This document shows, piece by piece, positions 1-64,000 of a stretch of 64,000 bases of DNA; positions within the stretch are counted from its first letter, which is position 1; each line of letters opens with the position of its first letter. The notes beneath the pieces were generated by a model. It saw nothing but the letters and a program-made list of their open reading frames with translations, ran no database searches and was not told where the DNA came from. Source of the stretch: Rheinheimera aquimaris (GTDB taxonomy: Bacteria > Pseudomonadota > Gammaproteobacteria > Enterobacterales > Alteromonadaceae); contig NZ_JAJAVQ010000004.1 of the NCBI RefSeq assembly GCF_020531985.1, positions 62,001 to 126,000 on the forward strand, given 5' to 3'. Position numbers and translations under genes: made by a program.

Positions 1-2
1 CA

Positions 3-812
3 GAAGCCGTGTGTGACTATGCAACCTGGGCTGCCAAACGCCTGAATGTGACTATGTCAGTGCTGCATGTATTGAGCAAAGCACAACAACAGGATACAAG
101 CGATTTAAGCGGTAGTATCGGGCTTGGTGCGCAGGAAGCTTTGATGAAAAAGCTGGCGCAACTGGATGCGGAGCGCGGTAAACTGGCGTTAGAGCGAGGT
201 CGAATCATGCTCGACGCCGCTCGTGCCCGAGCAGCATCCGCAGGGTTTGAGCAGGTTGAAGAGCGCTTACGTCATGGCGACTTTGTAGAAACAGCGATAG
301 AGTTGGAAGAAGAAACCCGTTTACTGGTGATGGGAAAACGCGGAGCAAGTAGCGCCGATGCTCATGGCCGACTTGGTTTACAGGTTGAGCCTTTGATCCG
401 GAATGTTCATAAACCTATGCTCTTGACGCAACAGAAGTATAAGGAGCCTCAGCAAGTATTGCTGGCTTACGATGGCAGCGCGACAGCCCTAAAAGGCTTA
501 GAAATGCTGGCCGGAAGTCCTTTAGTCAAAGGTTTGCCTGTGCATTTGGTGATGGCAGGCGCCGAAGTAGATGCAACCAGAATACAGATGGAACAAGCGG
601 CCAATATTCTACGCAAGGCTGGCTTTAGCACAACAATTGCCATTGTCGCAGGTGAACCTGAAACGGTACTGCATCAGTATCAGCAACAACACGATATTGA
701 TTTGATGGTGATGGGCGCTTACGGCCATTCCCGCATCCGGCAATTTATTGTTGGCAGTACGACAACGGTGATGTTAAGCCATGCCAAGTGTTCATTATTG
801 ATCCTGCGTTAA
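3..812 (+). CDS. Tandem-domain universal stress protein, 5' end outside window
   Basis: Two UspA domains in one chain. The second (about residues 145-269) ends with the nucleotide-binding pattern G-x2-G-x9-G-S (GAYGH...VGS), suggesting ATP binding as in the UspE/MJ0577 type. The first domain has a looser version (GKRG near residue 112). The reading frame is open to the left edge, and the visible start lies inside the first beta-alpha unit, where the usual N-terminal strand with its D-G-S motif is missing, so the gene is truncated by the window and the GTG at 9 is not a real start. Family role: cytoplasmic stress survival; the exact ligand cannot be told. A hairpin follows the stop directly. 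Confidence 0.9.
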   Translation, partial: EAVCDYATWAAKRLNVTMSVLHVLSKAQQQDTSDLSGSIGLGAQEALMKKLAQLDAERGKLALERGRIMLDAARARAASAGFEQVEERLRHGDFVETAIELEEETRLLVMGKRGASSADAHGRLGLQVEPLIRNVHKPMLLTQQKYKEPQQVLLAYDGSATALKGLEMLAGSPLVKGLPVHLVMAGAEVDATRIQMEQAANILRKAGFSTTIAIVAGEPETVLHQYQQQHDIDLMVMGAYGHSRIRQFIVGSTTTVMLSHAKCSLLILR

Positions 813-818
813 CACTCC

Positions 819-841
819 AAGGGTCAGTTGTCTGGCCTTTT
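819..841 (+). terminator. Rho-independent terminator after usp
   Basis: A 9-base-pair stem (AAGGGTCAG with CTGGCCTTT, including G-T pairs) around a TTGT loop, ending in a short T run, starts six bases after the usp stop codon. Confidence 0.6.
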
Positions 842-1159
842 ATCATCGCTCTCAATACTTAATCTCAAACTCGACTAAATGAGCGAGTGGATAAACAACA
901 GATTACCTTTAAATACAGCCTTTACGTTTATATCGGTTTTCCCACTTCGTGTATCTTGGATGTCAAGGTGTGGATGATACATTGCGTGTTTCAGTAGCTA
1001 ACTCGTTTTTAGACTATAGCAATGTGTCCAAATTCAGTTAACCATTACAATCACCCTTTACACTGGAACGCGAGAGGTAGTATGCAAACGAACGCTGCAA
1101 AATATCATTTTGTGGATGACTGAGCGCCTCTCTAATCTGTAAACCAAGACCTGATTTTT
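842..1159. other. AT-rich non-coding stretch left of an integrase relic
   Basis: No frame here gives a recognisable protein. The sequence is visibly richer in A and T than its neighbours and leads straight into the degraded integrase. I infer it is more of the same decayed mobile DNA, but I see no specific match. Confidence 0.5.
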
Positions 1160-1485
1160 TGCTTGCCTGGTGGCTCAACGACCAATTTCATTGGTCGTAC
1201 CTTTAATACTGATGATACGCCACACAGTAAAATAATATTCTACTCTTTACGCCACTCGTTGATAACATGGAACTTGTAGAACAAAAAGTGACTATTGATG
1301 TTCTGGCCCGTCATCTTGGCACCAGTATTGAAATGACAGAGCGCCATTACAGCTATGTAATCCCGCGGATGTTTAGCCAACAGCTATCTAGTGCAGTTTT
1401 ACCTGACAAGACAGAGATTGAGAAAAAGTGGGAGCATGATAGTGCTGTAGAAGGAGTGGTACACCAAGTGGGAAACCCGATATAG
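1160..1485 (+). pseudogene. Relic of a tyrosine-recombinase (phage/ICE-type integrase), C-terminal part, frameshifted
   Basis: In the frame containing 1241-1276 the sequence reads Y-S-L-R-H-S-L-I-T-W-N-L, the integrase box with the catalytic Arg (YSLR, a common variant of HxxR), then stops at 1277. Shifting frame near 1265-1276 continues it as V-E-Q-K-V-T...L-A-R-H-L-G-T-S-I-E-M-T-E-R-H-Y, which is the C-terminal box with the catalytic Tyr, running to the stop at 1485. One indel therefore breaks the gene, and everything upstream of about 1160 (N-terminal DNA-binding and core domains) is lost. Such integrases move islands into tRNA genes, and a tRNA-Leu fragment lies 3.4 kb to the right. Confidence 0.75.
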
Positions 1486-1565
1486 AAAGCACGGATGCAT
1501 ATAAGGGATATCAGACTGCTCCACTCCTTAATTCTATTTTTCTTGACCAGCACAAATGATTGGTT

Positions 1566-3038
1566 TCATTGACTGTATGAGTCAGGCTCCACTGTTACCC
1601 TGACCCGCAGATACCGGGTCAGTGCAGGGCTGCCGCGGTCGGTAAGTTGCAAAATAAAATGCAGGGTTTCGGCTTTGTTCACTTGAGGCGCAATCAGATG
1701 CACCCTTGCCATATTTTCTGCGCTGTTGATGCTCAGCTGCGGTCGCGGTGCGCTGCCCGCTTCCGGGTAGTGAAACCAGAAATACTGCAGGCTGTCACCG
1801 TCCGGATCGGTTGAATCCCGAGCATCCAGATGAAATGAAGCGCCAGATTTCACCGTCAGTTCAGTAGCATGGCGAAGCTGTGGTCTGGGAGGATGGTTGG
1901 CACTGGCATAAGGCAATATTGCCCAGTCCATCCGCGCGGCAAAATCCTGTTGAATAGCATCACGCCAGCGCCACAGTGTTTCTCGAAAACCGCTGAAACT
2001 TTGCTGGCCAGGCCGCAGCGCCCGGCCGTAATCTGCCAGTTGCGGTGGACTATAACGGTCAACGGCATTGGTCCAGATTGGACGGCTTTCCTGCAGCACA
2101 GGTACCCCACCGGTAAATCCCTTCGGGTCCGTGTCACTGAGCTTCGGAATATACAACTGGTATCGGCCTCCCCACCCCCCCCAGTCAGGCCGCTCTGGCT
2201 GATTAAGGCCGTTTGGGATCAAGCCCAGCCAGGCTGGCGTGTCGCCTTCCATGCCATAAGCCACATCAGGGTACAAGGCACCAAGCGGCCCATGCCCTTG
2301 TTGGATGTGATTGGCGAGCCAAGGGTTACTGATGCTGCTGTTATCTATCCCTTCTACTACGGTATTTATGCCAGTCCAGGTCGCGGCGCCATAACCTCCG
2401 GGGCTGACGATATAAAATAAAGTGGGAAACTGTTGGCGGATCCAACCGGCACTGTCGTCCTGATCCGAAATGCTGTACACCCTTAACCGGCTGATCTGCT
2501 GCTGCAATTGTGCTTCGGGCAGCCGTTGTTTCAGCCGGTACAGCGCCTGTGCCAGCGTATTACTGCCACCCCAGATCGACAGCCACAGCGGCCGGGGATC
2601 CGGTTTTTGCAGCACCTGCAGCAGCCAGTCTGAACCCGCTGAGTCTTTACCTTCTCCTACGCCCTGCATGCCATAAAGCGGTAAAGCTGGCTTCACCAGC
2701 GCCTTCAGCTGCGCAGCGTTTGGATAGCCTGCTTCATGCAGCAACAGGTTTGGTTGCACCTTGGCGTAAGCATCCAGAATGGAAAGGATCGTCTCAGGAA
2801 CCACCCTGTTTTTTTGATGAACAGAAGTGGTGGCAACCAGGCCTTCAATATCGATTTGATTAGCGTACAGCAACAACCGGATCAGGCTTTGCGCATCATC
2901 CGGATCGGCTTCAATATCTGTCAGCACCAGCACACGCTGTTTCTCAACAGTAGCCTCTGCGGCAACCATTTGCAGCGATATGACGGACCACAGCAGCAAC
3001 AGCTGAGTCAGTCGGAGTAACAGGGGGAAATGAAACAT
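1566..3038 (-). CDS. Exported DUF1593 (Sde182-like) nucleoside-hydrolase-fold protein
   Basis: 490 residues with a signal peptide (about 1-27, hydrophobic LLLL core). After it comes V-L-V-L-T-D-I-E-A-D-P-D-D-A (residues 37-49), a variant of the Asp-rich calcium site of inosine-uridine nucleoside hydrolases. This is the hallmark of DUF1593 proteins such as the Saccharophagus cellulose-binding protein Sde182. The C-terminal 110 residues (beta-rich, with a DARDSTDPDGD Ig-like motif) fit the Sde182 C-terminal domain. Likely periplasmic or secreted and acting on glycan or glycoside material; the substrate is unknown. AGGAG precedes the ATG. It stands alone between mobile-element debris. Confidence 0.8.
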   Translation of the reverse strand: MFHFPLLLRLTQLLLLWSVISLQMVAAEATVEKQRVLVLTDIEADPDDAQSLIRLLLYANQIDIEGLVATTSVHQKNRVVPETILSILDAYAKVQPNLLLHEAGYPNAAQLKALVKPALPLYGMQGVGEGKDSAGSDWLLQVLQKPDPRPLWLSIWGGSNTLAQALYRLKQRLPEAQLQQQISRLRVYSISDQDDSAGWIRQQFPTLFYIVSPGGYGAATWTGINTVVEGIDNSSISNPWLANHIQQGHGPLGALYPDVAYGMEGDTPAWLGLIPNGLNQPERPDWGGWGGRYQLYIPKLSDTDPKGFTGGVPVLQESRPIWTNAVDRYSPPQLADYGRALRPGQQSFSGFRETLWRWRDAIQQDFAARMDWAILPYASANHPPRPQLRHATELTVKSGASFHLDARDSTDPDGDSLQYFWFHYPEAGSAPRPQLSINSAENMARVHLIAPQVNKAETLHFILQLTDRGSPALTRYLRVRVTVEPDSYSQ

Positions 3039-3176
3039 AGTGGCTCCTGTGCCATCGCCAGAAATCGGCTTCAGCTCTGGCTATTGTTGGGTCACGTCAC
3101 CTTACTTTGCCCGGCCGCTCAGCTGCTATTATAAAATCCCCCTCTGGTGTTTAGTTTTTTCATACATCCACATGTG

Positions 3177-3519
3177 TTATGGTTTTTGACTGACCTCTGG
3201 CTGAGCCGTTTTTTCTTGCATGGCTTTCAGGCGCTTTTCCAGCTTACGGAGCTGGTCTAATGTTTTCAGCAGTTGTATCCAACTGCGGATGCACAGAACT
3301 TTTCGCTTGGGCTTTGGGAAGTACTTTGTCACTGATTTTGCGTTGATTCATAAAAGACGGTGACATAATTTCAACCTGCTGGCGGTGCAAGGTATCCAGA
3401 ATACTGCCGTACAACGCCGAGCGGCAGGAAAGCAGCTGTTTGGGTTCTGTCAGTAAACCCGATATCCGGTAGGTAACCGCAAAATTGCCCAGCTCAAGAA
3501 TATGCACAAAGGCTTCCTC
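3177..3519 (-). pseudogene. C-terminal stump of an MscS-family mechanosensitive channel gene
   Basis: Read on the minus strand from the IS end at 3519, the sequence gives E-E-A-F-V-H-I-L-E-L-G-N-F-A-V-T-Y-R, then a segment ending S-P-S-F-M-N-Q-R. This is the conserved cytoplasmic C-terminal region of MscS-like channels. Two lesions are visible. The coding frame begins abruptly at the IS inverted repeat, with no N-terminal or membrane part on either side of the IS. A frameshift also occurs around 3262-3285: the ORF frame stops at 3244, while the neighbouring frame continues as a Lys/Glu-rich coiled tail (LDQLRKLEKRLKAMQEK) to a stop at 3177. The gene is dead. Confidence 0.75.
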
Positions 3520-3567
3520 TGACCTTTCCCCGGACTTAATACCAATCCCGTGATGAGATTTTCCAGC

Positions 3568-4384
3568 TTATGCGGCCTGTTTTGCATATTCAACAGGCGA
3601 CATGTAATTCAGTGAGCTGTGCGGTCGTACATTGTTGTAATGCTCACGCCATAACTCGATTTCATATCTGGCTTCATCCAGTGTTCTGAACCAATGCTGG
3701 TTCAGGCATTCGTTCCTGAATTTACCGTTCAAACTCTCAACACAGGCATTCTGTGTCGGTTTACCCGGTTGAATAAAGCCTAACGTGACGCCTGTTTCTT
3801 TGCTCCAAAAGAACATGGCTTTGCTGGTAAATTCAGTGCCATTGTCGCAGACCACCTTGCCAGGCTTACCACGTTGTTCAATAAGTAGGCTCAGGGATCT
3901 GGCGACCTGCCTGCCGCTGATGGACACTTGAACTAATTGACCAACCATTTCACGCGAATAGTCATCCACCACATTCAGCACCCGAAAACGTCTGCCGTTA
4001 CTAAGCTGGTCAGACACAAAGTCCATTGACCAACGCTGGTTAGGCGCGGTTGGCACTTCAATCGGCTGTCGTGGCCGGGTCAGCTTTTTACGTTTCTTCG
4101 TTCGAACTTGTAGGCCTTCCTCAGTGTAAAGCCGATATATACGTTTACGATTCTTCACCCAGCCTTCGCCCCGTAGTAAGCCATGCAGCATCAGATAGCC
4201 ATAGCGTGGGTATTGCGTTGCAAGCGCCTTTAAGCGCTTCCTGAGTACTATCGGTGCTTGTCTTAGGTTTATAGCGAAATGCCGTTCGGCTTAGCCCCGC
4301 CAGCTTACAGGCCACCCGCTCACTCAGGCGAAATACGTCAATCAGATGTTGAGCAACAGGTTTCCGTGCCGCTGGCGTCACCAC
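3568..4384 (-). pseudogene. IS3-family transposase OrfB, broken by a frameshift
   Basis: The DDE integrase-fold catalytic half (3568-4191) is complete: Asp in W-S-M-D-F, Asp in V-V-C-D-N-G-T-E-F, and Glu in A-C-V-E-S-L-N-G. The N-terminal segment (4145-4384, beginning M-V-T-P-A-A-R-K) is in another frame. Around 4235-4250 the protein passes from ...T-D-S to L-R-K-R-L-K-A-L-A-T-Q-Y-P-R-Y-G-Y only if the frame changes, which implies a one- or two-base indel near AGTACTCAGG. Either this copy is inactive or the base is a sequencing error. The IS frameshift from OrfA enters before this lesion. Confidence 0.8.
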
Positions 4385-4641
4385 TTTTTTGACAGCACAT
4401 CCTTCATGGCTTCCACTTCCAGCATCTTGTCAGCCAGCATTTTTTTAAGTTTGTTATTCTCGGCTTCAAGCTCTTTAAGCCGCTTAGCTTCGTTCACTTC
4501 CAGTCCGGCATACTTACTACGCCAGTTATAGAACGTGCCAACTGAAACACCCATGTCACGGCAAATGTCATCGACCTTGGTCCCAGCTTCATGCTGCTTG
4601 ATGGCTTTGATGATTTGTTCTTCGGTATAACGTTTTTTCAT
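4378..4641 (-). CDS. IS3-family transposase OrfA
   Basis: 87 residues, the normal size for OrfA. It has an N-terminal helix-turn-helix (residues 6-45, Y-T-E-E-Q-I-I-K-A-I through G-T-F-Y-N-W-R-S-K-Y) that binds the IS ends, then a leucine-zipper-like coiled coil (LKELEAENNKLKKML). Near the 3' end TCAAAAAAGTGG offers six A then G, the typical -1 programmed-frameshift site of IS3 elements, and the -1 frame leads directly into OrfB (K-K-V-V-T-P-A). This part looks intact. Confidence 0.9.
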   Translation of the reverse strand: MKKRYTEEQIIKAIKQHEAGTKVDDICRDMGVSVGTFYNWRSKYAGLEVNEAKRLKELEAENNKLKKMLADKMLEVEAMKDVLSKKW

Positions 4642-4848
4642 TTTGAGATCTCCATTGACTCCAACCTATTGGAAATCTCATCAATGTCATGGCTTTAAAA
4701 TCGGGGGAAAGGTCAGTTTTTCTATGTTCAGATAATTGTGCCTGTAACTTTGAGAGGCTGAAGCCAAAATCTCCAGCTGACAACCGCCTACCCACGTCTA
4801 TTAATTTTGGCGTTATCGGGTGTTGCAACATGATTTCCCGAAATCTCT

Positions 4849-4908
4849 GCGGATTCAAAATCCGCCGGGGGAAACTCCGTGTCGGTTCGAGTCCGACCCT
4901 AGGCACCA
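4849..4908 (+). pseudogene. 3' fragment of tRNA-Leu(CAA), likely attachment-site remnant
   Basis: The anticodon stem GCGGA/TCCGC (4849-4853 with 4861-4865) encloses the loop TTCAAAA with anticodon CAA at 4856-4858. A long variable arm (GGGG-GAAA-CTCC) typical of tRNA-Leu follows, then T-stem GTCGG/CCGAC with loop TTCGAGT, acceptor strand CCTAGGC, discriminator A, and encoded CCA ending at 4908. The 5' half is absent: the bases before 4849 cannot pair with the acceptor strand and contain no D-arm. The piece from anticodon arm to CCA is what integrases of islands and phages duplicate on insertion; leuX, the equivalent E. coli tRNA, is a known hot spot. Confidence 0.85.
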
Positions 4909-4920
4909 AAATTAATCAAA

Positions 4921-5823
4921 TCAATTACTGACAGTATGACTTCGCTTTATAGCGTCTATCATCGCTTGTGCCAACGGCGAGCCGGAATGATTGTTGGATG
5001 TAATTAGCACCACCGGAATGTGATAGCAGTACTGCTGCGGCAGTATGGCTTTAAACAGGCCTTTATCAACCCAGTAGCTGGCGTAATGCTCGGGCAGGTA
5101 GCCGATAAACTTACCGGATAAGATCAAATGGGCGATACCTTCATCGTGATAGGCGATGGCTGTATTTTGGTAATTCAAGCCATCATTGCGCCGTTCTTTA
5201 TCGCGCATATAGTTACTGGTAATCACTTCTGCCCGCTGTAACAGTTTTTCCGTTTCCTGCTCTTTGCACTCAAACAATGGATGGCCGCTGGCGCAGTACA
5301 GGTAATTGGTTTCATTAAACAGCGGCGTGTACTCCAGGCCGCGGATATGGTGCCGGCTAACGCCCACCCCCAACAGCGAACGACCGTTGGCGACGGCGGT
5401 TTCTACTTCGCGTGCTTCGCAGACATAAATATCAAACTGAATGGCATCACTTTTCTGTTTTAGTGCCGCTATGGCTTTACCGATAGCGCAGCGTGGGTCG
5501 CCAACCAGGGTGTCGATGGTTGCTAAGCTTACCCGGCCAGATAATTTATGTTTTGAGCCTGCAACTGTAGTGGCAAAAGCCTCACATTGCTGTAACAGCT
5601 CAAGTGAAGCCTGATAGGTTATTCGCCCAGGCTCAGTCAGCTCAAAACCACTGCGGCCACGTTTACACAGTGTTAGCCCAAGCCGCACTTCTAAATCAGA
5701 CAGATGGGCGCTTATCGTCGAGCGGCCAATATTAAGCCGTGACTCGGCCGCCGACAGCCCGCCGCACTCGACGATAGTGACGAAAATTCTCAGCAAACGT
5801 AAATCGACGTCTTGTACCTGCAT
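4921..5823 (-). CDS. LysR-family transcriptional regulator, probable regulator of hutHU
   Basis: 300 residues, the standard LysR length. It has an N-terminal winged helix-turn-helix (about 4-65: L-R-L-L-R-I-F-V-T-I-V-E-C-G-G-L-S-A-A-E) followed by an effector-binding domain with the C-G-H-P-like turn (Y-L-Y-C-A-S-G-H-P-L). It is transcribed away from hutH, the usual layout for a LysR regulator and its target, and a T-N11-A palindrome lies in the shared gap. Note that hut genes in many gammaproteobacteria are controlled by HutC (GntR type), so a LysR here is a variant arrangement; the effector (urocanate or histidine) is a guess. Its 3' end sits 13 bases from the tRNA-Leu fragment. Confidence 0.85.
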   Translation of the reverse strand: MQVQDVDLRLLRIFVTIVECGGLSAAESRLNIGRSTISAHLSDLEVRLGLTLCKRGRSGFELTEPGRITYQASLELLQQCEAFATTVAGSKHKLSGRVSLATIDTLVGDPRCAIGKAIAALKQKSDAIQFDIYVCEAREVETAVANGRSLLGVGVSRHHIRGLEYTPLFNETNYLYCASGHPLFECKEQETEKLLQRAEVITSNYMRDKERRNDGLNYQNTAIAYHDEGIAHLILSGKFIGYLPEHYASYWVDKGLFKAILPQQYCYHIPVVLITSNNHSGSPLAQAMIDAIKRSHTVSN

Positions 5824-5903
5824 TAGCTGCTCTTTAGTTCGATAAGTCAGGAATGAGTTACGAATATTATGTATTTATAAAACTACCGGCGCAAGCTAGC
5901 ATG

Positions 5904-5918
5904 TTGCTATTGAAGCAA
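5904..5918. promoter_or_regulatory. LysR-type operator candidate (T-N11-A palindrome)
   Basis: TTGCT-ATTGA-AGCAA is a perfect 5-bp inverted repeat fitting the LysR T-N11-A rule. It lies in the gap between the divergent lysR gene and hutH, about 80 bases from lysR and 175 from the hutH start. A second, overlapping pair GCAA-N9-TTGC begins at 5891. Binding is inferred. Confidence 0.5.
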
Positions 5919-6092
5919 TGCCTGCTCATCGCGGCATCGGCTGAACCGGTTCACTCACATCAACACGCCATGAATCGTCCCTGAGGCTCGATTCCGGCCA
6001 TCCCTGGCCTCCAACGGTTGATTTAGAGTAAGCCGATTCTGCCTTTGATGTTCAGATACAGGCAATTTATCAGCAGGTTTAAGGAGCACAAG

Positions 6093-7598
6093 ATGACGTT
6101 TCGCTATGGTTTAGACCGGATGGATTTAGATATCGTTAATGGTATCGCTGATGGCAGCATTAAGGCTGAGCTTTGCGCTGAAGCCATTGCCAGAATTAAT
6201 CAAAGCCGCAACAACGTTGAGGTAATGGCCTCGTCTGACAAAGCCATTTACGGTATTAACACTGGTTTTGGTCCGCTTTGCGATACGCAAATCTCCCCGG
6301 AAGAAACCGCATTGCTGCAAAAAAATCTGCTGATCACCCATGCAGTGGGGGTAGGTGAGCCTATCGCCAAAGCTATTTCCAAGTTGATGCTAATCACTAA
6401 AGTGCATGCATTAAGCCAGGGCTATTCGGGTGTGCGCTTAGAAGTGGTTGAGCGCATGCTGAAGTTTATTGAGCTGGACCTAATTCCGGTCGTGCCAGAG
6501 CAGGGCTCTGTGGGCGCGTCCGGCGATTTAGCGCCGCTGTCGCACCTGTTTTTACCGCTGATTGGTGAAGGTGAGTTCTGGCAGGGTAAAGGCAGTATCA
6601 GTGCCGCTGAAGCCTTAGCGCAACATGGCCTGGCACCGCTGGAATTGCAGGCCAAAGAAGGCCTGGGCCTGATCAATGGCACTCAGTTTATTTTATCGCA
6701 TGCGATTACCGCGCTGACCAAGATGCGCTACCTGCTGGATTTAGCCGATGTTGCTGGCGCCATGAGTATTGAAGGTATGCAGGGCAGTGGTTCGCCATTT
6801 CGTGCCGAGCTGCATCAAATCCGCGCTTTCGCCGGTAACATTGAAGTGGCGGCACGTATGCGCCGCCTGTTTAAAGACTCAGCAAATATGGCCTCGCATA
6901 CCGGTTGTGCGCGGGTGCAGGACCCATACTCGCTGCGCTGTATTCCGCAGGTGCATGGTGCCTCGCGCAATGCTTATAACCATTTGAAAGAGCTGGCCGA
7001 AATTGAAATGAATTCGGTCACCGATAACCCGATCGTCATAAGCAGCGAAGAAGCCATTTCTGGCGGTGGTTTCCACGGCCAGCCGCTGGCGATGGTGCTG
7101 GATTACACCTCTATTGCCGCCGCTGAACTGGGTAACATTTCTGACCGGCGTTGCTATCTGATGCTGGAAGGTCTGCATGGCTTGCCTCGCTTACTGACGA
7201 AATCTGGTGGCTTAAATTCCGGCATGATGATCCCGCAATATGTGACGGCGGCGCTGGTAACCGAGAACAAATCATTGTGCTTCCCGCCATCAGCCGATAG
7301 TGTACCCACCTCAATGGGGCAGGAAGATCATGTATCAATGGGCAGTATCTCTGGCCGTAAACTGAATCAGATCTTAGGTAACCTGGAAAAGATTTTAGCC
7401 ATTGAGCTGATGTACGCCGCGCAGGCCATTGAATTTCGCCGGCCGAATAGCTGCTCAGATATCATTGAACAAAATTTTGCGCTTATTCGTAGCAAAGTGG
7501 CGAAGTTAGAAGAAGATCGTCTGTTAAAGCCCGATATCGACGCCATGATTGAACTGGTGAAAACCCAGGCCTTTACTGTTAACTTTGCGCTTAATTAA
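6093..7598 (+). CDS. hutH: Histidine ammonia-lyase
   Basis: Converts L-histidine to trans-urocanate and ammonia, the first step of histidine degradation, in the cytoplasm. 501 residues, close to the usual 500-515. The MIO-forming triad A142-S143-G144 stands in G-S-V-G-A-S-G-D-L-A-P-L-S-H, and the fold-typical Y-G-I-N-T-G-F-G motif is at 53-60. I chose the ATG at 6093, preceded by AAGGAG at a good distance; an in-frame ATG at 6045 would add 16 residues without a clear ribosome site. hutU follows after ten bases, so the two form an operon. hutI and hutG are not nearby and must lie elsewhere. Confidence 0.97.
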   Translation: MTFRYGLDRMDLDIVNGIADGSIKAELCAEAIARINQSRNNVEVMASSDKAIYGINTGFGPLCDTQISPEETALLQKNLLITHAVGVGEPIAKAISKLMLITKVHALSQGYSGVRLEVVERMLKFIELDLIPVVPEQGSVGASGDLAPLSHLFLPLIGEGEFWQGKGSISAAEALAQHGLAPLELQAKEGLGLINGTQFILSHAITALTKMRYLLDLADVAGAMSIEGMQGSGSPFRAELHQIRAFAGNIEVAARMRRLFKDSANMASHTGCARVQDPYSLRCIPQVHGASRNAYNHLKELAEIEMNSVTDNPIVISSEEAISGGGFHGQPLAMVLDYTSIAAAELGNISDRRCYLMLEGLHGLPRLLTKSGGLNSGMMIPQYVTAALVTENKSLCFPPSADSVPTSMGQEDHVSMGSISGRKLNQILGNLEKILAIELMYAAQAIEFRRPNSCSDIIEQNFALIRSKVAKLEEDRLLKPDIDAMIELVKTQAFTVNFALN

Positions 7599-7608
7599 GA
7601 GGATACGG

Positions 7609-9612
7609 ATGATGACTTTTCAGGATCAGATTAAGCAAGGTATTCCAGCCGAGTTACCTGCGCCGAAGCCATCCCCGGCGGATGCGAACCGGGCGCCGAA
7701 GCGCAAAGACATACTGACCAAAGCAGAAAAGCAGCTGGCGGTGCGTAATGCGCTGCGTTATTTCCCAAAAGCATGGCACAGCGAACTGGCGGCTGAGTTT
7801 GCCAAAGAGCTTAACGATTTCGGCCGTATTTATATGTATCGCTTTAAGCCGGACTATGAGCTAAAAGCCCGGCCTATTGGTGATTACCCGGCCAACTGCC
7901 AGCAAGCTGCGGCCATTATGCTGATGATTGATAACAACCTGGATCCTGCAGTAGCGCAGCATCCGGAAGAGCTTATTACCTATGGTGGTAATGGCGCGGT
8001 GTTCCAAAACTGGGCGCAGTATCGTTTAACCATGCAGTACTTAAGCGAGATGGAAAACGATCAGACGCTGCATATGTACTCGGGCCACCCTATGGGCTTA
8101 TTCCCGTCGTCGGCAGAAGCACCGCGGGTGATTGTCACCAACGGTATGATGATCCCGAACTACTCCAAGCCGGATGACTGGGAGCGCTTTAATGCGTTGG
8201 GCGTAACCCAATATGGCCAGATGACCGCCGGTTCATACATGTATATCGGCCCGCAGGGCATAGTGCACGGTACTACCATCACGGTAATGAACGCCTTTCG
8301 AAAAGTACTGAAAAAAGGCGAAAGCAGCAAAGGCAAAATCTTCCTAACCGCCGGTTTAGGCGGTATGAGCGGCGCCCAGCCCAAAGCCGGTAACATCGCT
8401 GGCTGTATTACTGTCTGTGCCGAAGTGAACCCGAAAGCCGCCACTAAGCGCCATCAGCAGGGCTGGGTTGACGAGTTAATCGATAGCATGGACGCGCTGA
8501 TTGCCCGGGTAAAACAGGCGCAGGCCAATGCCGAAGTGGTGTCGATTGCCTATATCGGTAATGTCGTCGATGTCTGGGAAAGTTTGTACCAAAGCGATAT
8601 TTTCGTGCACTTAGGTTCAGATCAAACCTCACTGCATAACCCCTGGTCGGGTGGTTACTACCCGGTGGGTATCAGCTATGACGAAGCCAATCGTTTGATC
8701 CGTGAACAACCCGAGCTGTTTAAAGCCAAAGTGCGGGCGACATTAAAACGCCATGCTGACGCGGTAAACAAGCACACCGCCAAAGGCACTTACTTTTTTG
8801 ATTATGGTAATGCGTTTCTGCTGGAAGCCTCACGCGCCGGTGGCGATGTGATGGCCCAAAACGGTATCGATTTTAAATACCCATCCTACGTGCAGGATAT
8901 TTTAGGCCCGATGTGTTTTGACTACGGCTTTGGCCCGTTCCGCTGGGTTTGTACTTCAGGTAAGCCAGAGGATTTGGATAAAACCGATGCGATTGCGGCA
9001 GAGGTGCTGCAACGCCTTATGGCAGAGGCACCTGAAGAAATTCAGCAGCAGATGCAGGATAACATCACCTGGATTAAAGACGCTAAGCAGAACAAATTGG
9101 TGGTTGGCTCGCAGGCACGAATTTTATATGCCGATGCCGAGGGCCGGATGGAAATTGCTGCAGCCTTTAACGCCGCAATTGCCCGCGGTGAAATCGGCCC
9201 GGTAGTACTGGGGCGCGATCATCACGATGTCAGTGGTACGGACTCACCGTTTCGTGAAACCTCCAACATATACGATGGCAGCCGTTTTACTGCCGATATG
9301 GCAATTCACAACGTCATAGGTGACAGCTTCCGTGGTGCGACCTGGGTATCCATCCATAACGGCGGCGGCGTAGGCTGGGGCGAAGTGATTAACGGTGGCT
9401 TTGGTATGCTGCTCGATGGCTCAGGCGAGGCGGATCGCCGGTTAAAATCGATGCTGCTGTTTGATGTAAATAACGGTATTGCGCGGCGCAGCTGGGCGCG
9501 TAACGCTGAGGCTGATTTTGCCATCAAGCGCGAAATGGCCAGAACACCGAAGCTGAAAGTCACACTGGCCAACCGGGTAGATGACGATATCCTGGATAAG
9601 CTGTCGTTCTAA
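7609..9612 (+). CDS. hutU: Urocanate hydratase, long form
   Basis: Converts urocanate to 4-imidazolone-5-propanoate using tightly bound NAD+, the second step of histidine degradation. The protein is 667 residues, about 110 longer than the classical E. coli/Pseudomonas-type enzyme (about 555). Typical segments are present: Y-G-G-N-G-A-V-F-Q-N-W near residue 125, M-Y-S-G-H-P-M-G, the glycine-rich T-A-G-L-G-G-M-S-G-A-Q NAD site, and I-H-N-G-G-G-V-G-W-G-E near the C terminus. The N-terminal Pro/Ala-rich 30 residues are variable. ATG-ATG at 7609/7612 follows GAGGATACGG. It lies ten bases behind hutH in the same operon. Confidence 0.95.
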   Translation: MMTFQDQIKQGIPAELPAPKPSPADANRAPKRKDILTKAEKQLAVRNALRYFPKAWHSELAAEFAKELNDFGRIYMYRFKPDYELKARPIGDYPANCQQAAAIMLMIDNNLDPAVAQHPEELITYGGNGAVFQNWAQYRLTMQYLSEMENDQTLHMYSGHPMGLFPSSAEAPRVIVTNGMMIPNYSKPDDWERFNALGVTQYGQMTAGSYMYIGPQGIVHGTTITVMNAFRKVLKKGESSKGKIFLTAGLGGMSGAQPKAGNIAGCITVCAEVNPKAATKRHQQGWVDELIDSMDALIARVKQAQANAEVVSIAYIGNVVDVWESLYQSDIFVHLGSDQTSLHNPWSGGYYPVGISYDEANRLIREQPELFKAKVRATLKRHADAVNKHTAKGTYFFDYGNAFLLEASRAGGDVMAQNGIDFKYPSYVQDILGPMCFDYGFGPFRWVCTSGKPEDLDKTDAIAAEVLQRLMAEAPEEIQQQMQDNITWIKDAKQNKLVVGSQARILYADAEGRMEIAAAFNAAIARGEIGPVVLGRDHHDVSGTDSPFRETSNIYDGSRFTADMAIHNVIGDSFRGATWVSIHNGGGVGWGEVINGGFGMLLDGSGEADRRLKSMLLFDVNNGIARRSWARNAEADFAIKREMARTPKLKVTLANRVDDDILDKLSF

Positions 9613-9627
9613 CTTGCTTAAACCGTC

Positions 9628-9670
9628 AGCCACACAGATGCGCAGAATCATTGCGTATCTGTGTGGCTTT
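9628..9670. terminator. Bidirectional terminator between hutU and the lipoprotein gene
   Basis: A long stem, AGCCACACAGAT pairing with ATCTGTGTGGCT, extended by GCGCA/TGCG around a short loop, with TTT on the plus side. It sits between two convergent genes. Confidence 0.8.
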
Positions 9671-9675
9671 AGTAT

Positions 9676-10356
9676 TTAATCCCACTGCAGATTTTCAAAG
9701 TCGGTAACCAGCAATACCAGGCTTAGTGTCGCCAGCAGGTTTTGTTGCTCGGCAGGCAGACTCAGCCATTCAGTTACAGTGCCGGCATTGAGTTTATCGA
9801 CCGACCACAGCGGCGTCTCATGCCGATAAACGGTAAAACCAAGTGGCGTTGCACTGGGCCAGGCTGAGCCCCGAATCTGGTGCTCGGATTTCACTAAGTA
9901 ATTGCCGCTGGCTGTTGAGAATTGGCCAATTAGCTGATTTTTATGGTTTTCTTTTATAGAAAATTCACCACTTGCCGCGCCTGAAAAGCTGCACGACATC
10001 AGTGGCATATTGCCGATGGTCGGATCGAAAGTCAGGTCGTTACGGCCGATATTCAACAGCCAGCCAGAGCATTTTGCGGTGATATTGTCATTGGTGACCA
10101 GTGCTCTGGCATGAAAAGTACCGCCCAGCACGGCTTTACCCAAGCCAATGCCGCCATCAACTCTGCCATAGTCCGTAGTATCAACTGTGTGCCAGCGGCC
10201 AAAAGCCAGCGGTTTATGCCATGCCAGCGGATTAGCACCAGTTACATTATGCACGGCAACAGCCGTGACATTGGCAGGTTGTGCCATTTTGGCCGTGCTA
10301 ACGCAGGCGCTCAGCAGGCCGCCTGAAAGCGCAATGATCAACGATAGTCTCAGCAT
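9676..10356 (-). CDS. Predicted lipoprotein of unknown function
   Basis: 226 residues. A signal peptide ends in the lipobox L-L-S-A-C with Cys18, so the mature protein should be lipid-anchored. I set the start at 10356, where AAAAGGAAA precedes the ATG; the longer ORF to 10380 has no good site. The rest is beta-rich, with three further Cys (near C-S-G-W and M-S-C-S-F), and I do not recognise a family. It is convergent with hutU and separated by a bidirectional terminator; its promoter region faces the PLP-enzyme gene. Confidence 0.65.
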   Translation of the reverse strand: MLRLSLIIALSGGLLSACVSTAKMAQPANVTAVAVHNVTGANPLAWHKPLAFGRWHTVDTTDYGRVDGGIGLGKAVLGGTFHARALVTNDNITAKCSGWLLNIGRNDLTFDPTIGNMPLMSCSFSGAASGEFSIKENHKNQLIGQFSTASGNYLVKSEHQIRGSAWPSATPLGFTVYRHETPLWSVDKLNAGTVTEWLSLPAEQQNLLATLSLVLLVTDFENLQWD

Positions 10357-10581
10357 GGTGTTTCCTTTTGGTTTGCTCACTTGGAGTACCGCAGTGGTTA
10401 CTGTTTTGAGCCTTTTACAACGCCGGCGTTACAGCATTATTGTTTAGTAATTAAATAACCGTCTGTAAGCTTTTGTAATAAATTATTCTTCGACTTATAT
10501 GGGCGTAGCGCGATATAACGAAACTGACACTATTAGCAATCGTCGACTACACTGATTAAAATTTAATCAGGATGATTAAGT

Positions 10582-11877
10582 ATGAAACGGCGCGATTTTC
10601 TCACTAAAAGCTCATTATTACTTGGTAGTAGTTTGCTGCCGGTGTCTAACCTGCTGCAAGCCAGCACAGCATTACCCGCGCTTAAAACCGCAGATTGGAA
10701 AGGCCTGCGACAACAGTTTGCGTTAACGCACGACTACATACATTTAGCGACCTTTTTGCTGGCGTCACACCCCAAGCCGGTGGCGGCAGCCATTGAGCGG
10801 CACCGAAAAGCTTTTGATGAAAATCCGGCCGATTACTGGCACAAGCATTTTATGACCATTGATCACCAGATTGCCGCTACAGCGGCAGAGTACATGGGCG
10901 GCGAGCCGTGGCAGATAGCGCTGACTGACAGCACCACTATGGGCCTGGCGCTGGTATACAGTGGCTTAAAATTACGCCCGGGTGATGAAATACTGCAAAC
11001 GGTGCATGATCACTATTCCACTGATTTGTCCTTGCAGCTAAGGGCAGATAGAACCGGCGCTAAAGTACGCCAGGTTACACTGTACGATGATCCTGCCCAG
11101 GTATCGGTAGATGAAGTGGTTAGCAAGCTTAAAGCAGCAATTAACGCCAAAACGAAGGTCGTCGCGATCACCTGGGTACATTCCTCTACCGGGGTAAAAC
11201 TGCCGGTGCGTTCTATTGCTGATATGTTGCATGAGTTGAACAACCGCAGGGCCGAAGCCGAGCAGATCGTCTTTTGTGTTGATGGTGTGCATGGCTTTGG
11301 TATTGAGAATGTGGATGTTTCAACGCTCGGTTGTGATTTCTTTATTGCCGGCACCCATAAATGGATTTTTGGCCCGCGCGGTACTGGTGTGATCTGGGGC
11401 AGCGAACGCGGCTGGCAGCATTGCAATGCAGTTATTCCAAGCTTTAGTCAGTCGTATGATGTCTGGCTCGGCGGCAGCAGGCAGGATCAGGTGCCCATAG
11501 GCGAGCACATGAGCCCGGGTGGGTTTCACTCGTTTGAACACCGCTGGGCGCTACCTGAAGCGTTTAAACTACATTTGCAACTGGGTAAAGCGGATGTCCA
11601 AGCCCGTATTCACCAGCTTAACAGCCAGACTAAACAAGGCCTTGCCAATCTGGCGGGGGTAAAACTGTATACACCTATGTCGCCGGAGCTATCTTCGGGG
11701 TTGGTATGTTTTGATTACAAACAAATGTCGCCGGAAGATGTGGTAAAAGCTATGCACAAAAAGGGCGTTATTATGAGCGCGACACCCTACCGCCAATCTT
11801 ATGCCCGATTTGCACCAAGTCTGGTAAATAATGAGCAAGAAATTGAACAAGCGCTGGCTACACTAAATAGCGTATAG
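10582..11877 (+). CDS. Tat-exported class V aminotransferase-fold PLP enzyme
   Basis: 431 residues. It begins M-K-R-R-D-F-L-T-K-S-S-L-L-L-G-S, a twin-arginine signal (RRDFL) with hydrophobic core and an Ala-rich cleavage region near residue 28, so the folded, cofactor-loaded protein is expected in the periplasm. The PLP lysine is K260 in A-G-T-H-K-W-I-F-G-P-R-G-T-G, with the Asp-His pair at V-D-G-V-H-G-F-G. The fold matches class V enzymes such as isopenicillin-N-epimerase-like and cysteine-desulfurase-like proteins; the actual reaction is unknown. It is divergent from the lipoprotein gene and convergent with the TPR gene; no pathway partners are visible. Confidence 0.85.
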   Translation: MKRRDFLTKSSLLLGSSLLPVSNLLQASTALPALKTADWKGLRQQFALTHDYIHLATFLLASHPKPVAAAIERHRKAFDENPADYWHKHFMTIDHQIAATAAEYMGGEPWQIALTDSTTMGLALVYSGLKLRPGDEILQTVHDHYSTDLSLQLRADRTGAKVRQVTLYDDPAQVSVDEVVSKLKAAINAKTKVVAITWVHSSTGVKLPVRSIADMLHELNNRRAEAEQIVFCVDGVHGFGIENVDVSTLGCDFFIAGTHKWIFGPRGTGVIWGSERGWQHCNAVIPSFSQSYDVWLGGSRQDQVPIGEHMSPGGFHSFEHRWALPEAFKLHLQLGKADVQARIHQLNSQTKQGLANLAGVKLYTPMSPELSSGLVCFDYKQMSPEDVVKAMHKKGVIMSATPYRQSYARFAPSLVNNEQEIEQALATLNSV

Positions 11878-11904
11878 CCAGCGTTAGCTGTTGGCAGGCG
11901 CGAG

Positions 11905-14673
11905 TTATAGGGTGTTTAACAAGCTTGACGCTTTGCTCCGGTAGTCTGGCTGGCTGGTACTGTTAACCAACTTTTGCAGTATCAGCCGTGCTTCCTCTTT
12001 ACGTTGTAATTGTACCAGGCACTCTGCCAGCAGGTAGTTTATTTCTGCATTAGTGCTATCCAATGCGAATGCCTGTCGCAACACCGGCAGCGCCTGATCA
12101 AACTGATGCAGCTCGAGCAAAGCTTTCGCCCGTGTTAATTGGATCCGGGGGTTGTTACTAAGCAGTTTATCCGCCTGAATGGCATACATCAGTGCTTGCT
12201 CAGCGTCATCAGTTAACAATGCGTTTGCCAGATTATTATATAGCCAGGGGTCGTCGGTAAATGCACCGGCATTCAATAGCTGCTGATATTGCTGTTTTGC
12301 TGCAGCATAAGAGTGATGATTAATATGATGCTCTGCCAGTAAACGACGCAGCCACACATTGTCAGGGTTGGCGCTAAGGTATTGCTCAGCTACTGTAACA
12401 AAAGGCTGATTATATTTTTCCTGCCGGGCTAATTCGTATAAACCGGCCCAGGCGCGGTTGAATAACGGGTCCTTGCTGATGCTGGTTTGAAAAGCAGCGA
12501 AAGCATCTGCACTGTTACCTGTTTGGTTGGCATACTCTGCGCGCAGTAAATAGGCATCGGCACTCTGGCCTGATTCGCCTTTTAGTGCTGTCAGCTGCTC
12601 TTTCGCAAGCGTGAGTTTGTTGTTCGCTATCAGCATGGCTATATATTCGTACTGATATACAGGTTGATCTGGTGAGAGCTGTAGCGCCGTAGCCAGGTTT
12701 TGCAGCGCCAGTTGCGGATGGCCAAGCCGTTGCTGAATTTTACCAAGCTGCAGCCAGTGTCCACTGCTCAGTTCAGGCAATGACTGAATCAGCTTTATCT
12801 TGTCTTCAGCTTGTGCCGTTTCGTTCAGAGCGAGTAAGACATCGACTTCCTGAAACAGTAGCTCTTTATCAAGAAACTCTTGTCGCAATGCCCGCTGCAG
12901 CAGATAGCGCGCGTCTGTCAGAGCGTTGGTTGTCAGATAATGACGTAGCAGCAAATCTACCGCAGGGCGGTAGTATTTCCGGTTTAGCATAGTATTCAGT
13001 CGCTGCTCGGCTTGTTGTGTTTTATTCAGCTGCAACTCCGTAGCGGCCAGTAAAACCGTTGTTGCCTGGTGGTAGGGCTGTTCTTTTAGCAGTGCTGAAA
13101 GTAACGTCTCAGCTTCTTGTATTTTGCCCTGGCTAATGTACAGATTAGCCAGTGTCAGCCTGCCGGCAAAGTGTTCTGGCTTTAGCTTTAATAGCTGCTG
13201 CAATGTCTGGTTTGCACTCTGGTACTGCTGCGCTTGTAACAGAATACCGGCATATAAGTTCAGGTAATCCGCATTATCAGGTGCCAGTGTTATCAGTTGG
13301 TGAGCTTTTTCCAAAGCAGCATCATTGTCGCCAATATCCAGCGCCAACAGAGCACCTGTTAACAACGTTGCTGGTGTATCCGGGCTTTGCTGTTTATTCA
13401 GCTCCTGCAGCGCCAGCTCCGGGCCATATAACTGACGTTTTAAATCAGCATCCAGTGCAGCCAGTGTTGCATCAGCAGGAAACCGGGCCCGGATATCACT
13501 TAACATTGTTTCAGCTGTTTTAAGCTTGCCAGCGCGCATAGTAAGCAAAACATGCTGAGCCAGCAGTGGCACGGAGTTTTGAATATGCTCCTGATGTCTC
13601 TCCAAAAAACGCAGTGCCATGCTGGGTTCTCTGGTGCGTAAATAGTGTTCTGCAATCAATGCTATAGCATTTGAATCTTGCGGTTGCAGTTTAAGGTAAG
13701 CCTCTAAATCCTGAATTGCCTGTTCTGACGCGCCCAGCAGATAGTTCAAGGCTGCCCTTAAATACAGCTGTGCTGGCGCTGCCGCAAAGTAATCGGCTGG
13801 CAGCGCATTCAGATCGTCGCGTAGTGCAACAAAATTAGTGGTTTCTGTTTTGTTATCCAACACAGCGTTAAGTAGTAGCAAACTAAAGCGCAGATAGGCA
13901 TCGTTCAGCCCCATATCCTGCAGCTTAAGTAAGAGTGGCCGGGCCTTGTCCGGCTGACCTACAGCGAACCAGGCGGCGCTCAGTGCCCGTAACACGAAGG
14001 GGTTGTCGCTCTGCAGCGCCAAAGCACGCTGATAATAATCAAGAGCAGCTTCAGGTTGCTGCTGCTGTTTGGCGAGATTGCCGAGTAGCAGCAGTGTTTC
14101 AATGTTTTGTGGGTCTTGAGCCAAGGTTTGCTGCAGTAAGTTATTCGCTTTGCCAAACTGACGTAATCTGATAGCCAGGCCTGCTTTGGCATTGAGCAAG
14201 GACGCATTGTCTGCAAACAGTTGTTCTGCGTTATCCAGTGCGGTGGCTGCTTCGGTGTATTTACCGTTTTCCTGATAGAGGTTAGCGCTGACCAACAGCC
14301 AGTTGAAGCGCTTGAGCGTGCTGAATACACCATACTTCTCAAGTTGCATCAGTCTGGATTCATCCTGAAATAACAGGTAGATGTAACTGAGCTCATCACT
14401 GAGCAGATTAACATCGGCACCGTCGGTTAGTGCGCCTTCCAACACATTTAACGCCTGTGCGAAGTGTTGCTGCTCTAACAGAATTTTGCCCAGTAAAATT
14501 TGAGCCGCTAAGTTATCCGGATTATCTTTTAATACATTACGTAAATGGATGCCCGCGCTATCAAATTGTTTCTGCTGGTACAGTTTTAACGCGTTCTCGT
14601 AATTATATTGGTTGTCGGCAAACAACTGGCAGGAGAAGACCAGCAGCAGTGCCAGAATAAAGCGAACAAACAT
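11905..14673 (-). CDS. Large exported TPR-repeat protein, PEP-CTERM system (PrsT-like)
   Basis: 922 residues with an N-terminal signal peptide (about 1-19) and then tetratricopeptide repeats almost throughout, e.g. A-L-K-L-Y-Q-Q-K-Q-F-D-S-A from residue 28 and A-E-I-N-Y-L-L-A-E-C near the end. Size, export and the adjacent PEP-CTERM gene resemble the PrsT TPR proteins associated with exosortase/PEP-CTERM systems, probably acting in export or assembly of surface polymers. PrsT is normally a lipoprotein; here a Cys (F-S-C-Q-L) is present but the lipobox is poor. Transcribed in the same direction as the PEP-CTERM gene but separated by a terminator, so probably independently expressed. Confidence 0.75.
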   Translation of the reverse strand: MFVRFILALLLVFSCQLFADNQYNYENALKLYQQKQFDSAGIHLRNVLKDNPDNLAAQILLGKILLEQQHFAQALNVLEGALTDGADVNLLSDELSYIYLLFQDESRLMQLEKYGVFSTLKRFNWLLVSANLYQENGKYTEAATALDNAEQLFADNASLLNAKAGLAIRLRQFGKANNLLQQTLAQDPQNIETLLLLGNLAKQQQQPEAALDYYQRALALQSDNPFVLRALSAAWFAVGQPDKARPLLLKLQDMGLNDAYLRFSLLLLNAVLDNKTETTNFVALRDDLNALPADYFAAAPAQLYLRAALNYLLGASEQAIQDLEAYLKLQPQDSNAIALIAEHYLRTREPSMALRFLERHQEHIQNSVPLLAQHVLLTMRAGKLKTAETMLSDIRARFPADATLAALDADLKRQLYGPELALQELNKQQSPDTPATLLTGALLALDIGDNDAALEKAHQLITLAPDNADYLNLYAGILLQAQQYQSANQTLQQLLKLKPEHFAGRLTLANLYISQGKIQEAETLLSALLKEQPYHQATTVLLAATELQLNKTQQAEQRLNTMLNRKYYRPAVDLLLRHYLTTNALTDARYLLQRALRQEFLDKELLFQEVDVLLALNETAQAEDKIKLIQSLPELSSGHWLQLGKIQQRLGHPQLALQNLATALQLSPDQPVYQYEYIAMLIANNKLTLAKEQLTALKGESGQSADAYLLRAEYANQTGNSADAFAAFQTSISKDPLFNRAWAGLYELARQEKYNQPFVTVAEQYLSANPDNVWLRRLLAEHHINHHSYAAAKQQYQQLLNAGAFTDDPWLYNNLANALLTDDAEQALMYAIQADKLLSNNPRIQLTRAKALLELHQFDQALPVLRQAFALDSTNAEINYLLAECLVQLQRKEEARLILQKLVNSTSQPDYRSKASSLLNTL

Positions 14674-14752
14674 TGAAACCTCTTATCTTTTCTTGCCGGA
14701 GTCGGCAAACTGTCCCTGTAAAGCAAATGAACAATAGCAGTAATAAGCAGAT

Positions 14753-14779
14753 AAAAAAAAGGGGCCTGACGCCCCTTTT
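14753..14779 (-). terminator. Terminator of the PEP-CTERM gene
   Basis: GGGGC-CTGAC-GCCCC stem-loop flanked by A8 on the left and TTTT on the right. On the minus strand it ends in a run of T directly after the PEP-CTERM gene. It could also act on the plus strand. Confidence 0.8.
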
Positions 14780-14786
14780 GTGCAGA

Positions 14787-15533
14787 TTAGGCGCGCCGTC
14801 TGTAGAGCAAGCCAATCAGGCCTAACGAAAACAGTGCTATGGTGCCAGGCTCTGGTACCTGTACCGGCGTATCAGTGTTGTCTGGTACAAAGGTCTTAGT
14901 GGTGATGCTGGCAAATTTAATATTATCACCCAGACCATAATTGCCGCCGTTAAATACCGGATTATAAGCGCCGATTAACCAGTAGTTAGCGAAAGTACTG
15001 GTAATGCCTGTACCTTCAATAGAACTGTTGTTAGCAAATACATAAGGTGTATTAATACCAGTATCTTTATAGCTCGCGGTTTGGATGGCAGAATTCGCCA
15101 CTTGTTGCCAGTTGACTGAACCGCCAGCGAAAGGGTTAGCCGCAAAAGCGCCTACTGATACCCAGCTGTAGCCGCTGGTCCAGCTGTTTGTCAGGCTAAG
15201 CAATTCAACAGGTTGCAAGAATTCCAGTAGGATAAAATCAAAGCCGCTGGTATTGTCTACCGCGTGTGAAGGTGAGCCGCTGTCGTTTCTGTTCCACAGT
15301 TGCACACCCCAATTAGAATCAAGGGTAACGCGGTTGGCAGATCTTACCGTAGATGTTGCGCTGCTGCTGTTAGAAGACCAGCCAGATAGTGTAGCGCTGT
15401 TGCCTGAGCTGGATTGCAGTGAAAGTTTGTTGGCGCCAGTTGCAGTTTGGCCGGTTTTAAAATTCCACGTTTCTGTGCTGGCATAAGCAGACAGTGAAAC
15501 CGAGCAGAGCAAAATTAGTATGGATCTTAACAT
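14787..15533 (-). CDS. PEP-CTERM surface protein (exosortase substrate)
   Basis: 248 residues. N-terminal signal peptide (1-19, ending A-Y-A-S). The mature part is rich in Ser, Asn, Thr and Gly with few charges. The C-terminal tail is the full PEP-CTERM signal: V-P-E-P-G at 226-230, a hydrophobic stretch, then Y-R-R-R-A at the end. Exosortase would cut at this signal and release or anchor the protein at the surface, often with the extracellular polysaccharide. The body resembles the XDP1-type exosortase-dependent surface proteins, but I cannot confirm this. No exosortase gene is in the window. Confidence 0.85.
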   Translation of the reverse strand: MLRSILILLCSVSLSAYASTETWNFKTGQTATGANKLSLQSSSGNSATLSGWSSNSSSATSTVRSANRVTLDSNWGVQLWNRNDSGSPSHAVDNTSGFDFILLEFLQPVELLSLTNSWTSGYSWVSVGAFAANPFAGGSVNWQQVANSAIQTASYKDTGINTPYVFANNSSIEGTGITSTFANYWLIGAYNPVFNGGNYGLGDNIKFASITTKTFVPDNTDTPVQVPEPGTIALFSLGLIGLLYRRRA

Positions 15534-15818
15534 TTTCCATTCCCTACAGAGATAGACGACAGTGGTTTATCACAATTCCTAACATGTTAATGCAAAAAGC
15601 AGACCATTTCGTTAGCTGCTGATTCTCATTGATTTTTTTGATTCCGCATCTGGTCTAGTGTAAATAAAATTGACAGATCCTTTTTGATCCACAGACATCA
15701 TACGCTACAAATCATGGCGCAGTATAAAGCTTAGCGCAAATATGATCTTGGCAGTATTAAAGCGCCGCATTGTTGTCTGCCGTAGCCAGTGCCACAGTGT
15801 AGCGCATTAAAGTGGTAG
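15534..15818. other. Intergenic region between PEP-CTERM gene and parD-like gene
   Basis: No gene seen. It holds the upstream regions of two divergent genes. The part next to 15660 has a TTGACA hexamer and the direct repeat GATCC-TTTTT-GATCC, but no well-placed -10 for either gene. The parD-like promoter follows at 15819. Confidence 0.5.
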
Positions 15819-15857
15819 TTGTTTGGTTTATATGTTTTATATATGATTCGTATATTC
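15819..15857 (+). promoter_or_regulatory. Sigma-70 promoter and palindromic operator of the parD-like/map operon
   Basis: TTGTTT (15819-15824), 17-base spacer, TATGAT (15842-15847). The start codon is 27 bases further on, so the leader is very short. The -10 region is embedded in an AT-rich palindrome-like block (ATATA...TATAT, about 15839-15855), a likely place for autorepression by the ribbon-helix-helix product. Binding is inferred. Confidence 0.6.
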
Positions 15858-15873
15858 AGAAGAGGGGGTTAAC

Positions 15874-16092
15874 TTGGGTATCGTTAAAATTGCAGATGAA
15901 CTGCACGAGGAAATTCGTAAAGCCAGTGGTGCTATGTCCCGTTCAATCAATGCTCAGGCCGAATTCTGGTTGAAAATGGGCATGCTCGCTGAGCTGAATC
16001 CGACATTAAATTATCAGCAGTTGACAGCAAGATTATTGCGCCAGGCTGATGTTACGCTTGCAGGAGAGATAGATGACCCCCGTTGTGCTTAA
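15874..16092 (+). CDS. ParD-like antitoxin-family protein
   Basis: 72 residues. M-G-I-V-K-I-A-D-E-L-H-E-E-I-R-K-A-S through S-R-S-I-N-A-Q-A-E-F-W matches the ParD-like family: a ribbon-helix-helix strand, then helices that dimerise and bind DNA. The start is TTG at 15874, chosen because AGAGGGGG lies nine bases upstream and the strand motif begins right there. No ParE or other classical toxin follows. Instead the methionine aminopeptidase gene overlaps its 3' end by 20 bases, so the two are translationally coupled. This pairing also occurs elsewhere in gammaproteobacteria as far as I recall; its meaning is not established. Confidence 0.8.
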   Translation: MGIVKIADELHEEIRKASGAMSRSINAQAEFWLKMGMLAELNPTLNYQQLTARLLRQADVTLAGEIDDPRCA

Positions 16093-16858
16093 AACGCCAG
16101 ACGAGATCAGCTTGCAAAGAGAGGCGGGCCGCCTGTTGGCGCAGGTGTTTGCCATGCTTGATGGTAAAATTGCCGAAGGCATCTCAACGCTGCAGATTAA
16201 TGATCTGGCAGAGCGTTATATTGTCGATGAACTGCATGCCAGACCGGCAAGCAAGGGGCAGTATGGCTTTGCTTATGTGCTGAATACATCGGTAAATGAT
16301 GTCGTCTGTCACGGTGTACCCTCTGCAGTGCAGCTACTGCGAAGTGGCGATATTATCAACGTTGATATTACGCTGGAAAAGCATGGTTTTATTGCAGACT
16401 CCAGTAAAATGTATTGCATCGGCAGCGTAAAACCAGACGCTAAAGCACTGGTTTATGATTGTTATCAGGCGCTGTGGTTAGGCATTAATGCTGTCAAACC
16501 CGGAGGTAGACTGGGTGATATAGGCTTTGCCATAGAGCAGTTTGCCAGGCGTAAAGGTTACAGTGTCGTACGTGAATATTGTGGCCATGGTATTGGCCGG
16601 GAAATGCACGAAGCGCCCCAGGTGTTGCATTACGGCACGGCAGGTAGTGGCATGATACTGAAACCCGGCATGGTATTTACCATTGAGCCGATGCTTAATC
16701 AGGGCAGCCATAAAGTAAAAACCAAAAAAGACGGTTGGACCGTCGTTACCCGTGACAAAAAGCTGTCCGCCCAGTGGGAGCATACGGTAGCAGTGACTAC
16801 AACGGGTTTTGAAGTGCTGACTCTGCGTAGTGAAGAGCAAGCTCTATTTAATGAATAA
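16073..16858 (+). CDS. map: Type I methionine aminopeptidase, probable second copy
   Basis: 261 residues, the length of E. coli Map. Removes the initiator methionine from new proteins. All five metal ligands are present: D98, D109, H172 (C-G-H-G-I-G), E205 (T-I-E-P-M) and E236 (Q-W-E-H-T), each exactly one position from the E. coli numbering, plus H80. It should be active. A housekeeping map normally sits by rpsB; this one overlaps a ParD-like gene, so it is probably an accessory paralogue, perhaps conditionally made under ParD-like control. The N terminus is not extended by a zinc finger. Confidence 0.92.
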   Translation: MTPVVLKTPDEISLQREAGRLLAQVFAMLDGKIAEGISTLQINDLAERYIVDELHARPASKGQYGFAYVLNTSVNDVVCHGVPSAVQLLRSGDIINVDITLEKHGFIADSSKMYCIGSVKPDAKALVYDCYQALWLGINAVKPGGRLGDIGFAIEQFARRKGYSVVREYCGHGIGREMHEAPQVLHYGTAGSGMILKPGMVFTIEPMLNQGSHKVKTKKDGWTVVTRDKKLSAQWEHTVAVTTTGFEVLTLRSEEQALFNE

Positions 16859-16946
16859 ACATAACTGGCCGCGTGAATAACAACATTTTCTCCGTTTTGA
16901 CATCATGTTAGCCTGTCATTAGTTATTTCTCGGTAAGGGGCTTTAA

Positions 16947-17942
16947 ATGCGCACAACTGCTATGCTGCTGTTTCTTTTGCCAGCTCTGGCATTGGCTGGT
17001 ACTTCTCCCTGGCCTGAGCAGCCGGTATTAATGTTGCAGCCCGGTATGCAACAGGTTGTCAGTAAACAGGCGGCACTTGAACAATTGGCGGAAGGTTTTC
17101 ATTGGGCTGAGGGCCCGGTGGCTGAACCTGATTCGGGTGATATTTTATTCTCCGATGTGCCGCAGAATACTGTGTATCGCTGGAGTGCACTTCAAGGCTT
17201 GACCGTTTATTTGCAGCCGTCTGGTTACACCGGTTTGTATCCGGACAATAATCTGCAGGAAGGCTCTAACGGACTGATATTTAATCATGATGGCCAGTTG
17301 GTGCTGGCGCAACATGGTGACCGGCGCCTGGCTGTGTTGCAAAGCAGTGCAGAGAAGCCGCAGTATCATACCCTTATCAGCCGTTATAACGGCAAACTGC
17401 TGAATAGCCCCAACGATGTGGTGCAGCATAGCAGCGGCGCTTATTATTTTACCGACCCACCATACGGCCTGAAAGGCGCAGATAAATCAGCGCAAAAACA
17501 GCAGAGTATTAACGGGGTTTATCGGTTGCAACGTGATGGCCAGATAACGCTGCTGGCAAGCCACCTGACCCGGCCGAATGGCCTGGCATTTTCACCGGAT
17601 GAGCAATGGTTATATGTGGCCAATTCTGATCCTGCCGCAGCGCAGTGGTGGCGCTATCCGGTAAACAGTGATGGCACGCTTGGCGAAGGTAAATTATTTT
17701 TTGATGCTACCGCTGCAGCAAAAATGGCCAGTGGTTTGCCGGACGGGCTAAAAGTGCTGCCGTCTGGCATATTACTGGCTACCGGCCCCGGTGGGGTGTG
17801 GGTGTTATCGGCGAAAGGCGAGCATCTGGGTACGATACAAACCGGCGTGGCGGCGGCTAATGTGGCGTTAAGCGCTGACAACAGCTGGCTGTATATTACT
17901 GCCAGCCGTTATCTGTTGAGAATAAAGCTGCAGCAGGGTTAA
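16947..17942 (+). CDS. Exported SMP-30/gluconolactonase-family lactonase
   Basis: 331 residues with a signal peptide (1-17, cut near A-L-A-G). The six-bladed propeller signatures are visible: F-H-W-A-E-G-P-V near 48-55 with the metal-ligand Glu, S-P-N-D-V-V near 151-156 and R-P-N-G-L-A-F-S-P-D near 205-214, the Glu/Asn/Asp metal site of this family. Likely hydrolyses a sugar lactone or related ester in the periplasm; the substrate is unknown. AAGGGG lies before the ATG. Its stop codon overlaps that of the convergent glycosyltransferase gene. Confidence 0.85.
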   Translation: MRTTAMLLFLLPALALAGTSPWPEQPVLMLQPGMQQVVSKQAALEQLAEGFHWAEGPVAEPDSGDILFSDVPQNTVYRWSALQGLTVYLQPSGYTGLYPDNNLQEGSNGLIFNHDGQLVLAQHGDRRLAVLQSSAEKPQYHTLISRYNGKLLNSPNDVVQHSSGAYYFTDPPYGLKGADKSAQKQQSINGVYRLQRDGQITLLASHLTRPNGLAFSPDEQWLYVANSDPAAAQWWRYPVNSDGTLGEGKLFFDATAAAKMASGLPDGLKVLPSGILLATGPGGVWVLSAKGEHLGTIQTGVAAANVALSADNSWLYITASRYLLRIKLQQG

Positions 17943-18739
17943 ACGTTACTGCCATCCTGCACGACCAGCAGGCTATAACGCGCACCCAGTGCCCACTGCC
18001 AGATTTTGGTTTCACCGGCTTGCAGTGGCAGTAACGCTGAACGTATTTTATTGCGTTTTAACCGGATAAATTTGTATCGCTTTATCCGGAACAGCAATTT
18101 ACGGCTGTATTCATCAAACCAGGAACCGTTAAAGTGATGAATAGCGTAGCCGGGCTTGTCCTGTCTGGGCGTACAAAAATAATGGCTGGGATAAATCACG
18201 GCGTCAGCGGTAAGCTTAGTTGTCTCATCATCCCGGTAAGGTTTTACCAAGCCAAACTCCCTGCAGAAAATCTCACTTATTACACCTGTATTTGGCGTCA
18301 TGTCATATTGGCCGTCTGCTGTGACAAACTGCTTGGTGTCATACGGGCGTAACAGTTTATCTATTACTATATTCTGCGCGCAGGCGCCCATAAGCGCCGT
18401 AACAGGTGCCAGACGGTTTTTAAATTTCTCAAAGCCGGTGACAAAGTTATGCTGGCGAAATACTTCTAAATCAGCAGTGACTTCCAGATCAGTGTCAAAA
18501 TAAAATCCGCCGTACTGGTGTAGTGCGTAAAGCCGCAGATAGTCCGATACAAAAGCCCATTTACCTGCTGCAAAGGCTTGCTGCATATAGGTATTGTTCA
18601 GGGCTTTGACACTGTCGTTACTCCATTCAATCAGCTGGTAGTCCGGCAGGTGTTTTTTCCAGCTGGCAATACAGCGCTGCACCAGCTCAGGCTTTTCGGC
18701 ATTTCCTACCCAGACGTAATGAATTATTTTCGGGATCAT
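17939..18739 (-). CDS. DXD-type sugar glycosyltransferase (Gly_transf_sug/GT32-like)
   Basis: 266 residues from the ATG at 18739; a longer frame to 18775 adds 12 unlikely residues. I-P-K-I-I-H-Y-V-W-V-G at the N terminus and G-G-F-Y-F-D-T-D-L-E with the metal-binding D82-x-D84 identify the capsule/mannosyltransferase OCH1-like family that transfers a nucleotide-activated sugar. The basic C terminus (R-K-L-L-F-R-I-K-R-Y-K) may hold it to the membrane. It is alone, apart from the LPS clusters at 36-45 kb; acceptor unknown. Confidence 0.85.
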   Translation of the reverse strand: MIPKIIHYVWVGNAEKPELVQRCIASWKKHLPDYQLIEWSNDSVKALNNTYMQQAFAAGKWAFVSDYLRLYALHQYGGFYFDTDLEVTADLEVFRQHNFVTGFEKFKNRLAPVTALMGACAQNIVIDKLLRPYDTKQFVTADGQYDMTPNTGVISEIFCREFGLVKPYRDDETTKLTADAVIYPSHYFCTPRQDKPGYAIHHFNGSWFDEYSRKLLFRIKRYKFIRLKRNKIRSALLPLQAGETKIWQWALGARYSLLVVQDGSNV

Positions 18740-18981
18740 CAAATACACCACTATGGTTGTGTTTACCGGCGGCAATATAAAGCGGGCCCGGGCGGCAGAT
18801 TGTATGACTTTGTAACGAAGCTGTTACCTCTATTACAAATGACAGAGTGGCCGTAATACCAAATACCGGGCAACCGCGACAGCGCCAGAGGGTGCGGTTA
18901 TTCTGCGCTGTGCGGCTGAAGTTATGCTGAATCACCAGTGGTAATGTTATTTACTCTGTTTGAGTTATCCATAGATGTTGA

Positions 18982-21900
18982 TTAATAGTTAAGCAGTGAA
19001 AACCGCTGCAAGCGTGGTTTTAACCATTGCACCGCATCATCAACACAGCTGTATACCACCGGTATGACCAGTAAACTAAGAAACGTAGAGGTGATAAGTC
19101 CACCAATGACAACGATGGCCATTGGTGCACGGAAACTCGGATCGCCGCCAATACCCAACGCGATAGGCAGCATGCCAGCCCCCATAGCCAGCGTTGTCAT
19201 GACTATCGGCCGCGCCCGTTTGCGACAGGCATCTATAATGGCATCCCAGCGTTCTAGCTGATGTTCACGTCTGGCAATAATGATGTAATCAATCAGCAGG
19301 ATGGAGTTTTTGGTGGTGATGCCCATCAGCATAATTAAACCAATCATTGCCGGCATGGACAGTGCTGAGTGGGTTAAAAACAGCGCCAGAAACGCGCCGG
19401 GTACAGATAAAATCAGCGCAGTAAGAATGGTAACCGGCTGCACAAAATCTTTTAGCAGCAAAACCAGCACCATATAAATGCAGCATACGCCGGTAAGCAT
19501 TGCTATAGCGAAGCCGCTTGCCAGTTCGCCCATCATTTCAGCGTCGCCCTGTGTGGTTTGCGATACGCCCGGCGGCAAGGTTTTTAAACTGGGCAGCGCC
19601 ATTACGGCTTGTTCTACCACACCTAACGGCAGGGTGTTTAGTTCTACATCAAAATTGATATTGCGCATGCGGTCAAAGCGCGTTATTTCTGTCGGGCCAC
19701 TGCTTATTTCCAGACTGGCGACATTCTCCAGCGCGACCGGGCCATGAGCACCGGGTATTGGCAAGCGTTTAAAGGTGTCAAAATCTTCGCGGGCAATATC
19801 GCTCAGGCGCACCACTACCGGAACCTGACGCTCACTGAGGTTAAGTTTGGCTAAATCCTGTTGATAGTCTCCCGCTGTGGCGATACGTAAAGTGTCGGCA
19901 ATGGCCGCTGCTGTAACACCCAGATCGGCGGCGCGGGCAAAATCCGGTTTGATCAGTAGCTCAGGCCTGACCAGGCTAGCGCTTGACGTAACGGCACCGA
20001 TGCCCGGAATTGCCCTTAACTCCCGCTCAATTTGCAGCGCATGTTGCTGCAGTACGCGGCTGTCTTCGCCGGCCAGCACCAGCCTGTAGTTTTCGCTGTT
20101 GCCCATACCGACTTTAATTCTTGCGCCGGGCAGGGAGCGCAGAATTTCGCGTAGTTGTTGTTCAATGTCTTGCTTATGTACACCAGGCCTTTGCTTGCGA
20201 TGGCTCAGGCTTAGTGTCAACACCGCTGAGCGAACACTGGCTGCTGTGCCGCCCGCGTCATCGGTGTCACCGGCATTACCACTGCCAATAGCGGTATAAA
20301 TTTGTTGTACATGTTCATGCTGTTGCAGCAGTTGGCGTGCCTGTTCAGCCAGTGCCACAGTGTCCTGCAATTTTGTGCCGGGTTGCATAGTCAGCATAAC
20401 CTGGGTCTGCTGGTTATCATCTGCTGGCATAAAGGCGCCGGGCAACGTCATCGCCAGCATTATGCCGGCAAAGAAAAATATTGCAGCCGCCCCCAGCGTT
20501 ATACTTTTGTGCTGTAAGCAGCGACTTGCCAGTTTAAGGTAAGAGCGTATCCAGCCAGGTTCTGGTTTAAGCTGCTGGCTGCTCTGTTGCTTGGGTGAGC
20601 GCAACAGGTAGGCCGCCATCATCGGCGTCAGCAGGCGGGCAACCAGCAAAGAAAACAACACGGCGATGGCTGCAGTCCAGCCAAACTGCACAAAGAATTT
20701 ACCAATGACGCCGCTCATAAAGGCGGTAGGCAGAAAAACTGCGACCAAGGTAAAAGTGGTTGCGACCACGGCCAGACCAATTTCATCGGCAGCTTCCATT
20801 GCTGCCTGAAACGGCGTCTTACCCATTAACAGGTGACGCTCAATATTTTCTATTTCTACAATGGCATCATCTACCAACACGCCAATCACTAAAGACAGTG
20901 ATAACAACGTTACAGTGTTCAGCGAAAAGCCCATCAGGTGCAGCACGAAAAAGGTGGGAATGATAGACAGTGGCAGAGCGACCGCGGAAATGAAAGTGGC
21001 CCGCCAATCGCGCAGAAATAAAAATACGACTATTACCGCCAACAGTGCGCCTTCATACAACAACTGCATGGAGCCGGCGTAGTTCTCTGCTACTGGATCA
21101 ATCAGGTTAAATACTTCGGTTACACTGATATCCGGGTGCTGTGTTTGCAACTGCTGCAGTGCAGTCTGTACTCCCTCGGCCACTTCAAGTTCGCCATAAC
21201 CAACAGCACGGGTTATCTCAAAGCCCACCACCGGCTGGCCATTCAGAAAAGCGGCAGAACGTTGCTCTGCGGTGGTATCGGATACGGTGGCTATGTGATC
21301 CAGCCGGATACGGCGGCCATCCGTTAAACTGATTTCCATGGCGGCGAACTGTTCTGCCGACTGCACGGTAGCTAGGGTGCGGACCGACTGCTCCATACCG
21401 CCAATATGGGCGCGCCCGCCAGCGGCTTCCTGCTGTACTAGGCGTAATTGGCGTGAAATATCAGCTGCTGTGGTGTTGAACGCCAGCAGGTTAGCGAAAT
21501 CCAGTTCGACCCGGATCTCCCGCTGAACACCGCCGACCCGGGTTACCGCGCCGACCCCTTTTACCGCCAGCAGCGCTTTGCTGATGTCGTTGTCGACGAA
21601 CCAGGATAATGACTCGGTATCCATTCTAAAAGAGCTAAGGCTGTATGTCAGAATGGGGGAACCAGATAATTCTTCTTTTTTAATTACCGGATCACGTATG
21701 TCTGTTGGCAGGTCAGAACGAATGCGGGCGACAGCATCTCGCACATCATCAAGGGCTTGTTGTATCGGGCGCTCCAGCCGGAACTCGACTGAAATACTGG
21801 CTTCGCCGTCGCTCAGGTTGCTGTAAAGGTGCTTTACGCCCTGAACTGTGGCCAGAGAACTTTCTATTTTGCGTACGACATCGGTTTCAAGCTGCGACGG

Positions 21901-22071
21901 TGAAGCCCCTGGCAGTTCTACAGTGATGGTAACTGTGGGTAAGTCCAGATCGGGTAAGTCCTGAATTTTCATCGCGCGAAAGCTAAAAATTCCGGAAAAT
22001 GTGAGTAGCACAAACAGTAGGATAGCCGGCGTGGGGTTACGTATAGCCCAGGTAGAGATATTTAAATTCAT
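18982..22071 (-). CDS. RND efflux pump, inner-membrane transporter
   Basis: 1,029 residues, the full AcrB/MdtB-type length. TM1 near 13-33, a large periplasmic loop, the TM4 block with V-D-D-A-I-V-E-I-E-N-I-E-R-H (Asp pair of the proton relay), a repeat half, and the C-terminal I-L-L-I-D-Y-I-I-A-R-R-E block. It works as a proton antiporter with the adjacent adaptor and an outer-membrane TolC-like channel, which is not encoded here. The sequence type is closer to hydrophobe/amphiphile exporters (HAE) than to heavy-metal pumps; the substrate is unknown. It lies 12 bases behind the adaptor gene. GGAG precedes the ATG. Confidence 0.93.
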   Translation of the reverse strand: MNLNISTWAIRNPTPAILLFVLLTFSGIFSFRAMKIQDLPDLDLPTVTITVELPGASPSQLETDVVRKIESSLATVQGVKHLYSNLSDGEASISVEFRLERPIQQALDDVRDAVARIRSDLPTDIRDPVIKKEELSGSPILTYSLSSFRMDTESLSWFVDNDISKALLAVKGVGAVTRVGGVQREIRVELDFANLLAFNTTAADISRQLRLVQQEAAGGRAHIGGMEQSVRTLATVQSAEQFAAMEISLTDGRRIRLDHIATVSDTTAEQRSAAFLNGQPVVGFEITRAVGYGELEVAEGVQTALQQLQTQHPDISVTEVFNLIDPVAENYAGSMQLLYEGALLAVIVVFLFLRDWRATFISAVALPLSIIPTFFVLHLMGFSLNTVTLLSLSLVIGVLVDDAIVEIENIERHLLMGKTPFQAAMEAADEIGLAVVATTFTLVAVFLPTAFMSGVIGKFFVQFGWTAAIAVLFSLLVARLLTPMMAAYLLRSPKQQSSQQLKPEPGWIRSYLKLASRCLQHKSITLGAAAIFFFAGIMLAMTLPGAFMPADDNQQTQVMLTMQPGTKLQDTVALAEQARQLLQQHEHVQQIYTAIGSGNAGDTDDAGGTAASVRSAVLTLSLSHRKQRPGVHKQDIEQQLREILRSLPGARIKVGMGNSENYRLVLAGEDSRVLQQHALQIERELRAIPGIGAVTSSASLVRPELLIKPDFARAADLGVTAAAIADTLRIATAGDYQQDLAKLNLSERQVPVVVRLSDIAREDFDTFKRLPIPGAHGPVALENVASLEISSGPTEITRFDRMRNINFDVELNTLPLGVVEQAVMALPSLKTLPPGVSQTTQGDAEMMGELASGFAIAMLTGVCCIYMVLVLLLKDFVQPVTILTALILSVPGAFLALFLTHSALSMPAMIGLIMLMGITTKNSILLIDYIIIARREHQLERWDAIIDACRKRARPIVMTTLAMGAGMLPIALGIGGDPSFRAPMAIVVIGGLITSTFLSLLVIPVVYSCVDDAVQWLKPRLQRFSLLNY

Positions 22072-22083
22072 TTTGTACTCCGG

Positions 22084-23259
22084 CTACATCGCTTCGTCTG
22101 ATGAAGCGGTTAGCGTCGGCCCGCTCATAATGGGTTTTACAGGCAGTTGTGTGGTGAGCTGGTGGGGAACAACTTTCACCAAATCGCCATCACCGAGAAA
22201 AGCCCCGCCTGTTGCAACTACCTGATCAGCCGGTGTAATGCCGTTGGTAATTTCAACTAAATCAGCTGTGCGACGCCCGGTGCTTACTTTAGTTTGCCTG
22301 ACTCTGCCGTCCGGGCCTGCACGCATTACATAGCTAAAACCATCCCGCAGTTGAATGGCGCTTTGTGGCAGTGTTAGCACCTTCGACGTCCCCAGCTCAA
22401 ACCAGCCACGGGCAAAGCTGCCGGCTTTGGTATTACTGCCTAATGGCAGGTCGACATACACCGTCCCATTACGGCTTTGAATATCCACTACCGGAGCGAC
22501 AATCCGTACAATACCAATAATGGTGCTGCCGCCAAGCGGCGTGATATGCACGCGCTGGCCCGGTTCGAGCTTCGCCAGATCTGCGGCGGCCACTTCTGCC
22601 CGCCATTCCAGCCGGCTGCCCCTGATCAGCCTGAACAGCTCCTGGCCTGCAGGCATTACTGCACCTACTGTGGCAGCTCTGGCTGAAATAATACCGTCAT
22701 CGGGTGAGTACACCTTAGTATGCTCAACACGTAATTGCTGTATATGCACCAAAGCCCGGGCTGACTGCAGCCGGGCCCGGGCCGCTTTTTCAGTAGTGAT
22801 GTACTGCTGGATTTGCTGCGAAGACAAGGCTCCGCTTGCTTGCAGCTCTGCAGTGCGTTTCACATCAGCTGAGGCTTCCGCCAGCAGGGCTTCTGCTTCT
22901 GCCTCTGCTGCCAGGGTTTGAGCCAGATCAGCCTGCACAGTATCTGCATTGAAGCTAGCCAGCAGCTGACCATGCTTGACGCTGTCTCCGACGTTAACCA
23001 GCACTTGATCCAGCTTTAAGCCATTTGTTTCATTGCCGATACTGGCTTCCTGCCAGGCACTGATATTGCCGCTGGCAGATAATATGGCTGGCAACAGTGC
23101 AAGTTGAGGGCTGACGACACTCACGGTCAATGTTGGCCTGGAAGTTGTGAGCACCTTATTTGCCGGTGTGTCAGCATGGTCTGCTGCGATAATGATGCTG
23201 GCCGTGATGGCGACGATCAGTGCAGTACCAAGCAATACAACCTGATGAGACCTTTTCAT
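22084..23259 (-). CDS. RND efflux periplasmic adaptor (membrane fusion protein)
   Basis: 391 residues. An N-terminal hydrophobic segment (7-26) without a lipobox Cys anchors it. The biotinyl-lipoyl halves are around Q-E-A-S-I-G-N-E-T-N-G and V-K-H-G-Q-L-L-A-S-F-N-A-D, flanking an Ala/Glu-rich helical hairpin (about 120-180), followed by the beta-barrel region near G-Q-R-V-H-I-T-P-L. It bridges the RND transporter encoded downstream to an outer-membrane channel. First gene of the pump operon, divergent from mipA and the two-component genes that probably control it. AAGGAAG precedes the ATG. Confidence 0.92.
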   Translation of the reverse strand: MKRSHQVVLLGTALIVAITASIIIAADHADTPANKVLTTSRPTLTVSVVSPQLALLPAILSASGNISAWQEASIGNETNGLKLDQVLVNVGDSVKHGQLLASFNADTVQADLAQTLAAEAEAEALLAEASADVKRTAELQASGALSSQQIQQYITTEKAARARLQSARALVHIQQLRVEHTKVYSPDDGIISARAATVGAVMPAGQELFRLIRGSRLEWRAEVAAADLAKLEPGQRVHITPLGGSTIIGIVRIVAPVVDIQSRNGTVYVDLPLGSNTKAGSFARGWFELGTSKVLTLPQSAIQLRDGFSYVMRAGPDGRVRQTKVSTGRRTADLVEITNGITPADQVVATGGAFLGDGDLVKVVPHQLTTQLPVKPIMSGPTLTASSDEAM

Positions 23260-23365
23260 GTTCTGCTTCCTTAATCTGGTTGTTGCCTCAGGCGGTTGAA
23301 GGGGTGTGAAGTTGGGATATATGCCTGAAACCTGCGTTACTGTCCGGTAGTTTGCCTTTCCGCAA

Positions 23366-23417
23366 ACTTACTGGCGGAAAAACAGTAAAAAAATGTATTG
23401 GTAAGTTTTAGGTAAGT
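23366..23417. promoter_or_regulatory. Candidate OmpR-type response-regulator site between pump and mipA
   Basis: GGTAAGT occurs at 23400-23406 and again at 23411-23417, an 11-base period as bound by OmpR/PhoB-type dimers. An inverted AGTAAGT lies at 23366-23372. The site is about 60 bases before the mipA start and in the shared promoter gap, so it may serve both directions. Predicted binder: the response regulator encoded two genes downstream. Confidence 0.45.
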
Positions 23418-23475
23418 CTGGCAGCGGATGATGAGGATACTTTTTGCTCACTTTTCATCTGACAGGAACTTATCT

Positions 23476-24288
23476 ATGCACTCAATTATCTCAAGCTTGT
23501 TCTGGAAGCCTCAGTTGCCAAAACGCACAGCGGTGTTATTAGTTGCCGGTTTTAGTTTGGTACCGTTAACGGTTACTGCCCAGCAAGCAGATGACAATGC
23601 GTCGTCATGGGGACTAGGCCTGGCGGTGATGACCAGTCAGAAGCCGTATAAGGGAATTGATCGCGATAACAAAGTATTGCCGATACTGAGTTACGAGAAC
23701 CGCTATGTCCGTTTAAGTGGCCCTGAGCTGGCGTTTAAGTTACCAGGCTACCGTTTTAGCGAGTCAAACCGGTTAAACTTCAGTGTAATTACCAAGTATG
23801 ACTTTACGGATTACGAGCAAAGTGATGCACCTGTACTGAATGGCATGCGGGACCGTGACGGTGGCTTCTGGGCCGGGTTTAAGGCAGAGTGGCAAAATGA
23901 TCTGGCAGATATCAGCGGCGAGATCCTGACTGAAGTTGCTGGCGACAGTGAAGGCCATATATTGAATTTTGGTGTTGAGAGAACCTGGCATTTTGCGAAA
24001 CAGTATATGTTTACACCACGGGTTGTGGTGAGTTTACTGGATAAGAAATATGTCGATTACTACTACGGCGTTACAACTGAAGAAGTAACCGCAGACCGGT
24101 CTTATTATAAAGGTGAGGCAGGTGTGAATGTCGAAATGGGAGTACGGGTCGGTTATATGTTTAAGCAAAAGCATTTTATATTCTTTGATGCCAGTGTGAC
24201 GAGTCTGGCAACAGAAATAAAAGACAGTCCCCTGGTTGACCGCTCTACAGAGAACCGGGTGTTTCTTGGTTATATCTACAACTTCTGA
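23476..24288 (+). CDS. MipA/OmpV-family outer-membrane protein
   Basis: 270 residues from the ATG at 23476, chosen because AGGAAC precedes it and the signal peptide (cut near V-T-A-Q at 35-38) then has normal length; an upstream ATG at 23428 is possible. Alternating beta strands and the terminal aromatic residue (Y-I-Y-N-F) fit an outer-membrane barrel. The G-L-G-L-A-V-M-T-S-Q-K-P-Y-K-G start of the mature part is typical of MipA/OmpV proteins. Family members serve as scaffolds or small porins and are often part of two-component regulons for antimicrobials. First gene of an operon with the response regulator and kinase. Confidence 0.85.
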   Translation: MHSIISSLFWKPQLPKRTAVLLVAGFSLVPLTVTAQQADDNASSWGLGLAVMTSQKPYKGIDRDNKVLPILSYENRYVRLSGPELAFKLPGYRFSESNRLNFSVITKYDFTDYEQSDAPVLNGMRDRDGGFWAGFKAEWQNDLADISGEILTEVAGDSEGHILNFGVERTWHFAKQYMFTPRVVVSLLDKKYVDYYYGVTTEEVTADRSYYKGEAGVNVEMGVRVGYMFKQKHFIFFDASVTSLATEIKDSPLVDRSTENRVFLGYIYNF

Positions 24289-24974
24289 TGAATCGTATTT
24301 TGCTACTTGAAGATCATGAACGCTTAGCCCGGCTAATTTGTGAGGGGCTGGCACCTGCCGGCATAGTCGCAGATGTGTTTAGCCGGATAGAGCATGCACT
24401 GGTGGCGTTGCAGCAAGTACCTTATCAGGCATTGGTGATTGATCGTGGTGTACCGGATGGCGATGGCTTATCGCTGCTACGACGGCTGCGCGATGCAGGC
24501 AATACTATACCCTGCCTGGTACTGACTGCTCGCACTGCATTGAATGACCGCGTTGAAGGTCTGGACGCCGGCGCTGATGATTATCTGGCCAAACCTTTTG
24601 CCATGGAAGAAATGGTGGCGCGGGTGCGGGCGCTGCTGCGTCGTCCGGCTGAGGTACGTTCACTTGATCCACAGTGCGGCGATTTAATCTTGCGCCCGTC
24701 AGACAGCCTTATGTGCTGCAACGACAACTGCGAGACGCTGGCGCAGGCAGAGCTGCAAATTATGTTGTTACTGGTACGCAGATGCAATGAATCAGTACGG
24801 CACGGCGCTTTGGAGGCGGCAGGCTGGGGCTTCAGCGACGCGGTGACGCCCAATGCACTGGATGTGGCATTACACCGGTTACGGCGTAAACTGCGGGCTA
24901 TTGGTTCGAAGCAGCAGATAGTGAATATCAGAGGTGTGGGCTATGCGCTTCGTGACAATGCATCTTTTCAATAG
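24288..24974 (+). CDS. OmpR-family response regulator
   Basis: 228 residues: receiver domain with acidic pair E8-D9, phospho-acceptor D52, the Thr in V-L-T-A-R and Lys in L-A-K-P-F, then a winged-helix DNA-binding domain (about 130-222, ending V-N-I-R-G-V-G-Y-A-L-R). The D52 neighbourhood (I-D-R-G-V-P-D-G-D-G) has Arg where most have Leu, a minor variation. The ATG overlaps the mipA stop codon (TGATGA), and the kinase gene overlaps its 3' end, so all three are translationally coupled. Resembles QseB/PmrA-type regulators. The likely target is its own operon and the divergent RND pump. Confidence 0.93.
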   Translation: MNRILLLEDHERLARLICEGLAPAGIVADVFSRIEHALVALQQVPYQALVIDRGVPDGDGLSLLRRLRDAGNTIPCLVLTARTALNDRVEGLDAGADDYLAKPFAMEEMVARVRALLRRPAEVRSLDPQCGDLILRPSDSLMCCNDNCETLAQAELQIMLLLVRRCNESVRHGALEAAGWGFSDAVTPNALDVALHRLRRKLRAIGSKQQIVNIRGVGYALRDNASFQ

Positions 24975-26310
24975 TTTGCGACTGCAGGTATTACTGTCGT
25001 ATCTCGGCGGCATGGTCCTGAGTGTAATATTGCTGATGTTGGCTACCATGATGGTGTTGCAAGATAATACACTTGCCAGAATGGACCTGGCCGATGCGGT
25101 CGCCGGAATAGCTGATGATATCAGGTACGACGACAATGGCACGCCGATTGGCTTTGCTGCAAAAGTAGAGGACGTGACATGGCTGTTTGACAGCGTTTCG
25201 CATGAAACGGCTTACCGGATACTGGATGAGGCAGGTAACGTGGTGTTGCAATCGGGTACCGGCAAGTCTGTCTGGCCAGAGAACGAAGCATCGCTCAATC
25301 TGACGCGTGGCCGGTTTGATTTTGAGTATGATGGAATTACTATGCATGGTGCAACGGAGCCCGTTATACACAATGGTAAAATCTGGTATTTGCAGCTTAC
25401 CGCCAGCACAAGGTTTATGGAGCTTATGCACCGCCATATTGCACTGCCGCTGGTGGGGGCGGGTGTTACGCTGTTTAGCGTAGTGTTGCTGCTCGCTTTT
25501 GGTCTGTTCGCTTATATTACGCTGCGCTATACCCTAAGGCCGCTAAAAGATATATCTCAATCTGCGTCCACTATCTCTCCATATTCTTTGGATGTTCGTT
25601 TGCCAGTTAAAGGTGTACCTACCGAGCTTACACCGTTGGTAAACAGTTTTAATCAGGCGCTTGAGCGGCTTGAGTATGGTTATCGTGTGCAGCAAGAGTT
25701 TTTGGCTACTGCGGCGCATGAGCTAAAAACTCCACTGGCATTAATCCGTGCCCAACTTGAGTTGATGCCAGACACAGAACAGCGTAACTGGCTGCTACAC
25801 GATGTGCGTTATATGTCGCGTCAGGTGCAGCAATTATTATTGCTGGCAGAGGCCAGTGAACGGCTGAACTACAAATTTATAAAGGTTGATGTAACTGAAA
25901 TTGCTGCTGAAGTAGTTGCCTATTTGCAGCGCATGGCGGACAACGAGCAAGTGAAACTGCGTTTAGAGCGGCATATTGCAAGCCTTATATTGCAGGCCGA
26001 TAAGGGGGCTTTATTTACATTACTGAAAAACCTGCTTGAGAACGCCATACAACATTCGCCTGCCGGCTCAGTCGTTTCAGTCGATGTATTTTCAGACAGC
26101 ATTGTTGTACGTGATCATGGGCCAGGCGTGAATGACGCTCAGCTGCTGCAGTTGTTTAAGCGCTTCTGGCGTTCCGAACAAAGACGGGATAGTGGTGCCG
26201 GTCTGGGGCTGACTATTTGCCGCGAAATTGCACTGGCGCACGAGTGGTCGCTTATCGCGAGTAAAATGGAACCAGGATTACAGTTTCGCTTGTCCTTTTC
26301 TCTGGATTAG
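24943..26310 (+). CDS. Sensor histidine kinase partner of the response regulator
   Basis: 455 residues. TM1 (about 10-35), a periplasmic sensor of roughly 130 residues, TM2 (about 165-192), a HAMP-like linker, the H-box with phospho-acceptor H259 (T-A-A-H-E-L-K-T-P-L), N-box N-L-L-E-N-A-I-Q-H-S, and G-boxes D-H-G-P-G-V and G-A-G-L-G-L. It autophosphorylates and passes phosphate to the regulator encoded just before. I start it at 24943, inside the regulator gene, where AGAGG precedes the ATG; ATG at 24934 or 24958 is possible. The signal sensed is not evident. Confidence 0.92.
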   Translation: MRFVTMHLFNSLRLQVLLSYLGGMVLSVILLMLATMMVLQDNTLARMDLADAVAGIADDIRYDDNGTPIGFAAKVEDVTWLFDSVSHETAYRILDEAGNVVLQSGTGKSVWPENEASLNLTRGRFDFEYDGITMHGATEPVIHNGKIWYLQLTASTRFMELMHRHIALPLVGAGVTLFSVVLLLAFGLFAYITLRYTLRPLKDISQSASTISPYSLDVRLPVKGVPTELTPLVNSFNQALERLEYGYRVQQEFLATAAHELKTPLALIRAQLELMPDTEQRNWLLHDVRYMSRQVQQLLLLAEASERLNYKFIKVDVTEIAAEVVAYLQRMADNEQVKLRLERHIASLILQADKGALFTLLKNLLENAIQHSPAGSVVSVDVFSDSIVVRDHGPGVNDAQLLQLFKRFWRSEQRRDSGAGLGLTICREIALAHEWSLIASKMEPGLQFRLSFSLD

Positions 26311-26357
26311 CAACGTTTACATTGTCAATTTTCAGCAGAGCTGCATTTAGCCGTTTG

Positions 26358-27323
26358 TCAGGTGCCCACCACACAATTACGGCCTTTTGACTTTGCCTGA
26401 TACAAAGCTTCATCTGCCCGCTGGATCAGGCTGTTAAGATTATCAGCAGGTTGGCATTGCGCTATGCCAATACTGGCGGTGCAGGCGGGTACTGAAGGGG
26501 CTTGCACTGTATGTTGCTCCAGCACCAGACGGATACGCTCTGCCAGCTCGTAAGCATCATTGAGCTTGGTGTCAGGTAAGACAATAAGGAACTCCTCACC
26601 GCCTATGCGGCCGATAAAGTCGGTTTTTCGTAAAAAAATGCTAAAACTGTCGGCTGCTGTTTTCAGTGTGGTGTCGCCGACCTGATGACCAAAGTTATCA
26701 TTAATACTCTTAAAGTGATCCAGATCCAGCATCATAATACTGAGTGGTGTACTCTGTCGGCTTACCCGCGCTATTTCAACCTCGAGGATACGCATAATTT
26801 CACGCCGGCTAAGTAAGCCCGTCAGCTCGTCTGTTGTTGCCATTTGTTCCAACTGTGCGGTGCGTTTACGTACTTCCGCTTCCAGATGTTGGTTAGCTTC
26901 TGCCAGTTTTCTTTCTGCTTTTACCAGTTCAGCTATAGTTACCTGCATTTGACGTTTACCCGGCAAACTGATGGCCTCGGGCAGCAGGCGCCACAGCATA
27001 ATGGCGGTCATAATGGAGATCACACCGGTCAGGCTTTTAACAATACCGTGAATATAATAGTAACCATGCCATACATTGATAATGCCCAGCAGATGCGTTG
27101 CGCCGCAAAAAAAGATAAAGCCTGCAAACATCAGAAACATACTGCCAAAACGTAAGTCATCGCGGGCACGTACCAGTCGGACCAAAGCGGCTGGTATCAG
27201 CATATAAGCAATAAACGTCAGTGCGTCACCGCCGACATGTAGCATCAGTAAGTCTGGCCGCCATAGCAGGCAGTGGCCATGTGGCATAAAATTGCCGTTA
27301 AATAAGTCGGTTAGAATAGCCAT
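26358..27323 (-). CDS. Diguanylate cyclase with ethylene-receptor-like membrane domain
   Basis: 321 residues. The N-terminal 115 residues are three membrane helices of the plant ethylene-receptor type. D33, Y40, I43, P44, I70, C73 and H77 fall at ETR1 positions 25, 32, 35, 36, 62, 65 and 69, all with an offset of exactly eight. C73 and H77 (C-G-A-T-H-L) are the copper ligands in ETR1. A short coiled coil (130-160) leads to a GGDEF domain with active motif G-G-E-E-F at 241-245 and an inhibitory RxxD site R232-K-T-D235. It should make cyclic di-GMP, possibly in response to a small molecule bound via copper. Single gene, convergent with the kinase gene. Confidence 0.88.
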   Translation of the reverse strand: MAILTDLFNGNFMPHGHCLLWRPDLLMLHVGGDALTFIAYMLIPAALVRLVRARDDLRFGSMFLMFAGFIFFCGATHLLGIINVWHGYYYIHGIVKSLTGVISIMTAIMLWRLLPEAISLPGKRQMQVTIAELVKAERKLAEANQHLEAEVRKRTAQLEQMATTDELTGLLSRREIMRILEVEIARVSRQSTPLSIMMLDLDHFKSINDNFGHQVGDTTLKTAADSFSIFLRKTDFIGRIGGEEFLIVLPDTKLNDAYELAERIRLVLEQHTVQAPSVPACTASIGIAQCQPADNLNSLIQRADEALYQAKSKGRNCVVGT

Positions 27324-27449
27324 TGTTCAGTCCCTGTAAGCAGCTGCTGATACTGAGCTTAGCCAAAAAGCTGAACAATGTAGTAACAACCGAAACAAAA
27401 GATGTACAGATGGCAGATCTAAGGGCGGTGAGCGGGTCGGCAGACCGCT

Positions 27450-29408
27450 TCATTCCCAGCGGGCTTCGCCTTCGCTGATATTGAATTCGATTGCCTCGCC
27501 ACTTGCGGTTAGCTGCATAACCTTTTTCGGTGAACCATCTGCATTTAGCTCAACCAGGCCAACACCTGAACGATTAAGCAAGCGCTCACCGGCCTTGGCG
27601 TTATCGGGTTTATGCGGCACAATTTTCATCCGTCGCCGCTTGGTAAACCAGTTTAGTGGTGACCGTGGTGAATATAGCCAGCGGTTTAGCCGGTCGAGCA
27701 CATCCAGTAAGCGCGGCGGAAACTGGTTTTTTAAGCCGCTGCTGGTTATCTGCCAGATATCCGGCCCTTGTTGCTTTGCGCGCAGGTTAACTTCATAGAC
27801 GAAGGAGTAATGTACATCACCGGATAAAATAACAAAGTTCTTCGGTGTTTTCGGGTGGCGAAAAATATTGATAAGGGCATAGGCGGTGCCGCGGTGCGCC
27901 ATCCAGTTTTCAGCATCGACCAGCAGTGGTTTGCCGAAAAAGGTAAACACTTTCTGAATACCTTCAATCAACTTGACGCCGAAAACCGGCGCCGGCGCAA
28001 TCAGCACCACTGCATCATGACCAATAAGATCTTGTTGTAATTCGGTAATGGCTTCCCAATCGAGCAAACCAGAGGGTTTACTAATTGACACCTCTGAGCG
28101 CCAGCGCCGGGTGCGTGTATCCAGTACCAGCAGCGGCGGTTCGGTTGGCCACTGATAGTGCCATTGTTCAAACTTCAGCAAGCGGGTTATAAACTGCTGA
28201 TGCAGATCTGAGCCACTTTGTTGCAGGGCTTGTTCGGCGTTATCCAACATGGCGTTGTCGAAGGTTGCGGGGGTATTACCCCAAGCCTGACACAGCAGAT
28301 AGCTTATCAGCGCATTACCGATAATGCGCCGTGAGAAATCGTGGCTGTAAGCCGTTTGCTCCCATTCTGCCGTCAGATTCCAGTCGTCGGTCACATCGTG
28401 ATCGTCGAATATCATTGCGCTGGGTAAGTGCGCCAGTACGCGTCGCACTTTGCCAAGCCCGCTGGCGAACTGCCGAATGATCTGCTGATGTTCGTCATAG
28501 GTTTGGCTTTGCTCGTCAGTCAGCTCGTTCGCTATTTCCGCCTCTAGCTGTGTCGCATCGTCCAGCCAGCCCGCCGGCGACCATACCAGCAGGTACATAC
28601 CCAGCATTTCAGCCAGGCTCATCAAATGGTTGCGGGCGTTATCCGAGGTGAAAACCGGCTTTTTTGCACCTTTGAAGATCTGCGTAATAACAGCCTGGCT
28701 GCCTTCAGTTTTCGGCAACAGGGTGTCGCGGCGGTAGTAATAAGGTTTGCTGCTGTGCAGTTCTGAAGCCTTTGATACTGCCGAGCAGGGTAAGCTTTCG
28801 TCATTAAAATCGAGTCGTTCTACCAAACGGTGTATGGCTCTTAACATCGGTGCTGCGACATCATCAGCATAAATCTGGTCGCCGGTTAACATTAATAGTG
28901 CCGGCCACTGCTCTATTTTATGTTGCTGCAGATATAAATCTGCCGCCAGCAAGCCGTCATCACTGGGATAATGCGGCTTACGGCAGGAACCATGTAACAA
29001 CCGTTGCAGTTTGGGTAGGAGTATAAAACAAGGATAGCGGTGACCGGGGTACACCAGATCCGGCGCCCAGTGCTGCCAGTCCTGCCAGTTATTCTTGGCA
29101 TCTGCTGCGGCCAGCTTAAGGTCGTAGTCAATACGGCAGCCAAGCGGCAGCGGGTCGGTAACAGGGATATGGATCAACTGCAAAAAAAGCTTACCGGCAC
29201 AGCGGACACTGCGACAGTGCTGGCGCATTTGTCCACTGTCATAATCACGCTGAGCCTTGCCTTCCGGCATAAGCGTTAACTGTAATTGTACCGGCTCGCT
29301 GGTTGCCAGCCACAGTGTGATGCTGTCAGGCGTAACCGCACGTAGTATCGGCCCTGCCAGCACCAGTGGCAGGCTATTAGTTTGCGTTGTTGCTTTTGCA
29401 GTTGCCAC
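27450..29408 (-). CDS. PhoD-like metallophosphatase, cytoplasmic
   Basis: 652 residues. PhoD-family metal motifs in order: G-S-C-R-K-P-H-Y near residue 140, L-T-G-D-Q-I-Y-A-D-D, I-F-D-D-H-D-V-T-D-D-W-N, and L-S-G-D-V-H-Y-S-F. These bind calcium/iron in alkaline phosphatase D relatives and hydrolyse phosphate esters or diesters. Unlike PhoD it has no Tat or Sec signal, so it probably acts inside the cell; the long middle insertion (about 215-300) is also atypical. The ATG lies seven bases past the gorA stop, so the two are one transcript. The substrate is unknown. Confidence 0.8.
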   Translation of the reverse strand: MATAKATTQTNSLPLVLAGPILRAVTPDSITLWLATSEPVQLQLTLMPEGKAQRDYDSGQMRQHCRSVRCAGKLFLQLIHIPVTDPLPLGCRIDYDLKLAAADAKNNWQDWQHWAPDLVYPGHRYPCFILLPKLQRLLHGSCRKPHYPSDDGLLAADLYLQQHKIEQWPALLMLTGDQIYADDVAAPMLRAIHRLVERLDFNDESLPCSAVSKASELHSSKPYYYRRDTLLPKTEGSQAVITQIFKGAKKPVFTSDNARNHLMSLAEMLGMYLLVWSPAGWLDDATQLEAEIANELTDEQSQTYDEHQQIIRQFASGLGKVRRVLAHLPSAMIFDDHDVTDDWNLTAEWEQTAYSHDFSRRIIGNALISYLLCQAWGNTPATFDNAMLDNAEQALQQSGSDLHQQFITRLLKFEQWHYQWPTEPPLLVLDTRTRRWRSEVSISKPSGLLDWEAITELQQDLIGHDAVVLIAPAPVFGVKLIEGIQKVFTFFGKPLLVDAENWMAHRGTAYALINIFRHPKTPKNFVILSGDVHYSFVYEVNLRAKQQGPDIWQITSSGLKNQFPPRLLDVLDRLNRWLYSPRSPLNWFTKRRRMKIVPHKPDNAKAGERLLNRSGVGLVELNADGSPKKVMQLTASGEAIEFNISEGEARWE

Positions 29409-29415
29409 AGGGCTT

Positions 29416-30771
29416 TTAACGCATCGTCACAAATTCTTCTGCACTGGTGGGGTGCAGGGCAACGGTATTATCAAAGTCGGCCTTAGTTGCCCCCATTTTT
29501 ATTGCGACAGCAAAACCCTGTAGTACTTCGTCCATACCTTCACCAATACCATGCAGGCCAACGACTTTTTCATCCGCCCCGGCGCACACCAGTTTAAAGC
29601 GGCTAAGCGCCCGGTGTTCGGTCACGGCGTTATACATAGCGGCAAAGCCGGAACGATATACTTTTACCGCTTCGTCACCGTATTTTTGCCGTGCTTCATG
29701 CTCTGTTAGGCCAATAGTACCGATTGGCGGATGGCTGAATACCACTGTTGGGATCAGGCTGTAATCCATATGGGCATCGGCAAGTTCCGGGTTAAACAGG
29801 CGCTCTGCCAGCAAGCGGCCGGCTTTCACCGCGACAGGTGTCAGCTGTGCTTCACCGGTAATGTCACCGACGGCATAAATGCCTTTTACATTGGTGTTCT
29901 GGTATTTGTCGGTACGGATGTAACCATCTGCATCGGTTTTTACACCGGCAGCAGCCAAACCCAGCTTGTCAGTGGCAGGCTCTCTGCCTATTGCCCAAAT
30001 CAGGCAGTCAACATTGGTAAATTGTATGCCGTTATCCAGATTGACAGTCAGGATACCATCACTGACTTTTTCAACACTGGCGACATTGCTGTGTGTATGC
30101 AGTCGCAGCTTATCCTGTGTCATCCTTTCAAGCAGCATATCAGTAATGTCTTGATCAAAATTTCTAAGCGGCCGGTCTTTACGCACCAGCAGATGGGTTT
30201 CAGTACCCAAAGCGTGTAATACACCGGCAATTTCCACTGCGATATAACCGGCACCTATTACCAGTGCTTTTTTCGGCTGTTTGGACAGCGCAAAGAAGCC
30301 ATCAGAATCTATACCATGTTCGCTGCCCGGAATATCCGGTCGTGACGGCCGGCCGCCGGTGGCGATGGTAATATGATCAGCTGTTATATGCTCACCGTTT
30401 ACCTCAACCGTATGCGGATCAATAAAGCGGGCAAAACCTTCAATGTAAGTGACATTATTGTTGGCAAAGCCTTTTTGATAGCTGGCGTGAATACGCTGAA
30501 TATAGGCTTCGCGGTTTTTTACCAGGGTAGCCCAGTCAAAGTTGTTCTGTGTAATATCAAAGCCATAGTCGGGGCTGTATTTCAGTGCTTCTGCAATATG
30601 CGCACCGTACCACATTACTTTTTTTGGCACACAACCGACGTTCACGCAGGTGCCACCTACTACGTTTGCTTCCACTACCGCGGCTTTGGCTCCGCGCATA
30701 GCGGCACGGTTGGCACTGGCAATGCCGCCGCTGCCGGCGCCGATAGATAAGTAATCAAAATGACGGGTCAT
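29416..30771 (-). CDS. gorA: Glutathione-disulfide reductase
   Basis: 451 residues, the normal length. Reduces oxidised glutathione with NADPH and FAD in the cytoplasm. The FAD site G-A-G-S-G-G is at 11-16, the redox disulfide C42-V-N-V-G-C47 lies in [13 protein letters not shown], the NADPH fold is G-A-G-Y-I-A-V-E near 175, and the C-terminal L-H-P-T-S-A-E-E motif carries the active-site His from the partner subunit. These match gorA rather than lipoamide or mercuric reductases. AGGAA precedes the ATG. First gene of a two-gene unit with the PhoD-like phosphatase. Confidence 0.96.
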
Positions 30772-30879
30772 AATACAGTTCCTGAGAAGATACTGTACTG
30801 TGTTATAGGGGTTAGGTAGGGGTTTTACAAGCCCGGGGCAACGCCGCCGGGCTAATGCTGCAGAATATCGGCTTTAGAA

Positions 30880-31455
30880 TTATAACTTCTTCAAATCGAT
30901 AGCATTGGCAAGCTTTAACATGGTGCTCTGCGCTGCGTTATCACCACTTAACGTGATCATCGCACCTCCAGGGGTAACAAACTGAATTTCCAACTGGTCG
31001 CCGTCTACTTTCTGTACCGCCTGAATACCCTGGATCTTCGTCAGCTTACCGCCAGACATGGCGATCATCGATGGATTACTTAACATCATGGAAAACGCCT
31101 GTAACATCGGCGAGTCCATCATCAGCTGCATTTCAATGCGCTGCTCATCATTGTAATAAACCCGCGACGCGGTGATACCGCCGCCAAACATTGCAGCGCC
31201 GGCCACTTCGCTGCTGGCTTCATCGGCTTCCCAGCCTGAAGGGGCATCAGGGAAGGCACTTTTTACCTGCTCACCTTTTTCCTGCCGGATCAGGGTGCTG
31301 GCATAATCCAGTTGCGCTATCGCTTGAGACAATTCGCCAGCTTTGTAGTGTTTGGTTGCAGCAGCGATAGCTTCGTTAATTTCGGCATCGCTGGCGCTTA
31401 CACTGAGGCTTGCACATAACAGGCTGATAAAAATGGATTTTTGCAACATTTTCAT
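30880..31455 (-). CDS. Exported protein of unknown function next to prlC
   Basis: 191 residues with a signal peptide (about 1-22, cut near V-S-A-S). The mature protein starts with a short helical repeat-like segment (I-A-A-A-T-K-H-Y-K-A-G-E-L-S-Q-A-I) and has a Met-rich middle (M-Q-L-M-M-D-S-P-M-L-Q-A-F-S-M-M). I know no named family. It is divergent from prlC with 160 bases between, so the two may share a control region. AAAGGA lies before the ATG. Confidence 0.65.
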   Translation of the reverse strand: MKMLQKSIFISLLCASLSVSASDAEINEAIAAATKHYKAGELSQAIAQLDYASTLIRQEKGEQVKSAFPDAPSGWEADEASSEVAGAAMFGGGITASRVYYNDEQRIEMQLMMDSPMLQAFSMMLSNPSMIAMSGGKLTKIQGIQAVQKVDGDQLEIQFVTPGGAMITLSGDNAAQSTMLKLANAIDLKKL

Positions 31456-31616
31456 TTAACTTCATTCCTTTGATTAACAAATTCTGCACAGTATAGCTAA
31501 GTGATGGCGGCACTGCCAATAGGCTTGTCAGCCGCGGCCTGCTGACGCCGGATTGATATTGAACGGGATCGCCCCAACATCATCTGCATTATTGCGCTAA
31601 ACAGCTAAGGTTTATT

Positions 31617-33665
31617 ATGTCTGCCACTGAAAACATCCTGTTGTCCTTTACCGGGTTACCTCCTTTTTCCAAGATCCAGCCTGAACAGGTAAAACCTGCA
31701 GTCGAGCAGGCGATAGCACAGGCGCGCGCCGCTGTAGAGCGTGCGGTAGAATTGCCGCAGGTAAGCTGGGCGACATTGATTGAACAGCTGGAGCAAGATG
31801 CTGAGCGTCTGGGTAAGCTGTGGTCGCCGGTGTCACATATGAATTCTGTCGTCAATACGCCGCAGCTGCGCGAGGCTTACGAGAGCTGCTTGCCGCTATT
31901 GTCAGAATACAGCACCTGGCTTGGGCAGCATGAAGGTTTGTATCAGAAATACCAGCAGCTGGCGCAAAGCGCAGAATACAGCGGCTTAACGGCGGCGCAG
32001 CAAAAAGTGATTCAAAACGCATTACGTGACTTTAAGCTGTCGGGTATTGGTTTATCGACCGAGAAAAAGCAGCGCTACGGGGAAATACAAAGCCGCTTAT
32101 CCGAGCTGAGTTCTACCTTCGCCAATAATACGCTTGATGCGACGCAGGCCTGGTTTAAACATATCACCGATGAAGCTGAATTAGCGGGGCTGCCACAAGA
32201 TGCCAGGCTGGCTGCGGCGGAAGAAGCCAAAAGCCGTGACCTGAGCGGTTGGGTATTTACGTTAGAGTTTCCAAGCTATATCGCCATCATGACATACGCA
32301 GACAAACGCGAGCTGCGCGAAGCAATGTACAGTGCCTATTGCACCCGGGCATCTGATCAGGGGCCGACAGCCGGTCAGTTTGATAACAGTGCTATTATCG
32401 AAGAAACGCTGGCGCTTAAACACGAACTGGCGCAATTGCTGGATTTTAATAACGCAGCTGAAGAGTCACTGGCTACCAAGATGGCGCAAAGCCCGGCACA
32501 GGTGCTGGATTTCCTGCACGATCTAGCCCGGCGTGCCAAGCCGCAGGCGCAGCAAGACTTGGCCGAGTTAACCCAGTTTGCTCAAAGCGAGTATAAGGTG
32601 GCTGAGCTGGCAGCCTGGGATGTGACTTACTATGCCGAAAAGCTGAAGCAGGCAAAATATGCCATTTCGGATGAGCAGCTACGACCTTACTTCCCGGAGC
32701 ATAAAGTGGTAGCGGGCTTGTTTACCGTACTGCATAAGCTGTTTGGTGTCAGTGTACAACAGCGCGATGGCGTTGATGTCTGGCACAGTGATGTGAAGTT
32801 TTACGATATTTTTGACAGCAGTGGTGAGCTGCGCGGCAGCTTTTATCTCGATTTATATGCCAGAGCGAAAAAGCGCGGTGGTGCCTGGATGGACGACTGT
32901 CAGGGCCGGCGCATTCTTGCCGATGGCAGTGTACAAACGCCGGTAGCTTACCTAACCTGTAATTTTAATAAGCCGGTGGGTGGAAAACCCGCGCTGTTTA
33001 CCCATGATGAAGTGGTAACGCTGTTCCATGAATTTGGTCATGGTATTCACCATATGCTGACTAAAGTCGACGCCGCCGCAGTAGCTGGCATTAATGGTGT
33101 GGCCTGGGATGCGGTGGAGCTGCCGAGCCAATTTCTGGAAAACTGGTGCTGGCAAAGTGAAGCACTGGCTATCATCTCTGGCCACTATGAAACCGGCGAG
33201 CCGCTGCTGCAGGATTTGCTGGACAAAATGCTGGCCGCGAAAAACTTTCAGTCGGCAATGTTTCTGGTGCGTCAGCTGGAGTTTGCCTTATTTGATTTTC
33301 GCCTGCATGCCGAGTATGACCCGGGCCAGGGGGGCCGCGTGCAGCAAATGCTGGATGAAGTACGCAGTGAGGTGTCGGTGATTATTCCGCCACGTTTTAA
33401 CCGTTTTCAGCATGGCTTTAGCCATATTTTTGCCGGGGGTTATGCGGCAGGCTATTACAGTTATTTATGGGCCGAAGTGCTGTCGGCAGATGCTTTTGGC
33501 CGGTTTGAGGAAGAGGGCATTTTTAACGCCGATACCGGGCGCGACTTTTTACGCTGGATTTTAGAGCGTGGCGGCAGCGCCGAGCCAATGGAGCTGTTTA
33601 AAGGTTTCCGTGGCCGTGAGCCAAGTAACGAAGCATTACTGCGGCATATGGGCATTGCCAGTTGA
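31617..33665 (+). CDS. prlC: Oligopeptidase A (M3 metallopeptidase)
   Basis: 682 residues, the usual size. Cytoplasmic zinc peptidase that degrades small peptides, including signal-peptide fragments left after export. The zinc motif H471-E-F-G-H475 is intact, with the third ligand Glu expected about 25 residues on (W-D-A-V-E-L-P-S-Q-F). The N-terminal L-P-P-F-S-K-I-Q-P-E is typical. AAGG sits before ATG at 31617. An 11-bp perfect inverted repeat follows the gene. Confidence 0.95.
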   Translation: MSATENILLSFTGLPPFSKIQPEQVKPAVEQAIAQARAAVERAVELPQVSWATLIEQLEQDAERLGKLWSPVSHMNSVVNTPQLREAYESCLPLLSEYSTWLGQHEGLYQKYQQLAQSAEYSGLTAAQQKVIQNALRDFKLSGIGLSTEKKQRYGEIQSRLSELSSTFANNTLDATQAWFKHITDEAELAGLPQDARLAAAEEAKSRDLSGWVFTLEFPSYIAIMTYADKRELREAMYSAYCTRASDQGPTAGQFDNSAIIEETLALKHELAQLLDFNNAAEESLATKMAQSPAQVLDFLHDLARRAKPQAQQDLAELTQFAQSEYKVAELAAWDVTYYAEKLKQAKYAISDEQLRPYFPEHKVVAGLFTVLHKLFGVSVQQRDGVDVWHSDVKFYDIFDSSGELRGSFYLDLYARAKKRGGAWMDDCQGRRILADGSVQTPVAYLTCNFNKPVGGKPALFTHDEVVTLFHEFGHGIHHMLTKVDAAAVAGINGVAWDAVELPSQFLENWCWQSEALAIISGHYETGEPLLQDLLDKMLAAKNFQSAMFLVRQLEFALFDFRLHAEYDPGQGGRVQQMLDEVRSEVSVIIPPRFNRFQHGFSHIFAGGYAAGYYSYLWAEVLSADAFGRFEEEGIFNADTGRDFLRWILERGGSAEPMELFKGFRGREPSNEALLRHMGIAS

Positions 33666-33672
33666 GTAGCAG

Positions 33673-33708
33673 AATAGTGAATTAACAATTCATTGCCAAT
33701 TCACTATT
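33673..33708. repeat. Perfect 11-bp inverted repeat after prlC
   Basis: AATAGTGAATT (33673-33683) and its exact complement (33698-33708) enclose 14 bases. The arms are AT-rich with no T run after them, so this is a weak terminator at best; it could instead be a protein site for the lipoprotein gene 39 bases downstream. Confidence 0.6.
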
Positions 33709-33746
33709 GCTCTGCCAAGCTGAATGTCGGACAGGAAGGAGACACT

Positions 33747-34241
33747 ATGCGCACCAAGTTATTGATACTTATTATGACGCTGGCTGTGGCGGGTTGTCAG
33801 CAGGGCCAGGCAGCAAACGGCTCAAATGCTGAGCGCTTGCCACCAGAGCCGTTGGTAGAACCGATTGACCCACAAACCAACCCGGTTGCAGCGGTAAAAG
33901 CGAGGAAACAGCAAATGGCAGATCAAGCAAGCTTACCGGTCATGCGGGCAGAAATAATGGCGCTGATTGGTGAACCCGAAGCCGACAATGTTCAGCAGTG
34001 TAAGGTGGTTGGCTTTGGTAGTAAGCCCTGTGGCGGCCCCTCAAGTTATATTGCGCTCTCAACGAAAAAGGGTGATGAAAGCCAGATAATGGCCCTGATC
34101 AGTAAATACAACGCTGCGGTGAAATCAGAAAACGACCGCTTGGGTCTGATGTCTGACTGCGCTGTGGTGCCTAAACCCGCAGTGGTACTGGAAAATGGCG
34201 TTTGTACGTTAAAAGGCACAGGTGAGGCGCCGGCGTTTTAA
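33747..34241 (+). CDS. Small lipoprotein of unknown function
   Basis: 164 residues from the ATG at 33747, which follows GGAAGGAG; the frame is open to 33693 but that part lacks a ribosome site and would bury the signal. The lipobox L-A-V-A-G-C puts the lipid on Cys17. The mature part has a Pro-rich stretch (L-P-P-E-P-L-V-E-P-I-D-P) and four Cys, which could form two disulfides (near C-K-V-V-G-F-G-S-K-P-C and C-A-V...C-T-L). I do not recognise the family. A strong terminator follows. Confidence 0.7.
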   Translation: MRTKLLILIMTLAVAGCQQGQAANGSNAERLPPEPLVEPIDPQTNPVAAVKARKQQMADQASLPVMRAEIMALIGEPEADNVQQCKVVGFGSKPCGGPSSYIALSTKKGDESQIMALISKYNAAVKSENDRLGLMSDCAVVPKPAVVLENGVCTLKGTGEAPAF

Positions 34242-34282
34242 GCGCTTTTACCTTGGTAACACAGCAGAACTGGCATTGATAT

Positions 34283-34315
34283 AGGGGCAGCAGTTACACT
34301 GTTGCCCTTATTTTT
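34283..34315 (+). terminator. Terminator after the lipoprotein gene
   Basis: A 12-base-pair stem (AGGGGCAGCAGT with ACTGTTGCCCTT, two G-T pairs) around loop TAC, followed by ATTTTT. It ends just before the glycosylase start. Confidence 0.8.
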
Positions 34316-34320
34316 GAGAG

Positions 34321-35034
34321 ATGGATAACCTGGTGCAAACTGCTGAATCTTTCCAACAAATTTATCAGCGTGCCTGTGATCGCAAAGGCGGCGCTACGGC
34401 ACTGGAAGCGCTGCTTGGGCAAAGTGCAACTGCTGCTGATATTGCCGCGATACCCGATAACCTGCTGCTTGGTGAACTGACGAAAAAAGTGTTTCAGTCC
34501 GGCTTTGTCTGGCGGGTCGTCCGGCAAAAGTGGCCGGGCTTTTGCGAAGTGTTTTTTGATTTTGATATCGAAAAAATGCTGCTGATGAGCGATGAAATGC
34601 TTGAAGCCAAAGCGCGTGATGAGCGTATTATCCGAAATGCAGCCAAGGTGTTTACCATTCGTCACAATGCCATGATGATTGACGATATTGCCCGAAAACA
34701 CGGCAGTTTTGCCCGCTTTCTGGCCGACTGGCCTGTCAGTGACATTACCGGTTTGTGGGCGTATCTGAAAAAACATGGCGCCCGTCTTGGCGGCAATACC
34801 GGCCCCTATGCACTTAGGGCTATAGGCAAAGATACTTTTATTCTTAGCGACGATGTTGAAGCTTACCTGCGCGCAACTAACGTATTTGACGGTGGTGTCA
34901 GCAGCAAACGTAGTCTGCAGCAGATACAGCAGCAGTTTAACCTGTGGCAACAGCAATCTGGCCGTAGTATGCAGCAGCTAAGTCAGATTATTGCGCTAAG
35001 TGTTGGTGAAAATGTGGTGGGGATGCAGCGTTAA
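34321..35034 (+). CDS. DNA-3-methyladenine glycosylase I family protein
   Basis: 237 residues of the Tag superfamily (helix-hairpin-helix glycosylases that cut alkylated adenine from DNA). Family features seen are F-E-V-like [12 protein letters not shown] and [12 protein letters not shown]. The N-terminal C-x-W segment and the C-terminal His/Cys zinc-snap residues of E. coli Tag are absent, so this belongs to the zinc-free branch; activity on 3-methyladenine is likely but unproven. GAGAG precedes the ATG. The stop overlaps the rsmJ start by one base. Confidence 0.8.
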
Positions 35035-35783
35035 TGGCGTTTAGCATTTTACAAAGCCTGGAGCTTGATCGCAGCTATGCCGACAGCCTGAAGCAGCAGT
35101 TTGGCCTGACCTTGACCGAAAATGCCAACGGCTGGCATCTTGCCTGGCAGCATGGTGCTTTAGTGCTGCGCCATTCAGAGTTACCGAAGCAGGGCGATAT
35201 TGTCGTCGATTTTGCCGGTGGTGCTGCCAGTTACCGCCGCCAGCACGGTGGTGGTAAAAGTGAGGCCATTGCTAAAGCCTGTGGCTTACAGAAAAAACGC
35301 GACGTTACTGTACTCGACGCTACTGCCGGGCTTGGCCGCGATGCGTTTGTGCTGGCAAGCCTTGGCGCGAGCGTGACACTGGTTGAACGTAACCCGGCCG
35401 TTGCGGCACTGTTGTACGATGGTTTGCGCCGTGGTGCGCAAACAGCAGAACTCAGTTGGTTACCAGAGCGTATGCAGCTACTGCACTGCAGCGCGCTGCA
35501 GGCGCTTACCACACATGCAGCAGTCGATGTGGTGTATCTGGACCCAATGTTTCCACCGCGGGACAAAACTGCCCTGGTGAAAAAAGAAATGCGCGCTTTC
35601 CATGATGTGGTTGGCAGCGACATTGATGCCGATGCGCTGTTGGTACCCGCGCTGCAGCTGGCGCAAAAGCGGGTCGTGGTAAAACGGCCAGGTTATGCTG
35701 AATATTTAGCGGGTGTTAAACCCACAATGGAAGTCGGTGGGAAGAATAATCGTTTTGATGTGTATATTAATGCAGCAATGTAA
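35034..35783 (+). CDS. rsmJ: 16S rRNA (guanine-1516-N2)-methyltransferase
   Basis: 249 residues, matching RsmJ (YhiQ) length. Methylates G1516 of 16S rRNA using S-adenosylmethionine. The SAM-binding motif [16 protein letters not shown] is near 93-108, the acidic post-motif L-V-E-R-N-P at 119-124, and the catalytic D-P-M-F-P-P-R motif follows ([10 protein letters not shown]). TAATG couples it to the glycosylase gene, so the two are co-translated. Confidence 0.93.
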
Positions 35784-35851
35784 TGCTATTTTGTCAGCAA
35801 CTTATTTAACATTAATGATTTAACCTACGCTTAGCTAACAGGGGAGCAACC

Positions 35852-36325
35852 ATGATTAAAACAGGCGATAAATTACCGGAAGTCAGTTTTTCTCAACTGA
35901 CGAAAGAAGGCGTAATGAACCCGACCACCAGCCAGATCTTTGCCAATAAAAAAGTTGTGCTATTTGCCGTGCCGGGTGCATTTACACCAACCTGTTCTGC
36001 TGCGCATTTACCCGGCTATATTACGCTGGCCGATCAGATTAAAGCCAAAGGTGTCGATGCCATTGTTTGTACAGCGGTTAACGATGCGTTTGTCATGAGT
36101 GCCTGGGCGAAAAGTCAGAACGCAGAGGAAATCGTCTTTCTAGCTGACGGCGGCGCAGCGTTTCATAAAGCTATAGGCCTGACGATGGAAACCGGTGATT
36201 TTGGTGGCCTGCGTTCACAGCGTTATGCCATGATTGTCGAAAATGGCGTGGTGACACTGCTGAACGTTGAAGCACCAAAAACCTTTGAAGTCAGCAAAGC
36301 CGAAGTGATCCTGGCGGCGCTGTAA
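35852..36325 (+). CDS. Peroxiredoxin, Prx5 type
   Basis: 157 residues. Reduces hydrogen peroxide and organic peroxides. The peroxidatic Cys is C48 in V-P-G-A-F-T-P-T-C-S, the family signature, with a Prx5-like fold and no fused glutaredoxin domain; a second Cys (V-C-T-A-V-N-D) at 70 is in the normal non-resolving position. The reductant is probably glutathione/glutaredoxin. GGGGAG precedes ATG. Convergent with gmhB, the stops three bases apart, with a small GCGTTA/TAACGC stem-loop at the junction. Confidence 0.93.
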   Translation: MIKTGDKLPEVSFSQLTKEGVMNPTTSQIFANKKVVLFAVPGAFTPTCSAAHLPGYITLADQIKAKGVDAIVCTAVNDAFVMSAWAKSQNAEEIVFLADGGAAFHKAIGLTMETGDFGGLRSQRYAMIVENGVVTLLNVEAPKTFEVSKAEVILAAL

Positions 36326-36328
36326 GCG

Positions 36329-36886
36329 TTATACCTGGGTTAACGCCGCTTTTATCGAAGGCCAGATCTCATCTGCACTGGCCTTATCTGCGTCGCTCAG
36401 GCTCTGGCCTGACAGTACCAGCACTTTACGGCCAACGCCGGCGGCTTTAGCGGCTTGCATGTCGGCTTTTTTATCACCCAGCATCAGGCTTTGTTTAGCA
36501 TCAATGCCATATTTCTCAATGCCCTGCAGTAACATGCCGGGCGCTGGCTTGCGGCAATTGCACTCAAGCTGGTACGGAGGCTGCGCATTAACCGGGTGGT
36601 GCGGGCAAAAGAATACATCAGTTATATCGACACCGTTTGCGGCAAACTGCTGCTTCATCCAATCGGTCAGCTGCCAGAACTGTGCTTCACTGTAATAGCC
36701 TCGGCCAATACCCGATTGGTTCGTCACCACAATCAGCAAATAACCTTGCTGCTGCAGGTGACGGCAGGCGGCAAAGACGCCGTCAATAAACTCGAATTGC
36801 TCTGCAGTGCTGACATAGCCGTGATCAACATTAATTACGCCATCACGGTCTAAAAACGCGGCTTTAACTAACGGGGTATGGTTCAT
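36329..36886 (-). CDS. gmhB: D-glycero-beta-D-manno-heptose-1,7-bisphosphate 7-phosphatase
   Basis: 185 residues of the HAD superfamily. Removes the 7-phosphate during ADP-heptose synthesis for the LPS inner core. The catalytic D13-x-D15 lies in F-L-D-R-D-G-V-I, and the zinc loop C-P-H-H-P...C-N-C-R-K-P separates GmhB from histidinol-phosphatase-type relatives. The start overlaps the stop of the heptosyltransferase gene (ATGA). Last gene of gmhA-hldE-GT9-gmhB. Confidence 0.94.
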   Translation of the reverse strand: MNHTPLVKAAFLDRDGVINVDHGYVSTAEQFEFIDGVFAACRHLQQQGYLLIVVTNQSGIGRGYYSEAQFWQLTDWMKQQFAANGVDITDVFFCPHHPVNAQPPYQLECNCRKPAPGMLLQGIEKYGIDAKQSLMLGDKKADMQAAKAAGVGRKVLVLSGQSLSDADKASADEIWPSIKAALTQV

Positions 36887-37959
36887 AACTGTTGCTCCGC
36901 AACCACTTTATCAAACATGGCTGTTACAGCGGCGACACTTATCTGCTGCATGATATCGGCGCCTTTTACCCGGGTGCCCCATTTTAGCTGATCTGCTGTT
37001 TTACCGTATTGCTGCAACAACGATTTATGATACACCTCGACCACATACTGGCGGAATAAATAGGGCCCGGTGCGGTCGGGGTTGCTGTGGCCGTACAGAC
37101 CGATAACCGGTGTTCCTTCCGCAACGGCCATATGGGCAGGGCCGGTATCTGGTGCAAGCACCAGGTGGGTATGTTTTAACAATGCCTGCAGTTGCTTTAA
37201 GCTGGTTTTGCCGGTCAAGTCCGTTATCGGCTGTTTGGCCTGCGCTATTATTGCCTGGCTTAAATTACGCTCCAACTCGGTTGGGCCGCCGCATAACAGC
37301 ACCGCGAAGCCTTGTTCAGTAGCATAATCTGCCAACGCGGCGTAGCGCTCCGGCAGCCAGTTGCGTTCGGCTTTCGAGGCTGCCGGGCTAATGATAAGGG
37401 TTCTGTTGTTGCCGGTGGCAGCCAGCTGCGCTTTGGCCCACTGCTCATCGGCGTTGCTAATCGGTAACTGCCATGACGGTGTTTGGCCGAGGGTTTGCTC
37501 AGTGACACCAATAGCCTTAGCAAACTGGCGAAACCCATCCAGCACATGGCTGCGAGGTGCCGGTTCAATACGATGGCGCATAAAAAGCGCATGCAGCTCT
37601 TTAGCGGTATGCCAGTCAAAACCAATTTTTTTGCCGGCGTTAATGCACAGAGACGCTACGTTAGCGCGAAAAGCGACCTGCATATGCAGCAATACATCAA
37701 AGTAATCGTGCTTAAGCGCTTGTTTCAACTGGCTGTAGGCTGCTTTGCCCTGTTTTTTGTCAAATACAACAAAGCGCACGCCGGGCAGTCCTGCCAGCAG
37801 CACAGCCTCTACCTTACCGATAACCCAGGTGATTTGTGCCTTTGGGTATTGTCGCTGAATAGCCTGTACCACAGACACTGCATTACACACATCACCAATT
37901 GCCGACAGGCGTAAAATACAAATTGATGTCAGACCTGCCGGGTTCCACTGCTTAACCAC
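36883..37959 (-). CDS. LPS heptosyltransferase (GT9)
   Basis: 358 residues. N-terminal I-C-I-L-R-L-S-A-I-G-D-V-C-N-A-V and C-terminal A-P-D-T-G-P-A-H-M-A-V-A motifs identify the WaaC/WaaF/WaaQ family, which adds heptose to the Kdo-lipid A core from ADP-heptose. I cannot tell heptosyltransferase I from II. It starts with GTG directly after the hldE stop and overlaps gmhB at the end, so it is cotranscribed with the genes that make its donor. Confidence 0.9.
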   Translation of the reverse strand: MVKQWNPAGLTSICILRLSAIGDVCNAVSVVQAIQRQYPKAQITWVIGKVEAVLLAGLPGVRFVVFDKKQGKAAYSQLKQALKHDYFDVLLHMQVAFRANVASLCINAGKKIGFDWHTAKELHALFMRHRIEPAPRSHVLDGFRQFAKAIGVTEQTLGQTPSWQLPISNADEQWAKAQLAATGNNRTLIISPAASKAERNWLPERYAALADYATEQGFAVLLCGGPTELERNLSQAIIAQAKQPITDLTGKTSLKQLQALLKHTHLVLAPDTGPAHMAVAEGTPVIGLYGHSNPDRTGPYLFRQYVVEVYHKSLLQQYGKTADQLKWGTRVKGADIMQQISVAAVTAMFDKVVAEQQL

Positions 37960-39420
37960 TTATTGCTTTCCCTGCAGATCCTGAATTTTACGGATAACTT
38001 TGCTGGTTGAACGGCCATCAACAAAGGTTAATACCTGTACCTCACCGCCATTAGCGATAACGACATCGGCGCCGACGATAGTATCCAGGCTGTAATCGCC
38101 GCCTTTGACCAGTACATCAGGCAAAATAGTGCTGATAAGCTGAAGCGGGGTGTCGTTTTCGCTTGAGTCATCGCCAAAAGGTACTACCCAGTCGACGCTG
38201 GCCAGACTGGCCAGCACTGTGGCCCGGTCTTCCAGTGAATTAATGGGCCGCTGCTCGCCTTTTAACCGGCGCACTGACGCATCTGAATTCAAGCCAACGA
38301 CTAAACGGTCGCCCTGCGCTTTTGCCTGCGTTAGATAACGCACATGGCCGGCATGTAAAATATCAAAACAGCCGTTGGTAAACACAATACGCTCGCCGCT
38401 CTGGCGCGCAAAACGGATATGCTGTAGCACTTTGTCAAACGGCGTCTGGTAGAAGTCGCCCCGACGGAATAAATCTTTATTCAGTTTGGCGGCCAGCTCT
38501 TCCGGTGAAACCGTTGCGGCGCCGACTTTACCCACTACTATGCCAGCCGCCAGATTCGCCAGTTGTGTTGCATCGCGCAGCGACATACCGGCACTTAACA
38601 TCACCGCCAACGTGGCAATAACGGTATCACCGGCACCTGTTACATCGCTTACTTCGAGCACCTGCGCCGGGAAGTGAAAATACTCATCGGCAGTGATAAG
38701 GCTCATGCCCTGCTCACTGCGGGTTAGCAAAATAGAGGCTAAATCGGCGTCGCGCATTAATTGCCGGGCGGAACTTAGCATGTCTTCGACCGAACCGGTT
38801 TTACCGCCTGCTGCTCTGAATTCATCTAAGTTAGGTGTAATAATATCGGCACCGGCATAAACCGATAAATCGTTTTGTTTCGGGTCGACCAATACGGTTT
38901 TACCGGCCGCTTTTGCCAGTTTAATCATGCCGGCAATATGCTGCAGCGAGCCTTTGTTGTAATCGCTGAACACTATCACATCATATTGGTGGTAAACGGC
39001 AGCAAAGTGCTCAGCCAGGCGCTTCGCATCTTCTGCACTGAAGGTTTCTTCCTGATCCAGCCTGACTATTTGCTGCTGGCGTGATACGACGCGGATTTTT
39101 GCAATAGTCGGTTTATGCTGCTGGCTAACCAGTTCTGAATGGATTTGCTCACCAGCTAACAGTTGCTGTAACGAGGTGCCTGCGCTGTCGTCGCCAATAA
39201 TACCTAATAAGCCAGCTTTGCCATCCAGATGGGCGATGTTACGCGCTACGTTAGCCGCGCCGCCTGCTTTGTCTTCTATTTTGCTGATCTTCACCACCGG
39301 TACCGGTGCTTCAGGTGAAATACGTTGCGAGTCGCCGTTATAGTAGCGATCCAACATGACGTCACCGACCACCAGCACAGCGGCTGAAGACAAGTTTTGC
39401 AGCAGACTAAGATCAATCAT
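37960..39420 (-). CDS. hldE: Bifunctional heptose-7-phosphate kinase / heptose-1-phosphate adenylyltransferase
   Basis: 486 residues, standard for fused HldE. The N-terminal ribokinase-like domain (about 1-320) has D-V-M-L-D-R-Y and the anion-hole motif D-V-T-G-A-G-D-T-V. The C-terminal cytidylyltransferase-like domain (about 345-486) has [13 protein letters not shown]. Together they phosphorylate then adenylylate heptose to give ADP-heptose. ATG overlaps the gmhA stop by one base (TGATG). Both domains appear complete. Confidence 0.96.
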
Positions 39421-40001
39421 CAGTTATTCCCTACGATAGCCAGATCCAGTGCTTCACATAACCAATGGCCGATAAACATATGCACTTCCTGAATACGGGC
39501 GGTCTCATCGTTTTTCACAATAATAGGCAGTTTGGCAATATCTTTTACCAGACCACCATCACGGCCGGTTAATGCTACTGTGTAAGCGCCAAGCTCATTG
39601 GCTGCTTGCAGCGCCAGATTAATATTCGGGCTTTTGCCGGACGTTGTCAGGCCAATCACCACATCCTGCGGCCTTACCAGACCACGGACCTGACGTTCAA
39701 ATACGCTGTCGAAGTGATAGTCATTGGCATGCGCGGTCAGAATAGAGGTATCGGTCGTTAACGCTATTGATGCCAGTGGGCCGCGCTCTGCTTTGTAGCG
39801 CACCATAAACTCGGCCGCCAGATGCTGGCTGTCGGCAGCGCTGCCACCGTTACCCATCCACACCACTTTGCCGCCCTGCGCCAGACATTGTTGTACGGCG
39901 GCAAGTAGTTGCATCGCTTCATCGAGATAGGCCTCTACTGTGGCAAAAGCGTCGCGATGGCGTTTTAAACTATCCAGAAAACTTTGGGTCATATTTGGCA
40001 T
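39420..40001 (-). CDS. gmhA: Sedoheptulose-7-phosphate isomerase (phosphoheptose isomerase)
   Basis: 193 residues from the ATG at 40001, close to E. coli GmhA (192); an upstream GTG at 40022 would add seven residues. SIS-domain enzyme starting ADP-heptose synthesis. Motifs: [18 protein letters not shown] and T-T-S-G-K-S-P-N. The metal-site H/E residues at the C terminus ([13 protein letters not shown]) are present. First gene of the heptose operon, divergent from the core glycosyltransferase operon. A related SIS protein, DiaA, is excluded by the heptose-gene context. Confidence 0.9.
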
Positions 40002-40208
40002 ATCAAGCTCAAGTCGGTGCACGGATGAGCTTATTTTAACGGATCTTGCTTATTGCAAAAGAAGTTTTTACTCGCGCGCTGTGCTTCGGTTAAGCTATTG
40101 CACCTTTTTATGCCGGTTTGTGCTGTTATACATCCCTATAATGTTGCAGTGCATCATTAAAACCAGAACGAATCTGATAAGACCCTGTTTGAATAACAAG
40201 GAGTGTTT

Positions 40209-41150
40209 ATGGCAATCAGTGCTGTGCTGCCGCTTAAAGCCTGCGGCAGTTATGATGTAAACGATTTGAAGCGTGCGCATATTCTGTTCACGTCACTTAG
40301 CACCTTTATGGCACCTGGCCTTATCAGTGAATTGTTTATTGTGGTGCCCGAGCAGGAAGTTGAACTGGTTAAACAGGAGTACGCCCGCTGGCAGGCGCTG
40401 AACATCATAGTACTATCAGAAGATGAATTACTGCCTGAGTTTAAGCGTTATCCGAAGATGCGGGGTTGGCGTAAGCAGCAACTGGTCAAAATTGCTATCG
40501 CCGATAAGGTGGCGAATGAGTTTTACCTGACGCTGGATGCGGATGTGGTATGTTTAAAACCACTTACTGAACAGCAGCTTATTGTTGATGGTAAGGCGTT
40601 GTTGCAGTACGAATTACGCGCGCAGCATCCGAAATGGTGGCGCTCTTCCGCCCGGCTGTTGGGGATAAGCCCGGATATCGGCCCTGAGGGCATCGGTATG
40701 ACGGTCACGCCGGCACTGATGTCCAGAACGATCAGCCAGCAGCTGATGCAGCAGTTAACGCCAAAAGCCGCCAATCAGAACTGGGTGGATATGTTGTGCT
40801 CGTTACATAACCCGTCAGATCCACGGAACTGGTGGATTGGCCGTTACCTGAAACTAAAATGGACCGAATATTCGCTGTATTATCTGTGCGCATTAAAGCT
40901 GGATATGCTGCATAAATTTCATGTAATTGCCGGTACCGAAACAGTACCTCAGCTACTGCTGATCCATGACTCACACCCGTACGAGCACTGGCAGGTAGCC
41001 GACAGCTTTGCCGCAGAAAACCCCGGCTTATTCTGTGTGGTGGGTAGTAAAACCCGCTTACCGCCAAAACAGGTGTTTGAGCGCCTGTCACCGTTTATTC
41101 AGCGGCAGCCGGACCCTTCATTACCGTTAGTGTTTGAGCAGGCGCATTAA
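40209..41150 (+). CDS. Glycosyltransferase-like protein of the DUF6492 type, LPS locus
   Basis: 313 residues from the ATG at 40209, with AAGGAG just upstream. F-Y-L-T-L-D-A-D-V-V-C-L-K-P contains a D-x-D motif of GT-A fold sugar transferases, and the sequence resembles the DUF6492 family as I remember it. Its place at the head of an LPS-core operon, divergent from the heptose genes, suggests it adds a core sugar; donor and acceptor are unknown. No membrane segment or signal is seen. The next gene begins about 97 bases further. Confidence 0.7.
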   Translation: MAISAVLPLKACGSYDVNDLKRAHILFTSLSTFMAPGLISELFIVVPEQEVELVKQEYARWQALNIIVLSEDELLPEFKRYPKMRGWRKQQLVKIAIADKVANEFYLTLDADVVCLKPLTEQQLIVDGKALLQYELRAQHPKWWRSSARLLGISPDIGPEGIGMTVTPALMSRTISQQLMQQLTPKAANQNWVDMLCSLHNPSDPRNWWIGRYLKLKWTEYSLYYLCALKLDMLHKFHVIAGTETVPQLLLIHDSHPYEHWQVADSFAAENPGLFCVVGSKTRLPPKQVFERLSPFIQRQPDPSLPLVFEQAH

Positions 41151-41247
41151 GTTGTCAGCCAGATAACGACAGCATAGAAGCCGCCTAGGTAAAATAGCGT
41201 TTGTTAGGTAAAATGACGCGACATTAAAACGTAAAATGGAAAACATA

Positions 41248-42030
41248 ATGGCACAACAGTTTAGCTTTCCTGTCTGGCTGATTAATCTGGATTCGAACCC
41301 GGAACGTTATAAATCTGCTGCTGAGCAGCTGGACAAGCTGGGGTTTCAGGCTGAGCGCTTTAGTGCCATTTACGGCAAAAACTTGTCGGAACAGGCCATT
41401 AACGCTTGTTACGATAGCAAACTGAACCGGGAAAAGTTTCGCCGCCCGTTGTCTGCCGGCGAGATTGGCTGCTACTTAAGCCACAGAACCCTGTGGCAGC
41501 GTATGGTGGATGAACAGATCCCGCTGGCGCTGATTCTGGAAGATGATATCGATCTGGAAGCTGAATTTGTTACGGTATTGCAGAAAATCAGCCAGTTAGA
41601 TAACTGGGATATGATTAAGCTGGCCGATGATCGCGATGGTAAAGGCGAGCAAAAATTGGCGCTCGGCGATGGCTATGAACTGGTGAATTTTGCCAAAGTA
41701 CCAAACTGTACCACTGGCTATGCGTTAACGCTGCAAGGCGCTAAAAAGCTGCTCAGCCGGCCACGGTTTTTCCGGCCTGTTGATGTCGATCTGCAGTTTT
41801 ACCCTGAGCTGGGGCTGTCAGTGTATTCTATTTTGCCTTACCGGCTTTGGTCTGCTAGTCGTTTTGAAAGCGAAATTGATAAAATGAGTGGCGGTAGCCG
41901 CAAAGGTGGCACTTCTTTCTGGCGCAATCTGATTTACCGTCTGCAATTGCGGGCTGTGCGCAAAAAGCATCTGTCTGGTGATCTCTCGTCAGTGCAATAC
42001 AAAGCTCAATCAGCAACAGAAAAGGTATAA
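41248..42030 (+). CDS. LPS glycosyltransferase family 25
   Basis: 260 residues from the ATG at 41248 (GGAA eight bases before); an ATG at 41236 would add four. F-P-V-W-L-I-N-L-D-S-N-P-E-R and S-A-G-E-I-G-C-Y-L-S-H then I-L-E-D-D-I-D-L are the hallmarks of GT25, e.g. LPS beta-1,4-galactosyltransferases of Haemophilus and Neisseria. Probably adds a hexose to the core. The basic C terminus suggests membrane attachment. Two bases separate it from the next gene. Confidence 0.88.
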   Translation: MAQQFSFPVWLINLDSNPERYKSAAEQLDKLGFQAERFSAIYGKNLSEQAINACYDSKLNREKFRRPLSAGEIGCYLSHRTLWQRMVDEQIPLALILEDDIDLEAEFVTVLQKISQLDNWDMIKLADDRDGKGEQKLALGDGYELVNFAKVPNCTTGYALTLQGAKKLLSRPRFFRPVDVDLQFYPELGLSVYSILPYRLWSASRFESEIDKMSGGSRKGGTSFWRNLIYRLQLRAVRKKHLSGDLSSVQYKAQSATEKV

Positions 42031-42032
42031 GT

Positions 42033-42815
42033 ATGCGCAGCCGTAAAATCTCCTGTTTTGTCATCTGTTGTAACGAGGAAGACCGGATAGAGGCTTGTTT
42101 GCAGTCTCTGACAGGCTGGGTAGATCAGCTGATCGTCGTAGACTCAGGCAGTATAGATAACACCGTTGCAATTGCTGAGCGCTACGCTGACAAAGTGTAC
42201 CAGACTGACTGGCCGGGGTTTGGTCCGCAGCGTAACCGGGCGTTGGCCTGGTGCGAGCATGACTGGGTACTGAGTATTGATGCTGATGAAATACTGACAC
42301 CAGAGCTAAAGCTGGAGGTTGACCGGGTGCTGTCAGAACCTGAGCTTGATGCCAACTTTATTAAAATGCCATGGCATACTTATTTTTTCGGTAAGTTACT
42401 CAAGCGTGGCCGCTATTCCACGCCTCAGGGCAAGCTGTTCTTAAAAACCGGTGCCAGCTTTAAAGACCGTCAGGTGCATGAGACACTTTTGCTGCCTAAT
42501 GAAAAGGTCAGAGTGCTGAAATCGGCCATTATTCACCACAGCTGGCGCAGCTATCAGCATTGTCAGGAAAAGCATATCAAATATGCCTGTCTTGGCGCCG
42601 AAGACAAGTTTGCCCGCGGCAAAAAAGCCGGGTTGGCTTATGCTATTCTGCGGTTTTTTACCGATTTTCTGCAGCAATACGTGTTGCGGCTGGGTTTTCT
42701 GGATGGTTGGCGTGGCTTGTTGATGGCGATTGTGCTTGGACAGTATGCGTTTCATAAGTATGCGGCGCTGGCGACCATGGTGGCGGATGCTAAAGCCAAT
42801 AAAGTCAGTAGCTAA
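42033..42815 (+). CDS. LPS core glycosyltransferase family 2 (WaaE/KdtX-like)
   Basis: 260 residues. I-S-C-F-V-I-C-C-N-E-E-D-R-I, V-V-D-S-G-S and S-I-D-A-D-E (the D-x-D equivalent) mark a GT2 enzyme of the WaaE type, which adds glucose to inner-core heptose and often sits next to waaA, as here. The product starts three bases after the previous stop and ends three bases before the Kdo gene start, so the operon is tight. The exact sugar is inferred. Confidence 0.88.
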   Translation: MRSRKISCFVICCNEEDRIEACLQSLTGWVDQLIVVDSGSIDNTVAIAERYADKVYQTDWPGFGPQRNRALAWCEHDWVLSIDADEILTPELKLEVDRVLSEPELDANFIKMPWHTYFFGKLLKRGRYSTPQGKLFLKTGASFKDRQVHETLLLPNEKVRVLKSAIIHHSWRSYQHCQEKHIKYACLGAEDKFARGKKAGLAYAILRFFTDFLQQYVLRLGFLDGWRGLLMAIVLGQYAFHKYAALATMVADAKANKVSS

Positions 42816-42818
42816 ACT

Positions 42819-44831
42819 GTGATATTTCTGCTTTTAAGGATATTGTACAGCACGCTGTTGCTAGTGCTGACACCGCTACTGCTGCTGTATCTGCTGCTAC
42901 GGTCGCGTAAAGACAAAGCCTACCGTCTGCGGTTTGCCGAGCGCTTTGCCGTCTGGTTGCCAGCCGTAAGTGCCAGAGGTGGCATAGTGGTGCATACGGT
43001 ATCGGTCGGCGAATTTAATGCCGCCAAACCGCTGATTAAGCATCTGCTGCAGCAATACCCGCAATTACCGCTGACATTAACCTGCACGACACCCACAGCG
43101 TCTGACGCTGTTGTAAAGTTTCAACACGAACAGCAACAGCTGGGCCGGCAACTGACGCACTGCTATCTGCCATTTGATTACCCTATGCTGATGCGGCGCT
43201 GGTTAAAAAGACTGCAGCCGCAATTGCTGTTAATTCTGGAAACAGAGTTATGGCCAAATCTACTGGCAAACTGCAAAGCATTGGCGATACCGACGCTGGT
43301 GGTCAATGCCCGGTTGTCTGCCCGCTCGGCCAAAGGCTACCGGCGTTTTAGCGCGCTGACCAAACCTATGCTGCAACAGATCAGCCAAATTCTGACGCAG
43401 GATACCGCCAGTGCCAAGCGGTTTCGTGCTTTGGGCGCTAATAATGTTGCTGTCGCCGGTAATATTAAATTTGAACTGGATATTCCTGTTGGCAGTCGGC
43501 AACTGGCGCAAGCTTTGCAGCCGGTTGTTGACGGACGTGTTGTGTGGGTAGCAGGCAGTACTCATGCCGGAGAGGATGAACTGTTAATTCAGTCTTACCA
43601 GACGCTGAAAACGCAATTTCCCCAGCTGTTACTGATTCTGGTGCCGCGTCACCCCGAGCGTTTTGATGCGGTAGCCCAATTACTGACGCAACACAAGCTT
43701 ACTTTTGTGCGCCGCAGCAGTGGGGCATTGCCCGATGCGACAACCGCAATATGGCTGGCAGACTCGATGGGTGAGCTATTAAGCTGGTATCAGCTGGCCA
43801 GTTTTGTCTTTATCGGTGGCAGCCTGATAGAGCGTGGCGGCCATAATCCTTTGGAAGCTATGGCCTTTGGCAAGGCGGTACTGGCCGGGCCGCATGTATT
43901 TAACTTTCAGCAGGTATTTAACCAGCTTGGCAAGCAGCAGGCTTATATCGCCGTGTCTGACGCTGCCAGCCTGGCCGCAGCTATTCAACAACTTATACAA
44001 CAACCTGAATTCGCGCAGCAGTTGGGTGACAAAGGCCTGAGTCTGTATCACAAGCAACAGGGGGCGATAGCCCGTATCATGCTGCAGGCAGAAGCTTTAC
44101 TGCCACTGGCGCAGATGGACATTGCCAGGTTCGCTGGCAGCACGGCCTGGTTTGATCCGGCGTTTTTCCCACAGTTTGAGCCTGGCTATTTTGAACCGGC
44201 GTTCTGGCAGCAGCAAGGCTTGGTGACTGGCCATTCCAGTGGCCGCAACACCGTTTGGTTTATTCAGCACCAGGGCAAACAAATGGTGCTTCGGCACTAT
44301 TATCGCGGTGGCCTTGTCGGCAAACTGAACAAGGATATCTTCTGGCCCGAGCCGTTGTTGTTAAGCCGCGCGATGGCAGAGTTCAGGCTGTTGTGTCAGA
44401 TGTGGCGCTGGGGTTTACCTGTTCCCCGGCCTTGTGCTGCGCATTATCAGCGGCGTAACTTTGGCTACAGTGCAGATATTCTGATTGAGCGCATAGACGG
44501 GGCAATAGATTTAGCCCAGCTGTTACTGCAGCAAGCACTAACGTCGGAGCAGTGGCAACAGGTTGGCGGCATGATTGCGCGTTTTCACCGCCACGGCGTA
44601 TTTCATTCTGATCTGAACTGCCACAATATTCTGCTCGCAGCAGATGGCCAGTTCTGGTTAATTGACTTTGACAAATGTGATGTTCGCCCCTCTGGCAGCT
44701 GGCAGCAGCAGAACCTGGAGCGGTTGCTGCGTTCACTTGAGAAAGAGCGTCGCCTGCATGGCGGTTTTCAGTGGCAACCTGAACAATGGCAAGCGTTGTT
44801 GCAGGGGTATCAGCAGCAATTTAACGGCTAA
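42819..44831 (+). CDS. waaA: Fused Kdo transferase and Kdo kinase (WaaA-KdkA)
   Basis: 670 residues: two enzymes in one chain. Residues 1-425 are WaaA: membrane-anchor helix 5-28, catalytic E65 in V-S-V-G-E-F-N, L-E-T-E-L-W-P-N, and I-G-G-S-L-I-E-R-G-G-H-N-P-L-E. From about 432 the chain continues without stop into a KdkA-type kinase (M-V-L-R-H-Y-Y-R-G-G, catalytic H-S-D598-L-N-C-H-N, metal D-F-D). WaaA puts Kdo on lipid IVA; KdkA phosphorylates Kdo. Haemophilus encodes these separately. The start is GTG at 42819, with the hydrophobic helix beginning at once. Confidence 0.9.
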   Translation: MIFLLLRILYSTLLLVLTPLLLLYLLLRSRKDKAYRLRFAERFAVWLPAVSARGGIVVHTVSVGEFNAAKPLIKHLLQQYPQLPLTLTCTTPTASDAVVKFQHEQQQLGRQLTHCYLPFDYPMLMRRWLKRLQPQLLLILETELWPNLLANCKALAIPTLVVNARLSARSAKGYRRFSALTKPMLQQISQILTQDTASAKRFRALGANNVAVAGNIKFELDIPVGSRQLAQALQPVVDGRVVWVAGSTHAGEDELLIQSYQTLKTQFPQLLLILVPRHPERFDAVAQLLTQHKLTFVRRSSGALPDATTAIWLADSMGELLSWYQLASFVFIGGSLIERGGHNPLEAMAFGKAVLAGPHVFNFQQVFNQLGKQQAYIAVSDAASLAAAIQQLIQQPEFAQQLGDKGLSLYHKQQGAIARIMLQAEALLPLAQMDIARFAGSTAWFDPAFFPQFEPGYFEPAFWQQQGLVTGHSSGRNTVWFIQHQGKQMVLRHYYRGGLVGKLNKDIFWPEPLLLSRAMAEFRLLCQMWRWGLPVPRPCAAHYQRRNFGYSADILIERIDGAIDLAQLLLQQALTSEQWQQVGGMIARFHRHGVFHSDLNCHNILLAADGQFWLIDFDKCDVRPSGSWQQQNLERLLRSLEKERRLHGGFQWQPEQWQALLQGYQQQFNG

Positions 44832-44951
44832 ATTTTGCTGCTGGTCTCAGTTTTGCCCGTTTTATTCACGTCAGGTTCACTTTTTATCTTGGTTCATCCC
44901 TTGGTGTGAACACTAATCTTTGGTATAACAAAGCTTAGTGGAGGGGCATCT

Positions 44952-47093
44952 ATGCGGCTAAACAGAATAATAACAGGCGCCATGCTGAGTAGTTTTATGC
45001 TGGCGGCAGAACCGCAACAGCAATTTGAAACAGCAGTGGCAGCATATCAGCAAGGTGACTATCACAAAGCGGCGCAGATATGGCAGGCGCTTGCGCTGGA
45101 AGGCAATACCAAGGCTCAGTTTGAACTGGCTAAGCTTTATTCTATGGGGCAGGGCGTAGAACAGGATGCACTGCAAGCGGCTTATTGGCTGGAGCAAGCT
45201 GCATCAAATAGTACCGATTTTGCTGAGTCGTTTCGCGCACAGCAGGATATTGCCTCAGGACTACAGCAACACAAATCACAGCAAGCTGGCGTTGTAGCTG
45301 AAGCGCTACCAGCGGCAGTACCCGATACCTCAACAGTGAAAACAGCTGATGCGGTAAGCTCTGCGGCAGCCGACAGTGCTGTGGCACAGGCAAGCGCTAA
45401 ACCTACGGCAGCAAAGCCGCCTGAATTAGCTGTATTAGCACTGACAGAAGCCAATTTCGATATAGGTATGCGCGCCTTTCAGCGCCAACGCTACGACGAA
45501 GCTTATAGTCACTGGTATCCTTTAGCGCAGGCCGGTGAGGTGGATGCCCAGTTTAATCTGGCGGCGATGTATGCCAATGGGTATGGCATACAGACTGATG
45601 ACACTGAGGCGGCACATTGGTTTAGCCAGGCCGCAGAGCAGGGAATGGCGCAGGCGCAATACCAACTTGCTGTGGCCCATGCCAATGGCAAAGGGTTAGC
45701 GCAGGATGACGCGCTGGCTGTTTATTGGTATCGCAAAGCCGCTGAACAGCAGTATGTACTGGCACAGTATAACCTCGGCTTTATGTATGCTAATGGCCGG
45801 GGCGTGACACAGGATGATGCCAGTGCGCTGCTGTGGTACGAACGAGCGGCAGCTCAGGGCGATGTCGATGCGCAATATATCGTGGCAGAGCGTTACCAGA
45901 GCGGCCGGGGCGCGCCGGCGGATATTAACCAAGCCATAGGCTGGTATCAGCGTGCGCTGGAGCAAGGCCATGCCCGGGCAGGCTATCAGTTGGCGCATTA
46001 CTATTTGCGTGGACAAGGGGTGGCCAAAAATGAAAGCCGGGCCTTTGATTTATTCAGCAGAGCGGCTTCTCAGGGCTTGATTGAAGCACAACGTGAGCTT
46101 GGTATTAGCTATTCTATCGGCCGCGGTGTTCGTAATAATGACAGCAAAGCCGTCGCGGCGCTTGAAGCTGCGTGTAACGGCCGGGATGCGACAGCTTGTT
46201 ACTATCTTGCCGTGCACCTGAGTGAAGGGCGGGGCGTTAAAACAGATGAAGCTCGGGCGGCGCTGTTGTTTGAGCAGGCGGCTGAAGCCGGAGATATGGA
46301 GGCCCAGTTCAGGCTTGGTGTGCTGCTAAGTCAGGGGGACTCCGGGGTTGTTGATGAAGCCGCTGCTTTTGATTGGTTTAAACGGGCTGCAGCGCAGGGA
46401 CATGCCGAAGCGCAATATCTGACCGCATTACGCCTGGCCAACGGTACAGGCACCGAGCAGAATGATGCAGAAGCTGTGAAGTGGTATCAACGTGCGGCCG
46501 AACAAGGTGTGGTGTTTGCGCAGTACAATCTTGGTTTTATGTATGGTGCAGGTCGTGGCGTAGCGCAGGACGATGAGAAAGCGCTGTACTGGTACAGTAA
46601 GGTTGCTGCAACAGGTGATGCCGATGCTCAGTTTAATCTGGGGTTGCGTTATGAAACTGGCAAAGGCGTGCGGCAGGACGACAAACAGGCAGTAAAATGG
46701 TACCAGAAAGCAGCAGATCAAGGCCATCAGCGCGCACTTGCTTATTTAGGCTATATGTACGAGAAAGGTTATGGCGTTAGCATGGATGAGCGCAAAGCTT
46801 TTGACTTATATCAGCAATCATTATCGGCAAGGGTGCCCAGAGCGCTGACGGCGCTGGGCCTGTTTTATAAAAACGGCCGCCAGGTAAAGGCTGATGATAA
46901 AAAAGCGGCAGAACTGTTTTTGCAAGCTGCTGAGCAGGGTTATGCTAACGCACAGTATAATCTTGGCTGGATGTATGAATATGGCCGCGGTGTCAGTAAA
47001 GATCTGGCAAAAGCCCGCGACTGGTATCAACGGGCAGCAGAGCAGAGTGAGCCGCTGGCCCAGGCGCAGTTGAGCCGTTTATTAAACCCTTAA
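44952..47093 (+). CDS. Exported Sel1-repeat protein
   Basis: 713 residues with a signal peptide (about 1-19, cut near M-L-A-A). It contains some 15 Sel1-like repeats of about 36 residues (A-Q-Y-N-L-G-x-M-Y-x-x-G-x-G-V-x-x-D-D), the first at about 50-90, then a low-complexity Ala/Ser/Thr linker (100-155), then an unbroken series to the C terminus. Such proteins serve as periplasmic scaffolds for envelope complexes. Repeats 8 and 13 deviate from the consensus. GGAGGGG precedes the ATG, and a terminator follows. Partners are unknown. Confidence 0.88.
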   Translation: MRLNRIITGAMLSSFMLAAEPQQQFETAVAAYQQGDYHKAAQIWQALALEGNTKAQFELAKLYSMGQGVEQDALQAAYWLEQAASNSTDFAESFRAQQDIASGLQQHKSQQAGVVAEALPAAVPDTSTVKTADAVSSAAADSAVAQASAKPTAAKPPELAVLALTEANFDIGMRAFQRQRYDEAYSHWYPLAQAGEVDAQFNLAAMYANGYGIQTDDTEAAHWFSQAAEQGMAQAQYQLAVAHANGKGLAQDDALAVYWYRKAAEQQYVLAQYNLGFMYANGRGVTQDDASALLWYERAAAQGDVDAQYIVAERYQSGRGAPADINQAIGWYQRALEQGHARAGYQLAHYYLRGQGVAKNESRAFDLFSRAASQGLIEAQRELGISYSIGRGVRNNDSKAVAALEAACNGRDATACYYLAVHLSEGRGVKTDEARAALLFEQAAEAGDMEAQFRLGVLLSQGDSGVVDEAAAFDWFKRAAAQGHAEAQYLTALRLANGTGTEQNDAEAVKWYQRAAEQGVVFAQYNLGFMYGAGRGVAQDDEKALYWYSKVAATGDADAQFNLGLRYETGKGVRQDDKQAVKWYQKAADQGHQRALAYLGYMYEKGYGVSMDERKAFDLYQQSLSARVPRALTALGLFYKNGRQVKADDKKAAELFLQAAEQGYANAQYNLGWMYEYGRGVSKDLAKARDWYQRAAEQSEPLAQAQLSRLLNP

Positions 47094-47102
47094 TCAATAC
47101 CG

Positions 47103-47125
47103 GCCGGCTTAGGCCGGCTTTTTAT
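47103..47125 (+). terminator. Terminator after the Sel1 gene
   Basis: GCCGGC-TTAG-GCCGGC stem-loop followed by TTTTTATT. Confidence 0.9.
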
Positions 47126-47217
47126 TCTTTAGCCCCGCTTTACGCTTGTTAAGCCTGTCCTATACTGAAAGAGCATTTCCGCACCTATAAACCGGGCAAT
47201 TCAAATGCTATAGCAAA

Positions 47218-48846
47218 ATGACAGGGACAGTGAATAACAGAATTATCAGGCTGGTTATGCTGATAATGGCACTGCTGATGCCAGATGTGCAGGCTGATGA
47301 TGACATCAGACTGCAGTTACGCTGGCATCATCAGTTTCAGTTCGCCGGTTACTATATGGCGCTGGAGCAAGGCTATTATCAGCAAGCCGGATTAAAGGTT
47401 ACTATCGTGCCCGGGGCTCCCGGGATCTCCGCATTGGAACAATTGCTGGCCGGCAAAGCGCTGTTTGCGGTATCAGCACCAGGCGCTGTGCTTGCCTATC
47501 TGCAGGGCCGCCCGGTGGTAGCAATGGCGACAGTGCTACAAAAGTCTCCTAATGTCTGGCTGGTCAGGGCTGACTCAGATATTTATACCTTGCAGGATCT
47601 AGCCAGCAGCAAACTGGAACTTAGCCTGACACAGGAAAATGCCGAATTCCTCGCCGTTTTTGCGAAAGAAGGCATTGATATCAGTAAGTTGCAACTGACC
47701 AATTCCAGCATGAAACTGGATGATCTGATAAGCGGAAAAACGGATGCCTTTAACGGCTATTTGTCTAATGAACCTTATCTGCTTGAACAGTTAGGCATAC
47801 CATACAGGGTTATTCAGCCAGTAGAATATGGCGTTAATTTTTATCAGGATATCTTAATCGGTAACGCCGACTGGGTGCGGCAACATCCAAAGCAGGCGGC
47901 GGCTTTCAGGCAAGCCAGTCTGGATGGCTGGCAGTTCGCGCTGGATAATATCGATTACACCGTCAACTATATTCATCAGCATTACGCACCTGAGAAATCC
48001 ATAGCCCATTTACATTACGAAGCTAATGTAATCCGCAGTCTCGTGATGCCGGATCTGGTTGAGCTTGGGCATATGAACCCGGAACGCTGGCAGCAGATAG
48101 CCGCCAGCTATCAGGCGCTCGGTATGGTTAAAACCCTACGGCCGCTGGATAATTTTATTTACGCCGAGCCTGTGCCTACTGACTACAGATTGCTTATCAA
48201 ATCAGTTTTACTGCTGCTCCTGGTAATCACACTGCTGGCTTTTTTTACCCTGCGCTACCGACGTCTGGCTTCAGCTTTACAAGCTGAAATGAACCGGCAT
48301 GCGCAGACCGAGCGTTTACTGGTTGAGCGCAATGAAGAATTACTACAATTGGCCAGCACAGACATTCTGACCGGGCTGACTAACCGACGTGTCATTATCC
48401 AGCAGGCGCAGACTGAGATCCGCCGAGCCAGCCGCTATCAGAAAGATTTAGCGGTAATGATGCTGGATATTGATCACTTTAAACAAGTCAATGATCAGTA
48501 TGGCCACGCCGCCGGAGACCGAGTATTGGCAGAGTTTGCGGCACTGTGTATGCAGAGCATTCGTGACAGTGATTTAGCCGGACGTTACGGCGGCGAAGAG
48601 TTTTTTATCCTGATGCCTGAAATAGATTTGACGACGGCGATTCTATCAGCAGAACGGCTCAGGATGACAGTCGCTGCGCACCCGTTTAAGCTCAGCGATG
48701 GTCGTGAACTGTCAGTTAGCTGCAGTATTGGTATTGCCATGTACATGCCGCAGCAGGACGATCTTGATAAATTGTTACTGCGGGCCGATCAGGCGTTATA
48801 TCAGGCTAAGCATCAGGGCCGTAATCGTTGCTGTGTACAGCAGTAA
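47218..48846 (+). CDS. Diguanylate cyclase with NMT1/THI5-like periplasmic sensor
   Basis: 542 residues: signal/anchor (about 10-26), a periplasmic binding-protein domain of the NMT1/THI5 type (residues 32-300, with L-R-W-H-H-Q-F-Q-F-A-G-Y-Y-M-A), a transmembrane helix near 325-345, a coiled coil and a GGDEF domain. The active motif G458-G-E-E-F462 and the inhibitory R-D-S-D five residues before it are present. NMT1/THI5 domains bind pyrimidine-like thiamine precursors, so the protein may tie such a ligand to cyclic di-GMP; the ligand is not shown. It stands alone between the Sel1 terminator and pstS. Confidence 0.9.
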   Translation: MTGTVNNRIIRLVMLIMALLMPDVQADDDIRLQLRWHHQFQFAGYYMALEQGYYQQAGLKVTIVPGAPGISALEQLLAGKALFAVSAPGAVLAYLQGRPVVAMATVLQKSPNVWLVRADSDIYTLQDLASSKLELSLTQENAEFLAVFAKEGIDISKLQLTNSSMKLDDLISGKTDAFNGYLSNEPYLLEQLGIPYRVIQPVEYGVNFYQDILIGNADWVRQHPKQAAAFRQASLDGWQFALDNIDYTVNYIHQHYAPEKSIAHLHYEANVIRSLVMPDLVELGHMNPERWQQIAASYQALGMVKTLRPLDNFIYAEPVPTDYRLLIKSVLLLLLVITLLAFFTLRYRRLASALQAEMNRHAQTERLLVERNEELLQLASTDILTGLTNRRVIIQQAQTEIRRASRYQKDLAVMMLDIDHFKQVNDQYGHAAGDRVLAEFAALCMQSIRDSDLAGRYGGEEFFILMPEIDLTTAILSAERLRMTVAAHPFKLSDGRELSVSCSIGIAMYMPQQDDLDKLLLRADQALYQAKHQGRNRCCVQQ

Positions 48847-48877
48847 CATCACCGTGGCTGAGTTAAATAATTTCTTG

Positions 48878-48895
48878 TTGTCATATTACTGCAAT
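48878..48895 (+). promoter_or_regulatory. Pho-box candidate upstream of pstS
   Basis: TTGTCAT, four-base AT spacer, CTGCAAT: two 7-mers with 11-base period fitting the PhoB consensus (CTGTCAT repeated), 69 bases before the pstS ATG. Confidence 0.6.
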
Positions 48896-48963
48896 AAAAA
48901 TGCAGCAAACTATATCCGTACACCATTGGCCCGTACATACAACCGGATGACCGAGGAATTAAT

Positions 48964-49995
48964 ATGAAACTGAACAAACTTTCAAATCTGTTATTGGCTT
49001 CTGCCATCGCCATGACAGCGTCAACAGCAGTGCATGCACAAAGCCGTGACACTATCCAGATCGCAGGCTCATCTACAGTTTTGCCGTTTTCATCTGTGGT
49101 CGCTGAGGAGTTTGGTAACAACTTTGCTCAGTTCCGTACGCCGGTTGTAGGGTCAGGCGGCTCATCAGGTGGTTTACGTCAGTTCTGCCAGGGCGTGGGT
49201 GCCAGCACTATCGATATTGCCAATTCATCGCGTAAGATTCGTCCTAACGAAGTTGAAGCCTGTAAAGCAAACGGCGTTAAAGAAATTATTGAAGTGAAAA
49301 TAGGCTACGACGGTATTGTGTTTGCGTCCCGTACCGATGCGGCTATTTTCAAACTGGAACCACGCCACGTGTTTTTAGCGCAGGCGGCACAGGTACCACA
49401 GAACGGTAAGATGGTTGCCAACCCTTATACGCGCTGGAATCAGATTGACAGCAGCTTACCGGATCAGGACATTTTGCTGGCAATCCCTGGTTCAAACCAC
49501 GGTACCCGTGAAGTGTATGAAGAAAAGGCGGTTGTACCAGGCTGTCAGACGCTGGCGGAAGTGAAAGCGATGGAAAAAGATGCCGCGCATCAGTTCTGTA
49601 CTGCAATGCGTACTGATGGCCGTGTTGTTGAAATCGCCGGCGATTACACTGAAACCCTGGCACGTTTGACTGCACAAAAAGATGCCATTGGCGTATTTGG
49701 TCTGAGTTTCTATGAAGCCAACCGTGACCGTATTAAAGTGGCGACTATGTCTGGTGTTGAGCCTAATCAGGACACGATTATTTCAGGTGAGTACCCGGTA
49801 TCACGCCCACTGTACATCTATGTGAAAGGTGCGCATATCGGTGTTATCCCAGGCTTACAGGAATATGCTCAGTTCCACGTCAGCGAAGCCATGTCTGGTT
49901 TTGGCAGCGTACTGGAAAGCGCGGGTTTAATTCCGTTATCTGACGAAGAACGTGCTGAGATGATCCAGAACATTAAGCAGAAAAAGTCGCTATAA
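48964..49995 (+). CDS. pstS: Phosphate ABC transporter substrate-binding protein
   Basis: 343 residues with a signal peptide (about 1-25, V-H-A-Q). High-affinity phosphate binder in the periplasm. Typical PstS phosphate-site segments are I-A-G-S-S-T-V-L-P-F, G-S-G-G-S-S-G-G near 61-68 and the S-R-P-L-Y-I-Y-V strand near 263. It is more like the larger PstS-like proteins of Vibrio/Pseudomonas than E. coli PstS. First of pstS-pstC-pstA-pstB-phoU. A Pho-box candidate precedes it and an attenuator-like terminator follows, so pstS may be made in excess over the permeases. Confidence 0.95.
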   Translation: MKLNKLSNLLLASAIAMTASTAVHAQSRDTIQIAGSSTVLPFSSVVAEEFGNNFAQFRTPVVGSGGSSGGLRQFCQGVGASTIDIANSSRKIRPNEVEACKANGVKEIIEVKIGYDGIVFASRTDAAIFKLEPRHVFLAQAAQVPQNGKMVANPYTRWNQIDSSLPDQDILLAIPGSNHGTREVYEEKAVVPGCQTLAEVKAMEKDAAHQFCTAMRTDGRVVEIAGDYTETLARLTAQKDAIGVFGLSFYEANRDRIKVATMSGVEPNQDTIISGEYPVSRPLYIYVKGAHIGVIPGLQEYAQFHVSEAMSGFGSVLESAGLIPLSDEERAEMIQNIKQKKSL

Positions 49996-50011
49996 TCAGT
50001 TTTGCTTGATT

Positions 50012-50041
50012 AAAGAGAACCTGTTTTGGGTTCTCTTTTTT
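50012..50041 (+). terminator. Intra-operon terminator/attenuator between pstS and pstC
   Basis: AAAGAGAACC pairs with GGTTCTCTTT around TGTTTTG, ending in T5-6. It is strong enough to end most transcripts after pstS, a common way of making more binding protein than permease. Confidence 0.85.
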
Positions 50042-50050
50042 ACTTTATGA

Positions 50051-50068
50051 CTGTCATAAAAATGAAAT
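50051..50068 (+). promoter_or_regulatory. Pho-box candidate upstream of pstC
   Basis: CTGTCAT, AAAA, ATGAAAT: one perfect PhoB half-site and one poor one at 11-base period, directly after the pstS terminator and 63 bases before the pstC ATG. Suggests a second, weaker PhoB-dependent start. Confidence 0.45.
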
Positions 50069-50130
50069 AAAAGCTGCTTACACTGCCTGGCAGAGTATTT
50101 GATGACATGTAAGCTGTAAACGGAGCGACC

Positions 50131-51510
50131 ATGAGTAACCTTTCGTTAATTGTAGTGCTGCTTGTTTTGCTGGCACTGGGCTACCAGCTTGGTATGTCCC
50201 GAAGCCGCAAAGTGGCGACAGTTAACTCTGATTTACGTATGCATTCCAGACCTCATCATTACGGCATGATGGTGGGGTTGTGGGCTGTATTGCCTGCTTT
50301 CTTTATTCTTTTGCTGTGGTTGTGGCTTTCACCCGCTGTTATCAACGCCATGATGGTGGCACAACTGCCTGCAGAGGTCACTGCGCTTTCTGATGAGCAG
50401 CTACGAGTGGTATCGCAGCGCATAAGTAACCTGGCCAGTAACTTTGGTGTGGTGGCCGATGCTGAAGCCTGGGAGTTAAGCGCGGCAGAGCATTTGCGCC
50501 AGCTAAAAGCTAATAGCGCCATAGTGCTGACTGCGCTGATGGCAGTCATTGCTGCTATTGGTATGTTACTGAGCTTACAAAAGATTACCCCCCGGCTAAA
50601 AGCCCGGCATCAGGTTGAGCGCGTGGTTAAAGCGTTACTGGTGCTGTGTTCCACTGTGGCTATTCTGACTACTATCGGCATAGTGCTGTCGATGGTGGGC
50701 GAAACGCTGAAGTTTTTCAGTTATATTCCGCCAACTGAGTTTTTCTTTGGTACCACCTGGAACCCCCGCTTTTCCACTGTGGGTGTCGGCGAGCAGGGTG
50801 ATTTTGGTTTAGTACCACTGCTTGCAGGTACCACGTTAATTGCTGGCATTGCCATGTTTGTGGCGATACCGCTAGGCCTGATGGTAGCCGTGTATCTGGC
50901 AGAATATGCACCGGTGAAGCTGCGTAACACGGCCAAGCCAATGATCGAAGTGCTGGCGGGTATCCCGACTATCGTTTACGGCTTCTTTGCGCTGGTGACT
51001 GTTGGCCCGTTTTTGCGTGATTTGGGGCATGCTGTCGGGCTGGATATTAACGCTACTTCTGCATTAACTGCCGGGGTTGTAATGGGGATTATGATTATCC
51101 CGTTTATTTCATCACTGTCAGACGACATTATCACGCAGGTGCCTAAATCGATGCGCGATGGCTCACTTGGGCTTGGTGCCACGAAATCTGAAACCATCTT
51201 AAAAGTAGTGTTACCAGCCGCATTGCCAGGCATTGTCGGCGCCATTTTGCTGGCAGTCAGCCGGGCGATTGGTGAAACGATGATAGTGGTGTTGGCCGCG
51301 GGTAACAGCCCGGCACTGACCGCCAACCCGTTTGAAGCGGTATCGACAGTCACTGTTACCATCGTCAACCAACTGACCGGAGACAACGACTTTTCCAGTC
51401 CGCAATCGCTGGTGGCATTCGCCCTCGGCCTGACCCTGTTCGTTATTACCCTGCTGCTGAATGTGATGGCATTGGTGATAGTGCGTAAATACCGTGAGCA
51501 ATACGAGTAA
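50131..51510 (+). CDS. pstC: Phosphate ABC transporter permease PstC, enlarged
   Basis: 459 residues, against 319 in E. coli. Membrane helices occur at the start (about 3-20 and 44-72), then a periplasmic insert of about 60 residues (74-130), then the conserved permease core with A-E-Y-A-P and E-V-L-A-G-I-P-T-I-V-Y-G and the EAA loop G-A-T-K-S-E-T-I-L-K-V-V-L. Works with PstA and PstB to import phosphate. Extended forms occur in several marine and aquatic gammaproteobacteria; the insert's job is unknown. Three bases separate it from pstA. Confidence 0.94.
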   Translation: MSNLSLIVVLLVLLALGYQLGMSRSRKVATVNSDLRMHSRPHHYGMMVGLWAVLPAFFILLLWLWLSPAVINAMMVAQLPAEVTALSDEQLRVVSQRISNLASNFGVVADAEAWELSAAEHLRQLKANSAIVLTALMAVIAAIGMLLSLQKITPRLKARHQVERVVKALLVLCSTVAILTTIGIVLSMVGETLKFFSYIPPTEFFFGTTWNPRFSTVGVGEQGDFGLVPLLAGTTLIAGIAMFVAIPLGLMVAVYLAEYAPVKLRNTAKPMIEVLAGIPTIVYGFFALVTVGPFLRDLGHAVGLDINATSALTAGVVMGIMIIPFISSLSDDIITQVPKSMRDGSLGLGATKSETILKVVLPAALPGIVGAILLAVSRAIGETMIVVLAAGNSPALTANPFEAVSTVTVTIVNQLTGDNDFSSPQSLVAFALGLTLFVITLLLNVMALVIVRKYREQYE

Positions 51511-51513
51511 GTT

Positions 51514-52884
51514 ATGACCATTATTGCAGAGAACCCGATTAAGCCTGTCGCAGCACCCAGCCATGTGCAGCAGAAAGTGATTGCATCGCTGAACAAGCGC
51601 CATCGCAAAGAAAAGCTGTTTCGCAGCCTGGGGCTAGGTGCTGTATTGATCAGCCTGGGGCTGGTCGCTGTGCTGTTTATTAATATATTTTCCAAAGGCT
51701 TGCCGGCATTCTGGCAATCTGCCGTGACATTGGATATTTATTTTGACCCGGCGATTATTAAGATCCCGCCGAAACCGGTGCAGCAAGCTGATGAGTCGGA
51801 TAACGACTTTCGCCAGCGCGATCTGTCCTGGCAAACTGAAGTGGGCTTTATCAACTTTAACCGGCTAATTACTGACAGTTTGCAAAAAGTACTGCCTGAT
51901 GCCAGCAAGCATCGGCGTGACCTGACACGTATGGTCACCTCTGGCGAGCGTTTTGCGCTGCGTGACATGGTAGTCGCTGACCCGGCTATTATTGGCCAGA
52001 CCCGCACGCTGCATTTGCTGACAGATGCCAATATTGACGTATGGTTGAAAGGCAATATTGACCGCAGCCTGCCTGATGCACAGCAACAATTGAGCCCGAA
52101 ACTGCGCGAATGGGCAGACAAACTCAAGGCTGAAGGCATTATTCAGAACCGTTTCAGTCTGGCGCTGTTTATGAACCCGGATTCGCGCAGTTCACTGGCA
52201 TCCGCCGGTTTGGCAGGCGCATTTATGGGTTCGTTTTATATGATGCTGGTGGTTATTCTGCTGGCGGTACCGATGGGAGTTGCAGCGGCAATCTATTTGG
52301 AAGAGTTTGCACCACGCAACAAGCTGACTGATTTGGTTGAAGTGAATATTAATAACCTGGCCGCAGTACCATCAATTGTATTTGGTCTGCTCGGTGCTTC
52401 GGTATTAATTGGTTGGTTTAATCTGCCGATGTCAGCGCCAATCGTCGGTGGCCTGGTATTGTCTTTAATGACGTTGCCAACAGTTATTATTGCTACCCGC
52501 TCGACATTAAAAGCGATACCGCCGTCAATACGTCAGGCAGCTCTGGGGCTGGGTGCATCTAAGATGCAGTCTATTTTCCACCATGTACTGCCACTGGCGA
52601 TACCGGGTATTTTGACCGGTGCGATTTTAGGTGTCGCTCAGGCGTTGGGTGAAACCGCCCCTTTATTGCTCATTGGCATGAAGTCTTTTGTTGCCTCAGT
52701 GCCGGCATCACCTTTCGAACAGGCCAGTGCCTTACCGGTACAAATTTACCTGTGGCAGGGCAATGAGCTGCGTAACTTCTTCGAGGCCCGTACGTCGGCT
52801 GCCATTATTGTATTGCTGTTAATGATGATTGGCTTGAACGGCCTGGCCATCTGGTTGAGAAAGAAATACGAAAAGCGCTGGTAG
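51514..52884 (+). CDS. pstA: Phosphate ABC transporter permease PstA, enlarged
   Basis: 456 residues, against 296 in E. coli. A cytoplasmic leader, TM1 (about 36-58), then a large hydrophilic insert (60-225) carrying D-x-R-x-R-D motifs before the five-helix permease core, with E-F-A-P-R-N, N-N-L-A-A-V-P-S-I-V-F-G and G-A-S-K-M-Q-S-I-F-H-H. The insert should face the periplasm, like the one in PstC, so the two may form one extra periplasmic structure with PstS. Second permease of the phosphate importer. Confidence 0.94.
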   Translation: MTIIAENPIKPVAAPSHVQQKVIASLNKRHRKEKLFRSLGLGAVLISLGLVAVLFINIFSKGLPAFWQSAVTLDIYFDPAIIKIPPKPVQQADESDNDFRQRDLSWQTEVGFINFNRLITDSLQKVLPDASKHRRDLTRMVTSGERFALRDMVVADPAIIGQTRTLHLLTDANIDVWLKGNIDRSLPDAQQQLSPKLREWADKLKAEGIIQNRFSLALFMNPDSRSSLASAGLAGAFMGSFYMMLVVILLAVPMGVAAAIYLEEFAPRNKLTDLVEVNINNLAAVPSIVFGLLGASVLIGWFNLPMSAPIVGGLVLSLMTLPTVIIATRSTLKAIPPSIRQAALGLGASKMQSIFHHVLPLAIPGILTGAILGVAQALGETAPLLLIGMKSFVASVPASPFEQASALPVQIYLWQGNELRNFFEARTSAAIIVLLLMMIGLNGLAIWLRKKYEKRW

Positions 52885-52941
52885 AATGTTTACCACTGAC
52901 CACGCTAAACAGATTTAATTTTTAAGGTAACGGATAAACGC

Positions 52942-53712
52942 ATGAGTAACTCAGCCCCGGTAAAAATCAGTGCGAAAGATGTAAAGGTGTTTTACGGCGA
53001 CAATGAAGCGCTGCATGGCATTAGCATGGATGTGTATCAGAACGAAGTGATCTCTTTTATCGGCCCGTCAGGTTGCGGTAAATCAACCTTTTTACGCTGT
53101 ATGAACCGAATGAATGACACGATAGAGCATTGTCGCGTCACCGGCAGTATTACACTGGATGGCCGCGATATTCATGAACCATCACTGGATGTGGTGCAAT
53201 TACGTGCTCAGGTTGGCATGGTGTTTCAAAAGCCTAACCCGTTTCCAAAGTCGATTTATGAAAACATTGCGTATGGTCCTAAGCTGCATGGTCTGGCTGA
53301 ACGCAAAGCAGATTTGGATGACATCGTAGAATCCAGCCTGCGTCGCGCTGGCTTGTGGAATGAAGTTAAAGATCGCTTAGATCAGCCCGGTACCGGTTTA
53401 TCCGGTGGTCAGCAGCAACGTCTTTGTATCGCCCGCAGTATCGCCGTCAGCCCTGAAGTTATCCTGATGGATGAACCCTGTTCTGCGCTTGATCCTATTG
53501 CTACATCGATTATTGAAGAGCTGATAGACGAGCTTAAGCAGAATTTTACTATCGTTATTGTCACGCACAATATGCAACAGGCTGCCCGCGTATCAGACCG
53601 TACAGCGTTTTTCCATTTGGGCAATCTTATCGAGATTGGTAACACCAATGATCTGTTTACTAACCCACAGCAAAAACGCACTGAAGACTATATTACCGGT
53701 CGTTACGGCTAA
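52942..53712 (+). CDS. pstB: Phosphate ABC transporter ATPase
   Basis: 256 residues. Walker [10 protein letters not shown], signature L-S-G-G-Q-Q-Q-R, Walker B V-I-L-M-D-E-P and the switch His (V-T-H-N-M) are complete. Drives phosphate import through PstCA. AAGG lies before the ATG, 57 bases after pstA. Confidence 0.97.
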
Positions 53713-53756
53713 TTACTTATTGCCAAAGCTTAAGATTATTTCAGGAGACTGGCGTT

Positions 53757-54482
53757 ATGCCAAATAGCAAAATCGGCGGCCATTATTCACAGGCTTATGA
53801 TGAAGAGTTGCAACAAGCAGTCGTGCGGTTGCTGCAAATGGCTGCGCTGGCTCAGCAGCAGCTTGATGATGCCATGGCAGCGTTTATTGGCGCTGACACT
53901 GAACTGGCGCAGCAGGTTAAAGATTTCGACCGCAAGGTAAATAACTTTGAAGTAGATATCAGCGAGCACTGTCTGGATATCCTGGCCCGGCGTCAACCTG
54001 CAGCCAGCGACCTGCGCTTAGTGTTGTCTGTACTTAAAGCGATAAACGATGTAGAGCGTATCGGTGATTTGGCTAAACGTATTGCCAAGGCTCTGCTGAA
54101 AGAAGAGCAGGGCAACCGGCCGCAGCAATCCCAGCTGGATGAAATTGCGGTTATGGGACAGAAAGTGCGCTTAATGTTACAGCGTGCTTTAGCCGCGTTT
54201 GAGCAAATTGATGCTGAAAACGCCTTAGCTGTGCTACGCGAAGATAAAGCCATAGATGATGATTATGCCCGCATTATGCAGCATAACCTTAGCATGATGA
54301 TGAATGATGCCCGGCAAATCGCCATCAGCTTGCAGATCTCAAATGTGGCTAAAGCACTGGAACGTGTCGGTGACCATGCGCGCAATATTTGTGAGCACAC
54401 GATTTTCCTCAGTAAAGGCCGTAATGTTGCCCATCTTAGTGATGCCGAGTTGCAGCAAGTGGTCGATAAAAAGCGCGATTAA
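53757..54482 (+). CDS. phoU: Phosphate signalling protein PhoU
   Basis: 241 residues, all-helical, with the two PhoU half-repeats (E-L-Q-Q-A-V-V-R-L-L; a second around A-L-A-A-F-E-Q) and their acidic metal clusters (E-x-x-x-D: I-N-D-V-E-R-I-G-D and V-A-K-A-L-E-R-V-G-D-H-A-R-N-I). Mutes the PhoR/PhoB system through PstB when phosphate is ample. Ends the pst operon; phoB and phoR are not in this window. Confidence 0.96.
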   Translation: MPNSKIGGHYSQAYDEELQQAVVRLLQMAALAQQQLDDAMAAFIGADTELAQQVKDFDRKVNNFEVDISEHCLDILARRQPAASDLRLVLSVLKAINDVERIGDLAKRIAKALLKEEQGNRPQQSQLDEIAVMGQKVRLMLQRALAAFEQIDAENALAVLREDKAIDDDYARIMQHNLSMMMNDARQIAISLQISNVAKALERVGDHARNICEHTIFLSKGRNVAHLSDAELQQVVDKKRD

Positions 54483-54499
54483 CGCTGCTGGATCTCAGG

Positions 54500-54527
54500 A
54501 AAAAGGAGCTATGGCTCCTTTTTTTCT
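54500..54527 (+). terminator. Terminator of the pst-phoU operon
   Basis: AAAAAGGAGC-TATG-GCTCCTTTTT stem-loop with T7. Confidence 0.9.
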
Positions 54528-54634
54528 TTTTGGGCTGGCTATCTTGGCAATTTGATAAATACTTTTCCAAGTAGAACAGTTGCTTAGCTGGGCGAGTCAT
54601 AAAAACATCATTTTAAGGTCATGAAATTGCCATA

Positions 54635-54668
54635 TTGTCATTTTAGTGTCATAAATCAGTCATACTAT
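54635..54668 (+). promoter_or_regulatory. Triple Pho-box candidate and promoter of the porin gene
   Basis: Three heptamers TTGTCAT (54635), GTGTCAT (54646) and CAGTCAT (54657) repeat every 11 bases, the periodicity of head-to-tail PhoB. A further AGGTCAT at 54617 and TTGCCAT at 54628 extend it with a broken phase. A weak -10, TACTAT, follows at 54663. Confidence 0.7.
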
Positions 54669-54736
54669 GGCGGCGTCAAAAACAGCCAAGCCGGTTGCTG
54701 TAACATCAAGTACCGGCCTTAATTCAGGTGCAGAAA

Positions 54737-55642
54737 ATGAAGAAAACGACAGTAGTATTAGCGGTGGCACTGGCTGCCGGTACCACAATGGTGCAGGCAA
54801 AAGAGCTGGAAGTATACGGTAAAATTAACGTGTCGGCGCAGTACAGCGATGAAGGTGAAGGCAGCTTCACTGAATTGAAAAGTAATGCTTCACGTTTCGG
54901 CCTGAAAGGCGATTATGCGCTCGAAGATGGTTTAACGGTGGTATACCAGCTGGAGTGGGAAGTTGACCCATCTGATGAAGCTAACGAAAAGAACATCAAG
55001 TCACGTAATCAATATTTGGGTTTAGCAGGCGCTTTCGGTGAAGTGCGGCTTGGACGACATGATACTGCACTGAAGATGTCACAAGGTAAGATTGACCTTT
55101 TCAGTGATTATGAAGGCGATATTAAAGTGCTGTGGAAAGGTGAAAACCGTACCAGCAATTCGGTCAGCTATTTTTCACCGTCTTTCTCTGGCTTTAGTGC
55201 TCAGGTAACCTATATCGCAGAAGATGATCCGGAAGCAGAAGACGGCATCTCGGCCGCGTTGTTATACGGTGATGAAAACCTGAAAGACAGTACAGTATAT
55301 GCTGCAGTGGCTTATGATGCTGATGTAGCAGGTTATGACACCGTGCGTGCCAGTGCACAGGTTAAAGTGTCTGGTTTTAAGCTTGGTGCCATGTATCAGA
55401 CACAGGAAGCAACAGATACCGGCCTTGAGCGCGATGGTTATCTGTTAAGCGTTGCCTACCCTGTTGGTAAGTTTGAACTGAAAGGTCAGTATCAGGCGAT
55501 GGAAGATGATAATGGTTTCAGCGCCGGTGCGGACTACAAGCTTGGCAAAAATACCAAGTTATTTGCCTGGTACTCCAGTTTTGACTTCGATACTGCTTTA
55601 GATAAGGATTACCTGGCAGTAGGTCTGGAACATAAATTCTAA
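54737..55642 (+). CDS. Outer-membrane porin, probably phosphate-starvation induced
   Basis: 301 residues from the ATG at 54737; an upstream GTG would add three. Signal peptide 1-21 (V-Q-A-K). L-E-V-Y-G-K-I-N-V-S at the start of the mature chain, then alternating beta strands with L-G-R-H-D-T near 115 and terminal F (L-E-H-K-F), mark a trimeric Gram-negative porin. It directly follows the pst operon and is preceded by strong Pho-box repeats, so I infer a PhoE/OprP-like role in phosphate or anion uptake. The sequence itself is not a recognisable OprP. Confidence 0.88.
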   Translation: MKKTTVVLAVALAAGTTMVQAKELEVYGKINVSAQYSDEGEGSFTELKSNASRFGLKGDYALEDGLTVVYQLEWEVDPSDEANEKNIKSRNQYLGLAGAFGEVRLGRHDTALKMSQGKIDLFSDYEGDIKVLWKGENRTSNSVSYFSPSFSGFSAQVTYIAEDDPEAEDGISAALLYGDENLKDSTVYAAVAYDADVAGYDTVRASAQVKVSGFKLGAMYQTQEATDTGLERDGYLLSVAYPVGKFELKGQYQAMEDDNGFSAGADYKLGKNTKLFAWYSSFDFDTALDKDYLAVGLEHKF

Positions 55643-55663
55643 ACGTTCTATTAGATACCCTGT

Positions 55664-55695
55664 AAAAAAGCCGGTTAACCATACCGGCTTTTTTT
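55664..55695. terminator. Terminator after the porin gene
   Basis: AAAAAAGCCGGT and ACCGGCTTTTTT enclose TAACCAT. Bidirectional in form. Confidence 0.9.
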
Positions 55696-55818
55696 ATTAG
55701 CGACAATCTCCGTTGTGTCACGTCCGTTTTTGTTACCTTTGCAGTACATCTTCGTCAATCTGTACAAAAAAAGATCTGTCAGATGCATTGACGTTTGCCT
55801 CGTTGTAAATTAGCTTTA

Positions 55819-55832
55819 TGAAAGCGCTTACA
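55819..55832. promoter_or_regulatory. LacI-family operator candidate upstream of the glucanase operon
   Basis: TGAAAGCGCTTACA, with the central palindrome AAGCGCTT, is the usual operator shape of LacI/PurR-family sugar regulators. It lies 65 bases before the glucanase ATG. The regulator gene is not in view. Confidence 0.55.
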
Positions 55833-55896
55833 TAAGGTGATGTCGACCGCTTAATCGAACATCACGCTAAACACAGACACAAACGGGGCAAAGAGT

Positions 55897-58545
55897 ATGA
55901 AAACAACAGCAAAGCTGGCTACTGTAGCCTGCGCTGTGATGCTGGCATCTGCATTACAGGGATGCGGCGGCAGTGCAGAAACAAAATCCAATTTCGACGA
56001 CATAGATGTATCCCAACCGGTAACAGACTGGGTAATGGTGTGGAACGATGAGTTCGACGGCTCCACAATAAACAGCAACAAGTGGAACTATGAAATCAAT
56101 TGTACGGGTGGCGGTAATAACGAAAAACAATGCTACACCGACAATGCTGAAAATGCCTTTATCAAAGATGGCGTGCTTAACATCGTGGCGTTGCCTGCCG
56201 CAGAAGGGGCAGAAAAGCCCTATACTTCCGCCCGTCTGACAACTCAGAACAAAGCAGATTTTAAATACGGCCGTTTTGAAATGCGTGCCAAACTACCCTA
56301 CGGCCAGGGCAGCTGGCCAGCGTTCTGGATGATGCCGACAGACAGTGTGTATGGCGGTTGGCCACGCTCTGGCGAAATTGACATTATGGAGGCTGTTAAC
56401 CTCAAAGTGGTTGGCGAAGACGGTGTTGCCGAAGCCAATGTGCACGGCACGCTGCACTATGGCCGTGAGTGGCCTAACAATGCCAGCTCAGGCAAAGCTT
56501 ATCCGCTACCTGAAGGGATGAACCCGGCAGATGACTTTCATACCTATGCGGTTGAATGGCAGGAAGGCGAAATCCGCTGGTATGTAGATGGCTACCTGTT
56601 TGCCACCCAGCGTCAGTCAAAAGTACGTTACAACAGCAGAGGCGAGGCTGTGGGCCTGTCACACCGCGGTTGGTTTGCTGAATACTTTAATCAGTCCAGC
56701 GGCGAGCTTGAGGTGCATTGGGATGCCGCGCCTTTTGATCAGGAATTTTTTATGATCCTGAATTTAGCTGTAGGCGGCGATTGGCCAGAGAACGTTAACA
56801 ATCTGGGTATCGATGCCGCTGCTTTTGCCGACGGCCAGCGCTTTGAGATTGATTACGTTAGAGTGTATGAATGCGCCGCTAATCCGTCAACGGGTAAAGG
56901 GTGTGAGACAGTGCGTCCGGGCTATGAAGATGAAGCTGACGCTCTCGTAATTGGTGTTGCGCCTATTCCTTCACCGCCATCTACCGGTATTCCACAAAAC
57001 CTGACCATCTTCGGTGGTACGCCGAACCCGGACTGGGCAGCTTGGGATTGTTGCGGCGGTACTACCCCGGCGCTGGTAGTGGATGCAGAACGCGGCGATG
57101 TATACGAGTTTAGTGTTGCGGCTACGCCTACCGTAAATGGCTTTGTCAGCCGCAGTGAGTTCCTGACTGACCCCTCGGGTCAGGCAAAACCTTTTGACGC
57201 TTCACCAATCATTGAAAGCGGCAGTATCAGCTTTGATATGCAGGTGGTGTCAATGCCAAACAATGCTGCCGCTGCCTGGTTGTTTAAGGTAGAAAGTGCG
57301 GGCGCCTCTACGGCAGTTGAAATGCCGTTGTCGGCCAGTGCTGAAGGCGTATCACCGGCAAGTGGTCTGTGGCAAACCTATACCTTCCCGCTACAAATGC
57401 TGGCAGATGCCGGCCTGGACGTATCGGCTATTGATGTGGTGATGATCTTCCCGGCCTGGGGCTCAGGTGAAGGTGCAGTTTACCGTGTTGATAATGTAAA
57501 AATCAGTGCGGAAATTAGCTATCCAGAACTGGTTTTATTTGCTGACCAGCAAAATACTGACTGGCCAATGTGGGATTGCTGTGGTGGCACAACGCCTACA
57601 GAGCAAACTGACGACGCCGGTCATGGCACTGTGGCTGAATTTAGTATTGGCGCTACACCAACGGTAATGGGTTTTAATACCCGCAGTGCAGTGGGTGGCA
57701 GTGACAAACCTTTTGATGCCACGGCTATTTTGGAAGAGGGTGTGGTTCAGTTTGAAATGAAGGTAGTCAGTATGCCTTCTACGCCTAATGCTGCCTGGTT
57801 ATTCAAGATAGAAGCCGATAACGCAGCCTCTGCGGTTGAGCTGAATTTAACTGAGAGCCTGGAAGGGCTGGCACCGGTAGCAGGCCAATGGCAAACCTAT
57901 ACTTTCCCACTTGCCAGTCTGGCCGCTGCTGGTCTGGATGTTTCGGCTATTGATGTGGTGATGATTTTCCCTGCCTGGGGCTCCGGTGAGGGTGCCGTCT
58001 ACCGGGTAGACAATGCCCGTATTTATTTGCCGGGTGCAAATCAGGGGCCCGGCCTGACATTATTCGCCAGCGAAGCTGCGCAGGACTGGAGTATCTGGGA
58101 CTGTTGTGGCGGAACAACACCGAGCGTTGAGCAGGATGATGATCAGCATGGTGCCACTGCGCAATTCATTATAGGCGCCACACCTACGGTAATGGGGCTG
58201 TTAGCTGACGACAATGTGTACTTCGATGCCTCAGCTTTGCTTGCTGGCGGAGTGGTTCGATTTGAGATGAAAGTTATTTCGGCACCGAATGACGCTGCTG
58301 CAACCTGGCTATTCAAAATCGAAGGGAATGATGCTGCGAGTGCTGTTGAATTACCGCTCAGCGCCAGTGCGGAAGGGCATACCCCTGTCGTAGGGCAATG
58401 GCAGACTTATACCTTTAGCTTACAGGACTTGTTTGACGCTGGTCTGGATATCAGTGCCATCGATGTATTGATGGTGTTTCCGGCCTGGGGAACGGGTAAT
58501 GGCGCGGTTTACCGCTTAGACAATGTGGTGATTACGCAGCCGTAA
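55897..58545 (+). CDS. GH16 endo-beta-glucanase lipoprotein with three tandem C-terminal domains
   Basis: 882 residues. The lipobox L-Q-G-C puts the lipid on Cys23, so the enzyme is surface- or outer-membrane-anchored. The GH16 domain (about 45-330) has the catalytic motif E160-I-D-I-M-E165 (nucleophile and acid/base) in the beta-bulge form of laminarinases. From 370 on, three repeats of about 175 residues each start with W-D-C-C-G-G-T-T-P (W383, W559, W734); they resemble the Exop_C galactose-binding-like domain of Pseudoalteromonas ExoP and probably bind glucan. Likely cuts beta-1,3- or mixed-linkage glucan before uptake by the TonB receptor encoded next. Confidence 0.9.
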   Translation: MKTTAKLATVACAVMLASALQGCGGSAETKSNFDDIDVSQPVTDWVMVWNDEFDGSTINSNKWNYEINCTGGGNNEKQCYTDNAENAFIKDGVLNIVALPAAEGAEKPYTSARLTTQNKADFKYGRFEMRAKLPYGQGSWPAFWMMPTDSVYGGWPRSGEIDIMEAVNLKVVGEDGVAEANVHGTLHYGREWPNNASSGKAYPLPEGMNPADDFHTYAVEWQEGEIRWYVDGYLFATQRQSKVRYNSRGEAVGLSHRGWFAEYFNQSSGELEVHWDAAPFDQEFFMILNLAVGGDWPENVNNLGIDAAAFADGQRFEIDYVRVYECAANPSTGKGCETVRPGYEDEADALVIGVAPIPSPPSTGIPQNLTIFGGTPNPDWAAWDCCGGTTPALVVDAERGDVYEFSVAATPTVNGFVSRSEFLTDPSGQAKPFDASPIIESGSISFDMQVVSMPNNAAAAWLFKVESAGASTAVEMPLSASAEGVSPASGLWQTYTFPLQMLADAGLDVSAIDVVMIFPAWGSGEGAVYRVDNVKISAEISYPELVLFADQQNTDWPMWDCCGGTTPTEQTDDAGHGTVAEFSIGATPTVMGFNTRSAVGGSDKPFDATAILEEGVVQFEMKVVSMPSTPNAAWLFKIEADNAASAVELNLTESLEGLAPVAGQWQTYTFPLASLAAAGLDVSAIDVVMIFPAWGSGEGAVYRVDNARIYLPGANQGPGLTLFASEAAQDWSIWDCCGGTTPSVEQDDDQHGATAQFIIGATPTVMGLLADDNVYFDASALLAGGVVRFEMKVISAPNDAAATWLFKIEGNDAASAVELPLSASAEGHTPVVGQWQTYTFSLQDLFDAGLDISAIDVLMVFPAWGTGNGAVYRLDNVVITQP

Positions 58546-58573
58546 TCCGGTTGATCCTTTCAGGCATAAAGGC

Positions 58574-58593
58574 GCCGGGTGACTGCACCCGGC
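58574..58593. repeat. Intercistronic stem-loop between glucanase and TonB receptor genes
   Basis: GCCGGGTG-ACTG-CACCCGGC: an 8-bp GC-rich perfect stem with no T run. More likely an mRNA-stability or processing hairpin that sets the ratio of the two products than a terminator. Confidence 0.6.
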
Positions 58594-58625
58594 CGGAAAT
58601 AACGAATAAAGCTCAGTAGGTCATT

Positions 58626-61577
58626 ATGAAAAACGTAACTTTTACTAAAAGCCGCCTGGCTACCGCTATCGCCGTATTAATGGCAAGTTCACTGGTACAG
58701 GCGCAGGACACAAATATTGCAGATAACAGTGCCAGCGAAGAGATCGAAGTCATTCAAATCAGCGGTATCCGTGGCAGTTTAATCCGCTCAATGGATGTAA
58801 AACGCGATGCCAGTGGCGTCGTGGATGCTATCTCCGCCGAAGAAATGGGTAAATTCCCTGATACCAACCTGGCCGAGTCACTGCAGCGTATTACCGGTGT
58901 GTCGGTAAGCCGGTCTAACGGCGAAGGCAGCCAGATCACGGTTCGCGGTTTTGGTCCGGAATTTAACCTGATTACCTTAAACGGCCGGCAAATGCCGGGT
59001 ACTGGTAACACCCGCTCGTATAACCTGGAAAACCTGGCGTCAGACGGTATTAGCGCAATTGAGGTGTATAAAACGGCCCGAGCTGAAAACCCAAGCGGTG
59101 GTTTAGGGGCGACTGTTAATATTATTACGGCTAAACCGCTGCAAAGCCCGGGCCTGCGGTACTCGGTATCTGCTAAAGGTATTTATGACTCGTCCAATGA
59201 GGAAGGTGACGACATCACGCCGGAGTTGTCTGCAATATTCAGTAATACGTTTGCTGATGAAAAGTTTGGTGTTGCAATTTCGGTATCACACCAGCAGCGG
59301 GATTTTCAGCGCCAGTATGCCAATATTCAGGGCTGGCAGGCGCAAACCAGCCTGCCTGTGCTTGATGCCGCCAACGTGATAGATGCGCGGCCGGAAGATG
59401 CCGAGGGGAACAAAATTGGTCCGGCGTTTTTTGCCAAAGATATGAACTACGGTATTGATGATGTAGAACGTGAGCGCAGCAATGGCCAGGTTACGTTGCA
59501 GTTTGCGCCGGTGGATAATTTTGTTGCCACCCTAGATTATACTGCTTCGCAAGCGACTACCGGTGTCAATACTATTGGCTGGGGGATCTGGAACGAGTTT
59601 GGCGGCAATATTAATGCGTACGAGTTGGATGAAAACGGCACTGCCGTTTATGCCGATATCAGCGGTAATGATGGCTCCTTCACTGTCAGTCGCAATACTA
59701 CCGAAGTAACAGCACGCTCGGTAGGGTTAAATCTGGATTGGCAAGTTACGGAAGATTTTCACCTGAGCCTGGATTATCACGACTCGGATAACAAAACCGA
59801 TAATGGCGCCGATAAGGGCCTCGGTAGTGATGGTCAGGTGATCATTGGCTCTGATCAGCTGGTCACGAAAATCTATGATTACCGCACCGGTGATATTCCG
59901 CAAGCTTCTATCCTGTGGCGTAACGGCACCAATGAGCTGACACCGGGTGAGATGGACTCTAACTTCAGCCAGTTTACTCACTCGCCGGGTAAGTCAGATA
60001 TCAAGCAATTACAGCTCGATTCAACCTGGTATAACTCGGTATTTGATATTCCTCTGGCCAGCATTAAAGCCGGTGTGGCTTTTACCGACCAGACCATGGG
60101 CGGTCATAACGCCTGGAGCGGTCTGCGCGGTGGTGCCGGTTTTAGCCCCAGCTTTACCGAAATTTTCCCGGACAGCATGTTTACCCGCCACAGTACTGCC
60201 GGCTTTTTGGATGAGTTCAGTGGTGGCGGCCTGAATATGGCCTCGCCGTATTATTACACCTATAGTTTTGATGAAGCTGTGGCACGCCAGGCGGCTTATC
60301 TGACTGAGGGACTAATGGGGGCTGATGCCTATGTGGCGGATGCGTACTACGACGGCATAGACAGTGAAAGTTCGGTGCAGGAAGAAACGCTGAGTGTGTA
60401 TTTGCAATCTGACTGGCAGTTTGACATTGGCCGTTTCCCGGCGCGGTTTAACGCCAGTGTGCGCTACGAAGAAACCGACGTCACCAGTACAGTACGTCAG
60501 ACAGTGCCACAGCAGGTGGTATGGGCCTCAGCATCTGAGTGGATTACGCAGTACCTGCAAGGCGAAGATACCTTTTTAACCCTGACCGGTAAGCACGACG
60601 TACTGTTGCCGATGTTCGATTTTCGCATTGATCTGACCGACGATATCGTTGCGCGGGTGTCCTGGGGTAAAACTATTGCACGGGCACCGCTGGGCAATCT
60701 GGCCGGCGGGCGCAGTTTAAGCGGCAGCCCGAAAATTGGCTCCCGTACCGGCAGTGAGGGTAATACCAACCTGCAACCGTTTGAATCGACCAATTTAGAT
60801 CTGAGCCTGGAGTATTACTATGCTGAGGGCAGCTATGCGTCAGTAGGTTATTTCAAAAAGGATGTGAAGAACTTTATTGCCAATGAAACGGTAGAGGCTC
60901 AGTTTGACGGCCTGCATGATATCTATCTGGGGCCGCGTTATCTTGAAGCCGAGCAGCAACTGATTGCCGCCGGAGATGCCAACCCTGATACCAGCGCCAT
61001 TTATCAGCAGATGCTCGACAACGGCCACGGCAACGCAAACGGTGTTATAGAACCAACCGCCAATGATCCACTGATCACCTGGCTGGTTACCCGGCCTTAC
61101 AACAGCAACGATAAGTCAGTCGATGGCTTTGAGGTTGCGGTGCAACATCTGTTTGGTGAAACCGGTTTTGGTGTAGGTGCTAATGCTACTTTTGTTGACG
61201 GTGATGTGAAGTTTGACGTTACCAGCCTTGAAGTGCAGTCACCGCTCAATGGTTTGGGTGATTCAGCTAACTTCCAGGCGTTTTATGAAAACCATGGCTT
61301 ATCTGTCAAGGTAACCTATGCCTGGCGTGACAGTTATCTGATTGGTGTAGGGCAATCGCAGGGCTCGGCAGATGCACCGCCGCAGTTTGCCAAAACCTTT
61401 GGCCAGTGGGACATGAGCATAAATTACGACATCAACGACAACCTGACAGTGTTCTTTGAAGGCATTAACCTGAACAATGAAACCGAGCAGGGTTATGGCC
61501 GTTATGAGGAACAGTTCCTGTTTGCCCGCCAGTACGGTACACGCTATGCACTTGGTGTGCGTTACAGCTTTCAGTAA
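58626..61577 (+). CDS. TonB-dependent outer-membrane receptor, glucan-uptake candidate
   Basis: 983 residues. Signal peptide 1-26 (V-Q-A-Q), a TonB-box-like start (I-E-V-I-Q-I-S-G-I-R-G-S-L), plug domain with K-F-P-D-T-N-L-A-E-S-L-Q-R-I-T-G-V and V-R-G-F-G-P-E-F-N, then a 22-strand barrel ending in R-Y-S-F-Q. The plug wording (E-M-G-K-F-P-D-T-N-L) is that of the carbohydrate/oligosaccharide receptors common in Alteromonadales and Caulobacter. Cotranscribed with the GH16 gene 80 bases upstream, so it probably imports glucan oligosaccharides. A terminator follows. Confidence 0.92.
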   Translation: MKNVTFTKSRLATAIAVLMASSLVQAQDTNIADNSASEEIEVIQISGIRGSLIRSMDVKRDASGVVDAISAEEMGKFPDTNLAESLQRITGVSVSRSNGEGSQITVRGFGPEFNLITLNGRQMPGTGNTRSYNLENLASDGISAIEVYKTARAENPSGGLGATVNIITAKPLQSPGLRYSVSAKGIYDSSNEEGDDITPELSAIFSNTFADEKFGVAISVSHQQRDFQRQYANIQGWQAQTSLPVLDAANVIDARPEDAEGNKIGPAFFAKDMNYGIDDVERERSNGQVTLQFAPVDNFVATLDYTASQATTGVNTIGWGIWNEFGGNINAYELDENGTAVYADISGNDGSFTVSRNTTEVTARSVGLNLDWQVTEDFHLSLDYHDSDNKTDNGADKGLGSDGQVIIGSDQLVTKIYDYRTGDIPQASILWRNGTNELTPGEMDSNFSQFTHSPGKSDIKQLQLDSTWYNSVFDIPLASIKAGVAFTDQTMGGHNAWSGLRGGAGFSPSFTEIFPDSMFTRHSTAGFLDEFSGGGLNMASPYYYTYSFDEAVARQAAYLTEGLMGADAYVADAYYDGIDSESSVQEETLSVYLQSDWQFDIGRFPARFNASVRYEETDVTSTVRQTVPQQVVWASASEWITQYLQGEDTFLTLTGKHDVLLPMFDFRIDLTDDIVARVSWGKTIARAPLGNLAGGRSLSGSPKIGSRTGSEGNTNLQPFESTNLDLSLEYYYAEGSYASVGYFKKDVKNFIANETVEAQFDGLHDIYLGPRYLEAEQQLIAAGDANPDTSAIYQQMLDNGHGNANGVIEPTANDPLITWLVTRPYNSNDKSVDGFEVAVQHLFGETGFGVGANATFVDGDVKFDVTSLEVQSPLNGLGDSANFQAFYENHGLSVKVTYAWRDSYLIGVGQSQGSADAPPQFAKTFGQWDMSINYDINDNLTVFFEGINLNNETEQGYGRYEEQFLFARQYGTRYALGVRYSFQ

Positions 61578-61597
61578 GCTGTTTTAGTTTGGTCAAT

Positions 61598-61629
61598 AAA
61601 AAGGCCTGCCATGCGGCAGGCCTTTTCAA
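61598..61629. terminator. Bidirectional terminator between two convergent TonB receptor genes
   Basis: AAAAGGCCTGCC-ATGC-GGCAGGCCTTTT, a perfect 12-bp stem flanked by A and T runs. Confidence 0.95.
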
Positions 61630-61642
61630 TAGCAAAGCCGGT

Positions 61643-64000
61643 TTAGTATTTGTAAGAGAAGCTTAAGCTGTAGCTTTGGCCTTCCACACGTTTTTGCAGC
61701 ACTTCGCCTTGCTGCAAAATCTCTACGTCTTCATCCAGCAGGTTTTTCAGGCCCAGTTTCACGGTCATGCTTTCCAGCGGGTTATAGCTGTAGGTAAAAT
61801 CCAGTGAATTAAATGGCTGCTCGAAAGCGTCGTCTTTATTGTTGACGCCGGCAAAAGCGATACGTTTGCCAAACACGTTGTAGGTTAGCGTAGCATTGTG
61901 CTTGTTGTTGTCTGAGTCAAAGCCCAGCTGCAGGTTGGCGACATACTTAGAGTGGCCACTCAGGCTGCGTTTAAGATTTGTCAGGTTAGCCCCCGGAAAA
62001 CGCTGGATAGTGATCTCAGACTCACTGACCGTCAGGTTACCGGCAACAAAGAAGTTGTCGGCAATGCTGCCAAACTCACCGCCGAACATATCCAGCTGCT
62101 GCAGAAACTCGGCTTCAGCACCATAGACTTTACCACTTTCGGCGTTACGGAATGACATCAGCAGGTTACCGTCAGAGCCGGACAATTCAACCGCTTCTAT
62201 CGGGTTTTCCAGATCTTTGTAGAATACGCCGACACTGTAGTTACTGTTGTCGTAGTACCACTCTAAACGGGCATCAGCACTGTTAATATCGGTGCTTTGT
62301 AAGCCGGCAAAGCCTGTTACTTTAAAGTCGGTCAGCGGGTCAACGTATAATACCGGTGTCACTTCACGTAAGTCCGGGCGCACTACCGTCTGGCTGTAGC
62401 CAAAGCGGGCCTGCAGATCGTCGTTAATAAACCAGGTTAGTGATATTGCAGGGTAAAAGCCGTCTTCCAGTAATACTGAGTCAGTAATATCACCACTGAT
62501 ATCGCCATCAGCATTTAACGGCAGTGAAATCTGCTTAAAGTCTTCATAACGTACACCCAGGTTCAGGCGGAACTTGTAGTCGTAGTTCAGTTCAAGCGCG
62601 GCGTAACCGGCATCGATCATCTGGGCTGCCAGATAGTCATCAGCCTGGGTAGTGACGTTAGACACCTTAAAACGGTTGGCCGGGTTTAAAATATTCTCAT
62701 CAGAGAAAATTTCCGAAAAACTGCCGGATAACTGCTGTAACGTATAGCCGACAGTATCAAAGTTAAACCGGTCGGTCTGCGCATCACGGCTGCGTTCAAA
62801 ATAAGCGTAGCCGCCACTTAGCGTCATTTCAGCCTTGCCCAAAGTCAGCGGCAATTTGGCATTCCAGCTCAGGTTTTCGGTGTTGTCGTTCATGTCGCTG
62901 AAGCTGTAATTGACAGCATTCTGGTTACGACGCAGGAACGAAAAAACACTACCGTCGGCCTGAGTTTCGTTCAGATAACGAAACTCCACTTCACCCGGTG
63001 CATAACGGCGTGCTTTGGCATCGGTGTATTGCCAGTCAATCGCTAAATCCATTAAGAACGGAAAATTATGCCGGCCACGCACCTGATTGCTTAGCATGGT
63101 GCGTTCTTCATAGGTAATGTTGGTGTCAGTATTGGAACGGTTGTTCTCGTTAATCGTTTCGATACTGTCGCCGTTCTTAATTTTAATTTCGTCTTTAGTG
63201 TCACGCAGGTAAATAGTTGACGTTTCAATGCGGTGATCTACGCCAAGCTCTAAACCAAAGTTCAGCATGCCAGACAGTTTTACCTGATGCTCGGTACCTT
63301 TAATATCGTCATACCGGTTCAGCGGTACCAGGCTATCGCCTGATACAGAGTAATAGCGTTCCTGCTCTTCAATATTTTGCGTTGAACGGTCATAGCTGAT
63401 GCCGGTCATCACACCGAAAACGACGTTTTGCGCCAGTTCAAAGCGGTTACCAAAGGATAGACTGCCATCAAAATCCGGCTTTACACTTTTGCGTTCAACA
63501 TCGATGTCGCGGTTGAACGAGGTGCCCAGTTCGCGCACTATCGTTTCGGCCTGCGCCAGGTTACCGGCGTTGATGCCACCTAAAGCTTCGGCAATATTGA
63601 TTGGCGTCAGCACACCATACTGTTGCTGCGCTGCAGCCAGTTCAGGTGAAATCCCACGCAGGCCATCGTCTTTACCGCGCCAGTCGTCACCGCCGCCAGC
63701 ATAATCGTAGCCATCGTCACTGTTCAGGCTGTTGTAACCGACGCCTACTGACACATTAAAACTGCTTTGCAGTGGAATAGAGGTGGTGCGGATATTGACG
63801 TTACCGCCACCGAACGCTGCCGGTAGCTCTGGCGAATAGGCTTTTTGCACCACCAGGCTTTCAATAATACCCGCCGGAAACATATCCAGCGGAATAACAT
63901 TACGTGTTGGGTCCGGGCTTGGAACCATGGCGCCGTTTAACAGTGTGCTGGAATAACGCTCACCTAAACCACGCACATAAATAAATTTATCTTTTACCAG
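61643..64000 (-). CDS. TonB-dependent outer-membrane receptor, N terminus outside window
   Basis: 785 residues visible; the frame stays open to the right edge (L-V-K-D-K-F-I-Y-V-R-G-L-G-E-R-Y-S-S), so signal peptide and first part of the plug are missing. The visible plug has V-R-G-L-G-E-R-Y and N-G-A-M-V-P-S-P-D-P-T-R-N-V-I-P-L-D-M-F-P, a form typical of a conserved receptor class often linked to an extracytoplasmic regulatory or phosphate/sugar system; the barrel ends Y-S-L-S-F-S-Y-K-Y. Convergent with the glucan receptor, so not in its operon. Substrate unknown. Confidence 0.9.
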   Translation of the reverse strand: MVKDKFIYVRGLGERYSSTLLNGAMVPSPDPTRNVIPLDMFPAGIIESLVVQKAYSPELPAAFGGGNVNIRTTSIPLQSSFNVSVGVGYNSLNSDDGYDYAGGGDDWRGKDDGLRGISPELAAAQQQYGVLTPINIAEALGGINAGNLAQAETIVRELGTSFNRDIDVERKSVKPDFDGSLSFGNRFELAQNVVFGVMTGISYDRSTQNIEEQERYYSVSGDSLVPLNRYDDIKGTEHQVKLSGMLNFGLELGVDHRIETSTIYLRDTKDEIKIKNGDSIETINENNRSNTDTNITYEERTMLSNQVRGRHNFPFLMDLAIDWQYTDAKARRYAPGEVEFRYLNETQADGSVFSFLRRNQNAVNYSFSDMNDNTENLSWNAKLPLTLGKAEMTLSGGYAYFERSRDAQTDRFNFDTVGYTLQQLSGSFSEIFSDENILNPANRFKVSNVTTQADDYLAAQMIDAGYAALELNYDYKFRLNLGVRYEDFKQISLPLNADGDISGDITDSVLLEDGFYPAISLTWFINDDLQARFGYSQTVVRPDLREVTPVLYVDPLTDFKVTGFAGLQSTDINSADARLEWYYDNSNYSVGVFYKDLENPIEAVELSGSDGNLLMSFRNAESGKVYGAEAEFLQQLDMFGGEFGSIADNFFVAGNLTVSESEITIQRFPGANLTNLKRSLSGHSKYVANLQLGFDSDNNKHNATLTYNVFGKRIAFAGVNNKDDAFEQPFNSLDFTYSYNPLESMTVKLGLKNLLDEDVEILQQGEVLQKRVEGQSYSLSFSYKY

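Follow-up and report, generated by a model that had tools for sequence, protein, structure and literature searches.

Wherever the ligand of an ethylene receptor has been tested, the output known to us is a histidine kinase or a kinase-like domain. Ethylene-type domains, and a profile for their family, are already known in bacteria, as the preliminary description of the DNA studied here had remarked; AzoEtr1 of Azospirillum brasilense and SynEtr1 (UirS) of Synechocystis are examples. AzoEtr1 joins its membrane domain to PAS and histidine kinase domains and is considered a two-component receptor by its authors (PMC11819568), and its residues 1-130 are reported to bind labelled ethylene saturably (PMC11819568). 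SynEtr1 has a histidine kinase as well as a photoreceptor domain, and its action runs via a response regulator (PMC6682694, PMC5812497). The reports on these two bacterial members describe ethylene binding with altered biofilm or motility (PMC11819568, PMC6682694, PMC5812497), and SynEtr1 affects both (PMC6682694, PMC5812497). One cyanobacterial receptor, GeiEtr2, is placed in a group with a gene predicted to encode a diguanylate cyclase (PMC6682694). How the membrane domain communicates with the cytoplasm is still listed as open by a 2026 review (PMC13012798).

Here we describe a gene that joins such a sensor directly to a diguanylate cyclase domain, in a 64,000-nucleotide stretch of the Rheinheimera aquimaris genome (the whole of the DNA analysed, hereafter the window). 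Its product is probably a one-component ethylene-type receptor whose rate of cyclic di-GMP synthesis changes when ethylene occupies a bound Cu(I), a reading drawn from sequence comparison. The novelty lies in the conserved, direct coupling of a known sensor family to a known enzyme; we found no description of an ETR1_N-GGDEF fusion in the literature searched, the likeliest architecture surveys lying outside that search.

Architecture and distribution of the fusion

The gene is a clean open reading frame on the minus strand, read from an ATG at 27323 to 26358, which rules out a frame or strand error as its explanation (Table 1). ETR1_N (PF25487; 111 bits against a cut-off of 27, E 3.4e-32) and GGDEF (PF00990; 156.5 bits against 23.8, E 6.5e-46) both match far above chance level, and much weaker Pfam matches to the Cas10 palm and to a GdpP-type GGDEF both overlap the GGDEF domain. 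By domain content the product matches the preliminary description of a diguanylate cyclase carrying the membrane domain of an ethylene receptor. GGDEF is the sole output domain recognised by Pfam, with histidine-kinase output absent; this is a departure in output, not in sensor family membership. None of 14 well-known control genomes matched the ETR1_N profile. A search for sigma-70 promoters returned two sites in 1351 bases against 1.7 expected, both within the gene and neither convincing.

Table 1. Coordinates of the fusion gene and its features in the window
Feature	Position	Strand	Basis
Whole gene: ETR1_N, putative signalling helix, GGDEF; 321 aa	26358..27323	-	ORF and Pfam
PHGxCxxW motif, residues 14-21, with C18 ahead of the first membrane helix	27261..27284	-	Conservation
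ETR1_N transmembrane sensor domain, residues 25-120	26964..27251	-	Pfam and AlphaFold2 models
D33 (ETR1 D25)	27225..27227	-	Position relative to ETR1; conservation
Predicted Cu(I) ligands C73 and H77 (ETR1 C65, H69)	27093..27107	-	ETR1/AzoEtr1 alignment; conservation
K96 (ETR1 K91), predicted partner of D33, offset +5	27036..27038	-	AzoEtr1 alignment; conservation
Continuous predicted helix, residues 123-163, sensor-to-enzyme joint, core LEAEVRKRTAQLE	26835..26957	-	AlphaFold2 and motif
GGDEF diguanylate cyclase domain, residues 162-316	26376..26840	-	Pfam and fold matches
Inhibitory I-site RKTD, residues 232-235	26619..26630	-	RxxD motif
Active-site GGEEF, residues 241-245	26589..26603	-	Motif

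AlphaFold2 predicts three membrane-length helices at the N terminus (residues 23-53, 60-85, and 89-119). Mean pLDDT is 86.8 for the full-length model and 90.1 for the sensor alone; the arrangement of sensor and enzyme in the full-length model is unsure, since its pTM is 0.52. The loop between helices 1 and 2 is rich in arginine, which suggests that it is cytoplasmic and would put C18 and the rest of the N terminus on the outer side of the membrane and the enzyme on the inner. No solved structure of the sensor emerged: the comparison by sequence gave one match (E 0.85) and that by fold 61, none of the latter at E 0.001 or better.

ETR1_N exceeded the cut-off in 17 of 31 genomes of the genus and 49 of 196 in the family, and in 12 of 369 and 28 of 398 in the class and phylum samples, with overlap between samples; the source genome encodes a single such protein. 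In all 17 genus members the ETR1_N protein is 321-342 residues long and contains a GGDEF motif. The remainder of the genus comprises 13 genomes with no match and one with a spurious match, and the gene is therefore dispensable. A decayed copy was considered for one member (G002; 22 bits, in-frame stops) and rejected, as tblastn returned only short, chance-level pieces (best E 0.57).

For comparison, 185 loci were read, a part of all matches; 178 yielded the domain and 161 of these domains were distinct. Counted as distinct by their first 140 residues, 24 fusion proteins were recovered, namely the genus set and seven from other genera including Paraglaciecola hydrolytica. The fusion is, then, a conserved family and not a lone oddity. 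In a tree of 103 domains (reduced from 161 by dropping non-GGDEF rows at least 72% identical to a kept row), the 24 fusions form one side of a branch with SH-aLRT 95, just at the starred limit. This topology is consistent with a single fusion event at the origin of the ETR1_N-GGDEF clade; the tree was built by a quick method from 124 columns, and 49 of its 100 inner branches are open. The P. hydrolytica fusion (L079) sits on a longer branch amid those of the window's genus, at an open fork, and was possibly acquired by lateral transfer.

Relatives outside the clade vary in output. Across all proteins compared, output was mostly sorted by motif, with Pfam run on 11; loci taken from genome searches end 1.5 kb beyond the match, so that long proteins there were read in part. 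Seven relatives without GGDEF were given to Pfam: four have histidine-kinase domains, two carry PAS only, and one ETR1_N only. Several ETR1_N proteins of 182-198 residues (L022/L113, L102, L176-L179) are complete and have no recognised output (Pfam on L113 only); perhaps these are receptors that work via a separate partner. Finally, seven Methylophilaceae proteins (L093, L103, L106, L117, L122, L134, and L142) bear GGDEF and EAL motifs, with a PAS domain in L093, the one given to Pfam. Their motifs make them a second case in which an ethylene-type sensor is joined to cyclic di-GMP enzymes, and they resemble the fusion in this respect. They differ from it in possessing EAL, plus PAS as shown for L093, and they lie elsewhere on the tree, in a part where forks are weak.

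Sensor residues and their candidate ligands

All seven residues known for ethylene binding in ETR1 recur here as D33, Y40, I43, P44, I70, C73, and H77, each at the ETR1 number plus eight, with ETR1 numbers as given in the preliminary description, which had reported this constant offset. C65, H69, D25, I35, P36, and I62 are among the residues that ETR1 needs (PMC11819568, PMC6586836), with C65 and H69 discussed for their role in PMC6586836. The same description had the domain aligning to ETR1 without gaps. That is borne out across helices 1 and 2; beyond them it fails, as the lysine matching K91 is K96, at +5. In AzoEtr1, likewise, ETR1 D25, C65, and H69 correspond to D35, C75, and H79 (+10), but K91 corresponds to K98 (+7) (PMC11819568). 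Residues 12-125 of the fusion align with AzoEtr1 14-127 without a gap, at 39% identity over the whole 148-column alignment, and this alignment together with the K91-K98 correspondence identifies K96 as the counterpart of K91. The change from +8 to +5 means that helices 2 and 3 are joined by a loop three residues shorter than that of ETR1.

Overall, AzoEtr1, plant ETR1, and the fusion share the seven binding residues and the lysine, and AzoEtr1 has the same membrane domain; beyond the longer loop, ETR1 is distinguished by its kinase and receiver output, and AzoEtr1 by its PAS and histidine kinase where the fusion has a diguanylate cyclase. Membership of the sensor in the ethylene-receptor transmembrane family, as claimed at the outset, is supported by the profile, the residues, and the direct AzoEtr1 alignment.

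The seven residues, K96, RxxD, and GGEEF are present in all 24 distinct fusions, and the exact seven-residue set occurs in 93 of the 120 proteins classed as other. Both predicted copper ligands are kept in 157 of the 161 distinct domains; the Cys-His pair is missing in four rows, none of them in the fusion clade. Four ETR1_N relatives (L027, L028, L165, and L166) have lost either the copper cysteine or the histidine, and the domain may therefore be reused without copper. Six of the 161 domains lack the lysine; position 33 is occupied in five of these, of which four are without the aspartate, which is absent from four of the 155 domains that have the lysine. This joint loss of the residues matching ETR1 D25 and K91 is a small hint of contact between them.

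That both predicted ligands are among the best-kept residues raises the alternative that Cu(I) occupancy of C73 and H77, and not an alkene, sets cyclase activity. The genome also encodes three Cu-type P-ATPases over the cut-off, a point of limited weight, for this reading and for an ethylene receptor alike, as 13 of the 14 control genomes have one as well. We consider such a copper gauge improbable. Conservation extends beyond the ligands to Y40, I43, P44, and I70, which are needed for ethylene binding; the KD of ETR1 for Cu(I), near 1.3e-15 M, better fits a fixed cofactor (PMC6586836); and the neighbours include no recognised copper gene, families having been checked for 10 proteins.

Ahead of the first membrane helix lies a further conserved motif, in which P14, H15, G16, C18, and W21 are kept in 24 of 24 fusions. 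A single N-terminal cysteine is noted for the cyanobacterial receptors, and SynEtr1 shares it together with the ethylene-type membrane domain (PMC6682694). In plant ETR1, unlike the fusion, where C18 stands alone, cysteines 4 and 6 form inter-chain disulfides (PMC6586836); an inter-chain disulfide through C18 is possible. Oxidation of the N-terminal cysteines of ETR1 has also been discussed in peroxide signalling (PMC3546692), and with C18 invariant in the clade, the stimulus acting via the bound copper could be something other than ethylene: carbon monoxide, another alkene, peroxide, or the redox state of C18 and C73. The record titles of the 14 fusion loci found among the best 80 of 505 places name no plant host, so a plant-derived signal is not a given. 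Such a ligand is nevertheless unlikely in our estimation. The sequence gives no pointer to one while keeping all seven ethylene residues, and ethylene may also come from organic matter in sunlight, in which case a plant is not needed (PMC5812497).

Enzyme half, linker, and constraint

The GGDEF domain contains both GGEEF and the upstream aspartate motif DLDHFK, with the RKTD I-site intact five residues upstream of GGEEF. The preliminary description of an active-type GGEEF cyclase with its inhibitory site in place agrees with these motifs, which are those of a complete diguanylate cyclase. By fold the domain comes closest to GGDEF structures, WspR and PleD among them. The fusion thus resembles other membrane-bound diguanylate cyclases in placing GGEEF and an I-site behind a helical linker, in a WspR/PleD-like fold, and differs from them in a sensor of the copper/ethylene type.

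The linker core follows a pattern like L-E-x-E-V-x-K-R-T-x-Q-L-E in 22 of 24 fusions, and its R-T is seen in the remaining two as well; R154 and T155 do not vary. It resembles the signalling helix (S-helix) described at sensor-enzyme junctions, including those of diguanylate cyclases, with its E-R-T signature (PMC1592074). The linker is gap-free in all 24 proteins, even though the most distant pair falls to 31% identity, and the copper motif stands 172 residues from GGEEF in every one, whereas this spacing is 331 residues in seven of seven Methylophilaceae proteins.

Across the 24 fusions, mean pairwise identity is 0.75 in the membrane helices and 0.61 in both the GGDEF domain and the linker. 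Median dN/dS is 0.057 for the sensor (38 pairs), 0.114 for GGDEF (22 pairs), and 0.158 for the linker (66 pairs), using only those of 276 pairs with dS 0.2-1.5; the comparison of sensor with enzyme is rough because different pairs passed this filter. By these ratios the fusion gene is under purifying selection, and with higher identity and lower dN/dS the sensor appears to be the more constrained half. Residue conservation in 24 of 24 proteins and the fixed spacing to GGEEF support a working sensor that is coupled to the cyclase.

The same data bear on a simpler possibility, that the membrane domain merely holds a constitutive dimer while product inhibition alone regulates the enzyme. Coiled-coil-held GGDEF domains are close structural matches, GCN4-WspR being the first, and the I-site is intact in all 24 fusions, both as an inert anchor would have it. 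An anchor, though, would have no need of all the ligand residues, and every fusion has them; constraint is also stronger on the sensor than on the enzyme, and the spacing from copper motif to GGEEF never varies. We hold this reading to be very improbable.

Proposed signalling and genomic neighbourhood

Returning to a one-component ethylene receptor, we propose that two chains pair as a dimer, each with a Cu(I) ion held by C73 and H77 within the membrane, as one Cu(I) is bound per chain in ETR1 (PMC6586836). Ethylene or a similar small alkene would bind the copper and shift the helices through the D33-K96 contact; helix 3 would relay the movement through the unbroken coiled-coil signalling helix to the pair of GGDEF domains; and their altered pairing would change the rate of cyclic di-GMP synthesis and, with it, the choice between motility and attachment. 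We infer the binding of copper and of ethylene, the dimer, the direction, and the effect on physiology; the case for the ligand is one of homology, at 39-43% identity, and ethylene or another copper ligand may control cyclic di-GMP. We lean, if only slightly, towards the stronger statement that, in a clade of Rheinheimera-like and related Gammaproteobacteria, cyclic di-GMP synthesis is set directly by ethylene at a copper site in the membrane, with no phosphorelay. As to direction, we would guess with modest confidence that ethylene lowers rather than raises enzyme activity, by analogy with plant receptors and with a suggestion made for SynEtr1/UirS (PMC5812497).

If this is correct, the protein, with its 321 residues and an enzyme product as the read-out, would rank with the simplest ethylene receptors, and cyclic di-GMP formed per minute would be a direct assay of signalling from membrane to cytoplasm. 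A plant hormone and environmental gas would also be linked to the control of bacterial biofilms, with ethylene from plants or sunlit organic matter as a direct cue for attachment; a gas sensor of the plant-hormone type may thus directly influence whether a bacterium swims or settles. GGDEF is matched 56 times in the genome, with two or more of these matches being fragments of a single frame, and one cyclase may therefore matter little.

No gene is common to all 14 compared fusion loci (L066-L079), and an operon partner was rejected as neighbours vary across species. None of the 14 has a conserved neighbour tying the fusion to ethylene, plants, or copper. With no constant neighbour the gene looks self-contained, as expected of a one-component receptor. 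In three Arsukibacterium loci (L068, L070, and L072) the fusion follows a cyclase, a TonB receptor, and a YfiR-like protein, at about 1.1-4.9 kb of the locus, surroundings that by gene content are a cyclic di-GMP neighbourhood; the cyclase of L068, the only one of these given to Pfam, is CHASE8-HAMP-GGDEF. The fusion stands beside an anti-sigma factor (Pfam on L067) and an apparent sigma factor in two loci, with the PhoD-like gene of the window in one, and with other neighbours in two. In six loci the RND pump of the window's cluster lies within 5 kb, at 84-89% identity.

In the window itself this is a divergent cluster (18982-26310), with the RND pump and a membrane fusion protein on the minus strand; the plus-strand genes encode MipA, a response regulator whose C-terminal part is a DNA-binding domain, and a HAMP histidine kinase. 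The reading frames of MipA and the response regulator touch. On the other side, a PhoD-like phosphatase gene (27450-29408) lies on the same strand as the fusion gene, 126 bases upstream, and its Pfam match is short, covering residues 319-360 only.
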